Source: Arabidopsis thaliana
Lineage: Eukaryota > Streptophyta > Magnoliopsida > Brassicales > Brassicaceae
Assembly: GCF_000001735.4 (NCBI RefSeq)
Contig: NC_003074.8
Coordinates: forward strand, 2,108,101 to 2,172,100
DNA length: 64,000 nt
Direction of reading: 5' to 3'
Shown: positions 1-64,000 of the stretch, one piece after another
Layout of the letters: each line of letters opens with the position of its first letter
Numbering within the stretch: the stretch's first letter is position 1
Made by a program: the position numbers and the translations under genes
The notes under the pieces: model-generated
The model's input: the letters and a program-made list of their open reading frames with translations, nothing else
The model's database searches: none
Told to the model about the DNA's origin: nothing

Positions 1-148
1 CCATGTGGAAAGTAAGAGAAAGACTTGGAACTTATTTTTGTCAAGCTTAACTATGCACAGATTCAAAAACGGTACACAAATCAGGGGAAGAATACCACCC
101 CGTTCAAATTATCAAAAAATAAGGTATTGAAAGGAAACAAGGATGCAC

Positions 149-3100
149 CTGAGCTCCACCAGACAATGCATTTGCATCTAGTAAGGTACGGATAATTTCT
201 AGAAATTGGCAGTGCATCTTATCACCAAAGTCTTCCATCATTCCCTTGACCTATTACCCAAACAAGGGAGCCAATTATTATTTCAGTCCTAAATAAAGAA
301 AACAGGAATAGCCTTGCAACTGAAGAACAATCCAAAGGCTACCAAAGATCACAGAAAATTACCAGGAGACCGAGGAGGGGGTTTCCTTCTGTCCGAACAA
401 CATAAGAACGTAAAAGGTTGGGGTCTTGAGTCAAGAAAAGAATCAGGATATCTGTCCTGCATCCACAACAATAGTTATCGTGAGTATTCAGCTAGCAAAT
501 TACCACTGAGATTTCTTAATGGTATGAAAAAAACAGAAGCAGAGTGACCACAATGAGCTTTTATGTCTAATAATTAGTCAGTAAAATAGTATACCCAGTC
601 AATACGAGTTTTTTGTCTGGAATCTGCAAGACTTCTTCTATGACATGAAAAATGCCTTCATTAATAAGGTCCCTGAAAAATCATTGAAAAGACAGCCAAT
701 AGAGAAAAAGACCATCAAAGACTATTCTTAAAGAAGCACTTGACAAAGAAAGAGCAGACACGATACTATAATAGCTACTACAAATGTTCTGAAGTCAGTA
801 ACTGATAAACACCAGTCGTAATTAGGTTCTTGTAAATACATACCTAAAAAGTCGCAGCTGCTGCACCACCTGGAGGCTCTTGCTTAAACTACAAAATTCG
901 TGCAAGAAATATACCTATTTAAAGAGAATGAAAACACATCAGCCTGACTAGCTCAATTGAACAGCCATATCATACTAAGGAGACCTATTGTTTCCATCTG
1001 TTGTCACATGTAGATCATCTCAACATTGGGGCTAGAGAAAGTTTATCCCAAAGAAATCTCTTACTCTCAAAATAATTTTTATAAATGTCATTCACGAATA
1101 CAAAACCATTGAGGCTTAAAATAAATAACAAATGCCTCTTGAGCCGGGAAATACCAAATTTTTCTTGGATTCCATAGAAGTAGAAGGCGACCTCAACCTT
1201 GCAAATAACTCTTGAATAAAAGTGCTATCGTCCTTCAGCAATGAAACTACCTGGAGAAGACACTTCAGTTAAAGAAAGAATATGGAATGCAGGCTTTCGA
1301 TGTTATGTATGTGATAGGATTTATATGGAAAACTTACTATGGCATTGTTCGCATGGATTACAGAATTCAAGTTTGCAACAATAGCATCATCTAGTACTCT
1401 AGCCAAAACAACATCCTGTAAAAGGTGACAGAAGGTGAGAGACCTAAAACCACAAGAAACAAGGCGTCAAGTTTTTTAGAAAAATTATGGGATCCAACCT
1501 TCAAGTAACCAATTCTGTACGTCTGGTGTATCTTTGACAGGACTAAGGGATCTTTGATTGGTATAGCCTACAAAAACAAAAGGGATATACTAAAGAATCG
1601 AAAAAAAAAGAAAACCCAATCATCCTATATTAATCTCATTTCTAAAAGCCAAAGAACGCTAATCCCAAAGCATCCATAGTGAGCATGCTCTTTTCTTACA
1701 AAAAAAACATGACTTTGTCTCTAATATTTCTAATGAGCTTATTCAGTTCTAGTCACAAGAATAAGTCTCAAAGATTTCCTAAGTACAGTCTTTGTTAACT
1801 GGGTCTGAATCACGTAAAATCAATAGCATAGGCAAGATTGTGTTACCTCCTTAAAAACAACATGCTCCTTCAGAAAATTCCGGTGATGCTGAGAGTGAGG
1901 AACACCAGGATCATCTGTGAAGTGAAACAACATGCAGCGTCATATATAGCTAAATATAGGCAACGGCCAAGATAAGAGAAACAAACAAACTGGATATAAT
2001 ATATGCAGTCGCAAAAGCAAACCCTTAAGAACATGGCTATATGATCCAGCAAGGAACTATCCACCAGTAATTAAAGAAACCTAAGTTTTTGGTGTCCATG
2101 AACGACTTAAGATATGAAACCACAATTAAAATCCTCAGCATTTTATGGGCAAGAAATTCCCAATATAAGTCCCAACAGAATCTAATTAGTGTCTAGAAGG
2201 CCTATGCAACATATATCTAACCGCTACATTCTGAAGGTAATGCCTGTCATTATTTTTACAATATTTCTATCATTAACTTTGATCAATGACATCAAACTTA
2301 CATTCAAGGCATCCGATAATCTCCATAATCAATTCATCTCCAAATATTTTCTCCAAGATCTGAGAACTGTTAAGCAAAACTGCGTACAAAAAGATAAAAG
2401 AAATAATGGACATCAAAAGATAATTCTGATATATGTGGATCTAAGACATGAATAATTATAATGTTTGTGAATACTAACTGATTCCCTTGACAATGTTGAA
2501 TATCATGTGAAGGCCATCAACATTTTCCAAGTCCTCGCATATTTTAAAAACACCCATCAGATTCCGGAAGAAATCATGCTGCAGCAAGGGAAAAGGTAGA
2601 GTAAGGAGGTTTCCAGAATATAATTCTAAAGACATGATAAACTATAATAATAACAGTATATAAAGTAACGAGCTTACACTGAAATCACAAACCCTTAAGT
2701 ACCTTAAAGGACCTTAAAGATAAAAATACAAAGAAAATAGGGCTCAATTTTTCAATAATAATGGTTTTGCTAGAACTTGTTTGTAAACATGAAAAACCTA
2801 ACTCTACTGACAGCATCAAAGAAGACCCTGAGAATGGTATAAGATTTTCCAGCGAGCGCAAAGATAGAGTTATTTTTACATTAAACTGAACAGGAAAGGA
2901 CAAGAACAGTCAATTACTCACATCCTTCAAAATAAGTTCAGTTAGGCGCATCTGATCTGTAATGCCACTCTCTGTAACAATCTGCAAGGAAGATGGACTA
3001 ATATAATTAAATCTTTGGGAAAACAAATCCCAGGATCAAATTCAGAGCATAAATAGACATTATTAGTAAACAAGAAACTTCCACAGACTGATACACACTG

Positions 3101-5036
3101 AGAGGATAAATATAACAGTGAGAAAGACCATTCTAATTCTGGGAGTCACAAATGGATAGAAGTAGATTTGTCAAATAATATTAATCCTCCAGACAGTAAA
3201 AAGGCCAATAATAATGGAAAAAAGGCACCACAAAACATTCGAGAGGCGAAAACAATAAAATGATGCCTTCATAAATATTTTGCACTTTTCCCCAGACATG
3301 GGATAGGTAAAGAATACTGTTTTAAAGAAATAAAACATCACAAAAGTATAGGGTCAGTGTAGAATTATAAAACCTTCAGTATTAGGGGAAGAGTAGTAAG
3401 CTCTACAGCAGGAAGCTCCCTCAACTCACTGTTCAAGCTGTGAAATGTTTCGCCTGTTCAATCACAGATGATTATCTAATCAGTAAAACCCTCAAGTTAC
3501 GTTTACAGTAAAATTGAAATGCCAACTTTGAATCTAATTAGGATACAGTATGAAAGATTAAGTATTTATATTAGATATTAAAAAACAACACGGTTAGTAA
3601 GAAAGTTTAAATCACCATGCAAACGCTAACAAATCTTTACATTGAAATATTCTTATATCCAAATGCCCACGAAACAGCAAACCTAGCTAAATCCCTTGCA
3701 CTACTACTACAAAATAAACTGAAACGCACTCCAGAATTCATTTACGTGACACTACAGAATATATGGAATAAGCATAAATTTAATAAAGAGGTAAATAACG
3801 ATCAACAAAGATGTTCTCAACTGATATAAATCCTCGAGAAGAAAATTCTTACTGTTTAGAGAGCTGAAATGCAAATTTCGTTGCATAGTGCAGATTTGAT
3901 CCCTGAATTATACAAACACCATTTTGAAGTCAAGAATATTGTAATATAAAAAATGACGGATGAAATGAAGAGGGTAATAGAAAAATTGTCATCACTCACC
4001 ATACATAAGAGCACCCTGCAGTCTCTTGAAAGCTTAAAGCCAATTCTGTTGAGCGCTCTGGGTCTCTCCATGAGATTATTGTGTCTGTACATTGAAACAG
4101 ATACCAATTATCCAAAAAACCAGAAAACCCCAAAATATCTTAGCTAATTAAACCACGACGCAAAAAAACTACCTTCTTGTTTCCTGTAAATATCCTCAGG
4201 GTTGATGGGATGAACAAGTAACGTCTCGTTATCTTCTTCATCAATTACACATAGACTGAGTTCTTCAGATCGCTGCATCATATAGTATTTCCATTTAGCT
4301 ACAAATTCTGGAAATATGTTTTACATAATAAGTGCTGCAGAATACCCGCAGCAGATGGAATTCAGGAAGTCAATTAGAATCACAACAGACCTCCACAAAG
4401 TCGATGCTTACGTGCCCAGTTCCTCGATCATCCCATTTACCATCTTCATTCAAATGATAGACTTTCACTCTCTGAAGAATGAATACAAGAGTAAGAAGGA
4501 TGATCCAACAGCGTATTGGAAGAAAGAAAAGAAACCCTTCCATCTCAATTCAACACAATTCGTCAAAACAACGCAACTTTCTAGTGTCTCAATAATTGAG
4601 ATCCGTTTTATCTGAAGAAGTAAGGTCTACCACATGGTCGAATAGCTACTCTAAATTATCGGCTATGGTACACTGTTCAAAAGAGGACAAACACCCACAG
4701 AAACTAGAGAACTACGCTACGCCCTACGCTAAACCCCACTGAAACTAATACACAACAAGTGAACCATAGAAACTAGTCAAATTACAAATCTCATCTTCTG
4801 TGTGCTCTTAAAACTGAGATACCTATTGAATTGTGGTCACCATGAATTTCATCAATAAATAACACAGCTCAGAAGCAGGAGTGATTTAATATGAATACAG
4901 AAGCTCTACAATAAATTATACTAATCAAGACAAACCCAGCTCGAATCAAGTGAGCCAATAAAGGAAAACAAAGCTAGAGCTAGAGAGACACCTGCATCGA
5001 ATTGGTATTAGATTGAGACTTTTCCGGAGCGCCCAT
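149..5036 (-). CDS. PP4R3A: Protein phosphatase 4 regulatory subunit 3 (SMEK/PP4R3), 3' end beyond the window
   Basis: Regulatory and targeting subunit of the PP4 phosphatase complex; in Arabidopsis linked to HYL1 dephosphorylation and microRNA biogenesis (recalled). I place 17 exons on the minus strand: 4992-5036, 4391-4471, 4173-4272, 4000-4084, 3853-3902, 3374-3453, 2922-2981, 2479-2578, 2302-2379, 1847-1914, 1499-1567, 1338-1415, 1155-1250, 844-914, 595-672, 363-456, 149-250. All have GT-AG borders and compatible phases and give 445 residues so far. The start is the first ATG of a reading frame opening MGAPEKSQS. Residues about 15-120 form the N-terminal PH/EVH1-like domain ([20 protein letters not shown], then [10 protein letters not shown]). 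The armadillo-like SMEK core follows ([32 protein letters not shown]). Bases 1-148 look like intron, so the C-terminal part lies left of the window. Family assignment is very secure. Confidence 0.95.
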
Positions 5037-6301
5037 AACTGATTACCAACCTCCAACACCAAATCGAGCCGAGAAAGTGAAAATAATGACCGACGGTAGT
5101 AAAGTTAGGGTTTTGGAGCAACGAGAAATGATAGGAATTAGACGGCGTCGATATAGGCGGGAGATTCAGTTCTCGAAGGGGACGAAATCAAAGAAAAAAG
5201 AAACCCTAATTGCCAGACGGAGCATCAAAAAAACATTGACATTCTCTCTCTAGCTTTTATTTTCTTCTGCGAAAGCTTTCCCCAACCTTCGAAACGCGAA
5301 AGAAGAGAGAAGAGAGAGGAGAAAAAAAAAAAGAAAAAAAAAATTAAAGCAGCAGAAAAATAATATAATTCTTCATACGTTATGAACTAAATTCCATTAA
5401 TACCCTTACTTGCCCTTTGTATTCACTAAAAGGCCATCGAGCGACACCCACGCGCTCCTTTGCCGCGAGTCGGTTCGCTCTCTTTAAAAACGACAGCCTG
5501 TGACGTAGAAGAAATGACAAGCAGAAATGTTTTGTCTGTGTAAAAGAAAGTTAAATCCAATGAAAATGCGCCAGGTGGGAATTTGATCATTGTTGCCGTG
5601 AGATTAGTGATGCTCTGAAGTGTATAGGCTTATGTGGTCAAAGAAATAACCACGTGGCATTAGGTAGTTGGTAGATCTATCCGAAGTGCAACTAAAAGGC
5701 GAGACAAAGGAATCGAAACCACGACACGAGCTTTGTAACCTTCGTGTGCTTAAACAAGGGTTCTTTCGTCATCACCACTTTATCAAATTATTTTCACTTT
5801 ACTTTCATATCACCAGAACGAAAAAAAATCATATAATTTTACAATTTGACAAATTGTGTTGCAAGTATATTAAACCAATTTAAGACCATTGTTGGCGTCT
5901 ACCCAAATTTCCAATCAATAATGCAAAATAAGATTTTGTCTTTGACGTATTGGCAATAGATATACACTCAAATCTGGTTATTTTCAAATGATAATAGAAC
6001 CATTTGGAGTTTTCATGAAATGTGAAAGCTAGAAAAGTAACAGGCATCGGTGAATAAAACCAGATTGATTCAAGTAAAGGCCAGACAAACCTATATATGT
6101 AAATCAGGTTCAGCTTTCAGATTATAGGTCTACATGAACATAAACGAACAAGTGAAAGAATTGCATCAAATCAAGTAACATGCAAAATATATAAGAGAAT
6201 CTGGATAGACATAATCCCTGATTGTAGAACATTGGTTCCTTTGTCTAAACAAGTGAAATTCATAAAAAAAACTTAAACTGTCAATCAGACGATCAAAAGA
6301 T
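5037..6301. other. Intergenic: PP4R3 promoter/5' UTR and RPL29 3' region
   Basis: No gene is supported here. Bases 5037-5340 should hold the 5' UTR and core promoter of the PP4R3 gene, with two telo-box-like motifs (near 5104 and 5202) and a purine/pyrimidine-rich stretch at 5290-5345. Bases about 6130-6301 are the probable 3' UTR of the minus-strand RPL29 gene. The short ORFs here have no family features. Confidence 0.6.
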
Positions 6302-6624
<323 letters not shown>

Positions 6625-6788
6625 TTCTGTAACAACGGCACAACACAACTTTTCAAACTCAATCACCAACGAAACAAACGAGAAGAGTTAAAAGTCAAAT
6701 TATATCCAGCGATCAGCCGGATATAAGCAGCTAACCTGAGTAAAGGGGAGAGACGCGAGAGGAAAGATAGGTGACATACACAATAGTC

Positions 6789-6896
6789 AAAACCCTAGAT
6801 GGAATTTAAATCACCCCACAGACCACAGTGGCCTCTTAGATAATATATGGGCTTACGATAGTGGCCTCTTATATGTGATTGGCGAGAATATGGGCT
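6789..6896 (-). promoter_or_regulatory. RPL29 copy 1 promoter: telo-box and site II motifs
   Basis: AAAACCCTAG at 6789-6798 is a telo-box. TGGGCT at 6848-6853 and 6891-6896 are site II elements. This pairing is the known signature of plant ribosomal-protein promoters (telo-box binding factors plus TCP factors at site II). It sits about 165-270 bp upstream of the ATG and just beyond the 5' UTR intron. Confidence 0.7.
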
Positions 6897-6899
6897 TCC

Positions 6900-7488
6900 G
6901 GTAATGAAGCTTTTGTATACTTGCTTAAAATAGACCCACTTAGGCCCGTTTCATTAGCTAAATCAATTTGACAAAATTAGCCCACTTCAATTTTTTATAA
7001 ACATGATCAAACGGTTTTTTCTTATTTTTACTGTATTTTTTCCGTTAAGAAAACTGTTTGCCTGTCATTTGATAGTCATTTGGTCGTTAGAGACGTACAA
7101 ATTCAATTTTGTTTTCACACCTAACGTAGTCGTTTGTGTTTTTTTTTTTTTTTTTTAGTCGTTTGTGTTTCCTTAATTAATCTGGCAAACTTCAATATAA
7201 ATTAAAAATATAAACATGTCTAGTGAAAATTGAATGAATTAAGTACTCAAAAAATTTTATCCACAACTCAAACCAATCAAGAATCATAATAACAATTATT
7301 ATAAGAATTTGAAATTATTACCAAACATTTTTGTTTGGACCAGTTTTAAGTAAAGAATAAACCCTGGATACATATCATATATACCCTTTTATTATGACGA
7401 GCATACAACAGTTTCTGTAGATTTGTGGAAACATAACTTTTATAAGAGATATATGGGAATTATGGAAGAGATTGTTACTAGCAGGTAA
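6900..7488. other. Intergenic, AT-rich
   Basis: Contains poly-T at 7141-7156 and otherwise unremarkable AT-rich sequence between the RPL29 promoter and the acyl-CoA oxidase fragment. I see no ORF or repeat worth naming. Confidence 0.5.
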
Positions 7489-8549
7489 CTAAACTGAAGA
7501 CCAAGTATTGGCTTCGACCCAGTTGAATGCAATTGGACTCAAGAAGGAGTCTGGAATGCCGAATGAAGTGACGAGTGCAAGCGCGTGTGGTCTAAGCTCT
7601 CCACAGAGCTTTGAAACTTCTCTCCTCACATCTCCAACATTATCCTGAGATAGGTAACCATATCGCAGCAACGATGGATCTTCTTCCAGGCTGATCAATG
7701 CGTACATTGATCTTACAAGACCCAACACATCCTGTCATCAAATACATGGAGGTCGTTACTAGTTAGTTTAGATTATTTCCTCTGCTAGTGCGTAGTCTCC
7801 TTTGCTAGTGACTAAAGCTGATGAACTATTATTGTGCTCAGAGAAGCAAAACATCCCACTTGTCTCACAGCTTTTTACAATCTATCGAGCAAAAAACTAT
7901 AGTTTAAAATCAATTACTCTGCACGTTAATGGCTAATCATATGACATGGAAGCCTGAAGTACCATCCGTGATCCCTAGAGCTAGCAAAACAACCATGATT
8001 CAACTGAATAGGTTCAAAACGTCACAGGTAATAATCCTTTTGACCTACCTTTACTGAGCCAGTAGGTAGTTTTGCCTCAGCATCCAAAATGGTTTGAAGC
8101 ATTGCTTTCTCTGTGAAAGCTTTACCTAAGTCTTCAGCAAGTTGATGACTCTGCAAGTACGGATGGAAAGGAGAAGAAAACTATTACTGAATCCTAAAGG
8201 TCGGAGAACAGAAAAGGAAGCAAATTTTAGGTGAAAAAAATGCTTTACCAGGAGGAAAGAGAATTCTCGACTTTCTCCTCTCCCTTGAAGCTGTGCAACT
8301 TCAGAAGTAAATCGCTCTAGAAGATCTCGCTCTCTTAAGCAGAACACATTTGTCTGTTAGGGACAAAATACAAGAAAATGTTTAAGAGTTGAAAATTCAT
8401 CTAAATAAATGATAAGAAGGAAAATAGTTAATGAGGAGGCATATGACCTGGAATTGGCTGCATCTGAGGGTTGATGATGTGAGTTGAGTCGGTAATACAG
8501 GACGTGGACTGAGAACGTCAACAATTGAGTTAGAAGCACTATTCAACAA
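7489..8549 (-). pseudogene. ACX3.2: C-terminal fragment of an ACX3-type acyl-CoA oxidase
   Basis: Four exons on the minus strand keep an open frame: 8448-8549, 8249-8353, 8049-8150 and 7489-7731, all GT-AG and phase 0, 183 codons to a TAG. The protein matches only the C-terminal helical domain of peroxisomal acyl-CoA oxidase 3 (NVFCLRERDLLERFTSEVAQ, HQLAEDLGKAFTEKAMLQ, LCGELRPHALALV). The FAD- and substrate-binding N-terminal and central domains of a protein of roughly 670 residues are missing. I found no in-frame ATG before the first exon: a stop precedes it in frame. It is either a truncated pseudogene or a short gene with an unseen 5' exon. I recall a 'putative ACX3.2' of about 187 residues here (At3g06690). 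Oxidase activity seems impossible without the FAD domain. Low decay of the remaining exons suggests a recent loss or residual constraint. Confidence 0.75.
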
Positions 8550-9418
8550 CTGCTTTCGTTAACTAGAGTGAAATTTTTCTAGAAATAAAATTTAGAACGT
8601 TTTCCTTCTGATCGAGACATGAGATTAAACAACGTCAGGCTTGCCGAAACGATATTTAACAGTTCTTCTGACCTATCAGGATCTCTGTGTAACATTCGGG
8701 GAGAGTAAATGGGTTCTTTAGTCATCACAACTTCATTTGTTTAAAGTTTTAAACTTAAACATTGGTAGGGTTAACTTTGTTTTAAAACTATTCCGAGATT
8801 ATTATTGATGTTGCTAAACAAAATTGATGCATGAAGACCAGTGGGATGCAAAGAAGATGCCCTATTTTATCCAAAATGAAACCTCAAACGATTACTAATC
8901 GTAAACACTAGGCATACACAAAACCAAACAGGAACGACAGTATTGTAAATGGTCAATACCAATAGACAATTTTATACAAAACAGGATTATAGAGAATCAT
9001 CCTGAAGATGCAGCAACTAGGGCAATCATGAACCAACAAATAGCGAAGCTACATGTAATTTAAAAGAAACAATAAAAACACAAAACATATATGTTTAACA
9101 ATCAAAGATGATTGTAGATCAAGTACGGATTATATGCTTAACATCTAATTTGTAGATCAAATTCGGCTATCAGATTTCAGGTACACACAAACATATATGC
9201 TAAACAATAAAAGAATCGGTAACGAATCAAGTAACTTGCAGATAAGAGAAGATGCATAGAAAACTGCTGATATTAAATTAAGGCCAGGATAAGAGAGTAC
9301 ACAAACCACAATTGCGTAAACATGATCAAAAGCGCAAAGTAAATTGGTTCCTTTGTCTAAGAAAGTCTTAAATTCATTAAAAAAAAACTTCAAAATGTCT
9401 CACAGATAATCAAAACAC
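8550..9418. other. Intergenic between ACX fragment and RPL29 copy 2
   Basis: I looked for the missing upstream exons of the acyl-CoA oxidase and found none. Bases about 9220-9418 are the likely RPL29 3' UTR and share short stretches, such as TTGGTTCCTTTGTCTAA, with the 3' region of the other RPL29 copy (near 6231). Confidence 0.5.
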
Positions 9419-9727
<309 letters not shown>

Positions 9728-9880
9728 CTATTCAATTGAATAACGAACGAAACAACAGGGGGAAATGAAGCCAGAGATCGGCCGTAGATATAAGAAAAGC
9801 TAACCTGAGTACTGAGAGAGAGAGGTAGATCTGCTCGGCTAGGTTTACTTTCCGCGATACAAATACGGCGTCTGCAACAC

Positions 9881-9954
9881 AAAACCCTAATTTCTGATTG
9901 AATTTATAGTGGACTTTAAATGACCAACGTGCCCTAATAAATCATATATGGGCC
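9881..9954 (-). promoter_or_regulatory. RPL29 copy 2 promoter: telo-box and site II
   Basis: AAAACCCTAA at 9881-9890 is a telo-box and TGGGCC at 9949-9954 a site II element. The arrangement and spacing match the copy 1 promoter, which supports coordinated translation-linked expression. Confidence 0.7.
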
Positions 9955-10139
9955 TCTAATTAATCTATCTCGTTGCTAAATCATATAAGCCCATTGAATG
10001 AACCCAGAGTCGTGGCCTTTTACAAATTGGGGTATAAATAAAGCAGCAAACCATTTTTTTCAAAATTTGGAATTTCTTTGACTCAAGGAAGTGAAGAAGA
10101 CGAGAGATAGAGAAGAAACCTTTCTGTTTCATCAGAAAA

Positions 10140-11823
10140 ATGGACGATCAAGCTACTCTGGTAGAAGACACAGACAAACACGATGATGATAAAGAAGAAG
10201 AAGACTTGTGCAGGATTTGCCGATCACCGGAGGAACCAGGAAACCCCTTATGGTATCCGGTGCGCGTGTCGAGGCTCCATCAATGTTCATCAAGACTGTC
10301 TTCATATCTGGCTCAATCTCCGCGGATACAAGCAGTGCGAGGTTATTATACAAACCTCTTTTTCTCTAAAGAATGAGGTTCTTGTTCTATAGCGTTATGT
10401 GACAATTTCGTTTTCGATTAAACTTCAATTTCTGCGATTTTAGAAAGAATATCAAAGTTATTTACTAGTATTTTGTTATGAGTGATGTTTTTGGGGATTA
10501 TATTTGTGTCATGGTGTTGGGATTTTCGATTTCTTCTCTGTTTCTTGTAATATGGGTTTAAGAAGAATCTCGCACACCAAATGTTTGATGAAATGCTCTC
10601 TGTTTTCATTGTAGGACGCTCCAGAGAGACTTCCAGTTCACGAGTTTCTAATACGTGTTTGTGTTAATGAGAGCATCACCTTACGTGAGAATGGTTGTTC
10701 CTTGGGCTATGGCGTTTATCTTGAACACATACTGCCTTTCTTTACATCCTTTGGGCCAAGAAGTTGTTGTTGGGTTCAAGAGAGATTATGGAATGTCTAC
10801 CAAGTCCGCATGTTTCTTAAATGGCCTGTTATACAACGGTCATCTTGTGTTTTTCATGAGGATACCCATACACGAGCCCATTATCGCGAGACATCCTGCT
10901 GGGTTTCAGGCTGACATCTTGATTAAGAATGTCTTAGGAGATGGGTTTGTGCTTGTTTTATGGAAATATAACAAGATCGTTTGTGAGTGGTATTATTCTC
11001 TATTGCAAAGCTTCTTCGGGGAACCTCCTAGGCTAGTTGGTGTTGCTGTTCACGAACTTGGAGCCATTGGACGGCTGCTTTTCTTTCTGGATAACAAATC
11101 TTTTGATGTAAGTCTAATGTCCCTTCTAGTTCTCTTCCTTCGTCCACCCTATGTAACTTAATTACCATATGGAGCATGTTTTGAATAACAGGTTCTGTTT
11201 GTTATCTTATCTACAGGCTCTTACCATCAGCATATGTGTGTCTTTCTTCTTTATTCTTCTGCCGTTTTCTTTTCGCTGGATTGCAATAGCAATTGTAGGA
11301 GGTGGCGGTTTATTCGAAAACTCACCTGTCATTCTTGGATACATGATGACGCTGTCAATTCCCTTTGCCTACTTAGGAATTTTCCTCACTCTGCGTCAAA
11401 TCTCGTTTCCAGCCATAGTCAGGTGGTTTTCCTTGGGATATCACTTCATAACAAAGAAACTGTCCTGCCTCCTGAGCAAAAATCTCGTTTCCTGTCAACT
11501 GTTTCGCGACTAAGGCATGGCGGGGAAAGTTCAAGAGAATCAGAAACGTGGGAATCAATAAGCTTCCTTCAATGTGGCTGCTTCAAGATGTGATTGGTTC
11601 GATCATAACCACACTTCTAGCCACACTCTGCATCCCTTACTTGCTCTTGAAGTCTTTGTTACCTCTGCTTGGATTTTCCCGTAGCGCCAACCCAGCTATT
11701 GAGCCGTTTATCTGGCCGGCGTTGTTAGCCTTGATTGCGGTCTGGTTCATGGCCAAGCAAACTTATGATCTCGTCAGTTACTTTCATAGGTTGGTCTTCG
11801 ATGATCGGTATGTAGTCGGTTAA
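10140..11823 (+). pseudogene. Decayed DOA10/SUD1-like RING-CH membrane ubiquitin ligase
   Basis: Pieces of a MARCH/DOA10-family E3 ligase lie in order but in different frames. An ATG at 10140 opens an acidic leader and the RING-CH start (DLCRICRSPEEPGNPL). About position 10259 one extra base shifts the frame, and the rest of the RING (CACRGSINVHQDCLHIWLNL) continues in another frame to a splice donor after QCE. After an acceptor near 10614, APERLPVHEFLIRV follows, but the membrane part that matches the family (VPWAMAFILNTYC, LLYNGHLVFF) is shifted again. Further hydrophobic blocks lie at about 10880-11160 and 11200-11490. A final block at about 11570-11823 resembles the conserved DOA10 C-terminus, ending FDDRYVVG then stop. 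The exon between the RING and APERLP, and most of the middle of an 850-1100 residue protein, are absent. The closest recalled relatives are Arabidopsis At4g32670 and SUD1/CER9. Confidence 0.75.
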
Positions 11824-12358
11824 AGAGTGGACAATCTGACTGAGGATATCTCGCTAGAGAGAAATAACTAATCCATATATGACAAACAACGACTTTTCAT
11901 TGGAAAGGAAAAAATGTATAAACACAAACGTAGATTCAAAACTCAAAAAGTTATATAGTAACCAAGGTCTATATACGTTAATATTAAGATAATCGCAGTC
12001 CACTTGTAAGTCATGAAAACAAAAGGATCTTCAAATTGTTGAGATATAAAGAAGAATACATTAGCTTGCCTCAAAGAACACAATAGTAAGGGGCTAATTA
12101 TGTAAATAACCTAATTGTGGACACCTGTTTGCATAAATAAATAGTGGCAAAACTGTAAATAAGTGAATATTTTAGCAATTACAGTATAAATTAAGAACAA
12201 AGATTAAAAATAAATAAAAAAGTGCTTTCATTCTTTGGATGCGCTGTTGTCAACTTGTCCCTCGCTGCCTCTGCTTCTTAACTCTTTCTTTATCACTTTT
12301 CCACTCCCAAATCAATTTTTAGGTTTTTTTTATAATTATAATTTATTTGCTCTCGGCA
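11824..12358. other. Intergenic
   Basis: AT-rich spacer between the ligase pseudogene and the importin alpha promoter. An ATG-led 27-codon frame at 12239 lies upstream of the TATA box and is not expected in the main transcript. Confidence 0.5.
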
Positions 12359-12363
12359 GGATC

Positions 12364-12370
12364 TATATAA
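12364..12370 (+). promoter_or_regulatory. TATA box of the importin alpha gene
   Basis: TATATAA within a CTATATAATACAC context, 89 bp upstream of the start codon. It leaves room for a 5' UTR of about 60 bases free of other ATGs. Confidence 0.5.
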
Positions 12371-12458
12371 TACACAGACCAGTCTTTGCGTGTGCTTGTG
12401 TGCATTCATTGATCGGGTTTATATCTTTTCATCGGATTTTCTTTGTCGAGCAAGAGCC

Positions 12459-15455
12459 ATGTCACTGAGACCCAACGCTAAGACGGAGGTTCGCCGGAAC
12501 CGATACAAAGTTGCAGTGGATGCGGAGGAAGGACGACGGAGGAGAGAAGACAACATGGTTGAGATCCGTAAAAGCAAGCGTGAGGAGAGTTTGATGAAGA
12601 AGAGACGTGAAGGTATGCAAGCTCTTCAGGGTTTCCCTTCAGCTTCCGCCGCCTCCGTCGATAAGAAGGTACAATTCTGGTTTTTAGATGATTCGATTGT
12701 ACTCCTTGTTGTCGGTTTTCTAGGTTTTTGTTTGTGATTTTCATGTCGGCTTACTGAGGTTTTAGGGTTTCGTTTTTGGGTTCTGGTTACGGTAGTTGTC
12801 TTGTGATTGATTGGCTTTAAAAAAACATTTGTAGTTGGATAGTCTGAAGGATATGGTCGCTGGGGTTTGGTCCGATGACCCTGCCTTGCAGCTTGAGTCC
12901 ACTACTCAGTTCAGGAAGCTTCTCTCTATTGGTAATTCCTTTTCTTAATTCTCTTTTATTTCCCGTTTTGATATAATTTGGAGTGTCCCCTTTAACTTTT
13001 GTCTCTCTGTCTCTATTATAATTGCATAGAGAGAAGTCCTCCAATCGAGGAAGTGATAAGTGCTGGTGTTGTTCCTAGGTTTGTTGAGTTTCTTAAGAAA
13101 GAAGATTACCCCGCCATTCAGGTGAGATAATTAATGTCTCTTATTGATTCATTCTTCACTGTAATCTTCTCTTCTCATCTTTTATGATTTTTATTTTAGT
13201 TTGAGGCAGCTTGGGCTCTAACAAACATTGCATCTGGAACATCGGATCACACTAAGGTTGTAATCGATCACAATGCTGTTCCAATCTTTGTTCAGCTTCT
13301 TGCTTCCCCTAGCGATGATGTTCGTGAACAGGTATGGAACTTCTGATGACTACAGAATGTCTTCTCATTTATTATGAGAGATTATGCAATTGAAAATTTT
13401 GTGAAACCCTGATCTTAAGATTTCGCTCTAACCTGCAGGCTGTATGGGCTTTGGGTAACGTTGCTGGTGATTCACCACGGTGCCGTGATCTTGTTCTTGG
13501 ATGTGGGGCACTGCTTCCGCTGCTCAATCAGCTTAATGAGCATGCTAAATTGTCCATGCTTCGAAATGCCACTTGGACCTTGTCAAACTTCTGTCGTGGC
13601 AAGCCTCAGCCTCACTTTGACCAGGTCTATTTTTTTCCCCTCCAAGCTTGTTTCGTCAATGTTTATGTCTAGTATTCTTCTAACATATGAAGCATGTTTA
13701 ACAGGTCAAACCTGCTCTTCCCGCCCTTGAACGACTAATTCATTCAGATGATGAAGAAGTCTTGACAGATGCCTGTTGGGCTCTTTCTTACCTCTCTGAT
13801 GGGACCAATGACAAAATCCAGACTGTCATCCAGGCCGGTGTTGTCCCAAAACTTGTTGAACTTCTCCTGTCAGTACCATTTTATAATTCCCTTATTTCAT
13901 GTCCACTTCACACATTTGTTGACAAATAACTTGATACCTTGCTCTTGATTTTTAGCCATCATTCTCCATCTGTGCTAATTCCTGCTCTTCGCACTGTTGG
14001 AAATATAGTTACTGGAGATGATATACAAACACAGGTATGGATCTAAATCCTGTCTATTGAATTTCTCACAGTATTTCGGTTTTGCACATTGTATATGATA
14101 GTATATATTTTTCCTACTATGCCAAAGAATATCTTTGTGGTTATGCAATTCTTTGGCCTTTAGGAATAGGTCTGAAGATACCACTAGAACTTTTCATTAA
14201 TTGAACCGATAGCAAAAACATGTCGAAGTTAGTGATATACCATGCATATCATCTAATCCAAGACTGGTAATTGCGATGAGGTGTTGTTCAAATGTATGGC
14301 ACCCTGTTGCTATTATTCATATCCAACATTTTATGTGAAAAATGGGAGTATTGAATGCTTATCATGAGATTCTCCCTCTGTTGCCACTCTGTCCATATTA
14401 GCAGATAGGATGCAGTGCCTTTTTTGCTATATATTGCTTGTGTTTGAGTTTTGTTACAATTAATTCTTGTTTTAAAGTTTAAACCAACAACATGCACAAA
14501 TTTTTTGCTTGGTGAAATTTGGTTTTTCATGAGTTTAGCAAAGGTGATTTTTCTATATCTGAAATAGTTTACATCGTTTTACTTGGAAATCTGATTTTAC
14601 TTCTTCTCCAGTGCGTGATCAATAGTGGTGCTCTACCTTGTCTTGCCAACCTGCTCACTCAAAACCATAAGAAAAGCATAAAGAAGGAAGCTTGCTGGAC
14701 GATTTCAAACATCACAGCAGGCAACAAAGATCAGATCCAGGTAGGCAATTAGTACTGTTTCATCATATGTTTTGTACCGTTTCCCATCCAGACTTCTATA
14801 CCTATTCATTAATTGTGTTGTTTTTCCCCTGATGGTTGCAGACGGTAGTTGAGGCTAATTTGATTTCCCCGTTGGTGAGTCTGCTTCAAAATGCTGAATT
14901 TGACATTAAGAAGGAAGCTGCATGGGCAATTTCAAATGCAACTTCAGGTGGTTCTCATGATCAAATAAAGTATGTCACTGTCTTTTTTGCGTTCCTCTAA
15001 CTTCCAGTTTCTTCTCTCATATATATACTTTGTGTATATATATATTGATGTTCTGTTCCCGTTGGTTATACAGATACCTGGTGGAGCAAGGGTGCATAAA
15101 ACCATTATGCGATCTCCTGGTTTGCCCAGATCCAAGAATCATAACTGTCTGCCTTGAAGGATTGGAAAACATTTTGAAGGTGGGAGAGGCAGAGAAGAAC
15201 TTGGGTCACACAGGAGACATGAACTATTACGCTCAGCTGATTGATGATGCAGAAGGGCTAGAAAAGATCGAGAACCTTCAGAGCCATGACAACAATGAGA
15301 TCTATGAGAAGGCTGTTAAAATTCTGGAGACATACTGGCTTGAAGAGGAAGATGATGAGACACAGCAACCTCCAGGTGTTGATGGTTCTCAGGCTGGGTT
15401 CCAGTTTGGAGGGAATCAAGCTCCAGTACCATCCGGAGGATTCAACTTCAGCTGA
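12459..15455 (+). CDS. IMPA1: Importin subunit alpha-1, 532 aa
   Basis: Nuclear import adaptor: binds classical nuclear localisation signals through its armadillo groove and importin beta through its N-terminal IBB domain. Exons: 12459-12668, 12835-12931, 13030-13121, 13200-13331, 13439-13624, 13705-13868, 13956-14034, 14612-14740, 14842-14969, 15074-15455. The sum is 1599 bases, 532 residues plus stop, exactly the length I recall for Arabidopsis IMPA-1. Residues about 10-55 are the Arg/Lys-rich IBB ([25 protein letters not shown]). Residues about 75-500 are armadillo repeats with the NLS-binding Trp/Asn pairs ([44 protein letters not shown]). The C-terminal tail is Gly/Gln-rich. A possible 3' UTR intron (15458-15547) starts two bases after the stop. 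The 577-base intron 7 holds no ORF of note. Confidence 0.97.
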
Positions 15456-16175
15456 AGGTAAATAAAAGTAAAAATTCTTAAATTTCTAACAACGTCTCTT
15501 GATGAAAACATGCAAAATCTGATATTTAGATCAATATAAACCCACAGGAATGGAATTGGAAGCTTGCAACTTGAGAATGGTGAAAGGTCAGAGTCAGTCA
15601 GAGTCTAGTTTCACTGCCATGGTTATACTCCAGGTCTGGTCTGGTCTGGTCTCAGAGGTTTGTACCGGGTGGTCGGTTTAAAAGTACAGCGTCTGAGAAA
15701 GTGTTTGGTTCATTGTCCAGGGCTATTTTTTTGAAATGACTGGTACACCGGTCGTGAGTCGACCTTTGTGTTGTTTTTAAATTTTGGAGGGTTATAAAAA
15801 CTTACAGTGGAGTCTTTTGTTTTTGTGTTGACAACAGTTTGTATGTCGGTTAAAAAATTGAAACCATAAACCCTTTATTGGTCTTAATATGTTTGGTGTC
15901 TGATTTCCTAAGGAAAGGTTTTTTTTTTTTTGGTCAAACCTAAGGAAGGGTTTATCTTCGAGTTATAAAGACTCGAATCTTTATTTGAATTATGAAGTAA
16001 AGTATACATAAAACAGCAATAAATTATTATGAATTTGACTTTACCTGAGCAAGTAAATTGTAAAAAGACAAGAACTAATGAACTATTAGTATATGTCCAG
16101 TTCAATTGCCTTATCGTCTAAAACCCCTCAAAAGCTAAAACTGAAATCATTTTGAAGCAGAAATCGATTTCCAAA
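15456..16175. other. Importin 3' UTR and spacer before the thioredoxin gene
   Basis: A GT-AG pair at 15458-15547 could be a 3' UTR intron. A short direct repeat of GGTCT lies at about 15634-15651 in the presumed 3' UTR. The rest is AT-rich spacer. Confidence 0.4.
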
Positions 16176-17745
16176 ATGGCTCTTGTTCAATCCAGAACTT
16201 TTCCACACCTCAACACTCCGTTATCGCCGATTCTATCCTCCCTCCATGCTCCGTCTTCTCTCTTTATCCGGAGGGAAATCCGACCGGTAGCCGCGCCGTT
16301 CTCCTCCTCCACCGCCGGAAACTTGCCCTTCTCGCCGTTGACGCGTCCGCGAAAGCTTCTCTGTCCTCCGCCTCGCGGCAAGTTTGTCAGAGAAGATTAT
16401 CTTGTGGTACGGACAATTTCTCGCTTTCTCTCACGCTCCAAACAACATATTTTGTCGATTTCAAAAAATTTCATGTTTGTTTTCGTTTTACGACTTCCTT
16501 TTTCGCCTTTCTGGGAAATTAAGTTGGCTGGGCATAGATGTAGTTATTATATAAGAACGATATATGGTAGTTCTATCAAAGATTCGACCAGTACACTGTT
16601 AAATACTTCAGAATAGAGATTTGCTTAATTTGAATCTTATGAATGACTCTTGTTGATACCATCATGTGGAAGCCTCACTGATTTCTGGATGTTTTTTGTT
16701 CCTTTTCTTATGGTTTGACAGAAGAAATTGTCAGCTCAAGAACTTCAGGAACTGGTGAAAGGAGATAGGAAGGTGCCGTTGATTGTTGATTTTTATGCGA
16801 CATGGTGTGGACCTTGTATCTTGATGGCCCAGGAACTAGAAATGGTACCATGGATTCTCATAACTCAACTTTCTTACACATTCTCCATTTCACTTGCTTC
16901 ATGTGTAGACTCTAGAATGCTTATATATTTCCAAACGTTGGCTCTTGGAACCCGGTTGTTCGTTATAATATACTTGAATCTTGAAATGTGATGGTATATT
17001 ACTGTTAAGTCTAGTGCAGTACTATTGTAACTTGCATAGGAGTTGGGCAGTGCATTATAGCTTTGGTAGCTCATCAACAAATCTTTACAGTTTACTGAGA
17101 TCTTAATGTTTAAAGAGGGGCTATGAAAATGTATTGGGGGCACTCTGGATTTGTCTTGGGTCTTGGTTTGGCAATTGACTAGAGTTGAAAGACCGCTCTC
17201 ATTAATCAAGTCTCTTCTATGGTTTAGTTCTTTTGGTGAATTAGATAAAGGAGTTAAACAGTTCCAATCTTACGACTGTTTCTCCCATACTTTATGACAA
17301 AGATACCTTGTCGCGTAGTTGGCATGTCTACAAATTCAAAAGAAATGTGTGAGATAGGAGAATCTAAGCATCTTCTTATTGATTGGCTTTATCTACTTGC
17401 TTTTTCACTCATGACACTCGTGTTAAATAGTTTTTGCTCATTGTGAAACAGCTTGCAGTAGAGTATGAGAGCAATGCAATAATCGTGAAAGTTGATACAG
17501 ATGATGAGTACGAGTTTGCACGCGACATGCAGGTATACTGTAACTTGCAGCTTATGTTTTTAAATTTCATGAATCTCCTCTCAGCATATCAATGTAAATT
17601 CTTACATTAACCAACTCTTGTGATACAGGTTCGAGGGTTACCTACATTATTCTTCATCAGTCCTGACCCAAGCAAAGATGCAATCAGGACAGAAGGGCTA
17701 ATTCCGTTACAGATGATGCACGATATCATTGACAACGAGATGTGA
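16176..17745 (+). CDS. TRXz: Plastid thioredoxin z (CITRX), 183 aa
   Basis: Chloroplast thioredoxin associated with the plastid-encoded RNA polymerase and its fructokinase-like partners; needed for chloroplast development (recalled). Exons 16176-16406, 16722-16844, 17452-17532 and 17629-17745 give 183 residues, the known length. Residues 1 to about 70 are a Ser/Pro/Arg-rich plastid transit peptide. The active site is WCGPC with cysteines 106 and 109 (IVDFYATWCGPC). A cis-proline motif (VRGLPTLFFI) and a C-terminal helix complete the fold. The ATG at 16176 is the first in its frame. A G after the second cysteine's neighbourhood (ILMAQELE) is typical of the z type rather than the m or f types. 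Confidence 0.96.
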
Positions 17746-18455
17746 AGTTTTTACTGAGAAAACACTTTTGTACTCTTTATGATTTGATTAGAATCGCCGT
17801 AATTTAGGATTGGTACCGTGTTGTTTGCATTTGAGATGTGGTAAGAATGTCTTCTAGTTTCATAGATGAAGAATGTAGTCTTAAGACATTTGTTTGTATG
17901 CAGTGTTCGTTTCAATACCTAAGTGAAAAGGTTAGAGCTGTTGATCTGGTCGGATCCAAGTTATGTGGCACATCAAATTCACGATCCGGTCCATGTAATA
18001 ACACTGTAGCTTAAACTTGGAAGAGAGAGATATGACGTCATTAAAGACTTTTTCCCCATTTCTTGGTTGACATTAAACCGGGACGAAAGTATTATTAAAC
18101 ACCATTATTAGGAAAAACACGACGCCATTCGAAATGGCGCCCAAATTATGCGAAAATTTTCCTACAGGGTTATGTGCGATATTTGGCGGGTGGCTCTAGC
18201 CTGATATTAGAGGACGTAAACAGGGGTAATTTCGTCTTTTAAAGCAATAAATTAAAGCTAGGGTTTAGCCGAACCAATTTCATTTATAATTGGCCATTTG
18301 GTTTAGTTTTTGTGAGGTATCTGTTGGGTCGTTTCTTTGAAATCAAAAAAAAAAAATCTCTGTTTCTCTGACACTCTCTCTCTCTGTTTCTACTTTCAAG
18401 ATTCAAATTTTTGTTCCCCTGATCCACTCGTCTTTGAATTCTCATCAAGTCTTAT
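17746..18455. other. Thioredoxin 3' UTR and GATA gene promoter
   Basis: Holds a 17-bp dyad at 18123-18139 (CGCCATT, CGA, AATGGCG) and an E2F-like box TTTGGCGG at 18182-18189, about 420 and 370 bp upstream of the GATA start codon. CT-rich sequence at 18370-18385 is probably 5' UTR. Confidence 0.45.
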
Positions 18456-18494
18456 ATGTTTCTTGCCTACTCTGATCTCTATCGGAAACCCTAG
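18456..18494 (+). promoter_or_regulatory. Short upstream ORF (12 codons) ahead of the GATA gene
   Basis: An ATG in the likely 5' UTR opens MFLAYSDLYRKP then TAG, ending 63 bases before the GATA15 ATG. It could dampen translation if transcription starts upstream of it, near the CT-rich tract. The transcription start is not visible from sequence, so this is an inference. Confidence 0.35.
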
Positions 18495-18557
18495 ATCCAT
18501 ATCTTCTTGACTTGACACTAGTTCACGAATCACGATCTGCGGTTCCTGAAGCTGGTA

Positions 18558-19165
18558 ATGCTAGATCCCACCGAGAAAGTGAGTGATCTGATTCCCTCTT
18601 CTCGCTCTGATATCTAGCGATCGGATTGATTAAGCTTAACGCGCTACTACTTCTGTGTTTAGGTAATCGATTCAGAATCAATGGAAAGCAAACTCACATC
18701 AGTAGATGCGATCGAAGAACACAGCAGCAGTAGCAGTAATGAAGCTATCAGCAACGAGAAGAAGAGTTGTGCCATTTGTGGTACCAGCAAAACCCCTCTT
18801 TGGCGAGGCGGTCCTGCCGGTCCCAAGGTTAGTCTCTTCCCCGATCTTAATTTGACCTAATTGTTATCTAGTTCGATCTGATCCGATTGCTTTTTGTGTA
18901 GTCGCTTTGTAACGCATGCGGGATCAGAAACAGAAAGAAAAGAAGAACACTGATCTCAAATAGATCAGAAGATAAGAAGAAGAAGAGTCATAACAGAAAC
19001 CCGAAGTTTGGTGACTCGTTGAAGCAGCGATTAATGGAATTGGGGAGAGAAGTGATGATGCAGCGATCAACGGCTGAGAATCAACGGCGGAATAAGCTTG
19101 GCGAAGAAGAGCAAGCCGCCGTGTTACTCATGGCTCTCTCTTATGCTTCTTCCGTTTATGCTTAA
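18558..19165 (+). CDS. GATA15: B-class GATA transcription factor with LLM motif, 149 aa
   Basis: DNA-binding regulator of the LLM-domain B-GATA group, which acts in greening, cytokinin and light responses (family knowledge). Exons 18558-18578 (seven codons), 18663-18827 and 18902-19165 give 149 residues, matching recalled GATA15. The zinc finger is C43-x2-C46-x18-C65-x2-C68 (CAICGTSKTPLWRGGPAGPK then SLCNACGIR), followed by a Lys/Arg-rich tail (RNRKKRRT). The C-terminus carries the LLM motif (AAVLLMALSYASS). The intron splits the finger after GPK, as usual in B-class GATA genes. The seven-codon first exon makes the annotated start easy to miss; the next Met is residue 14. Confidence 0.95.
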
Positions 19166-21664
19166 CGAATTTTCTGGATCTTAAGTTTTAAGGTGAAATA
19201 ATAATTAATTTTGTAGGATGTGTAACGAATTAATGTGTAATTTTTGTATGCGTTTTTTTGGTGTTGTTTGAATTAACTAAATTTTGAAATTTTTGTATCT
19301 TGTTTATGTGATCTCTGGTGAAGAATGAATGAATGAATGAAAGGTCAAAATGATTTTCTTCCGACAATTGTATTTTATTGAAAAGTTTTGTCTTTATTAG
19401 GACAAGAATGGAGACTGCCTATCTGTCAAGCACATAGATTTTATTTTGAAACTTTTCACGAAAATTCTAATGTTCGAATTTGCCGCTTCTTTTCCAATGA
19501 AACCTTGAAAACAACCAAATTTTCAATAAACTTTCCCTCGCTAATTCAATAATGGTTTTAGAAATAACTAATAAGAGGATCGTTTAAACTTAAAAACTTT
19601 CTTGTTTGGGCAGCAAACAGCTTGAACTCAGTGTGAATGTTATGGGGGTAATGACCATTTGCAATAAATGTAGCATATGGTACACGGAATGTTGGCCTAT
19701 ATTACCTTAGTTCAAACATATTACATCAAAGGTTTCACGTGACTGTTCAAGGATTGGGCTCATTGATGCCATTTTTGTATAAATTTTAATTATATAAAAC
19801 TAGATATTGCTTTATAACAACAATCAATATTTTAAAAAACGGGGTTATACATGAAATGGGCTGGCCCAACGTTGAATCTGTCGAAAACTTTACCTAGATT
19901 TTTCTTTCTGAAGTCCATGGAACCAACTTACTAACATAAATGAAACAAACTTTTATTTTGTCAACTCATAAACTACTTAATCTATACTTTATTCATTTGC
20001 CTTTCCAATACAGTACCATAATAGGATAAACACACCATTGGATACCATGTATTTGAGGCATGTTCCTAGAATCTCTTCAAAGTTGATTCTTTTTCTTCAC
20101 TTTATCCACTTTCCTTTTGAAATCTCAAGAATCTAAACTTTTCATTTTATTATCAAAATTAAAACAAATAAGCTGAGTTTTTATTTAGCATAATTGTGTT
20201 TCCCCATCAAATTATCAACAAATTTTGTTAACCCCAGAGCCCAGAGGATTCATAATCAGGGCAAGGAAAAGCATAAAAGGGCGGGGAAAAGCTACAAATT
20301 TACTAAATAGTAAAGCCCAACTTCAAAGGGTCTTTGGTGAGCCTAGCCCAATTGATACAGTTGACCTGTTCAGTATAACGATTTGATCTCGGTTACTCTC
20401 TCATTACCATTACGGCATTACTCATTAGGCTTTTGAATTTATTTATTCATTAAGGAGTCAACTTGTAAACTCGTGAAGAATTAAAACAAAAAAACTCACG
20501 TACTATTGACCAGTCACTGACGTGGATTGATAATCCAATTGTCAACTAAAATTCAGTATTCCAATAATGCAACATAACAACCAGTCTGACAGTATACCGG
20601 ATTATACCGAATTTGTGTTAGATCGGATTGGTGGGACCATAACAACCCATAACTCGCACGTGCTGGCCAGCTAATATTTTTACCACATTTTCTTTAAGAA
20701 ACTTTAAAAGGCAATCTAAAAATTGAAAAGAAAAAGATGAAAAAAAGAGAGAGAGGAAGAAGATACGATCACATGGCCAATGAGTAAAGTCATGGCCTAA
20801 ACTAGAGCTCTTGGTGGTTGGTTACTTAGAGAGGCACTGGATCTTTGTCATCAGAAGTCAGAATATGTAAATTTTGATGTTTAATGCACTGGTAGGGTTA
20901 TGAAGACTTTTATAAACTACGTTGTATCGACCATCGTAAGTTGTATTGCATCATAAACCAAAGTTTTACTAGAAACAAATACACAAACAGAAGGAGAACA
21001 AATGTTGGATTTTGAAGCCAACAATAATACAATATTAGTTCTCGTTTAATTTGGGTGTATTTACTAGTTTCACTGGGTCTGTTGTCTGTCGGTTTCGTAT
21101 AACCTTTTTCTGGAAATAATTTTTTTGAAAGAAGGAAAACTTTTGTTTTATGAATAAAGTTTAGAACAGGAAAATAAATAATATTTTAAAGCGATGTACA
21201 ATATATCCAATCCAAGTTAACGACAGTCACATCAAATGTCAAAAAATAAACCACTATGGTTAACTGGTTTAATTGAATAATTTTCCAATGAAAAATGACG
21301 TGGATGTAATCATATTTCGTTTGATTAACAGATAATCGAACCGACAAAATAGTGTTAAGTGAACTCAACTAATTTACCCTGTACTTCCTGACACAGTAAT
21401 TGAAGCTAGAATTTTTTTTTTCACTGAAGCTCAGTTTCATGTAATTAATTATGTTAATGTCCATCTTGTGGATATATATATTGAAGAAGATATGAGAGCA
21501 ATAACATTTCTAACACAACGAGTAGTTATAAATGTTCTTAATTAATTGAAAAGATATAATAAATACAAATTGTCAACAAAAATGTAAAAAAAGTTAAATA
21601 AGTAAACAAGATATTTCAGTTTTACACCGTACACTTTTCCCGGCCAAATACAGATGAATCGCCG
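19166..21664. other. 2.5-kb gene-free stretch between convergent genes
   Basis: AT-rich sequence with a (GAAT)n run at about 19324-19342 and purine-rich sequence at 20735-20765. I see no conserved coding segment, tRNA-like T-loop or recognisable transposon end. A 60-residue minus-strand frame at 21186-21368 has no family features. Confidence 0.5.
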
Positions 21665-22108
21665 TCACACAAAACAGAGCAAGACGGCGAACAGAGCAAA
21701 GAGGAGAGAATTCTGTAAACGAGCCGAGCCTGAATATCCCTGAGGAGGAGTATGATAGTAAAACGGAAAATAAGGAACGATCGGATTCGGTGGTGGTGGT
21801 GTCCCGTAATTGCCGTAGTAAGGAGGCGGATAATAGCCACCGTAGCCGTCGCCGCCGTACGGAGGCGGGTATTTAACACCACCGGAGCTTGAAGGAGGAG
21901 GAGGAGAGTAATAATAAGATCCACCGCCACCGGAGCTTGATGGCGGAGGAGGAGGAGGAGAGTAAGAAGATGGGACAGGATTACATGGATTGTCGCAAGA
22001 GGAACACATTGTGCAAGAAACAGTTTCGTCCTTTGAAGTCACTAAAAGAGGCAGTGACATTAAGAGAATAAGAAGACCTGACAAATTAGAGAATCTGATT
22101 GCTTCCAT
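21665..22108 (-). CDS. Extensin-like proline-rich cell-surface protein, probably GPI-anchored, 147 aa
   Basis: Single exon. The start is the ATG at 22108, giving MEAIRFSNLS; the open frame continues upstream but without another ATG. Residues 1 to about 27 form a signal peptide (LLILLMSLPLLVTS). A short Cys cluster follows (CTMCSSCDNPCNP). Residues about 50-120 are Pro/Gly/Tyr-rich with extensin-type blocks (SYSPPPPPP, YYYSPPPPS, YPPPYY) expected to be hydroxylated and arabinosylated. The last 18 residues are hydrophobic (LLFALFAVLLCFV), as in a GPI-anchor signal. The likely place is the outer plasma membrane or wall. I recall it as hydroxyproline-rich glycoprotein At3g06750. Two perfect ABRE-type G-boxes lie about 850 bp upstream. 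Confidence 0.88.
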   Translation of the reverse strand: MEAIRFSNLSGLLILLMSLPLLVTSKDETVSCTMCSSCDNPCNPVPSSYSPPPPPPSSSGGGGSYYYSPPPPSSSGGVKYPPPYGGDGYGGYYPPPYYGNYGTPPPPNPIVPYFPFYYHTPPQGYSGSARLQNSLLFALFAVLLCFV

Positions 22109-22955
22109 TGTCAGAAATTTGTTGTCTGACAAATGAGCTAGAGATTTGGACTAAAGTCAAGTGATAAGGAAGAGAGAAGATGAAAGAAGAAAAGAGAGAG
22201 AGAAGAAGCACATTCAGAGGCTAGAATAAAAGTGTTCCTCTCTTTATTGACGAATTTAAGATTTTTAAATTATTAAATTGTTTATTGAAAAATAATTATT
22301 TGTTTTCGTTATTATTAAAGATTTAAAGGTTATGCACAATTTGTTTTGTCCAAAAAAAAAAAAAGTTATGCACATTTGCCATATATATTCGTATACTTAG
22401 ACAGTATCTTGAAAATGTTACTTTCAATATCTGTAAATTTACTTTCAGATATAATTCTTTAGTTTTGTTGGAAAATTTGATCGCATGAAATAATTCATCA
22501 GCTAACAAATGAAATAACAAATTTACAGGCACTAAAAAGTAAAGAACACACGGAGCCAACACGTTTGACTTCTAGCCGAAGGTTTGTGTAATAAAAGCAC
22601 CGAAAAAACGCGGTAAATGTCAAATGGTAATGTGTTCAACCTAAAGTTTGAGATCATCATTCCTTTTTATATATGAAGTCGTATAGATGACTTTTAATAT
22701 AATCTTTTTAATTTAATTTTAGATATGATTTTGTACAATCGTAATGCACGTCGCATACAAAAGATGAGCCGCTCGAAATGTCATTTTTTGCATTGTTTTA
22801 TTTCACGCTCTTCTTCATCAAAATGGATATATATAATACGGATATACCTGAGGCTTGAGAGAACTAGCTGTACGATTTTTGGAACTAAGTAAAAAATCGT
22901 GTAATACAATGTTTGTTGCTAGACCCGTTTGTTTTTGTTAGGTGAGGAAGAGTGT

Positions 22956-22999
22956 ACACGTGGCACTTAAAGATTGGTGAGCAAAGAGAAGACACGTGG
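22956..22999. promoter_or_regulatory. Paired ABRE/G-boxes
   Basis: ACACGTGGC at 22956-22964 and GACACGTGGA at 22991-23000, 35 bases apart. ACACGTGGC is the canonical abscisic-acid response element bound by ABF/AREB bZIP factors. Pairs of such sites are what ABA responsiveness usually needs. They lie about 850 bp upstream of the proline-rich gene and 1.9 kb upstream of the Di19 gene. Confidence 0.55.
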
Positions 23000-24529
23000 A
23001 TATGAGAAAGCTGATGTCATGTCATTATCTCTTGTGGTCTAGAGTACGAGCTATCTAGAGATAAGATTTTTGCGTTATTTCGTTGACACAAAAGCAGTAA
23101 AACTGTTAACCTAACTGCCAAGTAAGATAATTTTGATCGTATTCAAGCGTTAGCAACACATCCATTATTCTTATTTTCGATCAAGTCAGCGAAATTGTTA
23201 CATTTTTAGAAGAATAAGTCAGTGATTACATTGCAACTTAGGTTTATTTACAGTACTGTTGTAACTGAGGTTTTTCCGACGACAACACACATTATGCTTC
23301 AACATCGTTTGTAATCACTGTTAACAACATTTTCGCCACATATTTCGGTCCCAAACAACTTTTATAAAAAAAAATGTGTCTAACTCTCTTATATATGTCG
23401 CTAACGTCGGAGTTTCAAACAAGGCCGACATACTGTATGTTATTATTCTTTCAAAATAATTTTTCATTAGTCGTTATGTCTTATTTGTTCTATCAAACGA
23501 GGTAGACATATAAAACAGATTTGGGCTTCGTTTAAAACAGTTTAGCAAATTCAGTGATGAAAGAATGAGAACACTGTAAATCGATGCTGTGGTTAAGACT
23601 CCGTTTGCAATATTATATATCGATCGATGCAAATAATCTGTCATTCGTCCTTTGTTCGAGTATGTGTGTATATACATAGTTGCATTGATGCAAAAGGACC
23701 AGTCTCATCATCATGAAACAAAATACCATTGCATTGAATAAATCGTCTTTCAAATATGCATAAGTGATAGAGACAAAAAGAAAAAAAATGTTGTCTGTGA
23801 TTGATTACATTAATGCACCCAATGTGAATGAAAGTGGGGTGAAGTAAGTTGCACTATGAAAATGAAAGAAAGAGAAGATCAAACAAAATCACAAGGGAAA
23901 AAGGAAAGAAAGCTCTATATTTGTTGGTTGCCAAATATTAATTGGATTCTTCCTTGTTTGTTGATAAAAGATATTAAATTCATACCACAACTTTATTCCC
24001 TTCCCTCACATGCAACTTCTTTTCTTTACTTTTGTTTCTTATTACAAATTGAGATGACTCATGTCGCTCTCGAGCTTTTATTTGTAATAAAAAGAATAAT
24101 TCGTACGTTAATCTGTCGAATCATTTGTTACAATAATACAACGTTCTTAAGCTAATTATTCTCCTTCAATCAAACAATTATCAACCAAACTATTAGACAT
24201 AATGCTGATCATGACTTACGAAATTATCAACTTGAAATGAATTGACTATAAGTAGACAGGCTCATATCCTAAGTATAGATAACGATTGTATCAACTATCA
24301 ACCATACCAATTTAGGGTCATACCGGTTTAGGTTTGGAGTGGACTAGTGTTTGTTGGTTTTTTGATACTCCATTTTAGTATTTTACTAACCTTTTAATTC
24401 AAGGGACAAATCAACTTTAAGATTCCTAAAATTGTTGAAAAAAATAAAAAAGATTCCTAAAATTAATTAGAAATAAATGCGGGCAGTTTCAATTCTCAGG
24501 CAGGAACGGACTTGTGGTAGACCAACGTT

Positions 24530-24537
24530 ACACGTGT
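24530..24537. promoter_or_regulatory. G-box upstream of the Di19 gene
   Basis: ACACGTGT, with CACGTG at 24531-24536, lies 340 bp upstream of the Di19 start codon. This fits the drought, salt and ABA regulation known for this family, but one site is weak evidence. Confidence 0.45.
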
Positions 24538-24737
24538 GAAGCATAGCAACGAAACCACTTCCTCTGTTCGGTCCAATCGAAACCAAACCGCGTGAAACGA
24601 CTGAAAATCAAAGGTGCAAAACTATAAATAAACATAAAACTCGAGGGTATAACAGGTAGAAACAAAACGTTGTCTTCTTGTGTCCTTGTCCGAAGTTGTA
24701 GTTCGGTAACAAGTCTTTCGCTTCCATTTCTTCTTCC

Positions 24738-24744
<7 letters not shown>

Positions 24745-24795
<51 letters not shown>
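24745..24795 (+). repeat. (TC)n microsatellite, 51 bp
   Basis: An uninterrupted run of 25.5 TC units ends 75 bp before the Di19 ATG, probably in the 5' UTR or core promoter. CT-rich leaders are common in plant genes, but a perfect tract this long is likely to vary in length between accessions. Confidence 0.95.
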
Positions 24796-24797
<2 letters not shown>

Positions 24798-24870
24798 CGT
24801 CCTTCTAGGGTTTCTTTGATCACATTCAAATTTGTCGCCTTTAATCTCAATCCTGTAAGAATCAGAGGAT

Positions 24871-26255
24871 ATGGATTCCAATTGGATCAATTGTCCCTCT
24901 GTTTTCTCCTCATCCTCTTCTTCTTCCAGACGCTGTCAATCCCGATCAGGTTCGCGCGTCTATTTTTCTTGTTAGGATTCAAGTGGTGTTTGTTCTTAGG
25001 CTTTGGTCATGAGATTGATCTTTTGAAGTTTTTTGGTGGCAGACTTGTATTTAGGAGGAGGGTACGAGGATCTTGAAGGAGAAGACGATTTGAAGGCAGA
25101 GTTTATATGCCCTTTTTGCGCTGAAGATTTTGACATTGTTGGGCTTTGTTGTCACATTGATGAAGAACATCCTGTTGAAGCCAAGAATGGGGTAATTATA
25201 ATTGATCATCTATCAAACCCTGCTTTAGCTTTAGGATAGATATCTTGATGCTTTGTTTGATTCTTAGGTTGATCAGTTCTTTGCCTTAGTTGTGATCCAA
25301 TGCTGCAATTTCTGGTTTATAGTTAGAAAAATTGAACATGTTGGAATATTTTTTTTTTCTGTTCTTCGTGATGATGAACTGTTCTCTGGCTACCTCTGTT
25401 GTTTCTTCTTATCAGATGAGCACTGTAATCCATTTAGCAGCCTTGTGAATCCAATCTTGGAATATTTCGTTTATTCGGTCGGTAACATTAGTGATCTTTT
25501 CATGATCCAGACTGCTACTTTTTTTAGCTACATCTCTGTTTCCTCTTAAACGTGGACTTAAAAATGTGTTCTTTGTTTTTTCCAGGTCTGTCCTGTATGC
25601 ACTAAGAGGGTGGGATTGGATATCGTTGGCCATATTACGACGCAACATGCGAATTTCTTTAAGATATCCTTTCACATTTCGACATCTTGATATTTGTTAT
25701 TTCCAATATTTGATGCTTAGTCTGTGAATAGCTTGGTTCTTTATTTAGTACACAATCATGTTGGTAGAACTTGTGTTTATTCCTTGATGAGAGGTTTTAC
25801 GTACAGCGAAGGAGAAGGTTGCGAAGAGGAGGATATAGCTCTACCTATCTCGCCTTGAAAAAGGAACTCCGGGAAGCAAACCTACAGTCTCTTCTTGGTG
25901 GATCTTCAAGTTTCACTTCTTCAACCAATATCGATTCTGATCCGTTGCTGTCATCCTTTATGTTTAATTCTCCTTCAGTGAACCAGTCTGCAAACAAATC
26001 TGCTACACCTGTGACTGTAGGAAACGCGGCTACAAAAGTCTCGATTAAGGAATCTCTCAAAAGGTATAATACGTCTATTGAACTCCTGGTGCGAAGGAAG
26101 ATATCATAGAGCTTGTTTCTCACTTGGTATCTGGCTTTCATTTATGCAGAGACATTCAAGAAGCTCCACTTTCAGGTGAAGATCAGGAGAAGGCGAAAAA
26201 GAGTGAGTTTGTGCGAGGCTTGTTGTTGTCAACCATGCTTGAAGACGATTTCTAA
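24871..26255 (+). CDS. DI19-4: Di19-type drought-induced zinc-finger protein, 224 aa
   Basis: Nuclear Cys2/His2-type zinc-finger protein of the dehydration-induced 19 family. Exons 24871-24949, 25043-25191, 25586-25663, 25801-26063 and 26150-26255 sum to 675 bases, 224 residues, the length I recall for Di19-4. The two finger segments are FICPFCAEDFDIVGLCCHID and VCPVCTKRVGLDIVGHITTQ. Then come a basic segment (QRRRRLRRGG), KELREANLQSLLGG, and the conserved C-terminal block (EFVRGLLLSTMLEDDF). The intron between exons 3 and 4 is not GT-AG but an AT-AC intron with minor-spliceosome signals (listed separately). Using AC as its end gives K-V-Q-R, which matches the Lys-Met-Gln-Arg usual in the family. 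A long TC tract and a G-box lie upstream. Confidence 0.95.
25664..25800 (+). other. U12-type AT-AC intron in the Di19 gene
   Basis: The 137-base intron starts ATATCCTTTC and ends TTTTAC. TTCCTTGAT at 25780-25788 is a perfect minor-spliceosome branch site (consensus TTCCTTRAY), with the branch A 13 bases from the end. No GT donor near 25664 keeps the frame, and joining at AT/AC restores the family's sequence across the junction. Confidence 0.9.
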
Positions 26256-27018
26256 TTTCTCGTTATAAATCCATTGCCTTGTTGTGGTTGGTGCATGAGA
26301 CTTGAGGATCTCAGGTTGGAATTGTTAGGAGTGGTTTCAATGTATGATGCAAAATATTGTAAGTTATAAGAGGATGCAGAGTTGCATCCATATATAATTG
26401 TCATTTGTACCTTGGAACCTTTATGTGCATAACCGGAAACAGAGTACTTTCCTTTCATTGAGACTTTCATATATTCAAAATAGTAAAAAAGTTGTTGGAG
26501 TCGAAAGTTTGCTGACTCAAATAAAAAGTTAGTACGTTTTGGTTAGAGCCAAAATAAATTCTGTTTTCTTGGCGTTTTCGTATTATCTTTGGTCCGCTTT
26601 TTGGGTTATGTTTGGAAGATTGATAACTGATAAGTCACTGATAACCAAGAGATTAAGCTTTGAAGCTTGATAAGAGATAATTCAAATAAAATTTCTGGAA
26701 AAATGAAACTATCTCTCCTTTTTATTATTAATGGCTTGTGGAAAACTGCTGAAACAAAATTTCTTTGTTTACACATGAATGAAGAAATGAACCTGTACAG
26801 ATTTCTTATCTCAGAATATGCAAACAACATAAAAATAGGAAACCAGAATAACCGAAAGGAACATGTATGATCTAAAGACAATGTGGTTTACTTGAGGAAA
26901 GAATCTGACCTTCTCTAACTCCACAAAATATGAAATGATTGATGAATTGAATCCTATCAAAGAATCCCAAGAAATGTTTCTTGCTTTTTTTTTCTTTTTT
27001 CTTTTGCAGTCTGTTTCA
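26256..27018. other. Convergent 3' regions of the Di19 and polygalacturonase genes
   Basis: No gene seen. Presumed 3' UTRs and terminators of both neighbours, with T-rich sequence at 26986-27006 just past the polygalacturonase stop. Confidence 0.5.
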
Positions 27019-28933
27019 CTAGACTGCAGCTCTACCGTAAGCATCAGCATCTCTCTTCAGCTCGGGACACGGTTCAGGAATGACTGACTCCGAGGACCCG
27101 TAAACGTAGGAGCATTGCCAAGAAACAGAAGAACCTGAGCTCATCGACAAAGAAACATTCGACAAAGTCACTGAGCTAAATGGAGATTCTTTGATCCCAA
27201 ACAATTTCCCCGCAATGCCAATGTTCTCTCCAGAAATGTTGCTTAATCTGATGTGACTCACAAGTGGGAGAGCATTCACATCATATTTATCATCAGGGTG
27301 AGATCCAAAGCTACCATTAGCAACAATGGCAGTACCTATTCTCAACATATCGATGTTTGAAATATCGATCTCTTTGATATAACCACCTCTGCCTTTTGTG
27401 GTTCTAAAGGCAATGCCGGTTAACGAGTAGTGTATATGAGCGTTATCAACCACGACATCAGATATTCCACCAGACATTTCACTGCCAAAGGAGATAGAGG
27501 AACCAGAAGCTCCTCGAAGGTACACATTTCTTATATGAACATTTTCAGTGGGACGAGAATAGGCAATTCCATATTCATCCCAACCGCTTTTGAGGGAAAT
27601 CGCGTCATACCCCACGTTAATGGTAGAGTTTTGGATGCAGACGTAATCAGAAGAATCTGAGAAACATAACAAAACATAAGACATTTCGTTCTTCTATGCT
27701 TAGACACAACAAAAAGGGTTTTAGTCTAGAAGAAGTAGAGACAACTAACCTGGTACAATACCGATTGTATAAGGAGATTTAGGAGAAGAATGGGCCAATA
27801 TCTTATGAATATATACATGGCTGCACAAGGACAGTATTAGAGTCAAGACTTTATCATTCAAAAAAACCAAAAAAAGGTTGAGGCCTAGATAGTGTTGAAC
27901 TATCTCTTACCTAGAGTAGATTGAATAGATTGAATAAGCAGGAGCATTCAAGAACGTAAGATTGGAGACAATTACATTTTCAGAAGAAAGAAACTCGATG
28001 AGGTGAGGACGGTTATACTTTAAGGAATGAGAAGTAAACCGATCCCACCAAACCAAGCCTTGACCATCTATAGTTCCATTATCACCTAACCAAGGAAAAG
28101 GATGGAGTAACCATATTATAATTTGAAGGATATTGTAACAAGTGAAAATGAAATAAAAATGTATAAAGCATAGTTTGTTACCTGTTACAACAACATCATG
28201 TAGCTTGTTACCGTTGATCAAACTCTTGTATCGCTTCCCAGGCAAATCAATTCCCCTTCCGTATGAAGGTAAAGGATCAACCACTTCCCAATGCGATGGA
28301 TCCTTTTGAAGTAAAAATTTGGGGTTTTTGGATAAATTTAAAAGTTTGGGATAAATGTGAGAATGAGAAAGAAGCATTGTAATATACCTGAGAAGCGACT
28401 ATAACGGCGCCGTTTTCGAGAAAGAGAGTGAGGTGGCTGGTGAGGCTAAAACTCCCGGTGAGCCAATGTCCCGGCGGAACATAGAGCTGGGCCCCACCTT
28501 TGTCGGCGAAAGACATAAGATAGAAAACGGCGTTTTGAAACGCAAGAGTGTTGAGCGTTTTGCCATCTCCAACAGCTCCAAAATCTGTAATGGAGACACT
28601 GTGTGGTCTTGTACTCAATGATCGCCGGCCAAGTTCGTCGCATATTTTCCCGGCGCCGTGAACGTTTGCGTAAATGGGAATAACACTGGTTAATGCCAGT
28701 ATCAAGATTGTTACCACCTGCTACAACAGAAGAATCTGAGTTAGAATTACAGATCCAGGTTTGTCAAACTGTTTAGAATCCGATCCAACGGAATGATGAA
28801 AAATAGAGAAGTAAATAGTTAAAGAAACGATGAAGAAGAGCAATTCCGAGAAAGGGACAACCTAGAAAGAAGAGGTATGTAATGTAATGGTAGTTAAGAG
28901 AGAAGCAAAAAGAGAGAACGCACTTACTGACAT
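27019..28933 (-). CDS. GH28 polygalacturonase-like secreted protein with altered catalytic motifs, 446 aa
   Basis: Exons (minus): 28928-28933 (two codons, ATG TCA), 28388-28717, 28182-28302, 27911-28085, 27750-27820, 27019-27656. Phases agree; 1341 bases, 446 residues. The N-terminus (MSVVTILILALTSVIPIYA) is a signal peptide. ITDFGAVGDGKTLNT opens the parallel beta-helix as in plant pectinases. NGTIDGQGLVWWD and the KSGWDEYGIAYSRPTENVHI block place it in the plant exo-polygalacturonase-like clade. Two catalytic motifs differ from the family: NTDG is Y228-T-I-G231, and the DD pair is G250-Y-D252. The GHG position is GSE, which is normal for this clade. Activity is therefore doubtful (see findings). 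I recall this as At3g06770, pectin lyase-like superfamily. Expected in the cell wall. Confidence 0.93.
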
Positions 28934-28994
28934 CTTTATTTGTAACGAAGCTGTCGGATAATTAAAGAGATAAAAAAGCTATAAAGTGAAGAAC

Positions 28995-29007
28995 TTTTCG
29001 CGCCAAA
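28995..29007 (-). promoter_or_regulatory. E2F-type site in the polygalacturonase promoter
   Basis: TTTTCGCGCCAAA contains TTTCGCGC, a perfect plant E2F consensus (TTTSSCGC), 62 bp upstream of the start codon. It suggests cell-cycle or endocycle-linked expression; unproven. Confidence 0.5.
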
Positions 29008-29022
29008 TGTAACCAGACACTC

Positions 29023-29040
29023 AGAGAGAGAGAGAGAGAG
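29023..29040. repeat. (AG)n microsatellite, followed by GAA-rich sequence
   Basis: Nine AG units, then AAG/GAA repeats to about 29075, in the 5' region of the polygalacturonase gene. It reads as CT-rich on the coding strand, a common leader composition. Confidence 0.85.
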
Positions 29041-30305
29041 AAGAAGAAGAGAAAGAATAAGAAGGAGAAGGAGAAGAGTTCTTTCTTCGTAACCACACCA
29101 CACAAAACAGTGAAGGTTTTTTTTTTTTATTCTGAGACAAAACAGTATGATTGACAGAAAAAAACGAATTTTTATTTACAGAAACATAAATAAATAATTT
29201 TTAGAAGAAAGAAAAATAAGGAAGGAAGAAGATTGACGCCGAAATGACAGCCTTATATGCGCAAATAAATTGATTTTGTTAATAATGCGAAATAGGAATA
29301 TAAAATAAGATATATAGAGAAAGAAATTGATTGTGGGAAAAGAGAGAAAATAGTAATCATTAATGTATAATCAATACTATACACTATTTAAGCAATTAAT
29401 GTCGAATATGTCTTCATATTGATTAATGGGATCTGGTAACGTATTATCGCCGACAAATCTTCTCGGCTTTGGAGAGAGAAGAGACGACGAGAGGGTGAGG
29501 AAGAAAAAACCAAGAGATAAGTTAATATGGCTGTTTTAAGCTGTGTGCCTTGCCAACAAAATAATAATATGAAAATATTATTGTAGTTTTGTTTAGACAA
29601 GGCATGTGTTTGATATTTTTTTTTGTTTTTATGTTCTGTTTCAATTATATTTTTTGTGCTCAAATTAAGATTTTTATATTAATTTTTCAAAATGTTTACA
29701 TATATGTCTCTGACTGTTTTTCCCTTATCTTTTAGATTTATCACCGTTCAAATATTATTATTCTAAATTAGTCAATAAAATGTACATATTTATCTTATAT
29801 TCTAATGGGAAAATAAGACCCATATGTTTATAAGTAATCTGAAAATTCATATTTACTAATGAGAACATTCTTTTTAAGTCCTGAAAAACTAGATTAGGCA
29901 AATTTTATGATCTGTTCCCTTTTTTTTTTTTTTGAATCTATACTACTATATAGGTTTTTAGGAACCAATAATTACTTATGTAGTTGATTTTTTATAAAGA
30001 AAATCATTGGAAATTATAAAATTTCGGAAGAAAATAAAGCTCAGATACAATGAAATTTAAAAATAATCTGAATAGGAAATAGAACATTCGACTTGAAAAA
30101 TAAAAGATGTAGAAGAAATGGTTAGAATAAGATTGAAGGAAGCAGTAAATGTGAAGAAGACGAGTAGAGCGGAGCATGTGGACTGACAGGGCGGGTATGG
30201 GTCCCACTCCAATCATACGTTAATTTGCCAGCCTGGCATTTCATGTCCTCTAATTTCGTCTAATTAAAATTAAATTAATTCTATAGTATTATTTTCAAAT
30301 AGTAA
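29041..30305. other. Intergenic, very AT-rich
   Basis: No gene or clear repeat family recognised. Poly-T at about 29919-29933. The minus-strand frames at 29388-29663 and 30004-30216 lack family features. Confidence 0.5.
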
Positions 30306-31214
30306 GGTCCAGTTTGTTTTTTCATCCAGATCATCTGGATGAAAAATGATGTTTGTTTTTGACAAATTAACAGATCATTTGGATGAATCATTTGGATGGT
30401 CCATCTGAATGACTTTGTAAATTTAGACTAATTTGTGAAACTCATTTGGATGAACTTGATCGAACCATTTGGATGGAGATGATTTAGTCCAAAAAACCGC
30501 AAAATCATATTTTCCCGCAAAAACCATAAAATCATGTTTTTCCGCCAAAATCACAAAATCATATTTCTCGCCAAAACCGTAAAATCATATTTTCCCACCA
30601 AACCGCAAAATCATATTTTTTCCGCCAAAACCGTAAAATCATATTTTCCCGCCAAAACCGTAAAATCGTATTTTCCCGCCAAAACCGCAAAATCGTATTT
30701 TCCCGCCAAAACCGTAAAATCATATTTTTCCCGCCAAAACCTAAAATTGTATTTTCCCGCCAAAACCGTAAAATCGTATTTTCACGCCAAAATCGTAAAA
30801 TTGTATTTTTCCCGCCAAAACTACAAAATCATGTTTTTCCGCCAAAACCTTATTATCATATTTTTCCACCAAAACCGTAAAATTATATTTTCCGCCAAAA
30901 CCACAAAATCATATTTCTCGCCAAAACTGTAAAATCATATTTTTCCGCCAAAACCGTAAAATCATTTCTTTATTAAAATTATATTTGGTAATGATGTTAA
31001 ATATTTGTCATTTGTTAAAATTATAGAATGGGTATTTTAGTCATTTTTATTAGAATGAGAATGTAGATGAATTACAAAATGATCAAACAAAGAAATATTC
31101 ATTTAAATGCATCATTTAGATAAAATACTAAATAATCAAACAAACATTATTCAAATGCATCATCTAAATAGATCATTTGGATGTAAATGCCAAATAATCA
31201 AACAAACAGGGCTG
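30306..31214. mobile_element. MITE-like non-autonomous DNA transposon (about 0.9 kb) with internal minisatellite
   Basis: The left end GGTCCAGTTTGTTTT (from 30306) and the reverse of the right end AGCCCTGTTTGTTTG (ending 31214) form imperfect terminal inverted repeats. Just inside both ends are repeated ATCCAAATGA/TCATTTGGATGA motifs: about seven on the left (30325-30485) and several degenerate ones on the right (31095-31185). Such subterminal motifs are typical transposase-binding repeats. The middle is a minisatellite (30497-30965). No transposase is encoded. The superfamily is uncertain (PIF/Harbinger- or hAT-like). The possible target duplication is weak: TAA on the left against TGA on the right. 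Confidence 0.7.
30497..30965 (+). repeat. 27-bp minisatellite, about 18 copies, with E2F-type sites
   Basis: Degenerate tandem units of 25-28 bases with the consensus CGCCAAAACCGTAAAATCAT then ATTTTCC. Seven junctions carry a perfect TTTCCCGC (E2F consensus TTTSSCGC), at about 30511, 30645, 30672, 30699, 30727, 30753 and 30808. Because 27 is a multiple of three, a spurious 132-codon repetitive frame runs through the array. Confidence 0.93.
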
Positions 31215-31397
31215 AGTATTGTTCCAACTCTGTATGAAAAATAGTTTTGACAAATAACAATATTCGATCCAATAAGTATTATTCCAAAGAAAACGGGCTG
31301 CGGCCCAATTTGACCACAAAAAGAAACTCGTTAGATCTTTTGAAGAGAAAAATGACAGACAGGAAAGCAGAGCTAAACCCTAGTTTCGTATTGTGAG
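31215..31397. other. Spacer right of the MITE-like element
   Basis: Contains a telo-box-like CTAAACCCTAG at about 31373-31383, just upstream of the small ORF. Confidence 0.4.
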
Positions 31398-31571
31398 ATG
31401 GAAGGTAAACACAAAAATCACGAAGAACTTGATAGACACTACTATATTATTACATCTTCACTTCATCACTGTCTCGTTTTTTTGTTTTTTCAGATTTTGA
31501 GAGCTAAGGGTTGGGACACTGAGAGAATCGGTTATATAAGGGAAAGGATGTGGTCGTTTCTTAAATCCTAA
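31398..31571 (+). CDS. Possible small ORF, 57 codons, uncertain
   Basis: ATG-led frame opening MEGKHKNHEELDRHYY and ending RERMWSFLKS then TAA. I recognise no family. A telo-box-like motif 20 bases upstream is where plant genes often have one, which is the main reason for listing it. Against it: a good GT-AG pair (31405-31493, GTAAAC to TTTTTTCAG) would remove the middle and put a stop six codons in, so the transcript could equally be a spliced non-coding RNA. Confidence 0.25.
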   Translation: MEGKHKNHEELDRHYYIITSSLHHCLVFLFFQILRAKGWDTERIGYIRERMWSFLKS

Positions 31572-32148
31572 TATTTATCTCGAACCTTTTTATCCGGTCA
31601 TTGTCCACTAAGACCAGGACATTGCCCTTTTTTTCTTACTTCTTGTAATGTTTCAATTCATCATCACCCCAACCGGTTGCCATTGTTGAATCTGAGTATA
31701 ATGTTTTTGACCCATCACCACTCTGCCAATCGATCAGTACAAGTTCACTTGAAGCAATAAATCACTGCATCATCCTCCGTCACACAAGAATCTGTCTGTT
31801 TAACTCTTTAGAGGCTCAGGTGTGGATACAATAGCCAAGCATTGATTCCTCTCTTTAAACGACAAGCAACTAGCCGTGAGCACTAAACCAAGATATATAT
31901 AGCAACAACAAAACAAGAACTTAAGACATGTAGTCAATTGTATCATAACTCTGTAATGCAGTTGTGGTTAGTTCATGTTGTTAATCAAAGAAGAAGGAGA
32001 AATTATGATTGTAGGTGATAGATTTCCCAATATGAATAAAATGATAGAATACAATGAAGCTACAAAATTCAATTGATGTTTTCTCACTTATTTAAACTAG
32101 GATGAAAAAGTAAATTAAAAAGGTAATTAAAAACCGAAAGCTAAATCA
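31572..32148. other. Intergenic, DnaJ gene 3' side
   Basis: No supported gene. It should contain the 3' UTR of the minus-strand DnaJ-domain gene. Nothing repeat-like seen. Confidence 0.45.
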
Positions 32149-33337
32149 TCACGATGAGTGAACACAAGTGGATCTGCTTCTCGTGAACATATTCCAATCG
32201 GACGACAAGTTGTAGTCGAACACCCGATTTCTCACATGTGGATAACCCCATAACCTATAATCCGATGGATTAAAAACAGGCGACTCCTTATTAATCCGGT
32301 TTTGCTTTGGTATACCATAAACCGGCGGGGTTTCATTGGTTCGGTTCCCCATGAAGAATGCACTATTGGTTTTTAGACATCTCTCTATCACCATGTTCTC
32401 TTCTCTGAACTTGTCCCTAATGTCCTTGAGGGTTTGACAGAACCGGTTCGGTTTAGAATCATTACGGTTTTCTTTGGATTTGTGTGAGACTCGGCTGCAT
32501 TTTAGACAAATGTTATTTCGTCGGTCTATGTTGAAGCTTCTTCTCTTTGTTTCGTCGGAAAGACATAAATAAGCCTATATGGGGCGCCAAAACCGGTTAA
32601 AGGACCATCCCTACTCCCTAATATTAGTTGTATTGAGAAAATGAATGAATTCATGGATAGCACATGATGATGCTCTAGAATTAAGCGTACGATTCATGTC
32701 CACACACACACACACGTACATTTTATATTGAATTATTGTCTCTCGTGAGAAAATGATAAATATATTCACGTTAAGAATGCTAGGATTTTTTATTTTATTT
32801 TAAATGAGATAAGAAAATAACATAGCTGACCTCGTGGATGAGCTTAAAAGCAATATCTGCTTTTGGGTGATTGTTTTTATCGGGATGAACCTTCAAAGCT
32901 GAACAAAAATAAAGCATGTTATTAGCTCAGATTTATACCATAACAAAAAAATTATAGCTAATCAAAAGTCAAATTTGAATATTTGATAACGTAACATGAA
33001 ATAGAATCAGACCTAATTTGTGATATCGTTTACGTATGACCTTCACCTCTGCATCTTCCTGAATCTGTTATTTTGTTCATAATGTTCTCTTTTTCTTTAT
33101 TTTTCTAACTTGAATAAAACGCAATAAAAAGTTCGTCCAATCTTATTTAGATAAATTGAGAAAAAAGAAAGAAAAGAAAGAACATATACATACACCGAGA
33201 ATGAGATACCAGTCGATGAAACATGAACCGGATGAGATGCGATTGATGTGAATGCAAGAGATTGGTGATCTCGATAGCGCTAAAATATCTGAGACCAATG
33301 CCGCTTTTGGATCCGGTCCGGGTCGGATCTTACCCAT
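32149..33337 (-). CDS. DnaJ-domain protein, 229 aa
   Basis: J-domain co-chaperone-like protein. Exons (minus) 33194-33337, 33013-33064, 32831-32898 and 32149-32574 give 690 bases, 229 residues. The first donor is GGT followed by GTATGT; an earlier GT would break the frame. The J domain spans about residues 43-105: DWYLILGIQEDAEV, IRKRYHKLALKVHPDKNNHP with the catalytic HPD at 70-72, then AFKLIHEAYACLSDETKR. A CLKCS motif and a basic, Asn-rich C-terminal region with no recognised domain follow. The N-terminal 40 residues lack a clear targeting signal. I recall a DnaJ superfamily gene at this place (At3g06778). Simple type III J protein; partner unknown. Confidence 0.9.
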
Positions 33338-35300
33338 CGCAACAAAAGTTTCCAGGACAATGGAGGTGAAGGCAAAACAAAATATGGAAGGAGTGAGTAG
33401 AACAGAAAGAGAGAGAAGACGTTGAGAGAAGGCAGGCAGACTTTGCGGGATAGACCCATTTTAAATTGGAAGAGAAAGAGAGAGAAACTTAAATTAAATC
33501 CATTTATGATTATTAAATCCAATATTCTTCAAATAAAAAAATCAACACGAAGAACGAGTAAAACTAATGAGTTAAAGAAAATAATTACGGTAGATTTAGC
33601 CGTTTATCCACGTTGTGTAACTCGCTTTTACTGCAAATATTCAAATAAAGTTTTATAAAAATCTCAATATTCAATAGAATTGAGTAATTAAGATATAAAA
33701 TAAATAAAATTGCTACTTTAGTTGTTGTAATTTGTAAACTGAACAAAACGGCTGTATTATTTTTTCTACCGACATAAATGTCGATTCTTTGTTTTCTTTG
33801 ACGTTGTTAAGCGAAATAAATATAACGGTAATTACATATGCAAACATAAATTACTTTGAGAAGGTTGCATGTCGTGGATAGTAGATTGTCATATATGATG
33901 AGTGGTTAGGTGAAGTTTTCTAATACTATATGATAAAGATTTTTTAAAAAAATAAAGTACTTGATAAATCATCTACGATGTTAGATAGCTGTTAAATGTA
34001 GAGAATTTAATAGTGAAACACGGAACTTGTGATACATATATAGAAGAGAAGTAAACAAACACTTTATGCCTTTATTTGAAATCAAATGACAAATGTGAAA
34101 CAATCAAAGTAGATGAAGCGACTACCAACTATTCTTCTCTTTTTACAGTTTACATGGAACAGTTTTATTTTTCCTTAGATAATTTTTTACATGAAAGTTG
34201 AAATATTGAAGCAGAGAGAATTTTATATTGTTTTTTTAGCACAATATTTTGCATAGATTGAATCCAAAACCTCGGAAGTCTAATTGTATAGGAGTATGTA
34301 TTTGTCTAGAGACAAAATATGTAACAACATTATAAATATATCTAGCTTTGCTTTGAAAATTGGATTCCGATCGGATTCCGTGATTTGTTTTCTGGTGTTT
34401 GATGTTTGACTATAACTTGAGACAACAAAAACAGTAGTTTGGCTTTGGACATAAGCTAAGTATGTATGTACCAAATGTATTACATGCGCGTTGATCTATA
34501 AGGAAAAACTCAAAAACACTTTAGTACTTTAAATTATGTCATGGAAATTAATATTTGAACTACAAAGTTTTACTTGTAATTGACTTCTTGTAACGAAGCC
34601 AAGCAAATTTCAGTAATATATTCGAAACCTAATTCATTCATTACTGCTCAAAATCAGTATTAAGTCAAACATAGCGGTTGTAATTGGTCACCCGAAAGTA
34701 ATAATCACATGGGAATGCTAACGTCTAGATTATCAATAAAAAATGTCAATTACTTCCTGAACTTTTATTTCTGAAACATATTTAACGAATGTATGAAAAA
34801 ACAAAGTTTGGAAGCTCTTAAAGTCTGAAAAAACAAATGTCAGTGAGCACGTGAGATTTGTCATAAAAATTGTCGATGATGAATCTGCAGAAGGATTAGG
34901 TTATGGACCGACGATAAATGTTTAGCCATTTATGCTATAAATTTTACTTCATTTTTTTTTTGGTGTGAATTTCAGAGAAGGCATACCAAACAACCTCGTA
35001 AGAACATTTAAACATATGAAATGCCATCGATTTCTTTCTAAGAAATCACATATAATTTAAATCGACGTTGTTATAATCTCTCGATTTACTCCATGTAGAA
35101 AAATTTCCTTGAGAAATGATCACATGAACAAGCACATCTTCTGCTCCCACAATATTGCTTTTTTGACACATATTTCCTTATATTTATGAATAGAACCCGT
35201 ATATTTTCAGAAATGTGATACGAAAACTCTTCAATGAATTATATAGCCCAACCCATAACTTTGGGCTTTCACGTATTAATGGACCCTTCTTGCGTGCGAC
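33338..35300. other. 2-kb upstream region shared by divergent genes
   Basis: AT-rich, with the DnaJ 5' region on the left (purine-rich sequence at 33405-33490) and the glycine-rich gene promoter on the right. No coding sequence, tRNA or transposon end recognised. Confidence 0.5.
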
Positions 35301-35329
35301 TCACGTGTGAATACTGCAAGACACGTGGC
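35301..35329 (+). promoter_or_regulatory. Paired G-boxes upstream of the glycine-rich gene
   Basis: TCACGTGTGA at 35301-35310 and ACACGTGGC at 35321-35329, 20 bases apart and about 210-230 bp upstream of the ATG. Close G-box/ABRE pairs are typical of light- or ABA-responsive promoters. Confidence 0.5.
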
Positions 35330-35533
35330 TTCTCTATTCAACGCGCAAATCAGTTACGTGTACAATTTATCCGCCTCCTTCGGATCCGAATCAGCTTCCT
35401 GATTTATTTCCCGTCATTACCCAAATTCGCCGGCAATGTTGTAAAAATCCCTAATCCAAAACTATTTCGTGGATTTTAGGGAAAAAAGAGAATTCGAACA
35501 AGGTCGTCGTCGTCGTCGGATTTGTAGATCATC

Positions 35534-36139
35534 ATGGAGTTCTCTTTGATCGCAGATACAGTCACAGTTTGCACGGCTAAGCAAGGTATCGCGTTTGGGA
35601 AATCTCTTCTTCAAAGGTTGGATTTGGCCAATCACATTTCTTTCGCCGATTCCGTTGTTGATCATCAATCTCCCGGTGGAGGAATCGTTCAAGCATCGGC
35701 GATTATTTTCCCCGTCGATGCAATTGCTCCTCCACCGGTCAGATCTAGCTCTTATAAGACAATTCGCCGGATCCGTAAAAAGCGACGAACCAGGCGAGTT
35801 TCGTTTGGTGGAGATGGAGATGACGCAGGAGATTTTGGTCGTTTTCTGTTAGAAGGTGATTTCGGTGGTAGCGACGGTCCATTTGGATTTGGAGGCGGAG
35901 GAAACGATGGAGGCGGAAAGGGATGGAACTACGGCGGCGGCGGCGGTGGTTTCGGGAGGGATAATTGGGATGGGTCTTCGTTTTCGTCTTGGTCAGATCC
36001 AGCGATGGAATTTGTGTATGAAGTGATTTGCTGGATCGCGTTGTCTAATTGTGTGCACTTTGCGTTCAAGAGGATAGTGAGGATCGTGACCGACGGTGAA
36101 AGGGAGAAGTTGAACATTGCATTATCTCCGGTATGCTGA
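35534..36139 (+). CDS. Glycine-rich protein with C-terminal hydrophobic helix, 201 aa
   Basis: Single exon opening MEFSLIADTVTVCTAKQG. I do not recognise a characterised family. A basic cluster lies near residues 75-90 (KTIRRIRKKRRTRRVSFGG). Residues about 90-155 are Gly-rich with Phe/Asp (FGFGGGGNDGGGKGW, YGGGGGGFGRDNW). A hydrophobic segment near 165-185 (EFVYEVICWIALSNCVHFAF) could span or contact a membrane. The hydroxylated N-terminus and late basic patch could suit plastid targeting, but this is a guess. Close G-box pairing upstream suggests light or ABA control. Recalled as 'glycine-rich protein' At3g06780. Confidence 0.85.
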   Translation: MEFSLIADTVTVCTAKQGIAFGKSLLQRLDLANHISFADSVVDHQSPGGGIVQASAIIFPVDAIAPPPVRSSSYKTIRRIRKKRRTRRVSFGGDGDDAGDFGRFLLEGDFGGSDGPFGFGGGGNDGGGKGWNYGGGGGGFGRDNWDGSSFSSWSDPAMEFVYEVICWIALSNCVHFAFKRIVRIVTDGEREKLNIALSPVC

Positions 36140-36463
36140 CAAATTCGTGGTCGTGGTGATGATTCCTGGTTAAAAGTATTCTTAATCTCGGTTCCAATTA
36201 CATCATATGATCTCTCGTGTGTATATATATTACATTGTACATATTTATTTAATTTCTCCTTCGCAAGTTCACATTAGATTTTTATAATTTGTTCTGTTTA
36301 GAGTAGTGTTTAGTCATCATTAGAGACATGAATGATGATTGATTTGTTTGATTAAGTGGATAAAAACTGAAAAGTCTCTCACATGAGTGTTTAAGACAAG
36401 CATGTAAATACCATAATCCTAATAAACTCCATCCATTACATAATGCATTGTTCATGTTTAATA
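36140..36463. other. Convergent 3' regions
   Basis: The 3' UTRs of the glycine-rich gene (plus) and MORF3 (minus) meet here. Nothing else seen. Confidence 0.5.
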
Positions 36464-37643
36464 TTAAGCACTGGGCTTGTTGAACTCTCCCGGATTTACT
36501 GGAGAATGAAGACCCATGGATGGCTCTCTCCTCTCAACCTGCATTGTCTCACGGCGCCTATCATACCTTGGCCTAGGACGGGGTCTAGTATGACGCTGTT
36601 CCGTGAACCTGTACTGTGGTCTGGGTATGACCTTTCCTTCAACGTACAAGTCACCTGAACATGAGAGCCAAAGACAGATGGTATCAGTATTAAGAACCAT
36701 ATCTCAGTACCCAATCATTCAGACAAAATCTACAAACGTTACACACCTCCGTAGTCTTTGTTTGGTACATCGAGATAGGAATCCGGCAGCACCCAGAGAA
36801 CACCAGGCAATGCTAATGAATCACACAACTCTAGATCAGATTTCTCAAACAGTAAAATATGTTCTCATTTTATAGTACTAGAGACAGACAATAACTGCGA
36901 TAAAACAAAGATCAAGAGAAGTTTCCTCCTAGCTGTTGAACAGAGCAGTACCAAACAGAGAAAGCCTTTTACGATAAATCTCAACATCATAAGTAAACAA
37001 CTAGAAAAGCTATGTCAGAGCAAAAAAGGCTTAAAAACCTAATTGCAAATATGGAGAAGTTGATACCTTTGACTTTGCAAGAGAGCTCTTCAGAGATCAA
37101 AGCACCAAAGCCAGTGTAGGTCGAAGTACAAACAGAGTAAATCTTCTTCTTGGCCTCTTCCTCACTATAGTTTAACCATTATTACCCACAAAATGCAAAT
37201 CCGTCAATCCCCAAATGCACAAGAAAACATTTGAGAGTCAAAATCAAATGAAAAGGAACTTGCCAGCCAAGGACGGAAGTTAAGGTTTTGACATAAGAAT
37301 TGATCATCTCTTCTTCAGTAGGTTTAGGATCAGTGAACTCCATGACGATGAGCCAGTGCTCATAATCGCACCCATCAAGAAGAATCGTCTCCTTCGGCGG
37401 ACGGTTGCTCCAATTCGGCGAAGGATCATTCAGCGGCGAGTATCCGGACCCGGATGTCTTGGGTCGGGTCGAGATGTAACACGGGCCCAGGCTGGTTCGG
37501 GAAGAGGAAACCTTTTCAATTAGAGGCATGGCGAATCGAGAACGAGAAGAGAGCGTAGGAAATGAAGAAGAATATGAAGTAGAGGAAGAGAGGGTTTTGT
37601 TTAGGAGTGTCGATAATGTTCGCCGTGTGCTGATAAGAGCCAT
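36464..37643 (-). CDS. MORF3: MORF3, mitochondrial RNA-editing factor, 244 aa
   Basis: Multiple organellar RNA editing factor: binds PPR proteins and other MORFs in C-to-U editing complexes in mitochondria. Exons (minus) 37264-37643, 37067-37164, 36747-36812 and 36464-36654 sum to 735 bases, 244 residues. Residues 1 to about 60 are Ser/Arg-rich and suit a mitochondrial presequence ([20 protein letters not shown]). The MORF domain runs from [20 protein letters not shown] through [14 protein letters not shown] and [20 protein letters not shown]. The tail is Arg/Pro-rich ([13 protein letters not shown]). Intron 1 uses a GC donor (listed separately). The gene shares a 0.8-kb divergent promoter with IBR3; three site II boxes lie 70-110 bp upstream. 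Confidence 0.95.
37165..37263 (-). other. GC-AG intron in MORF3
   Basis: The donor reads CTG then GCAAGTTCC, the usual context of a GC donor. The acceptor is ACTATAG at 37165. Only this join keeps the frame (SVLG-C-EEEAKKK). A nearby GT two codons later would lead into a stop. Confidence 0.85.
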
Positions 37644-37711
37644 CGCCGGTGAGGGTTTCGGCTTCTGTTCTTCTTCGGTCCTTCTCTTTGCAGAAGCTTT
37701 GAGAAACTATA

Positions 37712-37752
37712 TGGGCTTAGTGGGCCTTTGATTTATACTTTTTAGATGGGCT
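37712..37752. promoter_or_regulatory. Site II cluster in the MORF3/IBR3 divergent promoter
   Basis: TGGGCT at 37712, TGGGCC at 37721 and TGGGCT at 37747. Clustered site II elements near the start are known features of plant genes for mitochondrial and other organellar housekeeping proteins, which fits MORF3. Confidence 0.6.
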
Positions 37753-38433
37753 ATTAAAAAATTTCTCTACATTAAATTCCTTAGTTTAGTAGTTAAAAGT
37801 TTCCCAACAGAAAAATACTTTAAATCTTCTTGTCAAATACTTCAACACTCCTAATTGAAACACTTTCAGTGTTAAAAAAATGTTTCAATTATCGCTTGTC
37901 AAATTGTTTGTTCATTCTTAAGTGTTTTCAGAAAGAAAATTTCGTCCTCGTTAGCTATAAAACGTATTCATTTTGTATTAGCTTTCTTAATGTGAATATG
38001 ACGTCCTAAGTCAAATCACCTAATCTAAAATTTTGATTTGAGTTAGCAAAATGTCCATCAAGTTAATTCATGGATAACTTTTCCAACCTATATATGGTTA
38101 GTAATTAGTAATTATCTTTGGCTTTTTTTGGATGCATATAAAATCACAATGACGATAATAACGATGATTATCAAAATCAAAATGGTTACTGTATTTACTA
38201 TTTATAAAAAAAGAAAACATAGAATTATCTCTCCAAAAATAAGAAAAGTAGATAAACATTTCTGAAATTGCTGTAAGGTCAAAAGTAAAAAGAAAATTAT
38301 CCAAAAGAAAGGTTATGCGACTTTCCGTAAATGGAATTGTTGGTATGAATGCGTGTATTTGTGTTTTAGAGAGCTATTCTTGTTGATGAATCTCTGAGGA
38401 GCAGAGCGAGATAGAGGAGAGTGAAGGAACATC
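37753..38433. other. Divergent promoter region, IBR3 side
   Basis: AT-rich, with no gene and no strong motif recognised. The last 60 bases are probably IBR3 5' UTR. Confidence 0.45.
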
Positions 38434-41400
38434 ATGGGAAGCAGCACGGGCGATCTTGTGACACGTATCCAATCAGCTCACCGTTTCGATCACGATGCCT
38501 TGTTTCGTTTTGCCGCCGACAACGTCTCTGGCTTTCCGACCAACCCTTCCCAATTCAAAGTCTCACAGGTATGTTTTCCAATCGCCGAGGTTTTTTCTCC
38601 GGTAAGAAAGAAACTTTTATCTGACTGTGTTTTGTTTTGGTTTGGTTTACATACAGTTCGGACATGGGCAGTCGAATCCAACGTTTCTGATAGAGGTTGG
38701 CTCAGGGAGTTCCTTGAAACGATACGTTTTGAGGAAGAAGCCTCCTGGCAAGCTTCTTCAATCTGCTCATGCTGTTGATCGAGAGTTTCAGGTATCAATC
38801 AATTAATAATCTTTACCTCTGTAAAATTCATTGTAACTGTTCATACTCGATTTTTGAAGAAGATGAAATTTTGTTGTTTCTAGTACCGTTTTGAAATGCA
38901 GAATCATTGTAACTTTTTGTGATGCTGCTTATAAGAGATACGGTATCAACTAAAGGTAGATGCTTTTTTTGCTTAATACTTTGATGGTGGTTGGTTTATG
39001 TAGGTGCTTCGGGCTTTAGGTGAACATACACAGGTTCCTGTTCCTAAAGTCTTCTGCTTATGCACTGACCCTGCTGTCATTGGGACTGCTTTTTACATTA
39101 TGGAGTTTATGGAAGGACGTATTTTCATTGATCCAAAGTTGCCGGTAAGATATTCTCTGTTATGTGAATGTGTATGTACGGTTTTTTTAGCTTGAGATGT
39201 GACTCATTGTAAACGAAAGGTGTAAATTTGTGTGTGTTTCATCGGTTTTGATTTAGAATGTAGCACCTGAAAGGAGAAATGCGATCTATCGTGCAACCGC
39301 CAAAGCCTTGGCATCTCTTCACTCTGCTGATGTGGATGCCATTGGTCTTGAGAAATATGGTCGGCGAGGCAATTACTGCAAAAGACAGGTTTGTTCTTTA
39401 TTTGGGGCTGGTGAATTTCCAAATCACTACTCACTAGTTTGATGTTCTCTTAATGCTTATATGCTCTTGCTAAAGTTTTTTCTTTTGGATACCTCCATTT
39501 CAGATAGATAGGTGGTTCAAACAATATTTGGCTTCAACAAGTGAAGGTAAACCTGAAAGGAATCCAAAGATGTTTGAGCTTGTTGATTGGTTACGCAAAA
39601 ACATCCCCGCGGAAGATTCAACTGGAGCAACATCAGGCCTTGTCCATGGAGACTTTCGCATTGACAATCTCGTTTTTCATCCTTCTGAGGTCTTAATACT
39701 TTCAAGATCTTTTGTTTTCTGATCCTTGGATAGTCTCGGAGACTTAACTGAAAATATCTTAAACTGTAGGATCGAGTTATTGGAATAATTGACTGGGAAT
39801 TGTCCACGCTTGGGAACCAAATGTGTGATGTTGCATACAGCTGCATGGTAATAACCTATTCTTGTTTGTTGTATTGTACTCATAAAGCAGTTTTCTTTGC
39901 TTCCTGCTCTGATATACAGTTCATTTGTGTTGGCAGCATTACATTGTGAATGTTCAGCTCGATAAGGAGCATGTTAGTGAAGGTTTTGAAACTACTGGGC
40001 TTCCAGAAGGAATGCTTTCGATGCCAGAATTTCTCTTAGAATACTGTTCTGCATCGGTATTGTCCTGCAACAACATGTAGTCTTTAAAAGGAATCAAGTC
40101 AGGTGTTCCTTGTACATTGCCTATATTTTCTCAATTTCTGTTGTAGTGACATATTGGCAAATGAACTTTAGGGAAAACCATGGCCTGCTGCAAACTGGAA
40201 GTTCTACGTAGCGTTCTCCTTATTTCGGGCTGCTTCAATCTACACAGGGGTGTACAGTAGATGGTTAATGGTATTCCCCGGGCATATTTTTGAATTCTAA
40301 GATTCTTTATTATGCAGTTGTAGAGCCATTGACATTGTGTTGATCATGCAGGGGAATGCTTCTGCCGGTGAAAGAGCGCGAAATACAGGGGTTCAAGCTA
40401 ATGAGCTTGTAGAGTCTGCCTTGGGTTATATTGCACGTGAAAATGTTCTTCCAGAACACCCTCCATCTGGTAATCGACCTCTTTGAGATTCAAGTTTGTT
40501 AAGGATAACTGTTTATTTTACATTTCTTATATATGGATGCAGTTCAAAGAGACGTGTCTCCGTCGTATGAAAGCCTTGTGGATGGAAGCGGGAGATTCAT
40601 CCCCAACAGAAAAGTATTGGAGTTAAGGCAGAAGTTGATCAAGTTTATGGAAACTCATATCTACCCAATGGAAAACGAGTTCTCCAAACTTGCTCAATCA
40701 GATATGCGATGGACCGTTCACCCTCAGGAGGAAAAGTTAAAGGAAATGGCAAAGAGAGAAGGCCTATGGAACTTATTTGTTCCTGTATGCATCTTTTTCG
40801 CTACAAATCTCTTATTACTTTTACCCTGATTGAGACTGTACTTATTGATTCTTGGTTCTTGCAGGTAGATAGTGCTGCTAGAGCTAGAAGAGAACTGGCG
40901 GCTACCGAGAATAAACATAACCTCTCGGGCAAGTCTTTTGATCAATTGTTTGGTGAGGGCCTCACGAACCTGGAGTATGGTTACCTTTGTGAGATCATGG
41001 GTCGTTCTGTTTGGGCTCCACAGGTGTTTAACTGTGGTGCACCAGATACTGGAAACATGGAGGTATAAAAGCCTGATGTTGTTTACCGTTCCAAGAGTTG
41101 TCTCATTGCTTGTTACTTGTATTTATATAATCTGTACTATCTTGTAGGTGATACTGCGGTATGGTAACAAAGAACAAATTTCTGAATGGCTTATTCCGTT
41201 GCTCGAGGGAAGAATTCGTTCTGGATTTGCTATGACTGAGCCACAAGTTGCATCGTCTGATGCAACCAATATTGAATGCTCTATCCGAAGGTAAGAGATT
41301 TTCTTTATATTGATATCTACTTTCATTCGAATTCTCAACTGAACAAAAAAATGAAAACATTTGAAAGCTATATGTCATCTTCAATTTTTCTACTGGTAAC

Positions 41401-42554
41401 TCCCAAAAAATGAGACTCAGTCCGCAATGTTCCTTATAGCTAATTCTGATGTTGATATAGACAAGGTGATTCATACGTCATTAATGGCACAAAATGGTGG
41501 ACAAGTGGAGCTATGGATCCCAGGTGCAGAGTCCTTATTCTCATGGTTAGTTCTCTTTCCTTGTTCTATTTCTCTCTTAATCTATCTATATATGTAAATA
41601 CACACACATGAATTCATATCTGTGCTATATAGGGAAAAACTGATTTCAACGCCCCAAAACATAAGCAGCAGTCTATGATATTAGTGGACATGCGGACTCC
41701 AGGTATAAGTGTGAAGAGGCCTCTCACAGTGTTTGGTTTTGATGACGCACCTCATGGACATGCTGAAATTTCTTTTGAAAATGTGGTTGTCCCGGCGAAG
41801 AACATTCTCCTTGGAGAAGGCCGAGGATTCGAGATTGCTCAGGTAATACTACAAAAGATTCACAGATTCAGGGCTTGCAGTAACAAAGAGTGTAAGGATT
41901 GTGTATTTATCGGTTGCTTGCGTTGTTGTTTGTTATATTAGGGTAGGTTAGGCCCTGGAAGACTGCACCATTGCATGAGACTAATAGGTGCAGCAGAGCG
42001 TGGAATGGAGCTAATGGCTCAAAGAGCTCTGAGTAGAAAAACTTTTGGGAAGTTCATTGCGCAGCACGGTTCTTTCGTCTCTGATCTTGCAAAGGTAAAC
42101 GACACTGCTTTTATCTCCCAATTGCTTCTTATGTTCTTCTTATATGAGTGGTTGTCTGATACAGTTACGGGTAGAGCTAGAAGGAACCCGATTGTTGGTT
42201 CTAGAAGCTGCTGATCATCTTGATAAATTTGGAAACAAAAAAGCTCGAGGAATTCTCGCAATGGCCAAGGTAAAAACTGTTGTATTTTGGTGACATTTGT
42301 TTTGCGCCAGAAATTGACAAATACAGATCTTGAAGAAGCAAAATCATTTTGGTACTCAGGTTGCAGCTCCAAACATGGCATTGAAGGTACTAGACACGGC
42401 AATACAAGTTCATGGAGCAGCCGGTGTATCCTCGGACACAGTTTTAGCGCATTTGTGGGCTACAGCTAGAACACTGAGGATTGCTGATGGACCTGATGAG
42501 GTTCATCTTGGGACCATTGGCAAGTTAGAACTGCAAAGAGCTTCAAAGCTTTAA
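38434..42554 (+). CDS. IBR3: IBR3, peroxisomal acyl-CoA dehydrogenase-like protein with N-terminal kinase-like domain, 824 aa
   Basis: Acts in peroxisomal conversion of indole-3-butyric acid to IAA. Exons: 38434-38568, 38657-38791, 39004-39144, 39257-39388, 39504-39689, 39770-39847, 39937-40056, 40172-40270, 40352-40469, 40543-40784, 40865-41062, 41148-41290, 41461-41545, 41633-41842, 41942-42094, 42165-42269, 42360-42554. They sum to 2475 bases, 824 residues, the recalled length. Residues about 20-340 are an aminoglycoside-phosphotransferase/choline-kinase-like fold with HGDFRIDN at 229-236 and IIDWE (Asp251). Residues about 400-824 are acyl-CoA dehydrogenase: [48 protein letters not shown]. 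The C-terminus is SKL, a classic PTS1. Convergent with the BRCC36 gene. Confidence 0.97.
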
Positions 42555-42926
42555 AGCGTTTTGGGATATGCGAATTCGATTCTCAGAATAAGATATCAGT
42601 TTTTTTTTTTTACATCATTAATAAAGTTGTTCTTGGGTCTTTTAGTACAAACAGTAAATCTGAATAAATTTACTACTAGATCTTATCTGTTTCATAATGT
42701 TAATACTTTATAATATTAAATCTTACTACGAAAACGTATCTTAAACTAAAGTCACAAAAATAATGTTCTTCTCATTCTTCTTTTTTGGTTCTTCCAAAAG
42801 TGGATCAGATTCTAAACAACAACAAAGCGATGGAGTCTGGTCAAAATAATACAATGTAAGAAAACAAATGTCCAAATAGAAATATACACAAAGAAGACGG
42901 GCATGTGTCTTTAGTTGCAGGTCTTT
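42555..42926. other. Convergent 3' regions of IBR3 and the BRCC36 gene
   Basis: Short spacer with the two 3' UTRs. Poly-T at 42599-42611. Nothing else seen. Confidence 0.5.
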
Positions 42927-45164
42927 CTACGATCCTCTTCTGCTTCGGCTGCCAGAACCGTGAACCAGATGAGATGGTCTCCGGCTTGTCTCTGCTCCTT
43001 TAAGTTTTTGTGCCTCCAAAACCTCAGCTTCATCCATCAGCATTGCTAACTGCACAACACACAACAGGTTTTAGACCCAACCAAAAAAAAGCATCATCCA
43101 TGAGAGAGCTTTATTTATGAGGAGACACATACCCGGATCTTGTTCTCCTTCTGCCTATCTTGAAGTGCGTTAATGGCAGGACTCAAGCTGCAAAAGCATG
43201 AAGTTCATATAACGAATGACAAAACCACGTATCAAATGTTTTAACACGCTTCACTAACCAGTATTCGATCAACTTGCACATGGAGGCTTGATATGTTGAT
43301 GTGTTGTGAATGAAAGCAAGAGGATGAACTCGCCCATCTCTAGAGAAGAAACAGAAGGAGCTTTAGCACTAAAATCTCTATGATTAGGGTATGAAAAAGA
43401 TTAATTGAAAACCTCATGTTTTGCTGCACTGATTGGTAGTACGCTGCTCGTTCCTCCTCGTACAGTACTCGTTGCAGGCTTTTAAAAGATGCTAAAGGTG
43501 AATTGACTGGAAGAAGGGATGAAGTTGGCAAAACATGAAGTGGGACTTCTTTTCTAACATACCCCGCACCACTGCACGTAAATTCCTAAGCTTAGTAATT
43601 ACGTAATTGAAAAATTGTAGTGTTCATAAGCCTAGAAGCGTATGTTGAGAAATACCTGGTATCTAAATTTGAACGGAGCATTGCCTCTTGCATACTTTCA
43701 GACATGTCCATCGAGTCAATTCCTATAGTTGTGCTGCTGAGATTGCCTGATTTGTGAGTTTCATCTCTGCCGGTGATATTGGCCTCAATATTGTTTGTAA
43801 AGAAAGGCCCAAAATCTGAAACCCGTCCTCCACCCTAGTCAGCCACATACACATACAAAACTCAAACATCAATGTGTATATACATTGCAGCCAATGGTTC
43901 AGTCAGAAATAGTACCATGATTGTCTTGAGAATTTTGAATAATGATGCAGATATTACAATTTGTCAACTTTCATTAAGCTCGAGTAAAATGCTATATAGC
44001 ATTTGGAAAAAGAGACCTTAGATCCGGAAGTTGTAGCAGTATCAATTGTGTCTAGCTCGGGCTTAGAAGAAGAGGATCGCTGGTATATCGAGTCCGAAGA
44101 ACTAGATGAAGATTCTATATCGATGACAGAATCTTTATTAGCAAGAACCAGGCTCATTGATTTAGGAATACTATTCGGCTTTCCATCAGAAGACTGGAAA
44201 GCGATAACTTGGATTCTACCAACCTGGAAACATCAACAAAGCCAGTTCAGCAAACAGGAGAAGTAATCCTGAAAAGTTTCAACTTGCTAATCCACTCATA
44301 GAAAGCAAATACCAACCTTGTTAGCATCTTCACTAAAACAGGAAAATATGAGGCCAATAAAACCAGAATCTAAAAGCTGATACATAGCTTGTGTCCGAAC
44401 ATCTGCAGGACATAAATATGAGGAACAAGATCATAAAAAAAATCATAAAAAGTTACAATGATGATGATACATACCGACATGGGAAGGAAGAACGGTAATA
44501 TGAGGATGGGAGTGGTACCATCCAATGACCCGTGTAGTTCTGCCCGTTGATATCGTCATTCTGTGTCAGAGAGGTTAGTTAAGGAAGACAACAAAACACT
44601 CTTGTTTTAACCAAACCATCATATCTAAAAGACACAAGAAGAACCACACATAGAGACCATCAATCTGAAAATAGCAAGTTTACAAAAAGGATATATCAGC
44701 CTGAGCAGAAGCAGCAGCCAATTGTTCAGGATTGGTTTCAACTCGATCCTTCTGCCGATCAGATCGTGGCTGAGGCGATGCTCCCCAGATCATAGCTGTG
44801 GCACTTTCGCCGTTCTTTGAGTACTAAGTCAATTTCCAATACCACAAACAAGATTTGAAAGTCAGCGATTGATTTTGATTATCTGGGAATTGTTCAAGCC
44901 TTAAAATATCATCAAAAACAGAGCGGCAAAAAGCCAAACTTTTGGACTGAATTCAATTAAATTAGAGTAATATCGAATCCAAGTAAGATGAAACATTCGC
45001 TGCAGAGTAAAAGTAAAGCGTAGACGAAGAGAAGATGAAGAAATAGTGTGAACCTCGATGTCGCCGAGAAGGAGACCCATGATTTCTTCGGTCTCGGTGG
45101 ATAATGCGTGAGTGAGGCAAGTCAACCAGACATCCTCCGACATATTTACGCATGTCAGAGACAT
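42927..45164 (-). CDS. BRCC36A: BRCC36-type JAMM deubiquitinase, 405 aa
   Basis: Lys63-specific deubiquitinase of the BRCA1-A/BRISC type; in Arabidopsis linked to homologous recombination repair. Exons (minus): 45054-45164, 44695-44823, 44475-44562, 44317-44402, 44017-44223, 43656-43834, 43413-43571, 43259-43339, 43133-43187, 42927-43049; 1218 bases, 405 residues. The JAMM zinc motif is complete: Glu27 (EEIMGLLLG), then HSHPHITVLPSHVD with His97, His99, Ser107 and Asp110. A Ser-rich linker follows (residues about 170-210), then a coiled C-terminal region (KENKIRLAMLMDEAEVLEAQ). The tail is Ser/Arg-rich. Intron 2 is an AT-AC U12-type intron (listed separately); joined there, the protein runs AQADRMTISTGRTTRVIGWY as in animal BRCC36. 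Divergent from the PME gene. Confidence 0.95.
44563..44694 (-). other. U12-type AT-AC intron in the BRCC36 gene
   Basis: On the minus strand the intron starts ATATCCTTTT and ends CTGACAC. TTCCTTAAC upstream of the end is a perfect minor-spliceosome branch site, with the branch A about 16 bases from the AC. The AC join keeps the frame (GCT GAT then AGA ATG); using the nearby CAG does not. Confidence 0.9.
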
Positions 45165-46092
45165 TATTACTTCTTCCGAAGAGATCTTTCAAACTTAATG
45201 CAGATGAGCTTCTTCGAGAATTCGATTTGAATTTTGCCTCTTTCGGACGAAACTGAGGAAAGCAGAAGAAAGAATCCTACATTAATTATGTGTCGGAACG
45301 TGTAATTTAGCACAGTTCCGATGGCGCGATATGAGAAATTAGGGTTGTGTTTGTGAATTTTGGGGGAGAAATAGATAACTACGTCGTTGTACAAACGGAC
45401 CTTGCCCGAATTACACCCGCCTTTTTTTAGAATTAGAAAGCAGGTTCGTGGGCTTTAAAATTTACAAGGGTTTTTGGTACATTATTAAACATCACTACTT
45501 CACTAGTAGTTAACAGGGATGATGATTTGCACTGTGACATTCAACAGTACTAAACCCTTATTCTTCATCTCTAAATCAACAATTTCCCCCATTTAGTAAG
45601 AATCATTCGAATCACATATTCTCTTAAGAAAATCATCAAGATTACGATTAATATGTATCTCACACTTCATCCCACAAATTCATGACCATACTTACTATTC
45701 ATAGGCTATCATAAAATCCGGAAACCAGATCATTTTAGATTGGGAAAAAAAAACCTTACTAAAGACAGAAAATGTAACATAGCCTCATGTTCTTTCCTAA
45801 AACCCCAGAAATAGTATTACAACTCTTTTCTATATTAACCCCATCGATCTTTCGATTCATTTGTTCTAAGCATTGTGTATACCAAACACGAAAAGATCCC
45901 TTCCCCCTAAAAAAAAAATAAAAAAATTCAGAGCTAGAAGGGGCCTCATAGTTATAGCCACAGTTATAGGCCCCATCTGCTCCATTTTTAACATGTGTAG
46001 AAAATCATATTAGAAAAGTAGGAAAAAATACTTGAGCAAAGATACCTTTTTCGACCTTTAGAATTTTTGTGAATATATAGGAAACAGAAAAA
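45165..46092. other. Divergent promoter of the BRCC36 and PME genes
   Basis: No gene seen. A TGGGCT site II box lies near 45450. The PME side has an AT-rich proximal region and a TATATAG box at about 46074-46080, very close to the ATG. Confidence 0.45.
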
Positions 46093-47962
46093 ATGGGTTC
46101 TGATGGTGACAAGAAGAAGAAATTCATCGTCGCCGGTAGTGTCTCCGGTTTTCTAGTCATCATGGTTGTCTCTGTAGCCGTTGTAACGTCTAAACACTCT
46201 CCCAAAGACGATGAAAATCATATCAGAAAAACCACCAAAGCGGTTCAAGCAGTTTGTGCACCCACTGACTTCAAAGACACTTGTGTTAACAGCTTAATGG
46301 GTGCTTCTCCCGATTCCGATGACCCTGTCGACCTCATCAAACTCGGCTTCAAGGTCACTATCAAATCCATCAACGAAAGCCTGGAAAAGGCCTCTGGAGA
46401 TATCAAAGCCAAGGCTGACAAGAACCCAGAAGCAAAGGGTGCTTTCGAGCTGTGTGAGAAGCTGATGATTGATGCTATCGATGACTTGAAGAAGTGTATG
46501 GATCATGGATTCTCGGTTGATCAGATCGAGGTCTTTGTTGAGGATCTACGGGTTTGGCTAAGTGGCTCCATCGCATTCCAGCAAACATGTATGGATTCCT
46601 TTGGGGAAATTAAGTCTAATCTTATGCAAGACATGCTCAAGATCTTCAAAACATCAAGAGAGCTTAGTAGCAATAGCCTTGCCATGGTTACTAGAATCTC
46701 CACTCTTATCCCAAACTCCAACCTTACAGGTATCTTTTCAATTTACTAAAGAGATCTCCAAACTAATCCATAACCAACCAGTCAGAATCATTGGACAGTA
46801 ATGTGATGCTTCAAACCAGGACTAACCGGAGCTTTAGCAAAGTACGCGAGAAAGCTTCTGTCTACAGAAGATAGTATCCCAACTTGGGTTGGACCAGAGG
46901 CACGACGGCTCATGGCAGCTCAAGGAGGAGGACCTGGACCTGTGAAGGCTAATGCCGTGGTGGCTCAAGACGGAACTGGACAGTTCAAGACTATCACCGA
47001 TGCTCTAAATGCTGTGCCTAAAGGCAACAAAGTGCCATTCATCATTCACATCAAAGAAGGTATCTACAAGGAGAAAGTTACGGTCACCAAGAAAATGCCT
47101 CACGTAACTTTCATCGGCGATGGGCCAAACAAGACTCTAATCACCGGTAGTCTCAATTTCGGTATCGGCAAGGTCAAGACCTTCCTAACAGCCACAATCA
47201 GTGAGTTTCAATCTCCAAACTCTAAAAGTCCACAAAGAGAGATTCTAAACATTACCAAATTATTGTTTCGCAGCAATCGAAGGCGACCACTTCACAGCGA
47301 AGAACATCGGAATCGAGAACACAGCTGGACCAGAAGGAGGACAAGCGGTGGCGTTAAGAGTCTCGGCTGATTACGCCGTATTCCACAGCTGTCAAATCGA
47401 CGGGCACCAAGACACGTTATACGTTCACTCTCACCGGCAATTCTACCGTGACTGCACAGTCTCGGGCACCGTCGATTTCATCTTCGGAGACGCGAAATGC
47501 ATCCTCCAGAACTGTAAAATCGTCGTCCGAAAACCTAACAAAGGTCAAACGTGTATGGTTACAGCTCAGGGACGAAGTAACGTCCGTGAATCGACAGGAT
47601 TGGTGCTCCATGGCTGCCATATAACGGGAGATCCAGCGTATATTCCGATGAAATCTGTGAATAAAGCTTACTTAGGAAGACCGTGGAAGGAGTTCTCGAG
47701 GACAATCATTATGAAAACGACGATCGATGACGTCATCGATCCGGCGGGATGGCTTCCCTGGAGTGGAGATTTTGCGCTCAAGACGCTATACTACGCCGAG
47801 CATATGAATACTGGGCCTGGATCGAATCAGGCCCAAAGAGTTAAATGGCCCGGAATTAAGAAACTAACGCCCCAAGATGCTCTTTTATACACTGGCGACA
47901 GATTCTTACGTGGCGATACGTGGATCCCACAAACACAAGTTCCGTATACAGCTAAAGTGTAG
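46093..47962 (+). CDS. PME23: Type I pectin methylesterase with PMEI pro-region, 568 aa
   Basis: Demethylesterifies homogalacturonan in the cell wall. Exons 46093-46729, 46820-47200 and 47274-47962 sum to 1707 bases, 568 residues. An N-terminal signal-anchor ([20 protein letters not shown]) precedes the inhibitor-like pro-domain (residues about 45-205; [27 protein letters not shown]). Two basic processing motifs separate pro-region and enzyme (RKLLS, RRLM). The catalytic domain shows the family blocks [30 protein letters not shown] with the acid Asp, DFIFGDAKC with the nucleophile Asp, and [12 protein letters not shown]. The ATG is the first of the frame. Intron 1 falls between pro-region and enzyme. 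Recalled as PME23 (At3g06830). Confidence 0.96.
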
Positions 47963-48829
47963 GAGATTCCAAATTTTGTAAATTGATTTAATTTGTAAAT
48001 GTTTTAAAACTAAAAACTGTTTGAAGAATGATTAATTGATTATGTCATAGTGTGGAAGCTGATCAAAACCCTGATTATATAGAATAGAAAAGGCCTATCG
48101 ATATCTCAATGTTACACGAATAAGGCACTTATTACGATTACTTATAATATCTGAATGCCTTTTAATTGGATAATATAAATAAATACTGACGAGTTTTTAA
48201 TTAATTAAAACATTTAGGAGATGCATGTGTTATATAGATTCACGTGATGGTGATGCACATGTATCGTCCTTCGAGATTGAGAGCGCCTGGCTACATCCAA
48301 TATTGAATCCCTTCGTCTTTGAAGTTTGAATGGTGAAAACAATAACATATTAACATTCCTCGCTTCGGGAACTAAAACCATGACTTTATAGCGTACGATG
48401 CAGTAAGTACCATTTACGTGTCTTTTTCTGCTTATTGTTATATGGAGAGTTATTTTCGCATTGTTAAATATAGACGTATAATTAGTTATTCGTTAGGTAC
48501 TGGAATATGATATGATTGATTAATTTTTCTTTTTTGTGGTATGAAATGTAAAGACGAATGATAAAATTGTAATGACTAAAAAAGGAATTGAAAAGGAGAT
48601 GAATTATCATGTATGGGCCATTTATAAAAGTAAAAAAAAAAAAAAAACTTAGAAAAATACGGGTTGTTTGAAAATGACAGAATAGACGACTCTCGTTGCA
48701 TTGAATTTGAGTGAACCCCACACTCTCTTTCAAGTCTCAACGGCCATCTCCATTCTCTTCTATCTCTTCTTCACAAAACTCTTTCACCCATTTTTCCTCC
48801 ATTAAACAACAAACGACCTCGTAAGAAAA
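47963..48829. other. Intergenic
   Basis: PME 3' UTR, AT-rich spacer with poly-A at 48634-48649, and a pyrimidine-rich leader (48720-48800) of the next gene. No other feature seen. Confidence 0.5.
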
Positions 48830-49524
48830 ATGTCAAACATTTCCCCAATCTTCTCCATCTCCAACTCTCAACATTTCAGCGACTATGGCTTCGATCCCCA
48901 ACTCCACTACTTTCAGGTATGTTTACGTTTTTGCTAATGTTTTGTTTCGTTTCAAATCAACAAAACTCAAATCCAATGGATCTGGCTCTGCATTTGCATT
49001 CTGTTTTTGAGTAATTTTGGCTCTGTTTCTGATGTCTTAATGGAAAGGTTATGGAAGAAGCGAGGAAGCATAAGAGAGAAACGTCATCAAAATCATACAC
49101 GAACGGTCTTCAATTCAAGATCCAGAAACCCATTTCAAAAGACAACCCGACCCGGTCCACAATGCACAACGACAAGAAGAAGAAACGGTGTTGGTGGAAG
49201 AAAGCTCTCCCTTTTTTCAAATGGCGGAAATGGCCAATCTCCACCGTCGGCGTGAACGAAGATCGTAGGGTCAGGAACTTTCGCTCCGTAACCGGGTCCA
49301 TGTCAATGTCGGGTCCGATTTACGCAACGGAGAGTCTAATAAGTGGGTCGAACACACCGTATCGTACAACAACGAGTAAACCTTCGTCGGGACCTATAGC
49401 GGGAACATTGACGCCGGCGAGGAAAGGTGACGTGGCGATTCCTTATCTGAGCTTACGAGAGCTTAACATGGAGCAGCCACAGAGGATTTCTATCTCTTCT
49501 TCCCCAATTTACTTGGTCACGTAA
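48830..49524 (+). CDS. Uncharacterised basic protein, 187 aa
   Basis: Exons 48830-48916 and 49048-49524, a GT-AG intron, 564 bases and 187 residues. I recognise no known domain. It opens MSNISPIFSISNSQHFSDYG. A strongly basic, Trp-rich block in the middle (KKKKRCWWKKALPFFKWRKW, residues about 67-86) is the most distinctive part and could bind nucleic acid or membrane. The C-terminal half is Ser/Thr/Gly-rich (SGPIYATESLISGSNTPYRT). No signal peptide or membrane helix. Intron 1 is small and the frame is clean, so it is probably a real gene. Recalled as hypothetical protein At3g06840. Confidence 0.85.
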
Positions 49525-50111
49525 AAAGTTAACAACTCCTTACAAAAAGAACAATTTAACTTTTCTTTTTGGTCGGGGAAAAATATTCAATAGAAAAATG
49601 TGATGTTTCATCTATCTTTTCAAAATTTGGTGAAAGCTGCAAAGTTTCATCTATCTCACGTGAATCAATTTAGTTGCCTCTTTTTATAGATAATAGATAC
49701 ATGCATGCTTGTATTTAACAACTTCTGAATAATCATTATTTGGATTTTTCAAGTCGTGATGGTCGAAAGTGACTGGAACCGGTAAGAGTGGATATTCCTT
49801 TGTCTTGCACGACTCCTTTATTATTAATGTCTTGAAAAGAGACGTTAGTCCTTAGTACACAGATACGAATGTTGATCCTTTTAAGAAATTAACGTGTCGT
49901 CTTCATAAATACATTTTCATTATTTACAAAACGTTCCGTGTTAAGACTTATGAGGTTAGCTAGTGTTCATATGTTGCAGTTTTGTGTTGAGTTATTAGAT
50001 ATGACTTTTACTTTCTTGTTTAGTTTACAACTGCTAGCTCAGTTCTTGATCTTATTCGAACATGAAGGTTTCATACATAATGATTCACAAATAAACATGA
50101 ACCTTTCCTTC
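49525..50111. other. Convergent 3' regions
   Basis: The 3' UTRs of the small basic protein gene and of the E2 gene (minus). No other feature recognised. Confidence 0.5.
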
Positions 50112-52365
50112 TTATCTCATTTGAAGCATCAGCAGCTCCGGTTTCTCGACATACTCTTTCCACTGGCAGCAAAACCGAGCTACCGTTGCCCCATCTAGAA
50201 CTCTATGATCCGCAGCAATGTTAACCTGAGTCAAAATAATCAGACCTTGGTTATTAACAACAATTCTTGTAACTAAGAAGAAATGAATGAACAAGAATAG
50301 CTTTTACCATCATTATCGATGCAGGATAGACAGTTCCTTCTTTTGAGAATTTTGGAACTTTCTCGATTCTTCCAAGAGCGATGATTGCAACTTCCGGTAA
50401 GTTTAAAAGAGGGGATCCGAATTTACCACCAATTGCTCCAATGTTACTCAGAGTTATGGTTCCACCAGTCACATCCTCGGGGTTAAGTTTGTTGTTTGCT
50501 GCCAAATGTTGTAACCGGGACAGCTCTTTGGTTATCTCTAGCAGAGATAATGACTGAACATTCTTTATATTAGGAACGACAAGGCCATGTTCAGTGGCCA
50601 TTGCAACTCCAATATTATGTGAACCTGCAAGTAACCAAGAATATATCTATATCTAATAATCCAAGGATGTTAACCTCAAAACCAAAACAACAATGAGAAG
50701 TTCCTAGAAAAAAAATACCTTTGAGAATGATCTCGAGAGATTCCGCGTTGAAGCAACTATTCACGAAGGGATATTTGGTTAGAGCCATTGACAGAGACTT
50801 GATTAAAGTAGGAAGAAAAGTGTGTTTGATGGTGGAATCTGTATTGTTCTCTTTGAAGAACTGCTTGAGCTCCACAAGTGAGTCGCAGTTTATCTCTTCA
50901 ACAAAATGAAAATGCGGTACACTTGTAGCCATAGTCATTGTCTTGACCATTGCTCGGCTGAATCCCCTGAGAATAAGGATATAGCTTCAGGTGGTTAATT
51001 CAGATACAAGATGGGTTCATGTACAATGCAAATTGCCAACAAAGGCGTACCTTAGAGGAACTGTTTTATCTTCAAAGTTACTACTAGCTTTAGTGGAAAC
51101 CGAGTCTCCTCCTATAACAGCATGCTCAGAAGAAACTGAATCTGTTACAAATCCTTTCTGGTCACTAAACCGGAGAACATCCTCTTTCAAAACTCTACCA
51201 TCTTTACCAGTTCCAGTTATAACATTGATATCTATGCCAAGGTCTTTTGCAAGGTTACGAACCGCAGGCGTTGAGAGAGCTCCAAGAAGATTTTCTGTTC
51301 CCTGCTTTGAACCTCCCAGAGTTACAATTTCTGAACTATCAGTGGTTAGAAGCGAATCCTGCGAGTCTTCAACCGCCAACCTAACCAGAGTCTCTCCAAC
51401 CTTGCATCAATAGATTTTGCCACATATAAGTACTTATAAAAGTGAAACATTTGATACCTGATCTATCAGAACCTTTAAACATATATATATAGATAACACA
51501 AAAGCTTAACATGTCAAAATCTCTTAGTGTTCATGGTTTACAATAGAGTAACATGCTCAAACTTAGCCTCTAACACCATAAAGAAAGAAAATGTATCTAA
51601 CCTTAATAATGTCACCTGGAGAATGTGAAATCAGAGCCACTTTCCCTTTAAAACGACTTGTGATCTCTATAGTTGCTTTATCGCTCTGAACTTCACAGAG
51701 TGGCTGAAACTCTTCCACAGAATCTCCCTGCAAAAGGAAAAACACCAAAATGTCTATATCATAACGAAACGAAACAGAACAATTGAAAAAAAGAAACTTT
51801 GAGCGGAGAAACCAAAGAGACCTCTTTGACAAACCACTTGAGAAGCTCACATTCAGCAATACCTTCCCCAGTTTGAGCTAGTGGCACATCAATTAACCCT
51901 GAATTTGAATCAGTGGCCATGGCTTCGTTCGAAAACCAGCTTCTACTTCCTCCACCCCATTTCATCAACTGTGAAAAATATGACAAACTTGTTTGATCCT
52001 TTGTCCAAAAATTACCAGAAAAACCACACATTCTAAGCAAACAGAGTTTTCCAAGTTTAAGTCTCTCTGATAAATTTATTTTCTTTCTAAATTTATACAG
52101 TTTCGATGTTTCTTTTTCCGCCTAGAAGAGCTTCTCGGAAGCTAATGTCATGCCTCAAAATTAATTTGAAAAAAAAAACTGAAAAAGGAAGGAAATTTGG
52201 TGAGAAGAAACATACAGTGGGAGGGTGAACAAAGAATGGGCGCGACGCCGGAGAGGAAGACGACTGAGAAAGATACTCCGGTACCCGGAACGGCGGAGAG
52301 CAAACAGATGACGAGCTGAATGGGCGGAGAAACCGGTGGCTTCGCCAGATCCGTCGCGCGATCAT
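50112..52365 (-). CDS. DIN3: Branched-chain 2-oxoacid dehydrogenase E2 (dihydrolipoyl acyltransferase), 483 aa
   Basis: Core acyltransferase of the mitochondrial complex that oxidises the 2-oxoacids of leucine, isoleucine and valine; dark- and sugar-starvation-induced in Arabidopsis (BCE2/LTA1/DIN3, recalled). Exons (minus): 52216-52365, 51822-51968, 51602-51727, 51051-51400, 50719-50966, 50308-50624, 50112-50225; 1452 bases, 483 residues. Residues 1 to about 60 are a mitochondrial presequence rich in Arg/Ser. The lipoyl domain has lipoyl-Lys116 (EVQSDKATIEITSRFKG). The E1/E3-binding domain is STPAVRNLAKDLGIDINVIT, with GTGKDGRVLKEDV. The catalytic domain ends with ADHRVLDGATVARF, His453 and Asp457. 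Divergent from MFP2 across 1.5 kb. Confidence 0.96.
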
Positions 52366-53825
52366 TGTTATGAACGGTTGGTCTTTGGTAAAAAACAAAA
52401 AACAGTACAAGGGAGAAGAAATAGACAAACAGATTGAGTTGATGGAAGATGTTTCTAAGAAGAGAGCTTAAAAAGATAAATGTTACGTACCCGTGTGTTT
52501 GTTTCTGTTCGAGTATCCGGATTAAGACTAAGGTACTGATTAGTATTAATAACTATTTGGATTAGTACCAAAAGAAAAAGAGAAAAAAAACTATCGGATT
52601 GGCTTATCTATGCCACATCAGCAATATCACGGAGAGGATCAACGGTACACGCGTATCCTCATGTACATCACTTTTTTTTTTTCCTTCAGATGGTGGGCTA
52701 TATATATCGACTTCAAAAAAAGCCTTTTACAAGCAGATCCACTAAAGCCGAAAAGAAAAATGCCAAAAGGCCAGACTTACAAAGTGGACACACTTTTCTC
52801 ATAGACAGAATTCATTAAAGCAAGAAAGATAACCTTAACCAACATAAGATTGCACTTGATTATTCTTTGTTACACTTTGAAGTTTGAACAATTAAAAATG
52901 AACAAACAAGTTAGAGATGTGAATGTGAGGCTACTTCCAAAATACAATCTATTTCATCACTAAACGCCTAACATTATCTTTGGAAAGTGAGCTACCTACC
53001 AACCCAAAATTACATCTAACTTACGTCTTTTGTCTTTTGAGTTTTGCCAACCGTCTTTGATCTTGGAAGATATTCGTTTACGTCCTTTAAGTTTTAAGCA
53101 AATCCATCATTGTTAGTGAAGTCTTAAGTTTTAGACGTTTTATTACTGTTATGGTTAACTGTATGAAAGTTGATACTTAGTCATGTGAAAAGATATTTCA
53201 CCGGACCATAAATAGAGAGAATAAAAAACAAGTTATGGTTTGAATACTTGTCTAAAACTATTGATTGCATTTACATTTGTTTTTTAATCTGATTAAACAA
53301 AAAACGGATGTCATGGTAGAATTAACATATATTACAAGATATAATATTCAGCATGATCGATTATATGTCATAAATAAATCGCAAAAAAAAAAAACTAATA
53401 ATGTTAAAAAAAAAAAGAGATACTCTTTCTAGTAAAGTTTATTTACAACTGTAAAATCCTATATAGGGTCGCTTAGTTACAAATCCGTAGTATCAAGATA
53501 AGATCCGCCAAGTTTGGTAGTCGCAGGACTATGACCAGCCAAACATATTTATTAGTAATAAATCCGCAGAGTTTAAATGCAAATATTTTGTTCCTAATTC
53601 GTGATTAATTCAACTTATACATAAATTGGATACGAATAACAAATAAAAATTCACATATCGAAAACATTATCAAAGTACCGTTGCTTTGAGGAGTGTGCCA
53701 CTCTACCATATTATCACTGACGTCATCATCTTTTGCAATTATATAATCATCTGATTTCTCACGTCTCCTCTCTTTTTCATTAATTCCGAAAATTTTGACT
53801 CGCAAAATCTCAACGAAGCTCGAAA
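52366..53825. other. Divergent promoter region of the E2 and MFP2 genes
   Basis: No gene supported. The 64-residue plus frame at 52610-52804 has no family features. Poly-A and poly-T tracts occur at about 53382-53417. I saw no strong paired regulatory motif. Confidence 0.45.
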
Positions 53826-56800
53826 ATGGATTCACGAACCAAGGGGAAGACGGTGATGGAAGTTGGTGGCGATGGCGTTGCCGTCATAACACTCATCAAT
53901 CCTCCCGTCAATTCTCTATCCTTCGACGGTACGTACTCTCAGATTCATTTTATTTTTATGATCCGGAATTTACTGGATTTTACCTCTTCAGATTTAGGTC
54001 AATTTCGCTTCGTGATTTGGTTTTGTAAATATCGCCGATTGTAATTGAGCTTCCGATCGAATTTATGATCTGTTTATGTGAATTTTCTTTGTATGTGACT
54101 CTGTTTTTGGATATTTGTGTACAGTGCTATACAATCTCAAAAGTAATTACGAGGAGGCCTTGAGCAGGAATGATGTTAAAGCTATTGTTATTACTGGTAT
54201 TTCTGGAGATCATTCTCTTCCTCGCTAAAAACACAACATTTTTTATGAAAACTTTGGAGATGATCTGGTAATGGCTTTTGTGTTCCTTTTTATTTAACTA
54301 CAGGTGCAAAGGGGAGGTTCTCTGGTGGCTTTGATATATCTGGTTTTGGTGAAATGCAGAAGGGGAATGGTATGTTTCTGTCTCTTTTGTATCTTTGGTT
54401 ATTGAATCAGTGTGGTATGTGTTGATCTAGTTAGTAACGTATACTGGTGTTATGAATTTTCTCAGTCAAAGAGCCAAAGGCTGGTTACATTTCGATTGAC
54501 ATCATAACCGACTTGCTTGAAGGTGATCTTTCTACTTAAACCCACTTTATTTGATTTATGGAATACTTGTGTAAGTTGTGTTGCTGAGGGATTTGATTTC
54601 TTTCCTTGGATTTAGCTGCTAGGAAACCGTCTGTCGCTGCCATTGATGGACTTGCCTTGGGAGGAGGATTAGAACTTGCTATGGTATGAGTTTCTATGTT
54701 ATTTATTACCTTCACGAGAAATCCTTTTGAGGAGGAAGGATGGTGATACAGTTGTATGGTTTGTTTCCAGGCTTGTCATGCTAGGATATCAGCTCCTGCT
54801 GCACAGTTAGGCTTGCCTGAGCTGCAACTTGGTGTTATTCCTGGTTTTGGAGGTATCTATTCAACTTCGCTGACTGTGAAGTCCTTGAATTCTCTGATCA
54901 ATATATGGTTTAAAACTCGTGGAGAAGTCAAGGCATTCTCAATGCATAATACTGAGCTGAGGATGGGAAGAGGATCTTCGTTTCATTTTTTTTGTTGAAT
55001 GAGTCAAGTCACTTTCGTTTATAATGCTAATTATACTCCTTTGGATTGATGTAGGAACGCAGCGTCTCCCGCGTCTTGTTGGTCTCACCAAAGCCCTTGA
55101 AATGATTTTGGTATGTCAGTGCCTTATTCTTATGGTAGCATTAGCGTGCCTTGGTTAAAGTGTAATAGCATCTCTTTTGTTGAAACATATAGACATCTAA
55201 GCCAGTTAAAGCTGAGGAAGGTCATTCTTTGGGTCTTATTGATGCTGTGGTGCCACCTGCGGAGTTAGTAACCACTGCTCGTCGCTGGGCCCTTGACATA
55301 GTCGGGAGGAGAAAACCATGGGTATCTAGTGTTTCCAAGACTGATAAGTTACCTCCTCTTGGAGAGGCAAGGGAGATACTGACGTTTGCCAAGGCACAGA
55401 CACTCAAGCGTGCCCCCAATATGAAACACCCTTTAATGTGCCTTGACGCTATTGAAGTAGGTATTGTTTCTGGTCCAAGGGCTGGTTTAGAAAAGGTATG
55501 ATACCTATCTTTCTTCGCTTCATAGTATGTCAGTTCTTTAACCTTTTCTCCCCGACTAATGATCAATATGAATTTCCACCACATTGTTACTTACAGGAAG
55601 CTGAAGTCGCCTCACAAGTGGTAAAACTGGATACCACCAAAGGCTTGATCCACGTCTTCTTTTCTCAGCGAGGAACTGCTAAGGTCTGTGAGTCTTTATG
55701 CAGTCATATAATTTGGACTTATGTGCCACTAAACCTCTGGCTTTTTCTTTTTCTTTACAAGGATTTAACTAGTTGCATGAAAGCTTTCCCTCTAATCTAT
55801 TGTATGGACAGGTTCCTGGAGTTACTGATCGTGGGTTGGTGCCAAGGAAGATTAAGAAGGTAGCCATAATTGGAGGCGGGTTGATGGGATCTGGAATAGC
55901 TACTGCGTTGATCCTAAGTAACTATCCAGTGATTCTCAAGGAGGTAAATGAGAAATTCCTGGAGGCTGGAATTGGCAGAGTTAAAGGTGAGGGTGGAGTT
56001 CCATACATTGCATACCAATGAATTGCAATAGCTTGATCTGACTAATTTCATAATTGGATCAGCTAATCTCCAGAGCCGTGTAAGGAAGGGAAGCATGTCT
56101 CAGGAAAAGTTTGAGAAAACCATGTCTCTCCTTAAGGGTTCTCTTGATTATGAAAGCTTTAGAGATGTGGACATGGTCATTGAGGTAAGGATGAACATAA
56201 CAAGCTGAAGTGTTGTTTTTTTATTGGGTTACATGATCTAAGTGAATTGATTTCTTATGATGTCTTTTTGGTGGCTTGAACAGGCTGTTATTGAGAATAT
56301 ATCTTTGAAGCAACAAATTTTTGCTGATCTGGAGAAATACTGTCCTCAGCATTGTATCCTTGCTAGCAACACATCGACCATTGACTTGAACAAAATTGGG
56401 GAGCGGACCAAGTCTCAGGATCGAATTGTTGGAGCACATTTTTTCAGGTGATTACATATATCCTTTGGCGTTTAGATGAATTTAGTGAAAATCTTATGCC
56501 CAGAGTGGTTTTACTCACTCCACACATAATCATGTACCTTCATTTTTCTGATGCAGTCCAGCACATATCATGCCGCTACTTGAAATAGTTCGGACCAATC
56601 ATACCTCTGCCCAAGTAATTGTTGACCTGTTAGATGTTGGGAAGAAGATTAAGAAAACACCAGTTGTGGTGGGAAACTGCACAGGGTTTGCAGTGAATAG
56701 GATGTTCTTCCCTTACACACAGGCAGCTATGTTCCTTGTTGAGTGTGGAGCAGATCCATATCTAATCGACAGGGCAATCAGCAAGTTTGGAATGCCAATG

Positions 56801-57909
56801 GGTCCCTTCAGGTATATCGCATTGTAAAAATCCATGTCATTCACACGCATCATCTGTTAACTATACTTTTGTTGCTTATATGAACGAGCAGACTGTGTGA
56901 CCTGGTTGGATTTGGTGTGGCGATTGCAACCGCAACGCAGTTTATCGAGAACTTCTCAGAACGGACTTACAAATCAATGATTATTCCACTTATGCAAGAG
57001 GACAAGAGAGCTGGTATGTGTGAAAAGAGTGCTAGCTACTGCTTTTTGATTTAACATTTCTTCTAAATTATGTTGGATTTCCTGTTGATTTCAGGTGAAG
57101 CCACTCGCAAAGGTTTCTATTTGTATGATGATAAGCGCAAGGCGAAACCTGATCCTGAGCTAAAGAAATATATCGAAAAGGCAAGAAGCATATCTGGAGT
57201 AAAGCTTGACCCTAAGGTATCCCTCTGTCCAAAAATTTAGCAAAGTTTGTCATTTGCATTTGAAAGGAACTCACTATTCTTTTCGGAATCTAACTGGTTG
57301 TTGTGCATACAGTTGGCGAATTTGTCGGAGAAGGACATTATTGAAATGACATTCTTCCCAGTAGTAAACGAGGCGTGTAGGGTTTTTGCTGAAGGTATCG
57401 CTGTCAAAGCAGCAGACCTTGACATTGCTGGCATAATGGGAATGGGTTTTCCACCTTACAGGTCAGTGTTGTAATGAGATATATGCTGGAACTCCGAGAT
57501 CCTTATCAAATTCTCTTTGACTCATTTTGGTTTCAATCTAAATCTCTTGTGGAACAGAGGAGGAATCATGTTCTGGGCTGATTCCATCGGATCGAAATAC
57601 ATTTACTCGAGGCTGGATGAGTGGTCGAAGGCTTATGGTGAATTCTTCAAGCCTTGTGCTTTTTTGGCTGAGAGGGGATCTAAAGGAGTTCTTTTGGTGA
57701 GTTCGTAATTTTCAGTTTCTTTTGGATTGCAATAAAGATAATCTCTTTCAGCTTGGTTTATAATACATAATCAACATACTAGCGTGACCATCTATCTAAT
57801 CTTGCCCAGTTTACCTCTCATAGTTGACTCAATGTAACTCAGATTCCTGATTGTTCTTCCATTTGTATTACAGAGCGCTCCCGTGAAACAAGCCAGCTCA
57901 CGGTTGTAA
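53826..57909 (+). CDS. MFP2: Peroxisomal multifunctional protein MFP2, 725 aa
   Basis: Beta-oxidation enzyme with 2-enoyl-CoA hydratase and L-3-hydroxyacyl-CoA dehydrogenase activities. Exons: 53826-53928, 54125-54196, 54304-54369, 54466-54522, 54616-54683, 54771-54852, 55055-55110, 55193-55495, 55597-55683, 55812-55986, 56063-56184, 56284-56447, 56557-56811, 56892-57013, 57095-57216, 57313-57461, 57558-57696, 57874-57909; 2178 bases, 725 residues as recalled. Hydratase glutamates are Glu119 (LGGGLELAM) and Glu139 (LGLPELQLG). The NAD-binding loop is IIGGGLMGSGIA. Dehydrogenase motifs are CILASNTSTIDL and GAHFFSPAHIMPLLEIVR. The C-terminus is SRL, a PTS1, encoded by the 12-codon last exon. 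Acts after acyl-CoA oxidases and before thiolase. Confidence 0.97.
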
Positions 57910-59771
57910 GGTCAGCGTTTCAGTGGAACCATTTCTCCATTGGTGCATCTTCTGTGTTTTCTTTATGTTCACATTTTACTTAGCCGGGAAGTGGGTATCT
58001 TTTGGCCTCAGAAGCTTTTAAATAAAGTCTCATCTCAGACATATGAATCTGGGAGGAAGTAGGGATTAAGTTGTAGTAGCAATAAGATTTGTTTTATGTT
58101 GTGCTTTGTCATACAACAAAGTTGTCAGATACATTTGTTGTTATAAAGCTATATGGAGTAAGTTCTATGATTTAATGATAATGTTGTCATTTGACAAATC
58201 AGTTAAAATAAATTGTGAATCAATATGGAATTAAGTATGGCAGGTTTTGATATACTGTATGTGTGAGTAGCCTTTAGAAATCTAAGGGAAATGTAAACTT
58301 GTGAGGACAAAAAAGAAACAACTCGTGATGATTAAAACATGACAGAAATGGCAGGGGACCCTAAAAAGAAGAAGAAATGGAGAAAGAAAAGATAAGACAA
58401 AAGATGTATTCATGAATTTTAGAAAAGACTCCAATAGTCAATTTTGTTTGGACCACCAACTTTTGTTTTTCTCTACGTCTCTGCTTCTACGTACGTTACA
58501 ATTACATATTCGAATATCAACTTACTCCCCCTTGAAAACCAGTAAAAACATTGATTTCCTGGTTAATAGTACACATCTTTGGTTAATCGTTCTGGTTATA
58601 CATGTTGGTATATTTTTCATACGTTTATTCTCAAGATTTTGGTTTTCATAATTCATAAAAAGATAAGATAGGTTGTTGTTATTAGTAAATGAATTTGTTT
58701 GCATGGTTGGGCCTATAAGAAGGAAGCCGGTGAATTTCCTAATTAACAAAACTAAAGGATAAGTGATATTTAATACAGTAACATGGGACCGGGCTTAACA
58801 TGGGAAACAACTAGGGTATTTGCATAGTAAATGTATTTATTTTTGTTGTCAACAATTAAATGTTTATTGATGTTAACTATTTTATCATAAAACTTCAATG
58901 ATGAGGATAGTCGACGACCAACATGATGATCATTAAACTTTCATTTTTTCGTATAATCGTGTATTTAATAGTAATAAAAATAGTAATTAGTAATAAAATA
59001 AATCCATGGACATAAAAGACAGAGTCGGTAAAAATATTAGGATCTTCTGGACCATATCTTAGCTTATTAGACTTCAGAGATTTGCTATCCTATCAAATTT
59101 AGGATCTGTATTGACTGTATTAGATCAGAACTTTTTGTTTGCTCATCAATGATCAGATTCAAACGAAACTAGTTTAAGATGTGTTTTTTTGGGTAGTTTA
59201 AACATAGAAACCAAGGGAAATAGTTGGAAGAATAAACTAATCTATGATTTATCCGCTAGATGAAACTAGTTGATCGGATTAACCTAATCTTCAAATAATA
59301 CTTAATCCTACAGTCCTACTAATAATCAAAGTGGTAATCTTAGAACGGTCACTTTAGACGACATGTAGTTAGCGTTTTCATAAAACTAAACAATGGACAC
59401 GTGGACATCGGGTGAATTAATGACCCGCAAAAAGAGAGATTAGTAGAATTGGAGAGACAGACCCAAGTTAAAAAGATCTGAAACCAAAAAAAACAAAGCA
59501 AACAATTGAAAAAAGAGAAAGAGAGAGCTCGAGAGAGAGAGAGAGTACAGGTCAGAACTCCCACGTGCACTTGGGGAACTCAACTCCTTTCTCTTTCTCT
59601 ACAAACTCTCGACACAGACCTCTCTCTCTATACTTCCCTCACAACTCTCTCTCTCAAAAGAAGCTGAATTCTTTCTTCGTTTGATGCCGTGAATCACAAA
59701 CAGAAACAGAGGAATCAGAGAGTACTTCACCATCTTGATTCTTTCTTCTTCTTGTTTCCTTCTTTATTACA
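57910..59771. other. 1.9-kb intergenic region and promoter of the next gene
   Basis: No gene seen. G-boxes lie at 59398-59403 (in GGACACGTGGAC) and 59562-59567 (CCACGTGC). An (GA)n run at about 59531-59545 and CT-rich leader sequence (59590-59660) precede the next ATG. Confidence 0.5.
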
Positions 59772-60881
59772 ATGGTGGAGCTCAAAGATCAACAAGACAT
59801 GGGAGAAGGTATGCAATGCATTACACATCCTTACACAAAGAACCCAGGTGGGATCTGTGCTTTATGTCTCCAGGAAAAGCTTGGTAAGCTCGTCACTTCC
59901 TCTTTCCCTGTTCCTAAACCCAACCATCTCTCTTCTTCTTCTCCTAAATCCTTCACTCCTTCCACGACCTCTCTCGCTCTGTCTCTCTCATCGGCAAGCA
60001 ATGGCAGAGACTCCACTAACAACAACAATCTCCCGTTTCTTCTGGCTAAGAAGAAGAAGAACATGCTCGCAGCTTCTTCTTCATCTTCTTCTTCTTCCTC
60101 TTCGTCTTCTTCTGCGAATCTTATCTACAAGAGAAGCAAATCGACTGCTGCTGCTTACGGTGAGAGTTTCAGCCAAAGGAAACGAAGTGGGTTTTGGTCT
60201 TTTTTCCATCTCTACTCTTCAAAACATCAGATCAGCAACACCACCAAAAAAGTCGATAACTTTAGCCATTTAAGGAGGAACCAGAGAACAGAGTCAAAAA
60301 CAGAGACTTCTTCCATGAGGGTCGGTGGTGGTGGAGGCATTGATGTGATAGTTGAGGAAGAAGATGAGAGTCCTAACAAAGTGGTTTCAGAAACGCCAAC
60401 GAATGGTATAGGTGGTGGTGGTGGTTCGTCGTTTGGGAGGAAAGTGTTGAGATCTAGATCTGTTGGTTGTGGTAGTAGAAGCTTCTCTGGTGATTTCTTT
60501 GAGAGGATCTCTAATGGGTTTGGTGATTGTGCCTTGAGAAGGATTGAGTCACAGAGAGAAGCCACTAAGGTCATTAGTAATGGTGGTGGTGGTGAAGCAG
60601 CAGATGCAATGAGTGAAATGGTCAAATGTGGTGGCATCTTTGGTGGGTTTATGATCATGACATCATCATCTACAACATCATCAACAACATCATCAACGGT
60701 TGATCATCATCATAATCATAAGATGGGGAACAGAAACTGGGGATGGGCTTTCGCAAGTCCAATGAGAGCCAAAGCTACTGCTACTCATAGAGGTCGTACC
60801 ATTACAGAGTCCACAGCTGACAACAAGAACACATCTTCAAATTTGGACTCAATCCCTTCATTGTTGGCTTTGAAAAGCTAA
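59772..60881 (+). CDS. Plant-specific protein with N-terminal Cys/His motif, 369 aa
   Basis: Single exon opening MVELKDQQDMGEGMQ. A compact C16-x2-H19-x9-C29-x2-C32 motif (ITHPYTKNPGGICALCLQEK) looks like a small metal-binding knuckle. It resembles the N-terminal motif of OCTOPUS/DUF740-type plant proteins, but I cannot confirm membership. The rest is low-complexity: poly-Ser (residues about 101-115, from a TCT/TCA tract at 60076-60115), poly-Gly runs, Asn runs and a His/Thr/Ser-rich stretch (60660-60720). Near the end GNRNWGWAFASPMRAK is better conserved-looking. No signal peptide or membrane segment. I recall a 'vitellogenin-like' label at this locus (At3g06868), which reflects only the Ser-rich composition. 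Function unknown. Confidence 0.85.
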   Translation: MVELKDQQDMGEGMQCITHPYTKNPGGICALCLQEKLGKLVTSSFPVPKPNHLSSSSPKSFTPSTTSLALSLSSASNGRDSTNNNNLPFLLAKKKKNMLAASSSSSSSSSSSSSANLIYKRSKSTAAAYGESFSQRKRSGFWSFFHLYSSKHQISNTTKKVDNFSHLRRNQRTESKTETSSMRVGGGGGIDVIVEEEDESPNKVVSETPTNGIGGGGGSSFGRKVLRSRSVGCGSRSFSGDFFERISNGFGDCALRRIESQREATKVISNGGGGEAADAMSEMVKCGGIFGGFMIMTSSSTTSSTTSSTVDHHHNHKMGNRNWGWAFASPMRAKATATHRGRTITESTADNKNTSSNLDSIPSLLALKS

Positions 60882-62415
60882 AGCGAGATGGCATTACTAA
60901 GTACTTATAATCCGAATTTAGAGAATTTCCATATTTCATTCATGTGTTTTTAGTTAGGTTGTTCTTTCGTTCTTTGGACATTGGCTTGATCTTTTAATGT
61001 AATGTCACACTATTTTCTTGTTCCTTTCTATGTTTGGCATCTTTGGTTATATGTTATTCATAAGCTTGAAACCTTTAGGAGAATGAGCTTAGGATACTTG
61101 CTGCTTTGTCTTTTACTCTTCTATGATTATTTTCTTATTCAATGGATTATTACTTAATACACATTGTCTAATTCTCCCAAGATTCTTTTGTCTTATGGTG
61201 TCACTGTGATGGTAAACCAGATGTGTTACTTGATAGTACTATAATAATAGTAACAAAACCAACTTGAAAAAAGCAGTCAACAGGGTTTAGGGGGTTTTAA
61301 GTATTAAATGAGTGGAATCAAAAGGCACATGCCTTTGCACATGCATTATGATGCCAATACCTTCTTTGTTTTTGAGCCCCACAATCTTTAAGTAAGACAT
61401 GCAACAAACAAGAAGTCAACAACATCTTATAAAAACCATCATCATCATCATCATGATCAATTCTTCATCACCAACCAGCTAATCTCTATAATAAATTACA
61501 TCTATGCAAGCCAAAATATTGAGTTTGTTGTCCGACAAAACCACAAGTTATGTATTTGCTTCACATTGAAACGTCAAGTCGATCAAGACATAACAAATTT
61601 GTTTCTCTGTTTTTTTTTTTTTTTTTGTTAAAATATTTGTTTCTCTGTTTTCCCTCGTAGACATAACAAATCTGTTATGATTTTATGATACATTAATATA
61701 TTCATATACTCTATAACAGAACTGGTGTGATAGAATAATAAATTCAGATTGATAATCAGATGATATATTGTGTGGAAGAGATGGTCGGGACAAGGACATC
61801 AAAAGGGGTCCATGAGCTGAAATAAAGACTACAATCCTGCAAAGAGACAGAAGAGAAAAAAGGCTGCCTTCTGACGTAACACTATTCAGATAAATTAAAT
61901 TATTTGTTCTGTTAAAAACAAATAAGAGTTCTGGGGACCAAGTTTGGACTTCTCATGCATATTCCAAAAATCTGCATAAATAGATTCTTCAGACGTGACC
62001 ATGTGAATACTATCAATTTCCCGTTGTGAAAATATTTATGCAGCATCTTTTGATCGAATGTAGGACCAACTTTAGATCTCTGATAACTTTTACGACTTAG
62101 TCTGATTCCATTCCACAGTAATTGTTGTCTCTCGTGTTAATGTCATTGTGTACTCTGTTGAAGCATGATCTTAAGTGATAATAAATACTTGCAAAAATCA
62201 CTATCTACACAGAAGTAAAATGGACTACTAAACTACATTTTCTCTGTAACTCTTGTACAAGTATCACATAGTGCAGCTTCACTGCTTCACATCACTCTAG
62301 TTTAAAGCATGTGTATTTACTTCTTCACTGTGATATGAACATGAGTCTTCATATATCATACCGTTGAGCTGATTGTTGAAATTGTAGTGGTTACCTCATA
62401 TACTTGTCCTTTGTG
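60882..62415. other. 1.5-kb spacer between convergent genes
   Basis: Holds two 3' UTRs. An (ATC)n run at 61438-61453 and poly-T at 61612-61626. No gene, tRNA or transposon end recognised. Confidence 0.5.
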
Positions 62416-63951
62416 CTATAACGGAATCCATCCCTGTTTTGTCGAAAGAAATTAATTAGTGTCGGACTAAGTGCTTATATAATATCATTTAAAATGGTGC
62501 AAAGAACTTCATAGTTTGTGTGTTAGTCACCTTAATGACCCCAGCTTCTGTACCGCAAAAAACAATGTCATTAGCAGTAAGGAGGCTTGTTATCTTGCTT
62601 CCTGCTGATAGTCTTCCCACTTTCTGTTGTGTCCTTCTCAACCAAATCTTGTTTCCACAAACCATATGATCTTTACTATAATATCAAATAGAATTGTGAT
62701 TTTGGTCTAGCTAGGAAGTGTTTTAGCTTTATAGAAAAAGATTACCTGAAGAGTGTTTGCGGATGAACTTCGATTCAGGTAGATGAAGTCTTCAACAACA
62801 CCCATTGCTACTATATTAGACCCCTTTTCTGCTGTTATTGACATTTGGGGCTCATAGTTCCTTCTCAGATCCTGTAAGCCATTTTTATCGAAGTCACTTT
62901 TTTAGTCTCACATTGTGAAAAATGTTAATGTAGTTTTTTACCTTTATATTAGACATCTCAACATATGTGCTTGAGCTATATAACATATCTTTGTACACAA
63001 CCACTGAATTGATAGGCTTGTTTTGAAGTCTCCAGCTCCTCGTCGGTGCTTTAATCTCTTTCTCCCGTTTATTTGCAACAATTAATTCCTGAAAAACTAT
63101 GTAAATTACTTCGTGTCTTACATAATTTAGTATCATTTGGATGAAAGGCAAGGTATATATGGCAATACATACCTGTATACTTGTATCTATGCATCCTATA
63201 TAAATCTTTCCTTGAGCTGATACCATACTCTTCACACCTTTACCTTTGAAGATACTTTGAGATATTCTTGATGAATCAAGCAGCTGAAGAAAGTTATTAG
63301 CCTCTGAGTGTTTAAATATGACTTGGGAACTATTATATGATATTACTATGTAAATAGTCTCTGCCTTCTTGTGGCTTAATGAGAGAGAGATGTCTACCTT
63401 CATCTTGTGCCCTTTTGTTATAACAAAGATCATATTTCCGAATGCTTCCAGTTTCCTTATTGAATCTTTTGTTTTTATGACTTCAGCACATTCCAGTTTT
63501 CCTTTAACTATCTGCCATACCTATATAAAAGAAGGTCAAACATAGATACAGTTTTGTCCTGATCCTAGTGATCTGTCCGGGAAACAAAGAGTTGAATCAT
63601 TATCATACCCTGATAGTTTTATCTGCTGATCCACTTAAGACACACTCTCCTGTTTCAGAGAGTGAAAAGCATGTTACTGTGCTTTTGTGCTCCTTGATGT
63701 CCCATAAAAGCGTAGCTATTTTCTTATTCACATTCCACACCTGATACATTGTTTTGCATTCTCAAGGTAAGATTCTGTGAAACATTTGTCTTCCTAGTCA
63801 TTTTTATGAAAAGTATGATACATACCCTGATTGAACCATCTGAGAATCCACTAAAGAGCAAGCCTTTATGGTAGATGAGTGCTGTTACAGCTCCACTGCC
63901 AGATTGATGCATCTCTACGGTTTGTGTATGAACACAAGATATGCGTTGGTC
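62416..63951 (-). CDS. WD40-repeat protein, C-terminal part; 5' part beyond the window
   Basis: Exons on the minus strand: 63826-63951, 63609-63740, 63398-63520, 63173-63283, 62942-63088, 62746-62871, 62531-62647 and 62416-62433. All are phase 0 and total 299 residues plus stop. WD40 blades are clear: GLLFSGFSDGSIRVWNVNKK, CVLSGSADKTIRVWQIVKGK, and later IYIGCIDTSIQ and IVFCGTEAGVIK. Exon borders fall at the ends of blades. The last exon encodes only GWIPL and the stop. Bases 63952-64000 are intron, so N-terminal exons lie to the right. I recall At3g06880, a long WD40 protein related to legume LIN/CERBERUS ligases; the visible part alone cannot confirm the N-terminal domains. Confidence 0.9.
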
Positions 63952-64000
63952 CTATCAATATTTGTGTATGATTCTGTTATACATGGTTGGTTTAAGTTGT

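Follow-up and report, generated by a model that had tools for sequence, protein, structure and literature searches.

Introduction

Transposable elements that carry sites for E2F factors have been described in the Brassicaceae, as an earlier note on the DNA studied here stated, and this is borne out by available excerpts of papers citing Henaff et al. (2014, Plant J 77:852), according to which such transposon-borne sites bind E2Fa (PMC12595863, PMC4110626). The carriers named in one of these excerpts are hAT, PIF/Harbinger and MULE MITEs together with Helitrons, and the MITE-borne sites of Arabidopsis thaliana are described there as lying close to genes and differing between ecotypes (PMC12595863). 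The share of Arabidopsis consensus E2F sites located in transposable elements has been put at 73% (excerpt of PMC7956360) and at up to 85% (excerpt of PMC4110626), the latter figure being given elsewhere for some Brassica species (excerpt of PMC8725346). About one-third of chromatin-bound RBR is found at transposable elements, some of which are expressed when RBR is lost, and the same excerpt describes the recruitment of RBR to transposons by E2F as not directly established (PMC7956360); another names MITEs in particular as RBR targets (excerpt of PMC7404004). E2FA has also been grouped with factors at euchromatic states (excerpt of PMC12867329), which counts against docking at the element described below. 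As to the sites themselves, E2F factors recognise TCCCGCC in vivo, with TSSCGSS as a looser form (excerpt of PMC5464667).

Two described systems are among the closest to the present element. The E2F-site MITEs of Brassicaceae (Henaff et al. 2014) likewise are MITEs with multiplied E2F sites, PIF/Harbinger and hAT elements included, and theirs bind E2Fa, as reported in excerpts of papers citing that work. The second system is the RBR1-bound MITEs of Arabidopsis (Bouyer et al. 2018); these are targeted by RBR, and most RBR-associated transposon sequences are reported to have an E2F motif (excerpts of PMC7404004 and PMC7956360). That transposons of Brassicaceae multiply E2F sites is already known; similar arrays in several unrelated transposon families are less expected, and it is this resemblance between superfamilies that deserves follow-up. 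Among the papers listed in literature searches, no title or opening of an abstract dealt with tandem E2F arrays in MITEs, and Henaff et al. (2014) may or may not contain the ~27-bp arrays and the superfamily likeness reported here.

Structure and class of the element

The DNA analysed (the window) is a 64-kb stretch of A. thaliana, C3:2108101-2172100, and includes a non-coding transposon that runs from 30306 to 31212 or 31213 (Table 1). A MITE-like element of 0.9 kb with terminal and subterminal repeats had been described here in the earlier note; its ends are indeed short terminal inverted repeats of the type found in its family, and the subterminal repeats read TTGGATG. The window copy has no exact target duplication, with TAA to the left of 30306 and TGA or GAG following the right end. 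A 149-aa open frame (30483-30932) runs through the array and is taken as a by-product of the array period, since 27 bp is divisible by three.

Table 1. Features of the transposon and its left flank (window coordinates)
Feature	Position	Strand	Remarks
Left flank TAA, candidate target duplication	30303..30305		Right flank without exact match
Left terminal inverted repeat GGTCCAGTTTGTTT	30306..30319	+	Family form GGCCCTGTTTGTTT, by eye from listed ends
Palindrome with perfect 14-bp arms, within left end	30318..30346		
Left subterminal region, (A)TCATTTGGATG repeated	30333..30480	+	
27-bp minisatellite, 17.6 units, 7 perfect TTTCCCGC	30493..30965	+	TRF consensus AAAACCGTAAAATCATATTTTCCCGCC
Right region common to other family members	30966..31199	+	~74% identity to transposase-bearing PIF/Harbinger element
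Right terminal inverted repeat	31200..31213	-	Reads AAACAAACAGGGCT on + strand

Tourist-type PIF/Harbinger MITEs are characterised by short terminal inverted repeats, 3-bp TTA/TAA target duplications and relatives with a PIF/Harbinger transposase. Target duplications were scored across the family in elements with both ends matched (27, one of which was dropped when its left end was not found); the 26 scored elements include two with visibly broken left ends (L023 and L048). The 3-bp flanks are identical in 11 of the 26 (TTA in four, TAA in four, and TAG, TAT and TCA in one each), eight of them being TTA or TAA, and twelve shifted registers give values of 0-3 of 26. For DDE_Tnp_4, a PIF/Harbinger transposase family, the genome shows 63 matches, and matches to the right end of the window element at C5:12544173, C1:22693956 and C4:11838453 sit 0.9-1.0 kb downstream of such domains. 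Reading of transposase-bearing stretches was confined to two of these three candidate places (L089 and L090) among all those with DDE_Tnp_4. L089 has the same terminal repeats as the window family, with ends GGTCCTGTTTGTTT and AAACAAACAGGGCC and TTA on both sides; its DDE_Tnp_4 match (E 6.6e-31) lies in a reading frame apparently split into two parts, and it is 74% identical to the window element over 225 bp at the right end and 80% over 49 bp at the left. L090 carries a 416-aa open frame with DDE_Tnp_4 (E 7.3e-29) and a right end 70% identical to that of the window element over 208 bp; its left end was not found. Between L089 and L090, the transposase regions are 98.9% identical over 1,177 bp and the right ends 86% over 292 bp, a difference that suggests either gene conversion or unequal constraint.

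Because of the GGCCCTGTTTGTTT-like ends, the 3-bp TTA/TAA duplications in the family and the transposase-bearing relative, all of which the family shares with Tourist-type MITEs, the window element is classified as a non-autonomous PIF/Harbinger (Tourist-type) MITE. Assignment as a hAT MITE was rejected, as the family has GGCCCTG-like ends and 3-bp duplications, not TA-type ends and 8-bp duplications. The family differs from Tourist-type MITEs in having an internal minisatellite of 7-54 units, which is absent from L089 and L090. The word TTTCCCGC occurs neither in L089 (4,701 bases) nor in the stretch of L090 that was read, and descent of the array from a transposase-bearing element is thus unsupported by the two copies read.

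The E2F-type array and its inheritance within the family

The earlier reader had counted some 18 repeats of a 27-bp unit, with a perfect site at seven junctions. TRF returns 17.6 head-to-tail units, which at 27 bp fall within the 10-60 bp span of minisatellites, and TTTCCCGC is present seven times in the 64-kb window, in each case inside the array. This exceeds chance, as 100 shuffles averaged 0.86 occurrences and never came to seven. TTTSSCGS, an E2F consensus, has 33 matches in the window, 18 of which lie inside the array; these fall on both strands because the core of the unit, TTTTCCCGCCAAAA, is near-palindromic and fits TTTSSCGS from either strand.

The genome (119.66 Mb, seven contigs) was searched with the whole element and with each of its ends. 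The whole-element search gave at least 62 matching segments, one of them a palindromic self-match, a lower bound in that 40 of 213 first-look candidates were scored. The left end has 41 matches (one being the element's own palindrome) and the right end 40, and loci were fetched for the best 30 places of the left-end (41) and right-end (40) searches. In decoding the arrays, all positions of the unit counted equally and a score cut-off was applied. By this measure, 36 of the 38 fetched family members, the window copy included, carry the array, and the other two (L062 and L068) have no such array above the cut-off. Among the 36, array length ranges from 157 to 1,408 bp (7-54 units, partial ones included) and the number of perfect TTTCCCGC from 1 to 22, with a median of 5 and a sum of 241; the window copy has seven. 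The search for related copies that the earlier note had named as a check therefore turned up copies with matching ends and array elsewhere, and its suggestion that the sites had multiplied locally, within one element, is ruled out by the presence of the array in 36 of 38 members. The unit must have been multiplied before the window copy inserted, and the array is an inherited character that belongs to the family.

The longest array (L056/L084, C1:25696855-25698262) has 54 units, partial ones included, and 22 perfect TTTCCCGC; blocks of its units look as though they were duplicated together. The arrays of L015, L017 and L040 have several lost-core states in common, which would fit descent from a single source copy that had lost some of its sites beforehand.

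It is likely that the window copy is a Tourist-type MITE moved by a transposase supplied in trans, that its source copy already carried an E2F-type array, that insertions seeded site clusters, and that an eroding remnant is what now stands at this locus. The enzyme would be a DDE transposase provided by related elements with like ends. The array of the source copy would have consisted of tandem units of ~27 bp, each with a near-palindromic E2F-type site (TTTTCCCGCCAAAA), and each insertion would have brought a new cluster of E2F-type sites.

Similar arrays in hAT families

The genome holds 3,714 copies of TTTCCCGC, compared with 699 of the same word reversed. The word TTTCCCGCCAAAA is present 1,429 times against 0, and alone accounts for 1,429 of the 3,714 perfect TTTCCCGC. 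Pairs of TTTCCCGC spaced 23-33 bp apart number 642, against 2 in the control. Fifteen regions (L069-L083) were fetched round the first chromosome-1 matches of TTTCCCGCCAAAA. Seven of the fifteen belong to a family (B) with hAT-like ends TAGGGGTGTCA and a 28-bp unit, TTTTCCCGCCAAAAACGTAAACCCGTGA (TRF); its 8-bp duplication is exact in L073 and L080, agrees at seven of eight positions in L077 and L083, and is unreadable in three. Another family (C) comprises L069, L078 and, added from the search for TTTCCCGC pairs, L091-L093. It has ends TAGAGATGTT and the unit TTTTCCCGCCAAAAACGACATTCAACA (by eye). Of its members, L091 and L093 show exact 8-bp duplications, those of L069 and L092 agree at seven of eight positions, and none was found in L078. 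Both elements of family D (L070 and L071) have exact 8-bp duplications, with one and two perfect TTTCCCGC; the array is weaker, that of L071 having 6.4 copies of TTTTTCCGCCAAAACGGTAAAATTGTG with 63% matches (TRF). The likeness of these hAT MITEs to the window family thus lies in arrays of 26-28 bp round TTTTCCCGCCAAAA (B and C) or a one-base variant of it (D), and the difference in their TAGGGGTGTCA, TAGAGATGTT or TATAGCTGTCAA ends and 8-bp target duplications. At least three element families with regular arrays, and a weaker fourth, provide a concrete anatomy for part of the known genomic excess of E2F sites.

Four of the fetched regions (L072, L074, L076 and L081) represent a further repeat group rich in inverted repeats (seen for L081) and scattered E2F words on both strands. 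The family B array of L083 (C1:8276776-8277128) is located ~460 bp from a PIF/Harbinger element (C1:8277585) with an array of its own, a proximity that might allow exchange between the two arrays.

As the search that led to families B, C and D used the core, its presence in all of them is in part a product of the method, a bias that two checks lessen. When the six core positions were left free, with TTTT and AAAA round the core still required, CCCGCC was by hand count the commonest filling in the window family (A; 21 of 53), in family C (14 of 21) and in family B (~62 among 100 of its 168 matches listed). The spacers played no part in finding the families and were compared with shuffled spacers for the six family pairs. 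Likeness was found for A-D (P 0.0007) and, weakly, for A-B (P 0.012) and B-D (P 0.019); A-C (P 0.21), B-C (P 0.18) and C-D (P 0.84) spacers were not alike by this test. Since six comparisons were made, only the A-D likeness is secure.

On the evidence of these spacers, the arrays of the PIF/Harbinger family and of one hAT family probably have a common origin, and those of family C would have either converged on the same form or diverged too far. The likeness across superfamilies suggests a shared module, or convergence. In its fullest form, the proposal would be of a mobile E2F-array module common to PIF/Harbinger and one, perhaps two, hAT families, with related spacers, and of a further hAT family with the same core and spacing and a different spacer; source elements would keep the module as S-phase docking of E2F-RBR helps them (through access, mobility or escape), and inserted copies would erode. 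We regard this proposal as tentative and rather unlikely to hold in full.

Erosion of the arrays

Changes to the arrays were examined in eight elements with colinear arrays, with differences scored against the majority sequence. Counting all differences, core and spacer did not differ significantly at the C of CpG (10/111 vs 11/156, P 0.65), at the G of CpG (19/111 vs 31/155, P 0.63) and at other C/G positions (50/469 vs 39/266, P 0.13), and A/T positions changed less in the core (33/1116 vs 54/1154, P 0.037); the totals are 112/1807 vs 135/1731 (P 0.065). These include 165 of 247 differences that are common to two or more copies and hence are older than single insertions or not independent. 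Private changes, in the same order, amount to 4/105 vs 8/153, 7/99 vs 12/136, 13/432 vs 12/239 and 9/1092 vs 17/1117 for core and spacer. No single base class is significant among the eight colinear copies, and the totals are 33/1728 (1.9%) for the core and 49/1645 (3.0%) for the spacer (P 0.045). The majority sequence has eight perfect cores, for which 31 of 58 comparable sites are intact, and the commonest lost forms are TTTCCCAC (eight), TTTCCCGT (six) and TTTTCCGC (four). The 36 elements together have 672 full units, of which 482 retain the core CpG and 399 the spacer CpG (by element, P 5e-5). The corresponding values are 104/128 vs 98/128 and 99/128 in family B, and 28/44 vs 28/44 in family C.

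Strong constraint on the E2F sites after insertion is not seen, as core decay nearly keeps pace with that of the spacers. The core may be under weak constraint, because of the small deficit of private changes and the higher retention of core CpG. Erosion of the arrays is accordingly read as near-neutral, with room for weak core constraint or for ancestral variety among the spacers. If 7e-9 mutations arise per site and generation, the private change at A/T positions (26/2209) would correspond to one to two million years, which is a loose figure. The window copy most probably has a leftover array whose sites are disappearing through ordinary mutation, and there is little to suggest upkeep by the host.

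These data bear on what the arrays are for. They may be a selected part of the transposons, docking of E2F/RBR tying the chromatin or mobility of an element to S phase, with unrelated source elements having converged on or exchanged arrays and inserted copies eroding. One PIF/Harbinger and three hAT-type families with 26-28-bp arrays and the same or nearly the same core are consistent with this, as are the prevalence of CCCGCC among open-core fillings in three families (A, B and C) and the lesser change of the core than of the spacer in private changes and CpG retention. However, the hAT families were found via the core, and the open-core searches kept TTTT and AAAA; the core-spacer difference is small, and in family C it is nil, both CpGs being intact in 28/44; and the transposase-bearing L089 and L090 are without TTTCCCGC in the stretches read. 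Selection of this kind is accordingly judged improbable, if conceivable. Whether arrays are useful to transposons or are ballast becomes a testable question.

Alternatively, replication slippage may have multiplied a unit that happened to contain an E2F-like word, giving a chance minisatellite that binds nothing. The wide variation in array length among the 36 elements (157-1,408 bp) and the near-neutral erosion fit such an origin; against it, like cores recur in four families (subject to the bias of a core-based search), and transposon-borne sites bind E2Fa in vivo according to excerpts of PMC12595863 and PMC4110626. An origin by slippage alone seems to us quite improbable.

Possible docking of E2F and RBR, and the neighbouring gene

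In the reading that we prefer, with the window copy as the eroding remnant of an inherited array, E2F/DP, and thereby RBR, would be able to dock on intact sites in dividing cells, by extension from the papers cited above, which deal with such transposons generally. Should this be true here, intact units would recruit E2F/RBR in dividing cells, in falling number.

The neighbouring polygalacturonase-like gene is represented by open frames on the minus strand at 27019-27693 (PF00295) and 28277-28720 (PF12708 only). The first coding stretch in reading order is the one at 28277-28720, and the element lies ~1.6 kb to its 5' side, a distance counted from that stretch rather than from a start codon. 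The array might act on this gene as an E2F-dependent enhancer or as a site that recruits a repressor. Seven perfect sites at this distance would favour such an effect, as would the report that MITE-borne E2F sites occur near genes and vary between ecotypes in A. thaliana (excerpt of PMC12595863). There is, however, little sign of site maintenance, and the 5' region of the gene has, outside the element, its own TTTTCGCGCCAAA (28995-29007), with overlapping E2F-like words on both strands, so that any E2F response of the gene need not come from the element. Regulation of the gene by the array is therefore considered very improbable. Nor does the locus stand out as the strong E2F sink or enhancer that had been envisaged, since it holds seven of the 3,714 genomic TTTCCCGC, close to the family median of 5, and core positions of the family decay nearly like the spacers. 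Elsewhere in the window, a perfect TC dinucleotide run of 25.5 copies is found at 24745-24795.

Follow-up and report, generated by a model that had tools for sequence, protein, structure and literature searches.

The locus at 30306-31213 of the window (the whole 64,000-nucleotide stretch of Arabidopsis thaliana DNA analysed here, G000:C3:2108101-2172100) is a 908-bp non-coding transposon copy of MITE type, and its sequence places it in a dispersed PIF/Harbinger-type MITE family whose members recurrently carry a tandem array of E2F-type sites. We consider it probable that the element is a decayed MITE with a prebuilt E2F minisatellite, one that in its unmethylated state would likely serve at most as a docking cluster for E2F-DP/RBR in dividing cells. 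The phenomenon itself is known; the details are new.

Ends, copies and a transposase-bearing relative

Like other MITEs, the element is short, non-coding and multi-copy. It opens with the terminal inverted repeat (TIR) GGTCCAGTTTGTTT (30306-30319, forward strand; two mismatches to the family's GGCCCTGTTTGTTT) and closes with AAACAAACAGGGCT (31200-31213, forward strand; one mismatch to the family's AAACAAACAGGGCC), both of PIF/Harbinger type. Between them lie a left subterminal arm with ATCATTTGGATG repeats (30320-30492, forward strand), the tandem array, and a right subterminal arm (30966-31199, forward strand). Subterminal repeats of the CATTTGGATG type occur in both arms, and inverted-pair detection found a hairpin with perfect 14-bp arms at 30318-30346 in the left arm. 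The original prediction of a MITE-like element of about 0.9 kb with terminal and subterminal repeats is thereby borne out, except that its end coordinate, 31214, lies one base beyond the element. As left target-site duplication, TAA stands at 30303-30305; the right side reads GAG, a mismatch in this copy.

Searches of the genome (119.66 Mb, 7 contigs), with 40 candidates scored in each, returned at least 62 matches for the whole element (213 candidates), at least 41 for the left arm, namely 40 loci and one self-hairpin match (47 candidates), and at least 40 for the right arm (45 candidates). The 27-bp unit pattern, with up to three mismatches, matched 1019 times, against 0 for the reversed control. 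The genome thus contains the copies, alike in ends and unit, on whose existence the original prediction had staked itself. Fifty-three places were taken together with flanking sequence: all 40 loci of the left arm (L031-L070), and 13 others (L071-L083) that match the right arm but lack a complete left one. Both TIRs were found within four mismatches in 37 of the 49 loci having any left-arm BLAST match, although several of the four-mismatch right ends (for example L034, L040 and L044) are the best of a scan and may be due to chance. The distance between the ends, GGCCCTGTTTGTTT and AAACAAACAGGGCC in the family, is 805-2019 bp in these 37 elements. Their 3-bp target duplications are identical in 16 copies, 13 of which have TAA or TTA, and non-identical in 21. 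When left and right sides were re-paired at random, identical duplications averaged 6.2 and numbered 14 at most, and none of 5000 trials reached 16. A TWA duplication is therefore a property of the family, whereas the window copy alone, with TAA and GAG, lacks it.

The transposase domain DDE_Tnp_4 has 63 matches in the genome, three of which adjoin right-arm matches (C5:12542646, C1:22695027 and C4:11837276). On C5, a 3.84-kb relative (12540559-12544395) has both ends in common with the MITE family, with TTA before GGTCCTGTTTGTTT at 12540559 and TTA after AAACAAACAGGGCC at 12544395. It contains DDE_Tnp_4 (108 bits, C5:12542646-12543134), and its right arm matches that of the window element at 74% over 211 bases. 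For the relative on C1 (22695027), no left end was found within the stretch scanned. The ends, the 3-bp duplications and this transposase-bearing relative with the same ends together assign the family to the PIF/Harbinger type.

TTTSSCGC is absent from the stretches covering the C5 and C1 relatives (L111, L076, L112 and L081), and TTTCCCGC, the octamer on which the array is built, is absent from nine right-arm loci (L073 and L075-L082). Among the right-arm-only loci that do contain it, L072 has one and L074 has three; tandem arrays are present in L071, L072, L074 and L083. The presence of the array among distant family members is mixed, and from these sequences it looks like a feature of the family's non-autonomous members. 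Because the ends of the short elements match those of an array-less, transposase-bearing relative, we infer that the array was probably acquired by the non-autonomous lineage, whose transposition then multiplied it.

The array, its sites and their decay

In the window copy the array occupies 30493-30965 on the forward strand and, according to TRF, has a period of 27, 17.6 copies and 83% matches, with the unit TTTTCCCGCCAAAACCGTAAAATCATA (rotated); about 18 copies had been predicted. The seven perfect E2F-type octamers that had been expected are exact occurrences of TTTCCCGC, all on the forward strand. The leftmost lies at 30511-30518, and the other six, at 30645-30652, 30672-30679, 30699-30706, 30727-30734, 30753-30760 and 30808-30815, each stand inside a full TTTTCCCGCCAAAA. 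Accordingly, 7 of the 16 full units contain the octamer and 6 the 14-bp core, and the remaining 9 depart from the octamer mainly by C-to-T or G-to-A changes. Across the window, TTTSSCGC occurs 15 times on both strands, compared with a mean of 3.19 and a largest value of 9 in 100 shuffles. In 200000 mononucleotide shuffles of the unit, TTTTCCCGCCAAAA arose in none (either strand) and TTTCCCGC in 44. A 132-aa open frame spans the array (30534-30932) and could be mis-annotated as a gene; since the period of 27 is a multiple of three, the frame is a by-product.

The core of the repeat is the reverse complement of the sites preferred by human E2F8, namely TTTTTGGCGGGAAAA, the DNA used in solving its structure, and by human E2F2-DP1, for which SELEX gave (T)TTGGCGGGAA(A) with the seed WWWTGGCGGGAAA (PMC4686757). 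In this sense the proposed match to the E2F consensus holds, on specificities taken from human proteins that plant E2Fs are assumed to share. The window family's unit matches 14 of the 15 bases of the E2F8 site. For plants, the E2F element is cited as TYTCCCGCC (PMC5464667).

Genome-wide, TTTCCCGC occurs 3714 times (1954 + 1760), compared with 699 for the reversed pattern, which, as it alters the order of neighbouring bases, is a rough control. All TTTSSCGC octamers together number 7094 against 4445 reversed, and the three other than TTTCCCGC number 3380 against 3746, no excess; a general excess of E2F-type octamers was therefore rejected in favour of one confined to TTTCCCGC. Tandem pairs of TTTCCCGC with 12-28 bases between them were found 676 times (control, 2), tandem pairs of TTTSGCGC 15 times (control, 4), and the 14-mer TTTTCCCGCCAAAA 1184 times (reversal, 0). 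About 7% of all genomic TTTCCCGC, 274 copies, fall in the 40 PIF-type loci, which together with their flanks amount to 87,441 bp.

Wraparound alignment recovered the array in all 40 left-arm loci (L031-L070), with 727 full units and 4 to 51 units per locus, a span within which the 16 units of the window copy fall. As every one of these loci carries the array, the original idea of a minisatellite amplified locally, inside one element, does not stand, and an expansion peculiar to this copy was rejected. These counts leave aside L071-L083 and the array-less L089; the three unit tables also leave aside L086-L088, L090, L102, L103, L107 and L108. Of the 727 units, 263 (0.36) contain the octamer and 195 the 14-mer. 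That 64% of units lack the octamer speaks against a strong E2F sink. Its intactness falls inside the span of the unit's other octamers (0.23-0.51), which rules it out as proof of selection; nothing here accordingly indicates strong purifying selection on the E2F site.

Departures at C/G columns of the core in PIF-type units are mostly transitions. In these units, CpG transitions affect 9.0% in the E2F core versus 14.5% in the spacer (95% interval of the difference from a cluster bootstrap over loci, -8.5 to -2.7 points), the core value being lower in 25 loci, higher in 7 and equal in 8. In a second set of arrays, hAT-A (14 loci, 234 units; see below), the figures are 7.5 versus 11.2% (interval, -5.9 to -1.3 points), and in a third, hAT-B (4 loci, 86 units), 9.3 versus 9.0% (interval, -6.0 to +6.5), no difference. 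The fractions of C/G columns kept in core and spacer are 0.804 and 0.794, about equal, for PIF-type, 0.892 and 0.822 for hAT-A, and 0.843 and 0.737 for hAT-B units; for A/T columns they are 0.959 and 0.829 (the PIF-type spacer having two columns split between two letters), 0.982 and 0.967, and 0.964 and 0.884. The CpG difference amounts at most to a mild retention of the core, one that could result from binding, from shielding against methylation or simply from sequence context.

Similar arrays in hAT-type elements

Pairs of the core with A, G or T as the next base number 348; 20 places, all on C1, were taken among those listed, and seven more (L084-L090, of which L089 is without an array) came from earlier pattern lists. 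A search for ends, run without a chance control, yielded three sets with ends other than PIF type. In members of hAT-A the ends are of the TAGGGGTGTCAAAA type and the duplications 8 bp long (of 14 loci, 7 have an exact duplication and 2 one with a single mismatch, while none was found in 5), in contrast to the TWA-type 3-bp duplications of the window family. Their 28-bp unit, TTTTCCCGCCAAAAACGTAAACCCGTGA, matches all 15 bases of the E2F8 site (PMC4686757). The weaker set hAT-B has TAGAGATGTTAATG-type ends, an 8-bp duplication that is exact in one of four loci and has one mismatch in another, and the unit TTTTCCCGCCAAAAACGCAATTCAACA. In hAT-D, the ends are TATAGCTGTCAAAT and TATAACTGTCAAAT, with exact 8-bp duplications at both loci (at L087 with the second-ranked pair); the units of 26-27 bp have a degenerate core, TTTTCTCGCCAAAA or TTTTTCCGCCAAAA, and each locus retains one or two exact TTTCCCGC. 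The short array of L086 has a further spacer type and was assigned to none of these sets.

Because the hAT arrays were located by searching for the core, their sharing it is no test of convergence, and its recurrence was rejected as proof. The spacers are more informative. Compared with shuffled sequences, the PIF-type spacer resembles that of hAT-D at 9 of 13 positions (p 0.0002; 8 positions, p 0.0008, with the 26-bp unit, the other of two TRF units) and that of hAT-A at 8 of 13 (p 0.016), and is no closer than shuffled to those of hAT-B (p 0.28) and L086 (p 0.92). At least the PIF-type and hAT-D arrays therefore appear to be connected across superfamilies, whether through common descent or through exchange; the other arrays may be independent.

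SIMPLEGUY1, an A. thaliana repeat family of Harbinger type with a simple-repeat body, is probably the window family, itself non-autonomous, of PIF/Harbinger type and with a repeat array for a body. A place near the SIMPLEGUY1 of PMC6297998 (chr2, ~2.232 Mb) matches the hAT-D locus L088 in two stretches (80 and 94%) and has a similar array, and naming the window family by way of that place was rejected, the element there (L113, C2:2231600-2233400) being of hAT-D type. As the arrays are alike, names in repeat libraries may confuse SIMPLEGUY1-type with hAT-D elements. Our guess is that the hAT-type A. thaliana repeat families SIMPLEHAT1/2 correspond to hAT-A or hAT-B loci; like the window element, the hAT-type loci described here contain arrays, with units of 26-28 bp, whose E2F core is identical or degenerate.

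An E2F-like array of a further type is seen at C1:6237541-6237616, C3:14736729-14736773 and C5:10205812-10205888, where TTTGGCGCCAAAA palindromes have TTTCCCGC or GCGGGAAA between them at a spacing of ~32 bp. L086 (C1:4110300-4114000) and L090 (C1:3825200-3828300) combine TTTCCCGC with long tandem tracts of TTTTAAAA or TTTACAAG, and have octamers on both strands.

That transposon-borne E2F sites have spread in Brassicaceae is known, and what is at issue is the reason. The architecture described here makes the question testable: core arrays of 26-28 bp in elements with differing ends, absent from one transposase-bearing relative, with spacers that are partly shared. On one rather unlikely reading, several unrelated families, PIF/Harbinger and hAT, share or have converged on a single cis device. 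This device, an array of units of 26-28 bp with optimal E2F sites, missing from the transposase-bearing PIF/Harbinger relative, would in S phase make the elements accessible to transposase or set the timing of their movement. If so, E2F would be a cell-cycle licence for selfish DNA. As to origin, a minisatellite may have passed between superfamilies, selection may repeatedly have favoured E2F arrays in elements that are non-autonomous, or slippage with hitch-hiking may account for everything.

Possible roles of the array and the polygalacturonase gene

In Brassicaceae, E2F motifs have been multiplied by transposons (Henaff et al. 2014, Plant J 77:852, as cited in PMC12595863, PMC13317346, PMC8725346, PMC12477314 and PMC5464667), in line with the original prediction, which mentioned transposons carrying such sites. 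According to the first four of these, ~85% of E2F motifs in some Brassica species lie in transposable elements (TEs), the carriers being hAT, PIF/Harbinger and MULE MITEs and Helitrons, and TE-borne motifs can bind E2Fa, while those distant from genes may dilute E2F; the A. thaliana copies are situated near genes (PMC12595863). As cited in these later papers, the 2014 study carries no mention of ~27-bp tandem arrays, of their absence from a transposase-bearing relative or of a likeness of units across superfamilies, any of which the original may contain. Our literature search likewise found no report of ~27-bp E2F arrays or of the 14-mer, again with the proviso that Henaff et al. 2014 may hold them. 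The window element resembles the E2F-like site upstream of AtDRTS3 in being transposon-located and upstream of an A. thaliana gene; the AtDRTS3 site was shown to function as a repressor, its mutation raising promoter activity in transgenic plants, and is a single site, CGTCCCGCC, as opposed to an array (PMC5464667).

In the explanation that we favour, the minisatellite of E2F consensus sites was likely already inside the element upon arrival, and each intact unit would offer one full-length site, TTTTCCCGCCAAAA. E2F-DP/RBR would dock there, if at all, on an unmethylated copy in a dividing cell; binding, a role for methylation and any effect on transcription are what we infer from the sites. 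A possible, though less probable, reading, which partly overlaps with this one, is that the minisatellite is passive: it would have spread by slippage and hitch-hiked on transposition, its match to E2F being incidental and its copies methylated, decayed and unbound in the plant. The loss of the octamer from most units and its unexceptional intactness fit such passivity, as do the Pol IV-dependent 24-nt siRNAs from SIMPLEHAT2 (PMC6753494), if our guess relating it to the hAT sets is right, and the listing of SIMPLEGUY1 in a table of a study of how DNA methylation varies (PMC4413256). Against this reading, the 14-bp core is identical to the site that human E2Fs bind optimally in vitro (PMC4686757) and appears in none of the 200000 unit shuffles. 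The lower CpG transitions of the core in two of three families and the reviewed capacity of TE-borne motifs to bind E2Fa (PMC12595863) also tell against passivity, as does the recurrence of the core in hAT-type arrays, an observation biased by the core search that found them. It is quite unlikely that the array mainly docks another protein, transposon-encoded or of the host, whose recognition motif extends past the E2F core. Outside the core, GTAAA is indeed common to the PIF-type, hAT-A and hAT-D units, and the spacer likenesses to hAT-D and hAT-A point the same way, but the transposase-bearing relative lacks the octamer, and the spacers of hAT-B and L086 are no closer than shuffled ones. Our probabilities for the several readings overlap and are not intended to sum to one.

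The original prediction saw in the array a locally amplified, strong E2F sink or enhancer for a polygalacturonase gene (glycosyl hydrolase 28/pectate-lyase-like by Pfam). The distance of about 1.4 kb that it gave is sound: the predicted ATG at 28933, which belongs to a short first exon whose splice signals were read by eye in the sequence rather than from a transcript, lies 1373 bp from the element, and seven exact sites within ~300 bp at that distance are what commends the idea. We nevertheless regard it as most improbable. The array is family-wide and not local, and the window copy supplies only 7 of the 3714 genomic TTTCCCGC, so as a sink it cannot matter much by itself; silencing of the SIMPLEHAT2 kind, a family that we only guess to be one of the hAT sets, would weaken the sink idea. 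Moreover, a separate E2F-type palindrome, TTTTCGCGCCAAA, stands at 28995-29007, between gene and element and ~60 bp upstream of the predicted ATG, so that any E2F control of the polygalacturonase gene need not involve the element.

Pfam places zf-Di19 (25.0 kb, forward strand), the polygalacturonase (27.0-28.9 kb, reverse strand) and MORF (37.6 kb, reverse strand) in the neighbourhood. Rfam gave no match over 28000-36000 of the window, and Pfam nothing above cut-off for the frame at 32152-32574. To the right of the element, at 31371-31570, a telo-box-like AAACCCTA is followed by a 64-aa frame, possibly a small transcription unit.
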